Assembly (NCBI GenBank): GCA_026421185.1
Contig: JAPKCH010000020.1
Span: 1 to 32,075 of the forward strand
Length of the DNA stretch: 32,075 bases
Reading direction: 5' to 3'
Origin: Dehalococcoidia bacterium
Lineage (GTDB): Bacteria > Chloroflexota > Dehalococcoidia > Lucifugimonadales > Lucifugimonadaceae
Shown here one piece after another: positions 1 through 32,075 of this stretch. How positions within the stretch are numbered: position 1 is the stretch's first letter; every line of letters starts with the position of its first letter. Both the position numbers and the translations under genes were made by a program. Under the pieces are notes generated by a model that worked only from the letters and a program-made list of their open reading frames with translations, was not told where the DNA came from and made no database searches.

Positions 1-133
1 GACCAGGATCACTGATCTTGGGGAACAGTTCATCTTCGCTTTCACTCGATCCGCAAGCGACCCCAAATACAACTATGGAGGCTATAAGTAGGGCGAAAAT
101 GCGAAAGAATATTTTAGGTATACGTATAGTTAT
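1..133 (-). CDS. N-terminus of a lipoprotein, cut by the window edge
   Basis: Reading leftwards, the frame encodes a short basic start, a hydrophobic stretch and a lipobox ending VFGVAC, with the cysteine codon at 53-55. An acidic serine-rich linker follows and runs off the window edge. This is the layout of a signal-peptidase-II lipoprotein exported to the membrane surface; the function lies outside the window. The frame has no ATG, GTG, TTG or CTG between the cysteine and an in-frame stop at 167-169; only ATA and ATT codons are available. Either an unusual start is used, or there is a sequence error or a broken start. The right boundary given here is therefore arbitrary. It lies about 50 bases after the Ldh2-like gene on the same strand and could be co-transcribed with it. 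Confidence 0.5.
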   Translation of the reverse strand, partial: MTIRIPKIFFRIFALLIASIVVFGVACGSSESEDELFPKISDPG

Positions 134-186
134 GGAAAAATTACCAGTGAACTGAATTAATGTAAGTCAATTGCTAAAAAAGAAAA

Positions 187-1272
187 TTAAGGCATAGAAA
201 TACCGAGGTCAAGTTCAGAACTTAATGAATTGAACCAACCCACAACTTCTTTGTGATACGGAATACCGTCCTGTTTACGAATCTCTGTCTCTTCATGCTC
301 CGGAAGACCTGCGTAGTACACACGATCGTGGCCTGGAGCTGGAGTCGTGTTGGCAAGCTTGGTCAGCAGTTTGTCCATGTCAGCCTTGAACTCGCCGACA
401 TCAACGAATGCTTCAACATTGAACGCCATAACGAAGAATGCATAGTCTTTATCGGCAATAAATCCAGGGCCGTTGCCTGAAAGTATCCCCGACATGATGT
501 CGGCGATCGCAGCGAACCCGTATCCCTTATGTCCGCCGTTCTCTCGTGTGCCCCCAAATGGCAGCATTTGGAACGAGCCATTTTCAGGTACATCTACAGC
601 TTCCATGATCGGGGAACCATCAAGATTTGCGATCCAGCCTGGCTCAATTTTCGAACCGATTCGACGTGTAAGTGCGAGCTTATTCGCTGCCACCTGAGTC
701 GTTGCTACGTCAAAAACGAACGGAGGCATTTTGTCGGCAGGAGCCCCCCAAGCGATTGGTTGGGTGCCGAATGCTGGCTCAGCGCCGTTAGTCGGTACCT
801 GAGCACCACCACCGGCTGATACCATCGCCATCCCAATCATGTCGTTATCAACAGCCTGCATCACGTAGTAGGCAAGCATTCCGAAGTGGCGAGTGTTCTT
901 CACTGCGACAGCACCCATACCGTGCTCTTTTGCTTTATTTATAGCGAGATTCATTGCCCGTGGACCGAGATGAATACCAAGACCTCGGTCACCATCCCAA
1001 GTCGCAGTTACGGATGATTCACGAACGGTTTTTATATCTGGTCGTGCGTTGTACGATCCATCGCCGTAGCTTTCGACATATGCCCGAAGCATGTTCGAAA
1101 TACCGTGACTCTCGCAGCCACGTAGATCGCTGGTAAGTAAGACATCTGCACATGAAGCGGCTTCGTCGGTTGGAATTCCCATCTTTTCGAATACAGCCTG
1201 AGTCCCAGCGCGAGCTTTCTCTTCAGAAACCAATACTTGATCTTTTTCCGGCACAAGGAAATGCTTCAGCAT
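187..1272 (-). CDS. Ldh2/malate-L-lactate dehydrogenase family oxidoreductase
   Basis: NAD(P)-dependent 2-hydroxyacid/2-oxoacid dehydrogenase of the Ldh2 family (relatives: sulfolactate, ureidoglycolate and malate dehydrogenases, diketogulonate reductase), cytosolic. Family landmarks are in order: SHGISN near the N-terminus, the histidine block NTRHFGMLAYY, GTQPIAWGAP, FDVATTQVAANK and the glycine-rich GHKGYGFAAIADIMSG near residue 255. At 361 residues it has the usual length and looks intact. The ATG at 1270-1272 is preceded by AAGGA about 12 bases upstream. It is transcribed divergently from the ThDP enzyme at 1536. The exact substrate cannot be told; with this neighbourhood a sugar-acid-derived or short-chain hydroxyacid is plausible (inference). 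Confidence 0.9.
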   Translation of the reverse strand: MLKHFLVPEKDQVLVSEEKARAGTQAVFEKMGIPTDEAASCADVLLTSDLRGCESHGISNMLRAYVESYGDGSYNARPDIKTVRESSVTATWDGDRGLGIHLGPRAMNLAINKAKEHGMGAVAVKNTRHFGMLAYYVMQAVDNDMIGMAMVSAGGGAQVPTNGAEPAFGTQPIAWGAPADKMPPFVFDVATTQVAANKLALTRRIGSKIEPGWIANLDGSPIMEAVDVPENGSFQMLPFGGTRENGGHKGYGFAAIADIMSGILSGNGPGFIADKDYAFFVMAFNVEAFVDVGEFKADMDKLLTKLANTTPAPGHDRVYYAGLPEHEETEIRKQDGIPYHKEVVGWFNSLSSELDLGISMP

Positions 1273-1300
1273 TTGTAAAATAGTCCTTAAAAATTTTCCA

Positions 1301-1438
1301 CTAAACAGTATCGATCCGACCTGCCGATATGACGCACGATTCTACTCCAGACAGTCTATCCAAGTGATAGTTATCTACGGCGAAAACACCGCCACCGACT
1401 GTATTCATACCTCGCGGGTCATTTGCGGCTTGGAGCAA
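1301..1438 (-). CDS. Possible small ORF or gene remnant upstream of the Ldh2-like gene
   Basis: A 45-codon frame from TTG (1436-1438), with an internal ATG, to TAG (1301-1303). Its product contains GGGVFAVDNYHLDRLSG and has a balanced codon choice that looks coding. It ends 28 bases before the dehydrogenase start on the same strand, so it could be a leader peptide, a very small gene or the tail of a decayed gene. No good ribosome binding site is seen and the peptide is not recognised. The rest of 1273-1535 should carry the divergent promoters. Confidence 0.22.
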   Translation of the reverse strand: MLQAANDPRGMNTVGGGVFAVDNYHLDRLSGVESCVISAGRIDTV

Positions 1439-1535
1439 AATTTTCTATCGAGATCGCTCTCATCTGACATTGCTCCAGTGTAAAGTGCGCTATCGAGCCC
1501 ACACCCGATGATGTTAGACAAGGAATAAGGAACAA

Positions 1536-3203
1536 ATGGCAATAAAAACCGGCGCACAGTTCGTGGCGGAAACGATCAAATCCTACGGCGTCGATCACAT
1601 ATTTTTTGTTCCAGCCGTTTTGTACCAAGTCCTCGCCGAGTTTGAAAAATTAGGTGGAACGCCAGTAATGGCTCATTCGGAAAAATCAGCTGCCTACATG
1701 GCCGATGCCTACGCACGAGTGAGAAACGCCCCCGGTGTGGCATTCGGACAGTCAGTGGGTGCGATCAATCTTGCCGCCGGACTACAAGATGCGTTTCTAG
1801 CCCTGTCGCCGGTGGTGACACTCACAGGTCGTCGACAAGCCGGCTGGAGGCATCGTCACTCGTATCAAGAGGTCGACCACCGCGCTGCATACGATGCGGT
1901 TACCAAGTTCAATGCAGAAGTAGAAACTCAAGGCGAACTGCCTATGCTACTTCGTCAGGCGTTCCGCGAAGCAGTTTCAGGGGCGCCGGCCCCAACTCAT
2001 CTCGATCTGCCGGGAATCAGCGGAACTGATCTGATGGGACCAATTAAAGATTTTAAAATTATTACCGAATCAAGATTTGGCTCGATTCCACCGTTCCGAG
2101 CGCACCCTGCGCCGGATGATATTGCCGCTGTGGCACGTTTATTTGCCGAAGCTAAACGCCCTGCGGTAATCGCTGGAGGCGGCGTGACTCTTTCCGCCGC
2201 TGCCGTTGAACTAAGGCAATTGGTTGAAAAGCTCAACGTTCCAATGGCATACGCACTGAACGCAAAGGGTCAGGTGCCAGATAATCACCCCCTCAACATC
2301 GGCTTGGTCGGCTCGTACTCCCGGTCGTCTGCCAACAAGTTCATCCGAGAAGCCGACTTCGTCCTGTACATCGGAAGCCGTACCGGTAGCCAAGTGACTC
2401 ACGATTGGAAAATCCCTGGCCCGGGAGTGAAAGTAGCGCAGATCGATATTGAAGCCGCTGAGTTGGGACGAAACTATCCGAACGCAGCGAGTGTTCTCGG
2501 TGATGCTCGTGAATCGCTAAGAATGTTGATCGATGCAGTCGATCCTGTTGCAAATAGAACCGAATGGCTTGGACGTGTCGCTGAAATCGAATCTGATTGG
2601 GCAGCAGAATACGAACACTTCCTGACTTCCGACGCTGTGCCAATGCGACCAGAACGAGTCTGTAAAGAAATATCCGATGCGTTGCCTGATGACGGCGTAG
2701 TGGTCGTAGATACGGGGCACACAGCAATGTGGGCGGGAATGTATCTAGACATCAATAAACCCGGCCAGCGCTTCCTCCGCTGCGCAGGCTCGCTCGGCTG
2801 GGCGTTCCCGGCAGCAATCGGAGCCAAGTACGGCGTGGGCGAGCGACCTGTCGTTTGTTTCACTGGTGATGGAGGTCTTTGGTATCACTTCACTGAGCTT
2901 GAAACTGCTGTGAGCCAGAATTTGCCGTTTGTAACGGTTGTAAACGACAACCGTTCGTTCAACCAAACACAGGGCGGGGTGCGGCGCGCTTTTGCCGATA
3001 GCGACGGCGATGGTTCGAACGTGTGGAAGTTCACCGATGTCGATTTCGCCGCCGTTGCTCAAGAAATGGGCGCTATCGGGATGCGGGTCACTCAGCCTGA
3101 AGAACTTGGTAGCGCAATTCGAGAGGCACTTGCAGCTGATCGGCCAGTGGTAATCGATGCGAAGACGGATCCCGATGCAATGGCGCCACTTCCGTGGGGC
3201 TAG
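1536..3203 (+). CDS. ThDP-dependent enzyme, acetolactate synthase/decarboxylase-like
   Basis: Thiamine-diphosphate enzyme of the acetolactate synthase, benzoylformate decarboxylase and oxalyl-CoA decarboxylase superfamily, about 555 residues, cytosolic. It has an N-terminal PYR domain with the activating glutamate in AHSEKSAAYMADAYAR (E49), a central domain around residues 190-330, and a C-terminal PP domain with GDG at 444-446 and NDN at 470-472. That is the usual ThDP/magnesium motif spacing. The ATG follows an AAGGAATAAGGA purine tract. No regulatory small subunit (IlvN type) lies beside it and it neighbours catabolic genes, so a peripheral 2-oxoacid decarboxylase or carboligase is more likely than branched-chain amino acid synthesis (inference). 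It ends about 20 bases from the convergent phosphoesterase gene, with no obvious terminator. Confidence 0.85.
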   Translation: MAIKTGAQFVAETIKSYGVDHIFFVPAVLYQVLAEFEKLGGTPVMAHSEKSAAYMADAYARVRNAPGVAFGQSVGAINLAAGLQDAFLALSPVVTLTGRRQAGWRHRHSYQEVDHRAAYDAVTKFNAEVETQGELPMLLRQAFREAVSGAPAPTHLDLPGISGTDLMGPIKDFKIITESRFGSIPPFRAHPAPDDIAAVARLFAEAKRPAVIAGGGVTLSAAAVELRQLVEKLNVPMAYALNAKGQVPDNHPLNIGLVGSYSRSSANKFIREADFVLYIGSRTGSQVTHDWKIPGPGVKVAQIDIEAAELGRNYPNAASVLGDARESLRMLIDAVDPVANRTEWLGRVAEIESDWAAEYEHFLTSDAVPMRPERVCKEISDALPDDGVVVVDTGHTAMWAGMYLDINKPGQRFLRCAGSLGWAFPAAIGAKYGVGERPVVCFTGDGGLWYHFTELETAVSQNLPFVTVVNDNRSFNQTQGGVRRAFADSDGDGSNVWKFTDVDFAAVAQEMGAIGMRVTQPEELGSAIREALAADRPVVIDAKTDPDAMAPLPWG

Positions 3204-3223
3204 TGCTTTAGGAACAAGGTTCG

Positions 3224-4099
3224 TTAGAGTTCCCGATATTCGTGGTTCAACGCTCCATCGGCAACAGTTACGATTCGGTAGCCCGAAGGGTCATCGCCTA
3301 ACGGGTAGCCGAGTGCGCTCGTTACGACCACGTCGAGACCGTTATCGCTGGCCTGATGATTCCGGTGCCAGTGACCGGCGAACACTGTTTCAACTTTCGC
3401 TTCTCTGAGCAGCTTCACAACTGGCGTTCGGCGTTCGAGGGGAATCGTCCAGTAACCAGAAGGTTGATTAGGTGGACTCGGCGCCCAATCGAAATCGACG
3501 TCAGCTTCTTCAGCATTGTCCAAAAACAGTGGGTGGTGCATGAATGCGACTACATGTTCTGAATCTTTCGACTCACGAGATTGCAACGTGTCACCTAGAA
3601 AATCCATCTGGTTCTGGTGTTCGTCCAATAGGTTCTGCGGCCGATCAAGAACCACAGAGTTCAGGATTATGAATTTCGATTCACCGTGAGAGAACGAATA
3701 GTAATCGTCTCCGAACTCAGAGCGATACTTAGCCGTAGATTCGCTATCGGGAATGAGATTGTTTACCCCTATATCGTGATTGCCCGGCACCCAGTGAACT
3801 GGAGTCTCGGCTCCGTAAGCCCCGAGAGTCTCTCGGATCAGTGCTATTTCATTCTCGTCGCCAGCTGTATCAACCATATCCCCGCATACGACAACGAATG
3901 CCGGATCGATCTTTTTGATCTGTTCGACAGCAGTGGTCAGGTTTAGGCGATCTAGTTTTAGACCTTCGCTCTTCGGGGTATCTTTGACGTTGAGTCCGTG
4001 TTCCCGTAGGAGAGCTGCCGCTTCTGGATCCATGCCCGAGAAACGATCAAACATTCCCACTTGAGGATCTGCCATCTGAATGAAATTGAAATTTGCCAT
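3224..4099 (-). CDS. Calcineurin-like metallophosphoesterase, CPPED1-like
   Basis: Two-metal phosphoesterase of 291 residues with the full motif series: D11-x-Q13 in MADPQVGM, GDMVD (D74, D77), GNHD (106-109), MHHP (H188, H189) and GHWH (H243, H245). The MADPQ-G opening, with Gln where many members have His, resembles the CPPED1 group of metallophosphatases. There is no signal peptide, so it is probably cytosolic. Substrates of bacterial members are mostly unknown; a phosphoprotein or small phosphoester is possible. No clear Shine-Dalgarno precedes the ATG. The gene is separated by about 450 bases from the potassium transporter gene on the same strand, so the two are probably separate units. 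Confidence 0.85.
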   Translation of the reverse strand: MANFNFIQMADPQVGMFDRFSGMDPEAAALLREHGLNVKDTPKSEGLKLDRLNLTTAVEQIKKIDPAFVVVCGDMVDTAGDENEIALIRETLGAYGAETPVHWVPGNHDIGVNNLIPDSESTAKYRSEFGDDYYSFSHGESKFIILNSVVLDRPQNLLDEHQNQMDFLGDTLQSRESKDSEHVVAFMHHPLFLDNAEEADVDFDWAPSPPNQPSGYWTIPLERRTPVVKLLREAKVETVFAGHWHRNHQASDNGLDVVVTSALGYPLGDDPSGYRIVTVADGALNHEYREL

Positions 4100-4553
4100 G
4101 GAGCATATGTTACCGAAGCAAAAACCGATTTTGATGAGATTTACTTGAAGTCCGAATGGAACGAGCTCGACACCTAAGCTATATCGGGGGGAAGACTCAC
4201 TGTGACTCTTGCACCACCGATTTATCAGGACTCAGCAGACAATCTAATATTAGTACAGAACTCTGTCCGATATTCCGTTGCTTCCGTTCTCTATGCATCA
4301 GCGTTTGATGCTATTTTGACGGCGTAATACTGGGCAGGCCACTGAGTTCTGACGGAACAGCGGCTGGCTCGAACGGCGATCGCTGAAGCGAGAATCTAAA
4401 TGGGACTGTAAGTGTAGTTGGATTTGGGATGTTCATCCTAATAATTGTTCAGTGGTAAGCGCGTAGTTATCTATTTTTTAGAGGCGGATAAATTCGCATC
4501 TTTTTCGTCAACCGAGCGGGTTAGTCGTAATCAATAAGGGGTGCAGATATTAA
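4100..4553. other. Intergenic stretch with short coding-like fragments
   Basis: No intact gene is seen. On the plus strand a 41-codon frame starts at GTG 4202-4204 behind a GGGGGAAGA purine tract and ends at TAA 4325-4327, with a normal amino acid mix (it opens VTLAPPIYQDSADN). Further plus-strand pieces in shifting frames are also protein-like: one contains LTEQRLARTAIAEARI near 4350-4400, and one ends VVGFGMFILIIVQW near 4460. Together these could be a decayed plus-strand gene with frameshifts, or chance. The family is not recognised. Confidence 0.25.
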
Positions 4554-6203
4554 TTAGCCGATTCGGATGCGCTCACCGGGGTAGTGGATCGAGTCTTTTC
4601 GTTCTCGTCCTGCCATGAATAGGGCGATTGTCAGCGGTCCAAATCGACCGGCGAACATAGTTATAGATAAAACGACCTGTGCACCTGCGTTTAGCTGCGA
4701 CGTAGCGCCCGCAGACCAACCGACAGTACCAAACGCTGAAATTATCTCAAAAAGGCCTGTGCGAAAGTCTAAGCCCGGCTGGACGATGAACAGAGCCACA
4801 ACGAGAGTCAATACCGCTGCTGCGGCTGTTGCTCCAACCGCCATAGCGCGTTGAACATTGACCCTTGGAATTTCTCTGCCGAACACTGTGGTTCGTTCTT
4901 TACCGCTAAATATGGCTATCGAAGCGATCACGATGACCATAAAAGTGTTGACCTTGATTCCCCCTGCTGTCGACGCCGAAGCTCCACCTACGAACATTAA
5001 TCCTTGAGTGACACTCAGGTTTGCTGTATGCAATTTTCCATAGTCTAGAGTCGAAAACCCGGCTGTTCTGTTGACTGTATGGAAAATTCCTTGAGTGATT
5101 TTGTTTTGAACGGACTCGTTGCCGATCGTGTCACTATTGGTCCATTCAAGTGACATGAACGATACAAACCCGATAATTAGCATTACACCAATGCCTACTA
5201 GCACGAGTTTCGTATCTAGAGCTAAGATCCTCCAACGTTGTATTTTGATCACGTAGGCAATCGTTACGTAGCTCGCGGACAGAGTGATGATTACGAGTCC
5301 GATAATTTTCAAGGATTGCAGATCTCGATTTACCCCGATAAGAGTGATGAAGGATCCGAGACCTACTATAGAAATGACCGCAATACCAACAAACATTCGT
5401 TTCGAGCCCATAGTGCGTCTGTGCCAGCCACGTATCTCGATGACGTTACTGAGGGTCGCATAGCTGGTTGATCCGATTATGATCATTGCTCCAATGATCA
5501 CAAGTGTAGGGATGTCCCTACTAAGTCCTATCAAGCTACCGCCGCCCACTAGATCATCTGGAAGTATTTCGAATCCAGCGTTATTGAACGCGGATATCGA
5601 CGTAAATACGCTTTGCCATAGTCCTTCGCCCAGGCTTATGCCTTCCCATATAGGCGCGACCACATACCAGCGGAAGAATATAAATATCGCTCCGATTATT
5701 TGGACAATAATCGCCATCAACACAATATTTCGCGCTAGTGATGCGATTGTTCCAAGTCGATTGTCGTCAAGGCCAGCTCCAACAACTAGTCGTCCTTGCA
5801 AACTAGATCGTCGACCGGTGATGAATAGCAAGAAAGCCGCACCGGTCATGAATCCAAGCCCACCGATGAAGATCAGTCCCGCAATTACAACCTGACCGAA
5901 GGCTGTCCAGTGATCACGCGTATCCACTACTATCAGTCCTGTTCCGGTCATAGCGGATACCGAGGTGAAGAACGTGGCGATCGGTGACATGAAATCTGCC
6001 GAAGTGTTTGAGATAGGCAAAGACAGAAGTAGGGCGCCAAGAACAGCGACCGCGAAGAAGCTGTAAATCAACATCATCGGTGAGGTCGGGCCTCGAACCG
6101 ATACTTCACGTCGTTCGACGTGTGCGTGTATAGGCGACAGTTCTGACTGTCGCGGTCGGCGGACGACTTTGTCGCCTGATTTTGGTTCGAAGTGGTTATG
6201 CAA
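4554..6203 (-). CDS. TrkH/KtrB-family potassium uptake channel subunit
   Basis: Integral membrane subunit for potassium (or sodium-coupled potassium) uptake, 549 residues with the four-fold repeated membrane-pore-membrane layout. The four pore loops with selectivity-filter glycines are visible: SAMTGTGL, SAFNNAGF, NRTAGFSTL and SAFGTVGWSAG. The C-terminus is short and basic. The family normally needs a cytosolic NAD/ATP-binding TrkA/KtrA partner; none lies in the window, so it must be encoded elsewhere. The N-terminus has about 40 polar residues before the first helix; a later ATG near the MMLIYSFF segment is an alternative start. No strong ribosome binding site decides it. It is divergent from the small membrane protein at 6497. 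Confidence 0.9.
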   Translation of the reverse strand: MHNHFEPKSGDKVVRRPRQSELSPIHAHVERREVSVRGPTSPMMLIYSFFAVAVLGALLLSLPISNTSADFMSPIATFFTSVSAMTGTGLIVVDTRDHWTAFGQVVIAGLIFIGGLGFMTGAAFLLFITGRRSSLQGRLVVGAGLDDNRLGTIASLARNIVLMAIIVQIIGAIFIFFRWYVVAPIWEGISLGEGLWQSVFTSISAFNNAGFEILPDDLVGGGSLIGLSRDIPTLVIIGAMIIIGSTSYATLSNVIEIRGWHRRTMGSKRMFVGIAVISIVGLGSFITLIGVNRDLQSLKIIGLVIITLSASYVTIAYVIKIQRWRILALDTKLVLVGIGVMLIIGFVSFMSLEWTNSDTIGNESVQNKITQGIFHTVNRTAGFSTLDYGKLHTANLSVTQGLMFVGGASASTAGGIKVNTFMVIVIASIAIFSGKERTTVFGREIPRVNVQRAMAVGATAAAAVLTLVVALFIVQPGLDFRTGLFEIISAFGTVGWSAGATSQLNAGAQVVLSITMFAGRFGPLTIALFMAGRERKDSIHYPGERIRIG

Positions 6204-6465
6204 CTTAGAAGTTCAGATAGTTCATCGGTTACTGGTATTACACACTCAGAAAGGCATGTATAGCCAACTATTAGAGGCTTTCCCGAATGATTCGTCGTTG
6301 ACGATATCATTTCGCTACCTGTGTTTTTGCCTTCGTGAAACGTTATTGATGTTGTTGGCAACTTCGCAAGAGGCTTTATATCGCCAAAAACTCGAATCCT
6401 CATGCACGCTCTGGGCTAACGACATTTTGTGAAAACGTTTCGATTGGTTGGTAGCGATCAAACTG

Positions 6466-6494
6466 ATAGATATTAGCCTGTTGCTATTATCTAT
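6466..6494. repeat. Inverted repeat directly before a start codon
   Basis: The arms ATAGATATTAGC (6466-6477) and GCTATTATCTAT (6483-6494) pair over 12 bases with one mismatch and a 5-base loop. The repeat ends two bases before the ATG at 6497. It occupies the place of a Shine-Dalgarno site and contains TATTAT, which could serve as a -10 box for a leaderless transcript. It may be an operator or an mRNA hairpin. Confidence 0.4.
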
Positions 6495-6496
6495 GA

Positions 6497-6820
6497 ATGA
6501 TTCGATTAGTAAAAATTGTTCCGCTTGCACTAGTTACCGTTGCCGTAGTGTTTATAGCGTTCGGAATCTCCTCGATTCTTGGCAGTGGAAATACTGTTAG
6601 AGGGAAAGTTTTGAGCGTGGAATCAGCCTCAATCACGACGATATCTACCCTCATTATCGAGGATAGGAGCGGGAAGCAATGGACGTTTAAAGGCTTTGGG
6701 ACTTTCTCTGGGGTTACGCCTTCACATCTTGAAGAGCATCGAGCAAAGCAAGAAAAAGTGACAGTCGAATATAAGGAAATGAATAGTGGCGATCTATCTA
6801 TAGTTGGGGTATCCGACTAG
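6497..6820 (+). CDS. Small membrane-anchored protein of unknown function
   Basis: A 107-residue product: a basic start (MIRLVK), one hydrophobic segment at about residues 6-28, then a soluble beta-rich part of about 75 residues containing TLIIEDRSGKQWTFKG and ending in SIVGVSD. The layout suggests a protein anchored by an uncleaved signal with a small outside domain, perhaps of OB type (inference from strand pattern only). There is no cysteine lipobox and no recognised family. No Shine-Dalgarno is seen; a leaderless start is possible given the hairpin and TATTAT before the ATG. It converges with the next gene and their stop codons overlap on a shared CTAG (6817-6820). Confidence 0.6.
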   Translation: MIRLVKIVPLALVTVAVVFIAFGISSILGSGNTVRGKVLSVESASITTISTLIIEDRSGKQWTFKGFGTFSGVTPSHLEEHRAKQEKVTVEYKEMNSGDLSIVGVSD

Positions 6821-7725
6821 GCGCCTGTGAGCACTGGCAGCAGATATTCTTCGATCTCTTCAAGTGTTACGAATGCTTCAAAGCGACCGACGACTATTCC
6901 ATTTACGTCGACCACAAATGTCCACGGCTCGGTGTGAAACTCCCACTCGTGTATAACCGGTGACTCTATGCCGAGAGAAGGATCCCCAGCTGCGAGCATT
7001 TCTTCAGGGTTGTCGAATATTTCGACGTGTATGAAGTTGGCTAGCCCTTTGTATTTGTCGTCTAATTTCGAAAGGACCTCGGTTTGCGGTCCACAGGTAG
7101 CCGATTGGCAGTAGGCAGGGGTAGAGAACGAAATAACGGTTGGCTTCCCTGTAGCAACGGCTTCATCGAAGCTGATGGCATAAATATCGGCATCCGGTTC
7201 AGGCGCGCTGGTTATTGATCTAAGGTTTCCGTCTGATGGCTCGGTTTTGGTGGGCGTCAGAGGGGCTGCATCACCGATATCAGGAGCTTCAGTAGCCGAT
7301 TTTACTAGTATTCCTGATCCTGCCGGTAGCAGTGAATTGTCTGACTTCGATCGAACCTTGATATTCCAGAAGCCAACTTCATCGAATGTCATCGTCGCGG
7401 TGTAGTTTCCACTTTGTATTGGCCATTCTCGCCATTTGAGGTCTTCCACTACATACGCCACATCTGACTCAGGCGCTGTATAGGTGATTTCAAGTTCATC
7501 GGCTCTGCCATCAAAGCGAGAACCATCGATCATCTGAATGTTGAGAGGAATCCTCGCAGTGCCTAGTCCGACATCCGACGCCGCTGCAAATACAACAAAC
7601 GCTTCGATTTCCGAATCCTTCGTAGGGTCGGCAGATGTCGAGCAGCCGACTGCTGCAAGTACGAATAGGAACAGTGAGCTTATTAGACCAATAGATGATT
7701 TGCTCAATGTGAATGTTTTCCTCAA
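6817..7725 (-). CDS. Lipoprotein with FixH/Ig-like and thioredoxin-like domains
   Basis: A 302-residue membrane-anchored redox-type protein. The signal peptide ends in LAAVGC (C28 lipidated). Residues about 40-140 form a beta-sandwich-like region resembling FixH/YtkA-type domains (IPLNIQMIDGS, GFWNIKVRS). After a proline-rich linker comes a thioredoxin-like domain with an unusual CQSATC pair (C206, C211: four residues between, not CxxC) and a cis-proline candidate in TEPWTF (P267). The four-residue spacing argues against a classical TlpA oxidoreductase; a metallochaperone or SCO/peroxiredoxin-like role is possible (inference). The start is TTG at 7723-7725, supported by GAAGG seven bases upstream; no ATG fits. 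Confidence 0.8.
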   Translation of the reverse strand: MRKTFTLSKSSIGLISSLFLFVLAAVGCSTSADPTKDSEIEAFVVFAAASDVGLGTARIPLNIQMIDGSRFDGRADELEITYTAPESDVAYVVEDLKWREWPIQSGNYTATMTFDEVGFWNIKVRSKSDNSLLPAGSGILVKSATEAPDIGDAAPLTPTKTEPSDGNLRSITSAPEPDADIYAISFDEAVATGKPTVISFSTPAYCQSATCGPQTEVLSKLDDKYKGLANFIHVEIFDNPEEMLAAGDPSLGIESPVIHEWEFHTEPWTFVVDVNGIVVGRFEAFVTLEEIEEYLLPVLTGA

Positions 7726-7947
7726 CGCAACACCTTCGCGTTACTTTGGTGCCATTTTATGTTCGACTTCTTCCGGCTACCGTCGATAACGATAAACGTA
7801 TAACGAGCTATTTTGGGTTCACGGAGAATGAATAAATTGTGATCTTTTTACTGATGCATAGCCGCTCGACCTCATACACGAGGTGCTATTTTTCTCTTAG
7901 ATCATAAAAAACGTGACCCCGTTTACCGAGACTGCTCAGCAAATAAC

Positions 7948-8868
7948 ATGCCAATACCTACCTCAGACCCGATTATTGTCGCACCGACAAATATGCCGTT
8001 TCGTGCCGATGAGTCACTTAATCTCGACGCACTGGCAAGAAACGTGGACAAATTTTCGAATACAGCGCTTTCTGGGTTTGTTGTAGGTAGCTATGGCGGA
8101 GAAGAGTTTCACATGGGGGAACCCGAGAAGATTTCAGCCATCAAGACCGTTGTGGAAGCTCACACCGGCCGCAAGTTTGTGATTGCTGGAATCGATGCAC
8201 TTTCTCCTACAGAGGCGGTCAGGCTGGCCAACATGTACGCCGATGCTGGAGCTGACATGGTTCGAGTGCGAATCCCTTCGGCTAACCGTGGTGTAAACAG
8301 CGCACCGATTCAGGATTACTTTGAACAGGTCACCAAAGCCAGTCCCGTCCCGGTCGTCATAATTCATCAGCCAAAGACGGTGATGGGGACCGACATCACG
8401 AAGGAAGAACTTCGTGATCTCACCGCATTTGACAACGTGTTCGCGTACATTATGTCGCTGAACTACCGATATGAGTGTCGATTGGCTCAGTTCGTAAATG
8501 AACAGGTAAAACTCTGGACCTGTAACGGGACACTTCTTATGCCGGGTGGAATGATCGGTGCAGTAGGGGCGTGCTTGCTATTTGGTAACTGGGGACCACA
8601 CATCGCGCGTGACATCATTCAGGCCTGTCTTGACGGTCGATACGCCGAAGCTCGCGAGATGCAGGAGCGAATCAACCGAGTGGACGCGGCTGGTATGGGG
8701 TGGGGAGTCGGCGTGCAAAAAGCCGGACTGACTTTGATGGGTTACGAAGGCACTGTTCCCAGAAGGCCAAACCTACCGCTCTCAGAGGCTCAAATCACAG
8801 AGATGAAATTGGCGTTGATCGAAGCACAAATCATGAACCCGGATGGAACTCCTGCACCTCAAATATAG
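7948..8868 (+). CDS. DapA-family (class I aldolase fold) protein lacking the usual lysine
   Basis: A 306-residue TIM-barrel protein of the dihydrodipicolinate synthase/N-acetylneuraminate lyase family. Family features: FVVGSYGGEEFHMGEPEK (residues 44-61) matches the GTTGE substrate loop, and PVPVVIIHQPKTVMGTDIT (133-151) matches the Y-N-x-P strand. The canonical residues are replaced: H140 stands where the tyrosine should be, and FAYIMSLNYR (165-174) stands where the Schiff-base lysine motif GIK should be, with I or M for lysine. The fold is therefore clear but ordinary pyruvate-imine chemistry is not expected. It is first in an operon with an RraA-like gene (57 bases on) and an enolase-superfamily gene, so a part in sugar-acid breakdown is the natural guess. 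The ribosome binding site is weak. Confidence 0.85.
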   Translation: MPIPTSDPIIVAPTNMPFRADESLNLDALARNVDKFSNTALSGFVVGSYGGEEFHMGEPEKISAIKTVVEAHTGRKFVIAGIDALSPTEAVRLANMYADAGADMVRVRIPSANRGVNSAPIQDYFEQVTKASPVPVVIIHQPKTVMGTDITKEELRDLTAFDNVFAYIMSLNYRYECRLAQFVNEQVKLWTCNGTLLMPGGMIGAVGACLLFGNWGPHIARDIIQACLDGRYAEAREMQERINRVDAAGMGWGVGVQKAGLTLMGYEGTVPRRPNLPLSEAQITEMKLALIEAQIMNPDGTPAPQI

Positions 8869-8925
8869 GTGTAGTTTTTTGTCGTAAATTCGCTCTTTAC
8901 ATGCCCATATTTCACTAAGGACGCT

Positions 8926-9777
8926 ATGAACTTAACGAATCCCGAAATGATCCGAGCTGTTACTAGTAAATGGTTTGGCGATCGAGATGCAAACGGTCGA
9001 CCGTTGGTTCCGGACGATATTCTCGAACGTATGAAACTTGTGACCACCGAAGAAGCGTGGAGCACATGCAAACGAAACGACTATCACTTTCAGTTTGCCG
9101 GTGATTGGATGAACCTTCATCCAGGTCGAGTGATCGTTGGTAGGGCAGTCACTTGCCGGTGGGTTCCCCGTCGACCAGACTTGCACGACTCGATCGACAA
9201 GCAGGGTCAAGCGGACCAACGAGTTGGATTCCAAAACTCATGGGTAATTGATGAGCTAGAAAACAACGACCTAATCGTGGTCGATTTGTTCGGAAAGATT
9301 TATAATGGCACATTCGCTGGAGATAACCTCGCAATTGCGATCAAATCACGTTCAGGAACTGGAATGGTGATCGACGGCGGAATTCGTGACACACAACGAA
9401 TTCTTGAAATGGACGATTTCAATGCCTTCGTGCGTGGTGTTGACCCAAGTGCGATTCTCGATGTAAGCATGCCTGAAATAAACGGCATCACACGTATTGG
9501 GGAAGCAACGTGCGTACCGGGTGATGTTGTTCTAGGAACCAGCACAGGAGTGATCTTCATTCCGCCTCACTTGGCGCTTGAGGTTGTGGAACGATCGGAA
9601 GTGATTCGTTTGAAGGATGAGTTTGGTCAAGAGCGTATTCGCGAGGGTGTATACACACCGGGCGAAGTCGACCGGAAATTCTCAGATGAGATGGGCAAAG
9701 ATTTTGAAGAATGGAAAGCTAACCGTCTGAATCAGTCGGTTAGCTGCTCTGCTAAGTTCGAAAACAAGGAAAATTAG
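8926..9777 (+). CDS. RraA-family protein, possible oxoacid aldolase/decarboxylase
   Basis: A 283-residue protein of the RraA / 4-hydroxy-4-methyl-2-oxoglutarate aldolase family, often mislabelled as a demethylmenaquinone methyltransferase. Members cleave 4-hydroxy-2-oxoacids or decarboxylate oxaloacetate with a divalent metal. Key blocks are AGDNLAIAIKSRSGTGMVID and GGIRD (R154, D155), the conserved substrate and metal site. The N-terminal 65 residues and a C-terminal tail make it longer than the ~160-residue RNase-E regulator, which fits the enzymatic branch. The ATG follows CTAAGGACGCT, a good Shine-Dalgarno. It sits 57 bases after the DapA-like gene and 4 bases before the enolase-like gene, so translational coupling is likely. 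A role in cleaving a keto-deoxy acid made by the dehydratase is inferred. Confidence 0.85.
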   Translation: MNLTNPEMIRAVTSKWFGDRDANGRPLVPDDILERMKLVTTEEAWSTCKRNDYHFQFAGDWMNLHPGRVIVGRAVTCRWVPRRPDLHDSIDKQGQADQRVGFQNSWVIDELENNDLIVVDLFGKIYNGTFAGDNLAIAIKSRSGTGMVIDGGIRDTQRILEMDDFNAFVRGVDPSAILDVSMPEINGITRIGEATCVPGDVVLGTSTGVIFIPPHLALEVVERSEVIRLKDEFGQERIREGVYTPGEVDRKFSDEMGKDFEEWKANRLNQSVSCSAKFENKEN

Positions 9778-9781
9778 TAAA

Positions 9782-11086
9782 TTGGTAGATCAGAACACAA
9801 GTGCAGTTGATCAGGTAAAGACTTCTTCAAGTCCGTCTGACCTTCGTATTACCGACATGCGAATCGCAGTCGTCGGTGGTGGAGGGTGGCGATGGCCGAT
9901 CATCAAGCTAGAAACCAACCAGGGATTAGTTGGTATAGGTGAAGTACGTGACGGTGCATCTGCTCGTTACGCTCTCATGCTCAAGAGTCGATTGCTCGGT
10001 GAAAACCCATGTGACATCGACCGGCTATTCCAGAAAATCAAACCTTTTGGTGGGCATGGTCGACTCGGTGGCGGCGTTTGCGGTATCGAAATGGCTCTCT
10101 GTGACGTCGCTGGTAAAGCATATGGCGTTCCGGCTTACATGTTTGCTGGCGGTAAGTACCGCGACAATGTGAAGGTTTACGCCGACACCCCTACGAAGAA
10201 AGACCCTGAAGAAATGGGCAAACTTCTGAAGGAACGAATGGATCGTGGTTTCGAATTCCTGAAGATGGATATCGGGACTTGGATCGCCGAAGAGACCGAG
10301 GGTGGGGTTATCAATAAGAAGATTTCGCAAGAATCGAACACTTTGATGCACCCGTTCACCGGCATTCAGGTTACTGACTACGGTATTTCCATGATGCAAG
10401 AATATGTTTCAACGGTTCGAGACATCATCGGATACGAGATTCCGTTAGCGTCCGATCACTTCGGTCACATGGGTGTTGAGAACGCTATTCGTATTGGTAA
10501 AGCTCTCGACCAGTACACACTTGCTTGGTATGAAGACATGATTCCGTGGCAGTTCGTCGACCAGTGGCAGGCACTCAAAGCCGGCGTCGATACTCCAGTC
10601 TGTACAGGTGAGGATATTTACACTCTCGATGGCTTCAAACCTCTTGTAGATGGCCGAGCGATCTCTGTTGCTCACCCTGACCTCGCAACATCTGGCGGAA
10701 TTATCGAAACCAAGCGAATTGCCGACTACTGCCGAGACGCAGGTATCGGTGTAGCGCTTCACCAAGCTGGTTCGCCAGTTGTCGCAATGGCAAACGCTCA
10801 TTCAGCTATGGCAATGGAAAACTTCATTGCTCTTGAAATGCACTCTGTTGACAACCCGTGGTGGAACGACATCGTTGACCTTGTAGGTCAAGAGGGCGAC
10901 ATGATCCAGAATGGTTACGTGAATGTAACTGATGCTCCTGGCCTTGGTTTGGAAATCAATGAAGAAGCAGTTGCTGAGAACCTTGCTAAGGAGAGCGAAG
11001 CTCGTGCAGGTGTCTACCCTGCGGGCGTTTTTGAAGACACATCAGAGTGGGACCAACTCGATGCTCACGACCGTGTATGGAGCTAA
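9782..11086 (+). CDS. Enolase-superfamily (mandelate racemase/muconate lactonizing) dehydratase-like protein
   Basis: A 434-residue protein with the N-terminal capping domain (from about residue 21, LRITDMRIAV) and a C-terminal barrel. Barrel landmarks: K161-x-D163 in EFLKMDIG, SDHFGH with D225 and H226/H229, YEDMIP (E251), GEDIY (E277), AHPDLATSGG and H327 in VALHQAG. This suits magnesium-dependent abstraction of an alpha proton from an acid sugar (dehydratase or racemase). The proposed start is TTG at 9782-9784, with AAGGA 11 bases upstream; it adds about 20 polar residues. The ATG at codon 26 (MRIAVV) is the alternative. It is last in the DapA-like/RraA-like operon, with a strong terminator 25 bases on. 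Confidence 0.9.
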   Translation: MVDQNTSAVDQVKTSSSPSDLRITDMRIAVVGGGGWRWPIIKLETNQGLVGIGEVRDGASARYALMLKSRLLGENPCDIDRLFQKIKPFGGHGRLGGGVCGIEMALCDVAGKAYGVPAYMFAGGKYRDNVKVYADTPTKKDPEEMGKLLKERMDRGFEFLKMDIGTWIAEETEGGVINKKISQESNTLMHPFTGIQVTDYGISMMQEYVSTVRDIIGYEIPLASDHFGHMGVENAIRIGKALDQYTLAWYEDMIPWQFVDQWQALKAGVDTPVCTGEDIYTLDGFKPLVDGRAISVAHPDLATSGGIIETKRIADYCRDAGIGVALHQAGSPVVAMANAHSAMAMENFIALEMHSVDNPWWNDIVDLVGQEGDMIQNGYVNVTDAPGLGLEINEEAVAENLAKESEARAGVYPAGVFEDTSEWDQLDAHDRVWS

Positions 11087-11110
11087 CGCTCAAGTTAATT
11101 ACTGAACTTA

Positions 11111-11148
11111 AAAGGCCACCGAAGGTAAACCTTCGGTGGCCTTTTTTA
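11111..11148 (+). terminator. Rho-independent terminator after the three-gene catabolic operon
   Basis: A perfect 15-bp stem, AAAGGCCACCGAAGG pairing with CCTTCGGTGGCCTTT, with loop TAAA, followed by a run of T on the plus strand. The A run before the stem means it could also act on the minus strand. Confidence 0.92.
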
Positions 11149-11149
11149 T

Positions 11150-11412
11150 TGCTGATATTCGTTGAATTCACCCAAATTTGGTATTCGCAGAACAAGTAAT
11201 ACGTTCAATCTGATCACCAAGCCCGGCGGATACAAGCTCGGTCTCAATTTTCGCAAAAGTGTTCATAGTGAGTACGATTGCGCCCGCTGCGAGACTGGAA
11301 GCGTAAATGCCTCTATCTGAAACACAAAAATTTTTAAAAATTTCCCAAACGTTCAATAACTGTTAGAGGTTGTTTCCGCCGGTCTACGGTTGCTTCTCTA
11401 GTTCTGAATCTC
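11150..11412. other. Intergenic stretch with a coding-like minus-strand fragment
   Basis: No intact gene. On the minus strand 11168-11356 is open and its last two thirds read as normal protein, including AGAIVLTMNTFAKIETEL and ending NTKFG. There is no ribosome binding site and no family match that I recognise. It lies downstream of the enolase remnant on the same strand and may be a further decayed piece. Confidence 0.25.
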
Positions 11413-11587
11413 TTAATAAATGATCTGCCGGCTATTACAGTCGCCGTTTTTCTTTTTAGGCAATTTTGGAAGATCGTTGATGGCGAGAATAGTTGTTTTG
11501 ATTCCAGTGAATCCCTGATTGAGAACTTCCTGACTCAGTTCACGAATGTCGTCTAGAGTTGAAAGTTTTGGTTCCAGTAATTTTCAT
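11413..11587 (-). pseudogene. Remnant of an enolase-superfamily gene
   Basis: The ATG at 11585-11587 opens MKITGTKTF, nearly the same as the start of the intact paralogue at 17430 (MKITDIKTF), but a stop follows after 15 codons. In the next frame the strand reads LDDIRELSQEVLNQGFTGIK and then TTILAINDLPKLP, to TAA at 11413. The NQGFTGIK segment matches the second barrel strand of the paralogues (DQGYTALK, DEGYSAFK, DRGFEFLK). The simplest reading is a copy that lost most of its capping domain and its whole metal-binding barrel by deletion and frameshift. Its ATG overlaps the TGA of the transporter gene (ATGA), which suggests the two were once translationally coupled. Confidence 0.55.
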
Positions 11588-12960
11588 TTCAAGTCCCTAA
11601 GGTCGATATCACGCCGCTCTTCGTGAATGTACCAGTCTGGTAGCTCAGGTGTTCCATCGTAATCACCGTCAATCGCAGCACCTGAAGGAACCTCGATATA
11701 CCTGTACTGTCGTACGCCTTTTACAAGCCACCAAATTAGGAAGACGACGACGATCGAGATTACACCGCCAATGTACATCGTTTGGTCTGCACCGACTTGT
11801 TCGGACATGAAACCGACTTCGGCTTGACCCAGGCCATTGGCGCTCATTGCAGCAAGTGAATGTGCAGCCGATGCGCGGCCACGCATGTTGTCGGGAGTTG
11901 TTAGTTGAACAATCGCCTGTCGACTAGTCATTCCAACCGCATCAGTTGCTCCAAGGAAGATCACCATGATCATTCCAATCCAGAGCACGGTAGTGGCACC
12001 GAATGCGATTAAAAGGAATCCATAGAAGAGTGTTGCCCAAAGTACGAGCATCCCCTTTGCTTTGTAATCCCGAGTAAACATCACGATCAGGCTGCCGGCG
12101 AGTCCTCCGGCTGAGTTTGCCCACGTCAAGAGTGATGTTGTCCCTCTGCCGCCTTTGTACAGTTGGTCGGCAAATATAGGAAATAACTGTCGATAGAAGC
12201 TCACGATTGTCACGCCAACATCGAGGAGGTACAGACCTGGCAATATCGGGTGGGATTTTACGTACATGAGGCCATCGATGATATTCCTGATACGTGATTT
12301 TCCCGTAGTTGCGCTCTCAGCACGGCCGTCGATGCTAATCATCAGTGGCAGAACGGCGCTGAGTGCGGCGAACGCTGTGATCACTGTGAACGAGAGGGTT
12401 AAATCGGTCGTCAGGCTCGTTAAGAAGAAGATCAGCGGAGTGACCATTGTTCCAATCTGCATCGTGGCGGTATTTGTTGCAACGGCGTGCATCAGGTGCG
12501 AACGCGGAACTACTCTAGCGGTCAGTGCTGATCGGGCAGGGCCGCCCAACACGCTAGTAGAGGAGAGAACAGCGGTGACGACGTAGATGTGCCATACCTT
12601 AAGAACGTCGAAACCCTCCAAGAACGCCATTGATCCAATCAAAACAAAACTGGCAACTTGAGTCGCTGCCATTAGTTTTTTACGATCAACTTCGTCGGCA
12701 AGAGCTCCACCGTACAAATTGGCGGGAATACGCATTCCGAGTTCGATTAGACCAAGACCTGCGAGAACGACACCCGATCCTGTTTCTTCGTAAAGCCAAA
12801 TGCCAGTTGCCAGAACTCTTAAGTTCATCGTCGCCATAGCGGCGATGCTGCTGAACCACAGCATTCTGTAGTCTCGGAATTTTAGAGCCGACCACGGTCG
12901 AATTCTCAAGTTTCGGGGTGCCTGAACTGCAGAATCAGAGGACTGTTCAGGATCGGTCAT
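11584..12960 (-). CDS. MFS transporter, MFS_3/EntS-like
   Basis: A 458-residue major facilitator protein with about 12 hydrophobic helices. The polar N-terminus leads into ALKFRDYRMLWFSS, typical of the MFS_3 (enterobactin-exporter-like) group. The loop between helices 2 and 3 carries GALADEVDRKK, the MFS signature. The C-terminal tail is soluble and charged, ending DLRDLK. Many relatives are efflux pumps for small molecules; direction and substrate are unknown here. Its stop overlaps the ATG of an enolase-family remnant, so it may once have served a sugar-acid pathway (inference). It follows the TlpA-like gene by 85 bases on the same strand. No clear Shine-Dalgarno. Confidence 0.88.
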   Translation of the reverse strand: MTDPEQSSDSAVQAPRNLRIRPWSALKFRDYRMLWFSSIAAMATMNLRVLATGIWLYEETGSGVVLAGLGLIELGMRIPANLYGGALADEVDRKKLMAATQVASFVLIGSMAFLEGFDVLKVWHIYVVTAVLSSTSVLGGPARSALTARVVPRSHLMHAVATNTATMQIGTMVTPLIFFLTSLTTDLTLSFTVITAFAALSAVLPLMISIDGRAESATTGKSRIRNIIDGLMYVKSHPILPGLYLLDVGVTIVSFYRQLFPIFADQLYKGGRGTTSLLTWANSAGGLAGSLIVMFTRDYKAKGMLVLWATLFYGFLLIAFGATTVLWIGMIMVIFLGATDAVGMTSRQAIVQLTTPDNMRGRASAAHSLAAMSANGLGQAEVGFMSEQVGADQTMYIGGVISIVVVFLIWWLVKGVRQYRYIEVPSGAAIDGDYDGTPELPDWYIHEERRDIDLRDLK

Positions 12961-13045
12961 TTTTAAGTTGTAACTTTGCTGCTTGTGTCATAACAAACGA
13001 GATATTAGCATCGCCCCAGCCGATCGAAAGTAACGACAGATTCAT

Positions 13046-13597
13046 CTAGCTGGCATTAACAGCAATTAGTTCTTCGACCTTCTGAGACAGTCGTGACTTT
13101 GAAATGCCACCAATCACGATATCTTTGACTCGACCGTCGCTGCTCAGTAAGAACGTTGTAGGCATATTCGTGATCTGCCAATCGGTTATTACGCTCCGAT
13201 CCAAAGTGTTTCCGGTTGGGTATGTGACTCCTAGTTCTTCAACTAGCTTACGACCACCGTTGTAAGTTCCTAGCCCTATGTACGGTCCAATATCGATTCC
13301 GACAAATAGAACTTCGTCGCCGTAGTTTTGCCATGCTTCTTGAAGCGCTGGTATTTCCGCTCGGCACGGAGGGCAATTACTCGCCCAGAAGTTTAATAAG
13401 ATTGGTCGGTCATCACTAGCCACTAGTTCATCGAACACAATCGAAGTCCCGCCAACTTCATCGGCACCTGTGTAAGTGCTGAACGTGAAATCTCCGTCAT
13501 TGCCAGAATTTTCTGGCGTGCTGCACGCTGATAGGACAACCGTCAGTGACATCAGCACAAGCAACGCGAGTGTAGGTTTATATCGGAGTTTGCCCAT
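13046..13597 (-). CDS. TlpA/ResA-like thiol-disulfide lipoprotein
   Basis: A 183-residue thioredoxin-fold protein. The signal peptide ends in VVLSAC (C25 lipidated), with a short linker and then LLNFWASNCPPCRAEIP carrying the redox pair C75/C78 (CPPC) and NMPTTFLL with the cis-proline. This is the pattern of TlpA/ResA proteins that reduce disulfides outside the cytoplasmic membrane, for example in cytochrome c maturation. No cytochrome maturation gene is nearby. An AGGAAA site lies just before the ATG. Unlike the 302-residue lipoprotein at 6817, its active site is canonical. It is divergent from the SDR gene. Confidence 0.9.
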   Translation of the reverse strand: MGKLRYKPTLALLVLMSLTVVLSACSTPENSGNDGDFTFSTYTGADEVGGTSIVFDELVASDDRPILLNFWASNCPPCRAEIPALQEAWQNYGDEVLFVGIDIGPYIGLGTYNGGRKLVEELGVTYPTGNTLDRSVITDWQITNMPTTFLLSSDGRVKDIVIGGISKSRLSQKVEELIAVNAS

Positions 13598-13768
13598 TTA
13601 TTTCCTAGTTATCAGATCGACTTGTGAATATTGATGTGTCTGATCGTCAATCGATGCTGTTACCTAAGTAAAAATATCATTTTGAGGTGATAGATTGGCT
13701 CAGCGGTCGATAATTTCATTCTATTGTGACCGTTATTTTGCATTCCAATCAATTAGTGGAGATTAAAA

Positions 13769-14584
13769 ATGGGTGAATTCGACCGAAAGTCAGTGATCAT
13801 TACCGGTGGTGCGCTTGGTATCGGTGGTGCGGCTTCAGAAGCATTCGCTAAAGAGGGCGCCAACGTTACGATCCTTGATTGGAACGTCGAAGCCGGTGAC
13901 CAGGCAGTCGCTCGCATCAATGCAGCAGGCGGAACGGCGCAATTTGTTCACGGCGATGCAGGTACATCTGAAGGCTGTCGGGCAACTGTCGATGCCGCTG
14001 TCGATGCATATGGCGGCGTAAACGTATTGTTCAACAATGTTGGAATTCAGCCACCCGATTCATACGTCGACGCCGTTGATCTGCCAGAAGAAACTTGGGA
14101 CAAGATCATTGCGGTGAACTTGAAAAGCAGGTTCTTAATGGCGAAATACTCTATTCCGCACATGCGTAAAGCCGGTGGGGGAGTGATTATTTCATCAGCT
14201 AGTGTTCAAGGGCTCCAGTCGATGCAGGGTGTTTCCGCTTACGCAGCATCTAAGGGCGGCGATCTTTCGCTTATGCGTCAGATGTCGCTGGATTTTGCTT
14301 CAGACAACATTCGAATTGTTTCTGTGAACCCGGGAGCAATCGATACACCAATGGTCAGAAATGCCATTTCGGGTACCGGTGGAGACCTCGAAGACGAGCT
14401 AATTTCAACTGGACAAGCACACCCACTAGGTAGAATTGGCCAGGCCGACGACATCGCCAACATGGTTTTATTCTTGGCCAGCGATAAGGCGTCATTCGTG
14501 ACGGGATCGTATTTCAACGTCGATGGCGGACTGATGGCAATGGGTGCTTGGGCAAACTCTGTTGGCTCAGGCGGTTCGGACTAA
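13769..14584 (+). CDS. Short-chain dehydrogenase/reductase (SDR)
   Basis: A 271-residue classical SDR. Cofactor motif TGGALGIG (residues 12-19), Asp37 at the end of the second strand (favours NAD over NADP), NNVG in place of the usual NNAG (89-92), and the catalytic set S145, Y158, K162 in YAASKGG; the C-terminal block NPGAIDTPM is typical. Likely oxidises a secondary alcohol of a sugar or sugar acid; in fuconate- or rhamnonate-type routes an SDR acts on the keto-deoxy product of an enolase-family dehydratase, which suits the neighbourhood (inference). The ATG is preceded by TGGAG with good spacing. Cytosolic. Confidence 0.92.
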   Translation: MGEFDRKSVIITGGALGIGGAASEAFAKEGANVTILDWNVEAGDQAVARINAAGGTAQFVHGDAGTSEGCRATVDAAVDAYGGVNVLFNNVGIQPPDSYVDAVDLPEETWDKIIAVNLKSRFLMAKYSIPHMRKAGGGVIISSASVQGLQSMQGVSAYAASKGGDLSLMRQMSLDFASDNIRIVSVNPGAIDTPMVRNAISGTGGDLEDELISTGQAHPLGRIGQADDIANMVLFLASDKASFVTGSYFNVDGGLMAMGAWANSVGSGGSD

Positions 14585-14594
14585 ACAGTATTCT

Positions 14595-14935
14595 TTAACG
14601 GGGTTTCTTCTGCTTCAATGGAAGCGCCCCTGCAAACTCGCTGGCTCCATCAAGCCATCTGAGAAGGACCGTATCTTTAGCGATATGTTCGCCAGATATC
14701 AGGACGTATTCCTTCATGGCTTTGTTGCCGCCCCTTGGATTGAACGGTTCCGCTTCACCTGATTTGATTAGTGAGTCGGTGCGGTATATATGCCGACCAG
14801 AGCGATGATGCCATCGCTGTAAGCACCTGCAAACATAGTGTCGTTCGTTTCAAGAAACCAATCAGTTTTACCAAGCATATTCTTGCTAACAATTGGCGCG
14901 ACTGGCAGTAATCCTGAAATTCGTTGGATCAGTCG
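14595..14935 (-). pseudogene. Frameshifted coding-like remnant, possibly of a serine-hydrolase-type gene
   Basis: Two joined minus-strand frames look like real protein. The upstream part has no start codon after its stop at 14936-14938. It contains RISGLLPVAPIVSKNMLGKT and AYSDGIIALVGIY, then stops at TAA close to an ATATATA tract near 14785-14790. A one-frame shift there continues in FNPRGGNKAMKEYVLISGEH and WLDGASEFAGAL to TAA at 14595. A slip in the AT repeat would explain this. The LP....KT...G....LV.IYT spacing recalls the C-terminal part of class A beta-lactamase-like hydrolases, but the KTG motif would be KTD, so this is only a guess. Alternatively the second piece is a separate small gene. 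The rest of 14936-15099 is AT-rich with nothing recognised except a 6-bp inverted repeat at 14990-15002. Confidence 0.4.
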
Positions 14936-15099
14936 TTAATCTCTTTTAAGCCAATATGATATTTGATGTGTATTTTAGAATATGCGCAACTGGTATTACC
15001 AGATTATTCGTACGGGAATTATAGTTTTGCCCAGACAATTTACCCAAATGCATACCAATTTACTAGGAGAATATTGGTCGATTGGGTAGTTGCAAAAGA

Positions 15100-16242
15100 C
15101 TAGATGTACGCGATCGAGTTGTCAGGGTTAACTCTGTCTCCACGGTGCCATGACTTTCGGTACGGCTTGTTCGTAAATTCTTCCTCAACAATGTCTATTC
15201 CTAGTCCAGGACCTTCTGGAATCGGGTAGTAGCCATCAACTGGTTCGACAATGTTGGTTACTGATGCAATCTCGAATGACGTGAGTGTTCGTGATTCTTG
15301 GACTAGGAAGTTTGAAGTGGCTGTATCGAAGTGAAGATTCGTTATGCTGGCGAGAGGGCCCATCGGATTGTGTGGCGCAACTACAAGATCGTGAGCTTCT
15401 GCCATGAATGCAATTTTGCGCATTTCGGTTAGCCCTCCCACGATACAGACCTCGGGCTGAATGATGTCGACTCCTCCTTCACGGATTAGATCCCACATTT
15501 CAAACTTGGTGTACAAGCATTCTCCCGTTGCCAATGCACACTGCATTTTGTCTCTGAGCTTACCCATTTCATATCGATTTTCCATTCGAATAGGCTCTTC
15601 CATGAACCACGGACTGTACTCCATGAGTACGTCTGTTAGTTCAAGAACCCTAATTGGTTCGTAGATCGCGGCATGAGCGTCGAATCCGACATCGATATCG
15701 TCACCCACTGCGTCGCGTACAGCTTTGAATCGAGCTGTTGCATCAGTAAGAGCATCGTTCCAACGCATTTCACGCCAATTTGGTGATAGCGGGCTCGCTT
15801 TAAGCGCCGTGTAGCCCTGGTCGACGAATTTCCGAGCATTATCTCCAAGTTCTTGCGGGCTGTTTCCGTGAATGTCCCAGTACGCACGAATCTTGTCTCG
15901 TACTTTGCCGCCCATTAATTCGTAGACAGGTTTGTCGAGAACTTTGCCTGTGATGTCCCACAATGAAACGTCGATCGCCGAGAGTGCGGCAAGACCTGAT
16001 GATCCGATAGGGAATCGTGCGCCTTGATAGCAAAGTGCCCAGTTTCGTTCGATCTCAGTAGGATCTTGACCAACTAATTGCTCAGCAAAGTACTCGATCC
16101 AAACTGTTGAAGCCATGTCGGGACCGACGTGGTATACCTCGCCGACACCGTGAATGCCGGCATCAGTGTGAGTTCTGACGTAGGCAAGATTGCCCGCTGC
16201 GGGGTCAGATCCAATAAGTGTTTCTATTTTTGTGATTTTCAT
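15100..16242 (-). CDS. Enolase-superfamily sugar-acid dehydratase-like protein (paralogue A)
   Basis: A 380-residue mandelate racemase/muconate lactonizing protein of the galactonate-dehydratase-like type. The capping domain starts MKITKIETL. Barrel residues: K148 in YTALKAS; metal ligands D188 (with H190, GFDAHAA), E215 or E216 (FMEEP) and E241 (ATGECLY); and the general base H291 in VAPHNPMGP, followed by the usual GL/G-rich C-terminus. The set is complete, so it should be an active magnesium enzyme, most likely dehydrating an aldonic acid to a keto-deoxy acid. It lies 48 bases after paralogue B on the same strand and shares the unusual SPL..NWRE(M/I).W insert, so they are tandem duplicates. 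No clear Shine-Dalgarno. Confidence 0.92.
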   Translation of the reverse strand: MKITKIETLIGSDPAAGNLAYVRTHTDAGIHGVGEVYHVGPDMASTVWIEYFAEQLVGQDPTEIERNWALCYQGARFPIGSSGLAALSAIDVSLWDITGKVLDKPVYELMGGKVRDKIRAYWDIHGNSPQELGDNARKFVDQGYTALKASPLSPNWREMRWNDALTDATARFKAVRDAVGDDIDVGFDAHAAIYEPIRVLELTDVLMEYSPWFMEEPIRMENRYEMGKLRDKMQCALATGECLYTKFEMWDLIREGGVDIIQPEVCIVGGLTEMRKIAFMAEAHDLVVAPHNPMGPLASITNLHFDTATSNFLVQESRTLTSFEIASVTNIVEPVDGYYPIPEGPGLGIDIVEEEFTNKPYRKSWHRGDRVNPDNSIAYI

Positions 16243-16290
16243 TTTTAGATATTTTCGTTATGAAGAGAGGTATTTGAATTGATAATTGGC

Positions 16291-17430
16291 TTAGAGGAAT
16301 CCTGGTGAACCATCTCTGTACGTAGCAAAACCTCTGTCCCAATGGGCTGGTGGGTTAGCCGCAATCGCCTCGTGATTCAAGGTCATACCCAGTCCTGCTT
16401 GAGCAGGTAATTCGAAATACCCGTTCACAGGAACCCAAGATTCGTTTATAAACTCGGATTTTTTCTTCTTGTGATCGCCATGCCATTCGAGAATGGCAAA
16501 GTTGTTGATCGAAGCAGCGTGATGGACTCCGGCTGCTGTTGAAAGCAGTCCAAGCGGATTGTGTGGAGCAACTGTCACATAGTGGGCTTCAGCGACAGCC
16601 GCTATTTTCTTTGCCTCGAGGAGTCCACCGCAGCAGAGCAGGTCAGGCTGAATAATGTCGACTGCATCTGCATTTAGCAGCTCTGTGTATCGATGAAGAC
16701 CGTAGAGGTTCTCACCTGTCGCAAGAGCAACTCTGAACTCACGTCTTAGTTCGGCACTTGATTCGATGAACTCTGCACGAGCAGGTTCTTCGATGAACAT
16801 GAGTCGATACGGTGTGATTACTCTGGCGAGTTCGAGTGATAGCGCTGTTTCACGAATAGCAACGTGAACATCTACTGCTAAATCAGGACTGTCACCGATC
16901 GCATCGCGGATAGCCGCCATTCGTTCATCGGCTTCACGTAATGCCTGTCGCCACGGAATTTCGCGCCAATTCGAGGGAAGCGGACTTGTTTTGAACGCCG
17001 AATAACCTTCGTCCATCAATTCAACAGCGTGTTGACCAACTGCCGACGGAGAATCACCGTAAATACCGTGATAGACACGTACTCGATCTCGGGTTTTACC
17101 GCCTAGTAGGCTGTACACAGGAAGATTCACTGCCTTGCCTGCGATATCCCAAAGAGCGAGATCTATTCCTGAAATAGCGGACCATGCAACTTGTCCCAAT
17201 GGGAAGCGCATCGTGTTCTTTACTCGGCGAATCAACCACTCAATGCGGCTAGGATCTTGGTCCACGAACCACGGCTTCATCTCATCGATCATCGATATCA
17301 CGCTTCGATCCGGCCCAATTGAGTAGGACTCTCCAACACCGGTGACCCCTTCGTCAGTTTCTATCTCAAGAAATATGCTGTTTCGTTGTCCATCGTTAGC
17401 GTGGAACGTTTTGATATCGGTGATTTTCAT
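16291..17430 (-). CDS. Enolase-superfamily sugar-acid dehydratase-like protein (paralogue B)
   Basis: A 379-residue homologue of the next gene downstream, with the same architecture: MKITDIKTF start, K147 in YSAFKTS, metal ligands D187 (with H189, AVDVHVA), E214/E215 (FIEEP) and E240 (ATGENLY), and H290 in VAPHNPLG. It differs from paralogue A around the substrate loops: CCGG instead of IVGG after the QPD/QPE strand, and a lysine run (HKKKKSE) near residue 330. The substrate may therefore differ. It is first in a two-gene operon; the start at 17428-17430 has only a weak GGA site. The divergent NfeD gene starts 145 bases away, so the promoters lie in 17431-17575. Confidence 0.92.
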   Translation of the reverse strand: MKITDIKTFHANDGQRNSIFLEIETDEGVTGVGESYSIGPDRSVISMIDEMKPWFVDQDPSRIEWLIRRVKNTMRFPLGQVAWSAISGIDLALWDIAGKAVNLPVYSLLGGKTRDRVRVYHGIYGDSPSAVGQHAVELMDEGYSAFKTSPLPSNWREIPWRQALREADERMAAIRDAIGDSPDLAVDVHVAIRETALSLELARVITPYRLMFIEEPARAEFIESSAELRREFRVALATGENLYGLHRYTELLNADAVDIIQPDLLCCGGLLEAKKIAAVAEAHYVTVAPHNPLGLLSTAAGVHHAASINNFAILEWHGDHKKKKSEFINESWVPVNGYFELPAQAGLGMTLNHEAIAANPPAHWDRGFATYRDGSPGFL

Positions 17431-17575
17431 CTGGGATCCATCGGTGTTGATTGAATTTCAGCGGAGTCTTCAGTTCAAGACCACACTGCGATCTATCCGG
17501 TATTTTGGCATGTTTATGACATTGGTCAACTTTTTGCAACGATGTTTGGGTAATATTCGCCTATGGAGTTCAACT

Positions 17576-19009
17576 GTGCTCGATCTTTCTAAATACAAAG
17601 TTACGAGGGCTACGCGAGTACTGCTGTCAGTGCTTGTAATTCTTGTCGGATTGTTCGGGACACTCTCAGTACCGATAGATCACCCGGCATTTGCACAATC
17701 GTCCGATTCAATTGAGTTGAATCCTGGCGTCGTATTGATTCGACTCGACGGAGCGATTGACGGGGTTACGGCTCGATTTATCGATAGAGGACTAGAAACA
17801 GCCATATCGCAAGAATCCGACCTAATCGTTCTTATGATTGATACTCCGGGAGGACTGCTCGATGCCACAAGGGACATCGTGGAGTCGGTATTGGCATCAA
17901 CGGTGCCAGTAGTGGTCTACGTAGCTCCTGAAGGCGCTCAGGCCGCAAGCGCTGGAACCTTTGTTGGCGCTGCGGCTGATGTTTTAGTTATGGCGCCGTC
18001 CACAAACATCGGTGCTGCTTCGGTAGTGAATTCAGATGGCAGTGATTTACCTGACACGTTGAGCAGAAAAGTATCACAAGATGCTGCAGCTTTTATAAGA
18101 AGCATCGCTGAACGGCGCGGTCGCAACGTCTCAGCACTCGAAGATACTGTTCTTTCGGCGGCCGCTTATTCGGCAACCGAAGCCGTCGAACTGGGAATAG
18201 CCGACCTGATTGCTCCTGATTACCAGTCGTTACTTCGATTGTTGGACGGACGTTCTGTTGAAATCAATGATTCAATAGTGGTACTTGAACTGGACAATAC
18301 CGATACGACAACTCTTGAACTCAGTTTGCTTGAACAGCTTTTGACTTTCATTTCAAATCCTGACATCGCATTCTTGCTCATCTCGTTAGGCGGTCTTGGA
18401 GTGATCGTAGAACTTTGGAGTCCAGGACTATGGATTCCGGGCACATTGGGGGCGTTGTTCCTAATTCTCGGTTGGGCTGGCGTTGGGCAACTGCCATTCT
18501 CATGGGCAGGCGTGGCACTAATTTCACTCTCACTACTTCTGTTCTATCTTGAATCGACAGCGGTTGGAATCGGATATTTTGGAGTGTCAGGCACTATCAG
18601 CTTGATATTGGGTGGTTTTTTCCTTGTTGGCTTTTTTGGAACTCCCGGTACCCTAGGCGATGATCCGACGATAAGTAAGTGGCTACTTGTTTTGGTAGCA
18701 ATCGCCTCAGGAGGATTAGTGTTGTGGTTTACTTCAGAGGTTCGTAAGGCGAGATACATTTCGCCTTATCAAAGTCCTACTGTTTCAACCAGTTTGATTG
18801 GCACGATGGGTTTAGTTACTGTCGATTTGGCGCCCGTAGGTCAGGTGTCGGTTAATGGGGAGTACTGGACTGGAGAGTTAGATATTGATTCCGCTGAAGA
18901 TGCAGCGGTTGGAACGGGTGTAGAAGTGGTTTCGGTTGACGGCAATCATCTTCGGGTGAGGTTAGTGCGAACCAAAACGACTGTGAGCGATGTATCGAAT
19001 AGTGAATGA
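17576..19009 (+). CDS. NfeD-family membrane-bound serine protease (long form)
   Basis: A ClpP-class membrane protease that works with a slipin/stomatin partner. From the GTG at 17576-17578 (GGAG about 8 bases upstream) it has 477 residues: a basic start and signal peptide ending AFA before QSS, a protease domain with the nucleophile S125 in AASAGTF and the general base K165 in LSRKVSQ (spacing as in archaeal NfeD1), four or five membrane helices from about residue 255 to 400, and a C-terminal OB-fold (TMGLVTVDLAP, EYWTGELD). The open frame extends upstream into the divergent enolase gene, but that part is not protein-like and was left out; ATGs at 17510 and 17516 are less supported starts. 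The slipin gene follows after 43 bases. Confidence 0.88.
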   Translation: MLDLSKYKVTRATRVLLSVLVILVGLFGTLSVPIDHPAFAQSSDSIELNPGVVLIRLDGAIDGVTARFIDRGLETAISQESDLIVLMIDTPGGLLDATRDIVESVLASTVPVVVYVAPEGAQAASAGTFVGAAADVLVMAPSTNIGAASVVNSDGSDLPDTLSRKVSQDAAAFIRSIAERRGRNVSALEDTVLSAAAYSATEAVELGIADLIAPDYQSLLRLLDGRSVEINDSIVVLELDNTDTTTLELSLLEQLLTFISNPDIAFLLISLGGLGVIVELWSPGLWIPGTLGALFLILGWAGVGQLPFSWAGVALISLSLLLFYLESTAVGIGYFGVSGTISLILGGFFLVGFFGTPGTLGDDPTISKWLLVLVAIASGGLVLWFTSEVRKARYISPYQSPTVSTSLIGTMGLVTVDLAPVGQVSVNGEYWTGELDIDSAEDAAVGTGVEVVSVDGNHLRVRLVRTKTTVSDVSNSE

Positions 19010-19016
19010 AAAGATC

Positions 19017-19035
19017 GGAACGGAATTTCCGTTCC
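19017..19035. repeat. Perfect inverted repeat between NfeD and slipin genes
   Basis: GGAACGGAA and TTCCGTTCC, 9-bp arms around a single T, between the NfeD stop (19009) and the slipin ribosome binding site TAGGAGG (19041-19047). There is no T run, so it is not a terminator. As DNA it could bind a dimeric regulator; as RNA a shorter stem could stabilise or separate the two messages. Confidence 0.55.
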
Positions 19036-19052
19036 ACAATTAGGAGGCTTGG

Positions 19053-19895
19053 ATGGCTTTAATCAATTTTGTTCGAGATTATGAGCGTGTAGCTCGATTC
19101 AGATTAGGAAAATTTGAAGGAATGATGGGGCCAGGGATTGTTATCGCTCTCCCGATCATTCATCAGATTCAAAAAATCGATACTCGAGTAACGGTTTTGG
19201 ATATTCCTCGTCAGACGAACATCACGAAGGACAATGCGCCAATTGAGATTGATTTCCTCGTATATCTCCGAGTTTCAATCAATACTGCCGAAAAGGCTGT
19301 TCTCGAGGTTGAGGACTACACGTCTGCTGTAGTCGGACTTGCAACGACGACTCTTCGTGCGGTGGTCGGTGAAATGGATCTTGATGATGTTTTCTCACAG
19401 AGAGACAAGATCAACGAGTCTCTTCGGACTCGCCTAGATTCCGAAACTGAACGTTGGGGCATCAAAGTCACAAACGTTGAAATTCGAGAGATTGATCCGC
19501 CACGCGAGATTCAGGATGCAATGAATCGCCAGATGTCAGCAGAGCGTGTTCGTCGAGCTGTAGTTCTTGAGGCAGATGGAACCAAAGAAGCTGCTATCAC
19601 GATCGCTGAAGGTGAGAAGCAGTCTGCTGTACTGAAGGCAGAGGGTGCTAGGCAGGCAGAGATTCTCGGAGCAGAGGGTGATCAACAAGCAGCTGTGCTC
19701 CGTGCGAGCGGTTATGCTGACGCCCTTAAGGCCATTCATGCGGTGGCTTCCGGTGTCGATGCGAACACGATGACTCTCCAGTACATCGACGCTCTGAAAG
19801 AGATCGGGGTAGGGGAATCTACGAAATTCATACTTCCGCTTGAGCTAACAAAAATGCTTGGAAGTATCGGTGGATTGACGTCAGGCGACGATTAG
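19053..19895 (+). CDS. Slipin/stomatin-like SPFH (band 7) protein without membrane anchor
   Basis: A 280-residue SPFH-domain protein. Slipin signatures are VRDYERVARFRLGKFEG, GPGIVIALPII, a VTVLDIPRQ strand and DNAPIEIDFLVYLRV. Then comes an alanine/glutamate-rich coiled-coil with repeats such as AEGEKQSAVLKAEGARQAEI, and a C-terminal PLELTKML block. The partner of NfeD: slipin assemblies scaffold or are cut by the protease. Unusually, no hydrophobic segment precedes the SPFH domain, yet the start is firm because TAGGAGG lies 5 bases upstream. Membrane attachment may come through the NfeD partner or a hydrophobic hairpin around residues 25-37 (inference). Confidence 0.9.
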   Translation: MALINFVRDYERVARFRLGKFEGMMGPGIVIALPIIHQIQKIDTRVTVLDIPRQTNITKDNAPIEIDFLVYLRVSINTAEKAVLEVEDYTSAVVGLATTTLRAVVGEMDLDDVFSQRDKINESLRTRLDSETERWGIKVTNVEIREIDPPREIQDAMNRQMSAERVRRAVVLEADGTKEAAITIAEGEKQSAVLKAEGARQAEILGAEGDQQAAVLRASGYADALKAIHAVASGVDANTMTLQYIDALKEIGVGESTKFILPLELTKMLGSIGGLTSGDD

Positions 19896-19966
19896 TAATC
19901 AGAGGCTGAAAACGGCCATGTTTTTGGTGCTTTAGTGGCACCGTAAATCGGCCCGTAAATCAGTTG

Positions 19967-20007
19967 AAAGGCGTTGTGCAGAATGGTCTGCGCAACGCCT
20001 TTTTTTT
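19967..20007 (+). terminator. Rho-independent terminator of the NfeD-slipin operon
   Basis: A 16-bp stem, AAAGGCGTTGTGCAGA pairing with TCTGCGCAACGCCTTT (one G-U pair), with loop ATGG and then eight T. A smaller hairpin, GGTGC to GCACC, lies upstream near 19926-19942. Confidence 0.92.
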
Positions 20008-20009
20008 AC

Positions 20010-20823
20010 GTAAAATTAATGTATAGAAAGGATTTTGTAGGAAAAGTCAATTTTTTTTCATAGTGCTTAATTCGAGTTCAAAACGTATTTCTTACATGTA
20101 GATTACATCCTAAATACAACAGTAAAAACTCTGGCATATCTTAATTTAATGGGCTGCTAAGTAGCCGGTACATTTGGCGCTGCCGTACAAGAGTTTACTA
20201 GTCAATCACAATTGTTCAGAGCGGTGTAAAAATAAACAGGCATAACTATCCGCTGGATCGCTCTGAATGAATGTGTATAACGGCATTTTGTTTTGTGCTG
20301 TGAGTCGAGCTGGAGAGAATTGAATAATTGCGGCTATTGCTATTTTTGTGGCTCCATATATATGGATATGTATTGGGATAACCAGGCAAAACCCATCACG
20401 ATAATTTGTAAATATTGACGTTTCACCGCGCATAGACCGGATTTATGCATAGCCAGTGGAGGACATATTTACCCTGCTCGATACTTGCGTTGATCCACAA
20501 TCCCCCTTTTGTGGCCGTATTACAGGAAGCAGAGCTTCCACACGCGAACTCAAATTATTCTCAACAACACTCGAACAGGTAAGAACCTCAACTCCCTACA
20601 ATGCCGCCGCTACTGCGCTTGAAATGCGGCGCAATTGCGGCGCATAATGAGGCGTGCGGTGGTTGGAGGGGCGTTATTGGAGGCATTACGCTGCTGTTTA
20701 TTTTGCTGGTGTCTGGAGTTTGGGTCTGTCAAAACTCTAAAATGATACTTGGGGCATGTAAGTGGCTTTTGGTGGCTCTCCGCCCATTGTTAAGTGCAAG
20801 TGCTATTAGTAAGGAACCTTTAG
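20010..20823. other. Long gene-poor intergenic region
   Basis: About 0.8 kb with no gene that I can support. The first 440 bases are AT-rich. Several short open frames exist on both strands: for example 20456-20647 plus, starting GTG, and a coding-like minus-strand stretch across about 20450-20590 containing VENNLSSRVEALLPVIRP. None has a good start with a ribosome binding site or a known motif. No tRNA, SRP, tmRNA or RNase P consensus was seen. It should include the promoter of the gene at 20824. Confidence 0.3.
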
Positions 20824-21636
20824 ATGGCAAAATTGGGTGACTACGAATTCCCTGAAATCGGTCTGGTCGAAAGCATCGAACTAGGACAGAAAATTGCACG
20901 TGAATTCGCGGGGGAAGTTTCTCGTCAAGGACTTGCTCGATCTTTAGGCATGTCGGAGCGTGGCGGTGCTTTCTCAGCTCGACTTGGCGCACTCCGTATG
21001 TGGGGTGTCGCTGGAGGTCGTAGTAGAGTTCGGGTCACCCGAGACGGTTTGAGAGCGGTTACGCCGCTGTCAGTGAAAGAGAGTGAAGAAGCACGAGTTC
21101 AACTTGCGCGTAACGTTGCACTGTTCACAGAGATGTCGACTCGACTCGGAGATCAGCCGTACGCACCTGATCGATTTGCCGTACTGCTTGAAGAACTTTC
21201 CGGTGCGAACCGTACAGAAGTCGCACGGCGACTCCCACTAATCGATCGTATTTTCAGCGAAGCACGCTCGTATTTGCCTAAAGAAGCATCAAACATTACT
21301 TCAGTCGCCGCACAGTTCCGTGTTCCAGAGTCGTCAAAGGCTTCGACATATACTCCACCATCTTTCGCTTCTATTGAACCGGATGGACGGACTCAATTTG
21401 AGAATCCAGAAGCTGGAGAGACCGTCAGGCAATCAGAGATTCAGGTTCAAGCCGTACCGCAAGCTTACCGGATCGAACTTAGTCTGGCGGATGGAAAGAT
21501 TTCGCTGCCTGAGACTCTTTCGAATTTGGACGCAACGTTGACTGTGCTGTGGGCTCGAAGGCAATTGATAGCAGCAATCGATGCCGCCGAGGGCAAGGAA
21601 ACTTCAACTCCACCGAGAGATTTCACAAGCCGTTAA
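20824..21636 (+). CDS. Hypothetical protein, possible winged-helix N-terminus
   Basis: A 270-residue protein I do not recognise. Residues about 20-70 (SRQGLARSLGMSERGGAFSA, then LGALRMWGVAG and RVRVTRDG) resemble a winged helix-turn-helix: a helix with the LARSLGMS pattern, a recognition-like helix, and an arginine-rich wing. A helical middle (80-155) and a low-complexity proline/serine linker (160-205) follow, and residues 210-260 form a compact end domain (LSLADGKISLPETL). No membrane segment or signal peptide. The ATG follows TAAGGAA with good spacing. It stands alone between a long empty region and a convergent gene. A DNA-binding regulator is possible but not shown. Confidence 0.7.
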   Translation: MAKLGDYEFPEIGLVESIELGQKIAREFAGEVSRQGLARSLGMSERGGAFSARLGALRMWGVAGGRSRVRVTRDGLRAVTPLSVKESEEARVQLARNVALFTEMSTRLGDQPYAPDRFAVLLEELSGANRTEVARRLPLIDRIFSEARSYLPKEASNITSVAAQFRVPESSKASTYTPPSFASIEPDGRTQFENPEAGETVRQSEIQVQAVPQAYRIELSLADGKISLPETLSNLDATLTVLWARRQLIAAIDAAEGKETSTPPRDFTSR

Positions 21637-21674
21637 CGTCGATGATAAAGCTAAATCGTTCTTGTAGCGCCTTT

Positions 21675-22640
21675 CTAGGGCTTCAGAAGAACTTTCTGAA
21701 CTCCCTGTGAAGCGTTTGCAGCCGCCTCGTATGCGTCTTGGACTTCGTCTAATGGGATTACATGGGATACCAGTGGGGTAAGATCCAACCGGCGGATTTG
21801 CATAGCTGTCACGATTTTCTTTGCATCCAGATTCGTTGGCCAAGCCGCAGACGAAATCATGACGTCTTCTGTAAATGTAATTCCCGATTCTGTGATCCTT
21901 GTCGGAGCGTACGGTTCAGAAAATATAATCGAGCCGCCGGGTTTAACTAGTTTGGCCACAGTATCGAAGCCGGGGTATTCACGAATCGATCCCACAATTA
22001 CGATATCAGCCTGATTTTCTGGAAGTTGCCCGTCACTTGCAAAAGCCTCTGATGCGAATCCTGAGGCAAGAGTGCGCCGAGCGGTATGATCTTCGACTGC
22101 AATCAGTCGATTAGCAGCTCCCGCATCTTTTAGTGTGATCAGTGATGTCATACCTATTGGATCGCAACCTACAACCGCGTATTTTCCGTTGGGAGACTTA
22201 CTGAGAGCAGACTCGGCGGCGTTCACACCTAGTCCAGCGCTTCCTCCAGCTAATACGGCTCGCTCTTCGCCTGATACTGCTATTTTCGTAAGTGTGATGT
22301 CGGCATCTGGAACACGTACGTACTCAGCATGTCCTCCCGGAAGAGTGCTTGATCCGAACATTTCACCATGCCCATTGGGGAGTGGGTGATGCACGGTGTT
22401 GCTGACCAGGTCATCTAGTTGGATATGAGAAACATCTTCGCCTGTTTCAACAACCAGTCCAGCGAACTCGCCTCCGGGTATGACTTGTTCTCCGCCAACA
22501 CTTAAAAAACTTTCCACATCCCACGGTCCGATCGCTGCCGTTGTGACCAGAACAATCGCATCGTCCGGTTCACGGAGAATGGGGCGGGGGATTTCAATCA
22601 GTTCTGTGCGACCGTAACCGGAGAATGAAACTACTTGCAT
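21675..22640 (-). CDS. MDR-family (zinc-alcohol-dehydrogenase-like) oxidoreductase without zinc ligands
   Basis: A 321-residue medium-chain dehydrogenase/reductase. The GroES-like N-terminal domain and the Rossmann domain (YAVVGCDPIGMTSLITLKDA, ADIVIVGS) are clear, as is the terminal IPLDEVQDAYEAA. The catalytic zinc ligands are replaced: AAIGPWD has Gly38 where zinc enzymes have Cys (Asp41 remains) and GGEFAG has Gly57 where His is usual. The four-cysteine structural zinc loop is missing. It is therefore probably a zinc-independent NAD(P)H reductase, or inactive. It starts 6 bases after the end of uvrC on the same strand, so the two are likely co-transcribed; a functional link is not evident. 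Confidence 0.85.
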   Translation of the reverse strand: MQVVSFSGYGRTELIEIPRPILREPDDAIVLVTTAAIGPWDVESFLSVGGEQVIPGGEFAGLVVETGEDVSHIQLDDLVSNTVHHPLPNGHGEMFGSSTLPGGHAEYVRVPDADITLTKIAVSGEERAVLAGGSAGLGVNAAESALSKSPNGKYAVVGCDPIGMTSLITLKDAGAANRLIAVEDHTARRTLASGFASEAFASDGQLPENQADIVIVGSIREYPGFDTVAKLVKPGGSIIFSEPYAPTRITESGITFTEDVMISSAAWPTNLDAKKIVTAMQIRRLDLTPLVSHVIPLDEVQDAYEAAANASQGVQKVLLKP

Positions 22641-22646
22641 TAGTGC

Positions 22647-24488
22647 CTAAAGGTGCTCTTTGATTTGCTGCGCGACTTTTGCAGTCATACCGGGCGCCGC
22701 TGCTAGCTGTTCTTCAGATGCTTCGCGGATACCTTTTACTGAACCGAAAGTGCGGATCAGCATTTTACGCCTTTTCGGCCCAACCCCGGGAACCAGATCC
22801 AGAGCAGATTTAACCGAGTGTTTACCTCTTAAGTTCCTGTGGAAAGTAATAGCGAATCTATGTGCTTCATCTCTCACTCGTTGGAGCAGGAAAAGTGCCT
22901 GAGAATTCCTTGGCATTATCACTGGCTCGGCAGCATCTGGAAGAAAAATTTCTTCCTCGCGCTTAGCGATTGATGCGAGTTGAATATCTTGAAGCCCTAA
23001 AAACAACATTGCTTCAACTGCTGATGAAAGCTGTCCTTTTCCACCATCAATGAGTACGAGATCGGGTGATGCGGCGAAGCTAGTATTTTCTTCTCCGCCT
23101 TCTCTAGCGTTCTTAAGTCGCTTGAATCGACGAGTTAACACTTCCTTCATCGAAGCGAAGTCATCGTTTCCATCATGGCTTTTGATTTTGAAACGTCGAT
23201 AGTCAGACGAAAGTGGTTTACCGTCTTCAAACACCGACATGCTGGCTACAGTGTTAGTTCCCTGAATGTGCGAGATGTCATAACACTCAATTCGTTTAGG
23301 GAGTTTGGGAAGATTGAGTTGTTCTTGTAGTTCAGACATCGCCGATTCCATGCGATTAGTGTCTGAAATCCATTTCAATTTGAGCTGCTCTAGACCTTGT
23401 ATCGCATTGTCGCTGACCATTTGTACCAGTCGGCGTTTTGGTCCACGTTCCGGAACAGTAATTTGAACTGGACCGTCTCGCCGTGTCTGAAGCCATTCAG
23501 TGATTACTGGTTCTCGGTTTATCTTTTCGGGGATGAGGATCCTACGTGGGACATGCGAGGCTGAGGAATAGAACTGTTCAATGAATCTGGCAAGAATTTC
23601 GTTACCAGATTCATCACGTGTCCCGCTCATTACGAAATGATCTCGGCCGATCAAGTTACCCTGGCGGACAAAGAAAATTTCAACCCAAGCTTCTTCACCG
23701 CCGTACGCAGCGCTGATCACATCGAGGTTCTCTTTGCCCATGCCTACGACTTTCTGGCCTTCGTAGACTCGTTCGATGGCTTTGAGTCGATCTCTTAGTG
23801 CGCCCGCTCGTTCAAATTCGAGACCTTGGGACGCTTTGAGCATGGCCGATTCAAGTTCAGCAACCACTTCTTTTGTGTTGCCTTCTAAGAACATCAAAAC
23901 CTGGTCAATTACCTTCGAGTAGTCTGCCACAGAGGCAAAACCTGTGCAGGGTGCAACACAACGCTTGATATGGAACTCAAGACAGGGTCGATCGTCGTTC
24001 CCGGTGATGGCTTTTGTACAAGAACGATATGGGAACAGTCGTTTTAGGAGATCAAGAGTTTTTCGTACGCTGCCTGCTGATGCGAACGGTCCGAAGTATC
24101 GGGCGCCGTCATTGGCTGTGCGACGGGTGACATACACACGCGGGAATTCTTCTGCGAGATCGACCTTGATATAAGGATAGGTCTTATCGTCTTTGAGTCT
24201 GATGTTAAAACGGGGTTTATGTTTCTTGATCAGCGAATTTTCAAGAAGCAATGCTTCTTGTTCTGATTCGGTGACAATGAACTCGAAATCAGCGATACGA
24301 GACACAAGTTCAGTTGTTTTGGCATCTAGGTTCTTCTTTGAACCAAAATACGATCGCAATCGATTACGAAGCGATGACGATTTTCCGACGTAAAGAACTT
24401 TTCCATCGGAGTCGCTATGAATGTATACCCCGGGTTTTAGGGGAACAGCTGCGAGTCGTGTTGAATATTTTCTTGTGACTGTTGGCAA
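22647..24488 (-). CDS. uvrC: Excinuclease ABC subunit C
   Basis: UvrC makes both incisions in UvrABC nucleotide excision repair, in the cytosol. The 613 residues show all domains in order: an N-terminal GIY-YIG nuclease (PGVYIHSDSDGKVLYVGKSS), a cysteine cluster typical of many UvrC proteins (RSCTKAITGNDDRPCLEFH, then KRCVAPC), the UVR motif that binds UvrB (about 200-240), the RNase H-like nuclease (IECYDISHIQGTNTVASM, VLIDGGKGQ) and a tandem helix-hairpin-helix end (VPGVGPKRRKML, APGMTAKVAQQI). The start is TTG at 24486-24488; no upstream ATG is available and the ribosome binding site is poor. Length and motifs indicate an intact gene. Confidence 0.97.
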   Translation of the reverse strand: MPTVTRKYSTRLAAVPLKPGVYIHSDSDGKVLYVGKSSSLRNRLRSYFGSKKNLDAKTTELVSRIADFEFIVTESEQEALLLENSLIKKHKPRFNIRLKDDKTYPYIKVDLAEEFPRVYVTRRTANDGARYFGPFASAGSVRKTLDLLKRLFPYRSCTKAITGNDDRPCLEFHIKRCVAPCTGFASVADYSKVIDQVLMFLEGNTKEVVAELESAMLKASQGLEFERAGALRDRLKAIERVYEGQKVVGMGKENLDVISAAYGGEEAWVEIFFVRQGNLIGRDHFVMSGTRDESGNEILARFIEQFYSSASHVPRRILIPEKINREPVITEWLQTRRDGPVQITVPERGPKRRLVQMVSDNAIQGLEQLKLKWISDTNRMESAMSELQEQLNLPKLPKRIECYDISHIQGTNTVASMSVFEDGKPLSSDYRRFKIKSHDGNDDFASMKEVLTRRFKRLKNAREGGEENTSFAASPDLVLIDGGKGQLSSAVEAMLFLGLQDIQLASIAKREEEIFLPDAAEPVIMPRNSQALFLLQRVRDEAHRFAITFHRNLRGKHSVKSALDLVPGVGPKRRKMLIRTFGSVKGIREASEEQLAAAPGMTAKVAQQIKEHL

Positions 24489-24558
24489 TTGAAAAATAGG
24501 CCGTCCAAATTACAAATCATAGGGACTGCCATCTCAAAGGACCCATTATGTTGTTTTG

Positions 24559-24607
24559 AGAGATCAGTAAGGCATTCTCTGAATAGTGCGGTGCCAGACT
24601 GATCTCT
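24559..24607 (-). terminator. Hairpin between the small membrane protein gene and uvrC
   Basis: Arms AGAGATCAGT (24559-24568) and ACTGATCTCT (24598-24607) pair perfectly, with GGCA/TGCC able to extend pairing inside the 29-base loop. It lies just downstream of the minus-strand gene ending at 24613. Only a weak T-poor tail follows, so it may be a terminator, an attenuator or an RNA-stability element before uvrC. Confidence 0.45.
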
Positions 24608-24612
24608 AAGAA

Positions 24613-24894
24613 CTAAAGAGCGAAAGTAAGAACTACAAGCGCAATTACTACAACACTAGAAAGAGCACCCATCTTCTTCAGTTCAGATGAGAGTGATCGG
24701 GTGTAAATCTCAGATCGCACGCTTGCACGCTGATTCGAGCGCTGGGCACGAACGCTCGCCTTAGGTACTAAAGCAGCTGCATCAGAATCTGGTGCAGCTT
24801 CTTTAGTGTTGTTGTCGTCGTCATCTGGTCGATCCGACTGCACGAACACGTTTGGTGTGGTTGAGCGTCGGTTTTTTCGAGTGTTCTTTGGCAT
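24613..24894 (-). CDS. Small tail-anchored membrane protein, unknown
   Basis: A 93-residue protein with a basic start (MPKNTRKNRRS), an acidic asparagine/aspartate stretch (RPDDDDNNTKE), an arginine/serine-rich middle and one C-terminal helix (LSSVVVIALVVLTFAL) ending at the last residue. This is a tail-anchor layout with the bulk in the cytosol. No family recognised. It follows the cytidylate-kinase-like gene by 27 bases on the same strand, and is probably the third gene of the xerD operon. The disordered composition suggests an adaptor or envelope-associated role (inference only). Confidence 0.6.
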   Translation of the reverse strand: MPKNTRKNRRSTTPNVFVQSDRPDDDDNNTKEAAPDSDAAALVPKASVRAQRSNQRASVRSEIYTRSLSSELKKMGALSSVVVIALVVLTFAL

Positions 24895-24921
24895 TACGTT
24901 CGGCTGCGGTATCCAGGTAGT

Positions 24922-25680
24922 TTATTCAGATGTTGGTTCGGATTGCGCGAATGTTGAATCCGCCCACTTCAAACCTTTTTCAGACATCACTTTTGCCGCG
25001 TCAACTGTGACTTGCGCGGCGTACTCTAATGAAACGTCTGACGTGTTCCACATGAAATGATACAAGAATGGATCGATAGGGCTCGAATCAAAAGCACGCT
25101 CAAAGTAGCGATGTTGGGCTAAATCGGCGTGTTCGATCAGTGATTCTGCCTGTTCGGGCGTTTCAAGCCTCATTTGCTGCTGAACTCGAGTGATTCTATC
25201 TTCCATCTTGGCAACGACACCAACACGAATTACTAAAGCATTGTCACGGAGAATCGCAGCTCCGCCACGACCAAGAATTACCACGTTTCCGATATTGGCA
25301 AGATCATTGATTACCTCCGCTGCGGTATCGATGAAATGCTGCTCATCAACTTCCTCAGCGCTGGTGTGAGGGGCTTCTTCCATTTCCGAATAGGGTCGTG
25401 CAAGAAGTTGTTCAATTCCAGGGCCGAAATACGGATCCCCACCCATTCCTGCGACTGCTGATCGGTGGAGCATGCGTTGAATTGCTTGCGCAAATCTGTT
25501 TGCTAATGAAGGAATACGACTTTCTTGATCGGCAAGCGCGCTTACTGTCGATCCGACTTTTTTCGCAATGTCGGCAAGCATAAGACGGTCGACAAAATCC
25601 AGATCCATCTCTTTGGCGACCATTCGGCCGAGATCAGGACCGCCTGCACCGAGTCGTCCCTCAATGGTTATGACTGTCAA
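24922..25680 (-). CDS. Cytidylate-kinase-like family protein
   Basis: A 252-residue P-loop protein of the cytidylate-kinase-like family, which is distinct from true Cmk. The start has the degenerate Walker A GRLGAGGPDLGR (about 8-19), then MDLDFVDRLM. A central ILGRGGAAIL and a LID-like arginine segment (KMEDRITRVQQQM) follow, with HRYFERAF typical of the family. The natural substrate of the family is not settled; a nucleotide or other small-molecule kinase is likely. The TTG start at 25678-25680 is fixed by AGGAGG five bases upstream. It lies 20 bases after the tyrosine recombinase gene. Confidence 0.85.
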   Translation of the reverse strand: MTVITIEGRLGAGGPDLGRMVAKEMDLDFVDRLMLADIAKKVGSTVSALADQESRIPSLANRFAQAIQRMLHRSAVAGMGGDPYFGPGIEQLLARPYSEMEEAPHTSAEEVDEQHFIDTAAEVINDLANIGNVVILGRGGAAILRDNALVIRVGVVAKMEDRITRVQQQMRLETPEQAESLIEHADLAQHRYFERAFDSSPIDPFLYHFMWNTSDVSLEYAAQVTVDAAKVMSEKGLKWADSTFAQSEPTSE

Positions 25681-25700
25681 TTTGACCTCCTAAGACCAGA

Positions 25701-26597
25701 TTAGGCTCGGGGGTGAGCCTTGGTGTACTCGCTACGAACATGTTCGCTCGTTAGCTGAGTATATATTTGCGTCGTCGCTATGCTCGAATGACCGAGCAAT
25801 TCCTGTAAATGCCTGAGACTCGCACCGCCGTGCAATAAATGGGTGGCGAAACTGTGTCGTAGCATGTGTGGAGTGATCTTAGACGAAATTCCTACCTTAG
25901 TGGCAAGTTTATTGAGGCGTAGCCAGTACGCCTGACGCGTTAAACGCCGACCCCTTCGATTTAGGAACAAAGCTTTTTCAGATTGATAACGCGAGTGTGC
26001 AGGGCGGAAATAAGTGATGTATTCGGCAATCGATTCTACTGCTGTGTCATAGATGGGAATAACTCGTTCTTTGGAACCTTTTCCTATAGTTCGAACGGTT
26101 CCGGCATCAAGATCGACATCTCTTAGGTTTAGGCCAACGAGTTCAGATACACGCAGTCCAGCTGCGTACATGAGCTCAACCATCGCCAAATCACGAGCGT
26201 CTTCAGTTGTATCTGAATCTGATTTTGCGCCGAGTAATCGGTCAACATCTTCAATGCTGAGGGCTTTTGGGAGCGACTGGCCGGTTCTTGGCTGTCGAAC
26301 ATCTGACAACGGGTTTCCCTCGATGATTTGTTCTTCTTTCATGAAATTGAAGAACGACTTAGCCGATGCGATTTTGCGTGATTTAGTAGTCAGAGCATAG
26401 CCACGTTCGTCTAGGTCATCCAGATACGCACGAATGTTAGATTCACCGACATTATTCCAAGTTTGATCTGCGAGTTTGTTCTCAGATAAGAATCGGATGA
26501 GAGCGCTGATGTCATTTCTGTACGCGGACAGAGTGTGCTTGGACAGTCCGCGTTCAACAGACAAGTAGTTTATGAACGTTTCAAGATCAGAGATCAC
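25701..26597 (-). CDS. xerD: Tyrosine recombinase XerC/XerD
   Basis: A 298-residue site-specific recombinase that resolves chromosome dimers. The N-terminal SAM-like core-binding domain occupies residues 1-90. The catalytic domain has the full set: R149 (AAGLRVSEL), K173 (GKGSKER), H244-x-x-R247 (HMLRHSFATHLL), H270 (LLGHSS) and the nucleophile Y279 (IYTQLT). Length and lack of attachment-site or phage genes support the housekeeping Xer role rather than an integrase. XerC and XerD cannot be separated with certainty; XerD-like is the usual call when only one is present. The start is GTG at 26595-26597. First of a probable three-gene operon. Confidence 0.9.
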   Translation of the reverse strand: MISDLETFINYLSVERGLSKHTLSAYRNDISALIRFLSENKLADQTWNNVGESNIRAYLDDLDERGYALTTKSRKIASAKSFFNFMKEEQIIEGNPLSDVRQPRTGQSLPKALSIEDVDRLLGAKSDSDTTEDARDLAMVELMYAAGLRVSELVGLNLRDVDLDAGTVRTIGKGSKERVIPIYDTAVESIAEYITYFRPAHSRYQSEKALFLNRRGRRLTRQAYWLRLNKLATKVGISSKITPHMLRHSFATHLLHGGASLRHLQELLGHSSIATTQIYTQLTSEHVRSEYTKAHPRA

Positions 26598-26956
26598 GTT
26601 AGCGAATCTTCATAGGAATCAGTGATGGAATGGTTTCTAAGTTCACTTTAGTTGAAATGGGTAGAATATCGCATTTTGCGTGTCCTACCGAAATACCTAC
26701 TTTTGTGCGCATTGCACGTTGCCAAGAATGGGACTGACCTATTCATTTGTACTTACGAGTTTTTCGATTAGATATTGGTATTGCCGGTAAATATCGCTCT
26801 AATAATTGTAATTGCTTAGCTCAGGGGCGAAACCTAGAATCATCAGAGTGGGTAAACTCCTTCGGTACAGATGAATCTGTTTTACCGAACATTCATCTCA
26901 TTAACTTCGTAACTACTGATTCCGCCTGAACATCATCAACGACTGAGCACGACTAA
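26598..26956. promoter_or_regulatory. Divergent region before xerD and lgt, with a structured lgt leader
   Basis: No gene is supported in these 359 bases. It must hold the divergent promoters. In the lgt leader GGTAAA (26851-26856) can pair with TTTACC (26881-26886) around an inner hairpin ACAGA-TGAA-TCTGT (about 26867-26880). The long leader and nested pairing could indicate regulation, but no known riboswitch class was recognised. Confidence 0.35.
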
Positions 26957-27847
26957 ATGCCAATTGCAGCAATAGAAATCCCGTTTAACCCGAATATCCT
27001 TGTAGGTGGTAGTTTTTCTCTTAGCTGGCACGGATTACTTAGTTTCGTAGGTGTTGCTGCCGCGATATGGATGGTTAGTAAAGCAGCCATCAAAGGTAAT
27101 CTCGATCAAGATCTTGTGTATAACACAGCGATATTCGGGATTATCGGCGGAATTGTCGGTGCACGATTAGTACACGTTTTTGATAACTGGGGCATTTACG
27201 GCGATGACCCTGCCCGAATTCTGGCTATTTGGTCTGGCGGCATCGGTCTGTGGGGTGGAATACTCGGTGGTTGGATTGCCGGCGCACTATACGCATATTT
27301 TGCAAAAGCACCTGTAGGGAAATTCATGGACATCGCTGCACCAGCTATGTTCGTTGGTCAAACAATTGGCCGAATCGGCGACATTATCAACGGTGAACAC
27401 TGGTCACGTGCTCTAGATACTGGCTGGGGTTGGTATTTCACACACCCAAACAGTCCGGGGCGTCTTGGTGCTGAGCGTTTCTTCGGAGATCCTAATCGAC
27501 CAGTTCACCCAACCGTCGTATACGAAATAATCTGGAACATTATCGGCCTGTTCGTGATCACTAAGCTGAAGGGTAAATTACAGCCTGCCGGCGCGATCTG
27601 GATGGTCTACATCACCTGGTATTCAGTTGGTCGCTTTGCAATTCAGTACCTGCGAACAGACGATGTGAAGTTCTGGGGACTTCAGGAAGCGCACTTGATC
27701 GCAATAGCGGTTCTCTCGTTCACGATCCCGTACATGATTATGAAAGTACGGAGCGCAGATAACAGTTTGGATTATGATCCAAATACTGACAACCGAGGTG
27801 CTGGAAGGCGTAAGAGAGATCGACAGCGCGAACAGGCCAAGAGCTAG
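26957..27847 (+). CDS. lgt: Prolipoprotein diacylglyceryl transferase
   Basis: Lgt attaches diacylglycerol from phosphatidylglycerol to the lipobox cysteine of prolipoproteins in the cytoplasmic membrane; the lipoproteins in this window (7725, 13597, 133) would be its substrates. The 296 residues contain about seven membrane helices, SWHGLLSF (H25), the invariant glycine/arginine block GGIVGARLVHVF (R70), and the Lgt signature GRIGDIINGEHWSR with R139, N145 and E147. HPTVVYE near 190 is also conserved. The tail is basic and cytosolic (GAGRRKRDRQREQ). It is convergent with recJ, 50 bases apart, with no clear terminator. The ribosome binding site is weak. Confidence 0.95.
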   Translation: MPIAAIEIPFNPNILVGGSFSLSWHGLLSFVGVAAAIWMVSKAAIKGNLDQDLVYNTAIFGIIGGIVGARLVHVFDNWGIYGDDPARILAIWSGGIGLWGGILGGWIAGALYAYFAKAPVGKFMDIAAPAMFVGQTIGRIGDIINGEHWSRALDTGWGWYFTHPNSPGRLGAERFFGDPNRPVHPTVVYEIIWNIIGLFVITKLKGKLQPAGAIWMVYITWYSVGRFAIQYLRTDDVKFWGLQEAHLIAIAVLSFTIPYMIMKVRSADNSLDYDPNTDNRGAGRRKRDRQREQAKS

Positions 27848-27897
27848 AGCCTCAATTGAGAGAGCGCGTTGGAACAGCCAGCGTACTAATTAGCTCT

Positions 27898-29607
27898 TTA
27901 GCTCTTATTCGAAGGACGAATGTCACGTAGACCAAGCTGATGACGTGTCTTACCCCGCCAGACCTCTGTTCTCAGTTGGTAAATAATGTCGACTGGTCCC
28001 GAACCTAGCTCACGATTGCCGAGACCAAATCCTATTGATTCAATTCGTCGACCATCGGCATCGAAGCTGATTTTCAAATGCTTGCCATCTACACCTACCG
28101 TACGCACATCGATCGGTACTGCGCCATAAGTTATTAGGACAGGCTCTCTGTTGGCCTCTCCGAACGGCTCCATCGCTGCGACAAAATTCCAAGTTGAAAC
28201 CGTTAGGTCTTCAAGCCTTATTTCTGCGTCTGCATGAAGGGTTGGTACTGATGGCGCTCCAAGAGCTCCCCAAGCAGCATGTTTTCTAATATCTTCTAAC
28301 AACTGACCAAGCAGTTCTTTATCTATAGAAAAGCCCGCTGCACGAGCATGCCCACCGAAACGTTCGAACTTATTAGCGTGAAGCGACAATGTTGCGTGGA
28401 GGTCTAAGACCGTGCTCGAACGGCAAGAAGCTCGAGCAAAACCATTTACGAACTGGTAGGCGATAGCCGGCTTGCCAGTCAGTTCACTCAGCCTTCCAGC
28501 AAGCGGGCCAAGAATTCCCATAGGAAAGCCATCGCAATTTACTGCGACGAGGGGATCATCAGATTGAACATCGTATTGAGTTGCAGCGTGTTCCCAAGCT
28601 TTTTCACTGAGTGATCGCCGTTTGGTGTTATCGGCATCGAGGCGGTCTGCTAGCGCACGTGCTTCCGAAACATCGTCAGTAGACAGTATCTGAAGGCTCG
28701 GTTCTGCATCACCCATTCGACCGGGTGCGTTCAGTCGAGGGGCAACGTAAAACGAAATCAACTCAGCGGTTGGCCGACCTGATGCACCTGGCGACCGTGA
28801 AATATCGAGTAACGCTCTTAGTCCGGGTAAATCGGTTTGCCCAAGTACGCGGAGTCCTTCTCTAACTAGTGTTCGATTTTCTGATACTAGTGGGACTATA
28901 TCGGCGATGGTTCCCAAAGCTGCAAGCGGAAGCAAGTTTTCTGGGAATTCGTTTCCTGCAGCTTCAGCCAGCGCTTGAGCAAGTTTGAACGCTACTCCAG
29001 CGCCTGAGTAGTCGACCGACTCCTTAGCGCCTTCTTCGCCCAAGTGTGGGTTAACAATCGCAACAGCAGCAGGGCGTTCTGTCTCGATCAAATGGTGATC
29101 AGTAACTACAGTGTCGATCCCGATCGTATTTCCATAAGCGATCTCGTCGACTGCAGTTGATCCTGTATCAACCGTAGTTATCAACGTTACTCCTGCGCCC
29201 GCAAACGAGTCGATCGCTTGATGCGACAGGCCATGACCATCGGTCTCGCGGTTTGGAATATATGGAACAGCCTTCCCGCCCATTGATTTTACAATTCGGA
29301 GAACGATCGCTGTACCAGTAAGGCCGTCGACGTCAAAATCACCGAATACGCCGATTGTTTCACCATTTTTTATCGCTGAGTAAATCCGATCGACCGCTAT
29401 GGCCATGTCGGGAAGACTGAGAGGGTCGAGAAAATCTTCGAGACCAGATGAAAAATATTCAGCTACATCTGAATCGTTACGAACACCACGGTTCCACAGT
29501 AGTCGGGCGGGTAGGGGACCACGGACGCCTGATCCAAGAAAGCCAAGATCCAATCGGAAACCTAGAGGTGGCGGCTCGGTGATTTCCCATTTTCGGTCGA
29601 GCGTCAT
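27898..29607 (-). CDS. recJ: Single-stranded-DNA-specific exonuclease RecJ
   Basis: RecJ degrades single-stranded DNA 5' to 3' in recombination and mismatch repair. The 569 residues show the DHH phosphoesterase core: GDFDVDG (D90, D92, D94), TVDTGS (146-150), DHH (170-172) and NPHLG; then DHHA1 with FGGHARAAGFS and a C-terminal OB-like domain. Many RecJ proteins have DYDVDG; here it is DFDVDG, a mild change. The ATG at 29605-29607 follows a GAGGT site. It lies 28 bases after fabF on the same strand, so the two probably form one operon. Confidence 0.95.
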   Translation of the reverse strand: MTLDRKWEITEPPPLGFRLDLGFLGSGVRGPLPARLLWNRGVRNDSDVAEYFSSGLEDFLDPLSLPDMAIAVDRIYSAIKNGETIGVFGDFDVDGLTGTAIVLRIVKSMGGKAVPYIPNRETDGHGLSHQAIDSFAGAGVTLITTVDTGSTAVDEIAYGNTIGIDTVVTDHHLIETERPAAVAIVNPHLGEEGAKESVDYSGAGVAFKLAQALAEAAGNEFPENLLPLAALGTIADIVPLVSENRTLVREGLRVLGQTDLPGLRALLDISRSPGASGRPTAELISFYVAPRLNAPGRMGDAEPSLQILSTDDVSEARALADRLDADNTKRRSLSEKAWEHAATQYDVQSDDPLVAVNCDGFPMGILGPLAGRLSELTGKPAIAYQFVNGFARASCRSSTVLDLHATLSLHANKFERFGGHARAAGFSIDKELLGQLLEDIRKHAAWGALGAPSVPTLHADAEIRLEDLTVSTWNFVAAMEPFGEANREPVLITYGAVPIDVRTVGVDGKHLKISFDADGRRIESIGFGLGNRELGSGPVDIIYQLRTEVWRGKTRHQLGLRDIRPSNKS

Positions 29608-29635
29608 TGTGGGTACCTCGACCTACTAATGGAAA

Positions 29636-30877
29636 TTATTGCTGGAATCTCTTGAACACAAGGCTGGCATTGTGGCCACCGAACCCAAGTGAGTTGGACA
29701 TCGCAACGTTTACTTCTTGTTTTAGTGCTGTGTTTGGCACGTAGTTCAGATCACAATCAGGATCAGGATCATCGATATTGATCGTAGGTGGAATGATGCC
29801 TTCCTTGATCGCCAGTACTGAGAATGCGGCTTCAATACCGCCAGCAGCGCCCAGAAGGTGTCCTGTCATCGACTTGGTTGAACTTATCTTCAAGTTGTAA
29901 GCGTGATCGCCGTACATTCGCTTCATTGCGATGGTCTCGAACTTGTCGTTGAGCGGAGTGGAAGTTCCGTGAGCATTGATGTAATCAACATTTTCAGGAA
30001 CAAGCTTTGCGTCCTCGATTGCCCATTTCATAGCTCGAGCTGCACCTTCACCTTCTGGGTGAGGCTGAGTTACGTGGTGAGCATCACTGGAAGCTCCGTA
30101 TCCGGCAAGTTCTGCCAGAACGTTGGCTCCACGTTTTTCTGCGTGCTCCAGAGATTCAAGTACGACTAAACCTGCACCTTCGCCAAGAACGAATCCATCA
30201 CGACTCGTATCGAACGGACGCGAGGCCGCCTGCGGGTCGTCGTTTCGTGTTGATAGAGCCATACAAGAGTTGAAACCTGCGACTCCGATTTCACATATTG
30301 CAGCTTCAGTTCCACCAGCTATGACGACGTCTACACGTCCCCGACGAATCATTTCGAGAGCTTCACCGATCGAATCAGTACCTGTTGCACAAGCGGATAC
30401 GGTCGAGAAGTTCGGCCCCTTAGCGCCAATCATCATTGAAACCTGACCCGATGCCATGTCACCAAGCATCATAGGGACGAGGAATGGGCTGACTCGTTTC
30501 GGACCTTTGTTTAGAAGAATTTTGTGCTGTTCGGTGATCGTCATGATTCCGCCGACACCACTTCCAATCAGAACACCAACACGATCAGCATCTTCAGATG
30601 CCATGTCGAGGCCTGCATCTTCAAGCGCTTCAAGCGCTGCGACACAAGCGAACTGGGAAAATCGATCTAGTCGACGTGCTTCTTTACGCCCTATTATCGG
30701 AGCCGCATCGAAGTCTTTCACTTCGGCTGCAATTCGACTCTCAAAGCCTTCCGCATCGAACAGAGAAATATAGTCGATGCCAGATTTACCTTTGAGAAGG
30801 CTGTTCCAAGTGGTTTTACGATCAGAACCAACTGGGGTAACAAGTCCGATTCCTGTAACGACGACGCGATCTGTCAT
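29636..30877 (-). CDS. fabF: Beta-ketoacyl-ACP synthase II
   Basis: Condensing enzyme of fatty acid elongation, cytosolic. The 413 residues contain the thiolase-fold catalytic triad: C163 in VSACATGTDS, H303 in NAHGTSTPLND and H340 in KSMTGHLLGAAGG, with the terminal NSLGFGGHNASLVF typical of FabF. The start is supported by GAGGT a few bases before the ATG. No acyl carrier protein gene lies next to it within the window, unlike the common acpP-fabF order. The 222 bases upstream, before the next terminator, contain two short hairpins (near 30935-30955 and AGGTTT-GGG-AAACCT at 31021-31035) and must hold the promoter. Confidence 0.95.
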   Translation of the reverse strand: MTDRVVVTGIGLVTPVGSDRKTTWNSLLKGKSGIDYISLFDAEGFESRIAAEVKDFDAAPIIGRKEARRLDRFSQFACVAALEALEDAGLDMASEDADRVGVLIGSGVGGIMTITEQHKILLNKGPKRVSPFLVPMMLGDMASGQVSMMIGAKGPNFSTVSACATGTDSIGEALEMIRRGRVDVVIAGGTEAAICEIGVAGFNSCMALSTRNDDPQAASRPFDTSRDGFVLGEGAGLVVLESLEHAEKRGANVLAELAGYGASSDAHHVTQPHPEGEGAARAMKWAIEDAKLVPENVDYINAHGTSTPLNDKFETIAMKRMYGDHAYNLKISSTKSMTGHLLGAAGGIEAAFSVLAIKEGIIPPTINIDDPDPDCDLNYVPNTALKQEVNVAMSNSLGFGGHNASLVFKRFQQ

Positions 30878-31099
30878 TCGGTGACCTCAAAGCCTGTGTT
30901 CAGAGCTTCATCTGATTCTAAAGCGGTGTTTCAACTTCTCACGTAACAGAGAAGCCAGTTTCATTAAATACGACTTGGCGAGTATACCAACGGCGCTTGG
31001 AAATATAGTAGCTGAACTAGAGGTTTGGGAAACCTATTTGAATTCGACTGTTAAGCAAAAGTGCTGATTGTTCAGATACTCGCAGACTAGGAAGCATTT

Positions 31100-31157
31100 T
31101 TTAGTTAAACAAAAGAGTCGTCCCTGGGCGAAGGGACGACTCTTTTGTTTAACTAAA
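31100..31157 (-). terminator. Terminator with a 25-bp perfect stem
   Basis: A perfect inverted repeat: 31100-31124 pairs with 31133-31157 around an 8-base loop TGGGCGAA. The core GAGTCGTCCC/GGGACGACTC is flanked by AAAA and TTTTGTTT, so it can terminate in either direction. It lies 22 bases after the stop of the gene at 31180 and separates it from fabF. Confidence 0.9.
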
Positions 31158-31179
31158 GTTCTAACTACGGGCAAGTAAT

Positions 31180-32028
31180 TTAGAAATCCACTGCTCGAAG
31201 TTCTACATTGCCGTGACGGCGTTCGAGATAACCAGCAGTCTCGTGGTAACCATGAGCAAATACCATCAGCCAGCCTTCCTTCTCACATCGGTCGAGAAGT
31301 TCCTTCTTCATTGCAAGCGACTGGTCCGGGTATCGGTCAAACGCTGTGATGTAGGGCAGAGGAATGTGGTTTGGAGTTGGTATCAGGTTAGCGAGGTAAA
31401 TGATTCGCTCACTGCCAGTGTTCACGAGAACTACCTGATGACCTTCTGAGTAACCGTTTGTAACGATCGTGTGTACGCCTGGAGCAACTTCAGTGTCGCC
31501 ATCCAGAAGTACGATCATTCCCTTGTTCCATAGAACCTGAAGGTGTTCAACACCAGTTCCGTATATAGGGATTGATCGTTCGTTTGGTGCAAATGCCTCT
31601 TCCCATGCGCTGCGTTGTACAAGGTACTTAGCTTTAGGGAAAGTAGGAATTATTGTTCCTTCACGGTCGAGACGTGTTGCGCCGCCACTGTGAGAGAACG
31701 CTAGGTGGGTGAGGATCACAAAGTTGATGTCACGTGCGCTAACGCCTTGGTGGCGGAGGTTACGCAGCAATTTAGATGAAGAATGGCCGTACACCTCTCG
31801 GGTGATTTCCGGCTCTTTGTTACCGATTCCTGCATCTACAAGGATGTTGAATTCTGGTGTCTTGATCAGTAAAGAGTTGAGACCGAGGCGTACTCGGTTC
31901 TTACGATCAGGCTTAGCGTTCTTTTCCCAAAGAATCTTTGGAACTGGGCCAAACATAGGGCCACCATCCAAAAGGAACGTTCCATCACTAACAAGCTTTA
32001 CGGCCACACTACTGTCTTTAGTAGTCAT
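31180..32028 (-). CDS. Metallo-beta-lactamase-fold protein with lost metal ligands
   Basis: A 282-residue protein whose layout matches lactonase-type MBL hydrolases: LDGGPMFGPVPK at the start, NILVDAGIGNK (D65), VILTHLAFSHSGGA, TNGYSEGHQVVLV, IYLANLIPTPNHIPLP and VFAHGYH. The zinc motif HxHxDH is H108-L-A110-F-S112-H113, so the second His and the Asp are gone. The later His of the TPGH block is Y193, the bridging Asp of the GD-IPT block is N214, and H108, H113 and H259 remain. Ordinary two-zinc hydrolysis is unlikely; it may bind one metal, act differently or be a binding protein. The start is firm: GGAGG lies 8 bases before the ATG. Soluble, no signal peptide. Confidence 0.85.
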   Translation of the reverse strand: MTTKDSSVAVKLVSDGTFLLDGGPMFGPVPKILWEKNAKPDRKNRVRLGLNSLLIKTPEFNILVDAGIGNKEPEITREVYGHSSSKLLRNLRHQGVSARDINFVILTHLAFSHSGGATRLDREGTIIPTFPKAKYLVQRSAWEEAFAPNERSIPIYGTGVEHLQVLWNKGMIVLLDGDTEVAPGVHTIVTNGYSEGHQVVLVNTGSERIIYLANLIPTPNHIPLPYITAFDRYPDQSLAMKKELLDRCEKEGWLMVFAHGYHETAGYLERRHGNVELRAVDF

Positions 32029-32040
32029 TCTGACGCCTCC

Positions 32041-32058
32041 AAGACCACACCTGGTCTT
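32041..32058. repeat. Inverted repeat upstream of the MBL-like gene
   Basis: AAGACCA and TGGTCTT, 7-bp arms around CACC, lying just upstream of the GGAGG ribosome binding site (minus strand) of the MBL-like gene. It is in place for an operator or a leader hairpin. Confidence 0.4.
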
Positions 32059-32075
32059 ATTTCAAATCTATGCAT

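Follow-up and report, generated by a model that had tools for sequence, protein, structure and literature searches.

A lysine-less clade of DapA-fold proteins in SAR202 Chloroflexota and its predicted imine-free role beside sugar-acid genes

Proteins of the DHDPS/NAL superfamily are described in a 2026 paper as having a catalytic lysine (PMC13398020). HOGA requires both Lys196 and Tyr168, its relay is completed by Tyr140', and the x positions of the G-x-x-G-E loop bind carboxylate (PMC3188589). In SAR202 bacteria, Lim et al. (2023; PMC10444878) assign COG0329, COG4948 and other paralogue sets to non-phosphorylative sugar-acid routes, and count COG0329 among seven sets of paralogues for sugar and sugar-acid pathways. 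A literature search covering mostly papers available without subscription returned no description of lysine-less DHDPS members and no paper joining SAR202, enolase and dihydrodipicolinate.

The window (the whole stretch of 32,075 nucleotides analysed here) encodes a protein of this fold, followed on the same strand by two further genes and a hairpin:

7948 to 8868, + strand: DapA-fold protein of the lysine-less SAR202 clade (306 amino acids, intact open reading frame)
8926 to 9777, + strand: RraA-like protein, by family profile; begins 57 bases after the 7948-8868 gene
9782 to 11086, + strand: enolase-superfamily (MR_MLE) acid-sugar dehydratase-like protein, by family profile; begins 4 bases after the RraA-like gene
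11110 to 11145, + strand: terminator-like hairpin of 16 pairs and then T-rich sequence, after the third gene

The 7948-8868 gene is a genuine, intact gene that evolves under purifying selection. Its product has the conserved domain PF00701 (DHDPS; E-value: 4.1e-26, 91.8 bits against a cut-off of 22.1) over its full length, and the same profile matches all 21 aligned members of the lysine-less clade described below. None of the NCBIfam equivalogs matches the protein at its own cut-off; TIGR00674 (DapA) scores 75.4 bits, below its cut-off of 206.15. The profile and an AlphaFold model (built with 25 sequences; pLDDT 80.2, pTM 0.84) indicate a (beta/alpha)8 barrel with C-terminal helices, and the model aligns with DHDPS and human HOG aldolase structures at Z 30-32 over 283-289 residues (VIA-align). 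Foldseek agrees with VIA-align, the matches listed being DHDPS/NAL-fold chains. The DapA fold claimed in the initial annotation of this DNA is thus borne out, with a Z of about 32 to both DHDPS and human HOGA. Kinship with PEP mutase and isocitrate lyase was considered and set aside: PF13714 reaches 1.5e-5, below its cut-off, and is matched by 8 of 21 members, which was put down to barrel similarity.

E. coli DapA and human HOGA align without gaps over both catalytic motifs of the protein. The segment P135-V-V-I-I139-H140-Q141-P142 falls on P-V-V-L-Y-S-V-P of HOGA and N163-V-F-A-Y167-I168-M169 falls on N-I-V-G-M-K-D, such that the Y-N-x-P column reads I139-H140-Q141-P142 and the G-I-K column reads A166-Y167-I168. 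Both catalytic positions, those of the Schiff-base lysine on strand 6 and of the relay tyrosine on strand 5 (a Gln or Glu in some subgroups of the superfamily), are isoleucine. The initial annotation had correctly recognized that the two residues are missing but named their replacements (H140 and M169) one position too far along; in both alignments the tyrosine column is I139 and the lysine column I168. These losses extend to the whole clade. The lysine column contains I in 62, V in 2 and N in 1 of 65 distinct relatives, so that a lysine at this position, which the same annotation had proposed to look for among homologues, occurs in 0 of 65 clade members. The relay tyrosine column contains I in 61 and M in 3 of 64. 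The relay's third tyrosine, known as Tyr107' in E. coli and as Tyr140' in HOGA, is missing as well: none of 64 clade relatives has a Tyr at positions 111-114; a Tyr is found at 113 in 23 of 27 HOGA-like relatives. G51 and E52 of the G-x-x-G-E loop are kept in 64 of 64, and the x positions are mainly Y/A/E/H and G/N/S, where the HOGA-like proteins have S and N. Because the fold and profile are those of the family and the lysine and tyrosine are absent, the protein is not classified as a class I pyruvate aldolase. It is placed instead in a clade that has the DHDPS/NAL fold but no lysine.

The extent of this clade was assessed by profile and protein searches over the family, order and phylum, from which part of the matches were fetched and 109 distinct open frames were read. 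These frames split cleanly into 65 scoring at least 200 bits, all without the lysine, and 44 scoring 189 bits or less, all with it (27 HOGA-like proteins of other Chloroflexota, 4 proteins of E. coli, 9 paralogues from the same genome and 4 proteins from related genomes). The lysine is present in 27/27 HOGA-like and 17/17 other DHDPS proteins compared. Three clade matches have an internal stop near the C-terminal end or lie on draft contigs (e.g., L015, where the frame ends early), and their open part was counted. In a tree of 95 rows, calculated by a quick method, the 64 full-length clade members lie on one side of a single branch (support 100, length 2.21), with the HOGA-like proteins nearest to them; since they form one side of one branch, the lysine would most simply have been lost once. 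Scanning the genome collection for the pattern yielded 26 loci, every one of them labelled as Chloroflexi, Dehalococcoidia, SAR202 or Ca. Lucifugimonas. Among 400 genomes of the phylum, matches above 200 bits occur in only 3, all from the window's own family; there are 59 weaker matches, and the 27 of them that were read all have the lysine. Plasmid searches with two clade members returned, among the rows listed, only distant DHDPS proteins of about 24-30% identity. Within the collections searched, the lysine-less clade is found only in SAR202 Chloroflexota. One member, from the cultured strain JH1073 (Ca. Lucifugimonas marina), is 88% identical to the 7948-8868 protein.

The window's own genome contains 11 DHDPS-family genes, two of which lack the lysine: the window gene and a paralogue on contig C3 (41% identity). 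The latter (L155) has as neighbours two MR_MLE-type genes, one SDR gene and one for an HpcH/HpaI aldolase. In six of the nine lysine-bearing paralogues (L005, L006, L007, L008, L127 and L128, on contigs C14, C99, C85, C65, C77 and C69, respectively), the relay tyrosine is replaced by Gln. These Gln-type proteins are a separate subgroup with altered relay chemistry.

The clade has acquired conserved residues of its own. E53, R106, R108 and Q141 (each 64/64) and Y167 and E176 (each 65/65) are present in every row covering them, and D83 (61/64, with 3 E), H140 (61/64, with 3 N), R174 (63/65), W190 (64/65) and N193 (63/65) are nearly invariant. The outgroups differ at all of these positions. C209 is likewise found in at least 95% of clade rows. 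With barrel strands 2-8 placed as in the AlphaFold model, most of the new residues lie on them or directly behind them, at the active-site end of the fold. H140 and Y167 would have outward strand parity should Y133 and K161 of DapA face inward. Within the clade, conservation is higher on the catalytic face (0.714) than on the face opposite (0.629; permutation p 0.012, from 25 rows after thinning at 75% identity). The HOGA-like proteins with the lysine show the same, with a somewhat larger contrast (0.783 vs 0.654, p 0.0005; 21 rows). In two orthologue pairs unsaturated at synonymous sites, dN/dS is about 0.03-0.045 (dN 0.009/dS 0.326 and dN 0.028/dS 0.624); pairs that include the window gene itself are saturated. 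A decaying or degenerate gene is ruled out by the full-length frames, this low ratio in the unsaturated pairs and the fixed residues.

The initial annotation placed the gene at the head of an operon with the RraA-like and enolase-like genes behind it. This arrangement is seen in the window and in most congeners and fails elsewhere, as in genus g7, where the lysine-less gene has no adjacent partner (0/5 loci). Among 15 congeneric loci with enough flanking sequence, the dehydratase gene is downstream in all 15, with the RraA-like gene in between in 13; in the other two, the RraA-like gene is on another contig. The three genes are also absent together, with 17 of the 19 genomes in the window's genus having all three and two (G047 and G058; 84% and 89% complete) having none. 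In genus g5, the lysine-less gene adjoins the dehydratase gene without an RraA-like gene (3/3 loci). Conversely, the RraA-like and dehydratase genes are paired in 6 of 9 genomes of genus g10, four of these six lacking any match to the window protein (E 1e-20) and two carrying one on another contig. The pair would therefore be a module of its own, joined by the lysine-less gene in some lineages. As the pair stands without a lysine-less gene in G061, G063, G065 and G067, it presumably needs no lysine-less protein for cleavage. In other clades the neighbours vary and include genes for an oxidoreductase, an alpha/beta hydrolase and the methylcitrate cycle.

Several further features of these loci can be described. 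Upstream of the window gene is a divergent gene (6817-7725, - strand) that is syntenic in congeners and has no Pfam or NCBIfam match; its translation is lipoprotein-like, with a thioredoxin-like C-x4-C stretch. Two adjacent MR_MLE genes at 15100-17430 (- strand) are part of a large enolase-superfamily expansion in this lineage, and a 270-amino-acid frame at 20824-21636 (+ strand) has no Pfam match. A weak terminator-like hairpin (8852-8874) is found at the stop codon of the window gene; it was rejected as a conserved attenuator, since 4 of 18 related stretches have a T-run of at least 5, at differing places. At g7 locus L046:5974-10895, the opposite strand beyond the lysine-less gene encodes an HflX-type GTPase, a class I/II aminotransferase and a diaminopimelate epimerase. 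At two loci of genus g6 (L073:4876-6681 and L172:5494-7335), the lysine-less frame is accompanied by a lysine-bearing frame of the Gln type in the same reading frame. The cluster there includes genes for a Na+-decarboxylase beta subunit and TauE, with PrpB, citrate synthase and PrpD (methylcitrate cycle) also at L172.

As read from their sequences, the catalytic motifs of both neighbouring enzymes are intact. In the dehydratase, K161, D163, D225, E251, E277, D300, H327 and E352, which we take to be the catalytic and metal-binding residues of the enolase superfamily, are kept in every covering relative. The RraA-like protein, aligned to 3noj, retains G-D133 and R154-D155, and D133, R154 and D155 are present in all 16 covering rows of 17 RraA-like relatives. 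Class II pyruvate aldolases of the HMG/CHA type have this G-D plus R-D motif for metal binding and catalysis; Arg-123 and the metal ligand Asp-124 are part of it in the P. putida enzyme (PMC5065237).

The proposed explanation, held to be slightly more likely than not, is that the 7948-8868 protein is an imine-free enzyme in a sugar-acid catabolic route. The imine machinery has been replaced, with the nucleophilic Lys and the relay Tyr each changed to Ile, the second relay Tyr lost and the carboxylate-loop positions altered. The arginine pair R106 and R108 may hold a carboxylate, and the group E53/D83/H140/E176 could provide acid-base or divalent-metal catalysis. Candidate substrates are a sugar acid, its lactone or a 2-oxo acid of the same catabolic route as the neighbouring dehydratase; we infer that the protein itself may handle 2-oxoacids. 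Aldol cleavage in this route would more likely be carried out by the metal-dependent RraA-like protein than by the DapA-fold protein. Because an aldolase of class II type and a dehydratase are already present in the operon and the imine residues are missing, a different enzyme of the same route is the simplest reading. Against this explanation are the departures of H140 and R174 from strict invariance, the possible outward parity of H140 and Y167 in a model of pLDDT 80, the missing partners beside the gene in g7, the varying neighbours in other clades and the weak hairpin at the stop codon of the window gene, although the T-run of that hairpin is not conserved. A more ambitious version, held to be less likely than not, is that the barrel was refitted once in SAR202, dropping imine chemistry for a probable arginine/acid or metal site; it would then represent a DapA-fold enzyme class with new catalysis that serves parallel sugar-acid pathways.

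Three other readings of the protein were weighed. An ordinary Schiff-base aldolase with a displaced lysine would suit the fold and the neighbours, which are typical of aldolase pathways, and would have a candidate in K258, the sole invariant lysine of the clade. However, K258 sits in the C-terminal helices and is just as conserved in relatives with the normal lysine (27/27 HOGA-like, 16/17 others), and so gives no sign of being a displaced nucleophile. No other lysine of the protein is invariant across the clade alignment, and the clade has likewise lost its relay tyrosines and, in the G-x-x-G-E loop, the Ser/Thr. A displaced lysine was thus ruled out as a candidate, and the reading as a whole is very improbable. 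As 0 of 65 homologues have the lysine and no displaced nucleophile is indicated, the non-imine mechanism raised in the initial annotation is the better reading, as a prediction from sequence. The main rival, although unlikely, is that the protein is a pseudoenzyme, a non-catalytic structural or regulatory subunit that might, for instance, join a lysine-bearing DHDPS paralogue in mixed tetramers or act as a scaffold or regulator of the dehydratase and RraA-like protein. A regulatory role, also suggested in that annotation, is possible. A pseudoenzyme would account for the loss of every imine-forming residue, and the nine lysine-bearing paralogues in the genome could serve as partners. Its best support is the g6 tandem (L073 and L172), in which a lysine-bearing frame is followed by a lysine-less frame with one stop codon between them; a heteromer of active and lysine-less subunits is possible there. 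Yet the new charged residues are fixed clade-wide, the catalytic face is still conserved and no second DHDPS-family match lies beside the gene in the window or in congeneric loci L038-L062.

The third reading is the sharpest special case of the imine-free explanation: a DapA-fold class II lyase that would use acidic residues to bind a divalent metal and split or decarboxylate a 2-oxo acid without an imine, a conversion from class I to class II inside one fold. The acidic/His set E53, D83, H140 and E176, which would supply the candidate metal ligands, and the Arg pair are fixed or nearly so, and the gene sits with dehydratases whose family makes 2-oxo acids. Against it, the RraA-like protein of the operon already carries a motif of metal-dependent aldolases, and 3 of 64 relatives have Asn in place of H140. 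This special case is considered about as improbable as the pseudoenzyme. The broader explanation, an imine-free enzyme of the route, is preferred to both. As the DHDPS/NAL superfamily is described by its Schiff-base lysine, the clade implies that some COG0329 genes of SAR202 are unlikely to encode imine aldolases, and it would offer a test case of one enzyme fold changing its chemistry. The orthologue in cultured JH1073 makes direct tests possible.

The COG0329 proteins of Lim et al. (2023; PMC10444878) come from the same organism group and functional setting as the 7948-8868 protein; the pathway section of that paper is silent on lysine-less members, whereas 2 of 11 DHDPS-family genes lack the lysine here. 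DapA/DHDPS, N-acetylneuraminate lyase and the KDG-type YagE/YjhH proteins (E. coli, L084-L087) share the barrel, the C-terminal helices and the Pfam DHDPS domain. The DHDPS structures listed are 16-23% identical to the 7948-8868 protein, which lacks their catalytic residues. KdaD, with Glu in place of Tyr, is another departure at the tyrosine position; its substrate is modelled as a Schiff base on the catalytic lysine (PMC13398020), a residue that the 7948-8868 protein does not have. The closest comparison is with HOGA1, which provides both the best PDB profile match (3s5n; 7.7e-40) and a shared fold (3s5o; Z 32.1, 288 residues aligned, 21% identity). HOGA1 and the HOGA-like proteins of other Chloroflexota largely have in common with the clade the G-E of the G-x-x-G-E loop, N214, K258, R272 and P274. 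In contrast, Lys196, Tyr168 and Tyr140' of HOGA correspond to Ile, Ile and a residue other than Tyr in the 7948-8868 protein, the Ser77 position is variable in the clade, and R106, R108, E53, Q141, Y167 and E176 are new relative to HOGA.
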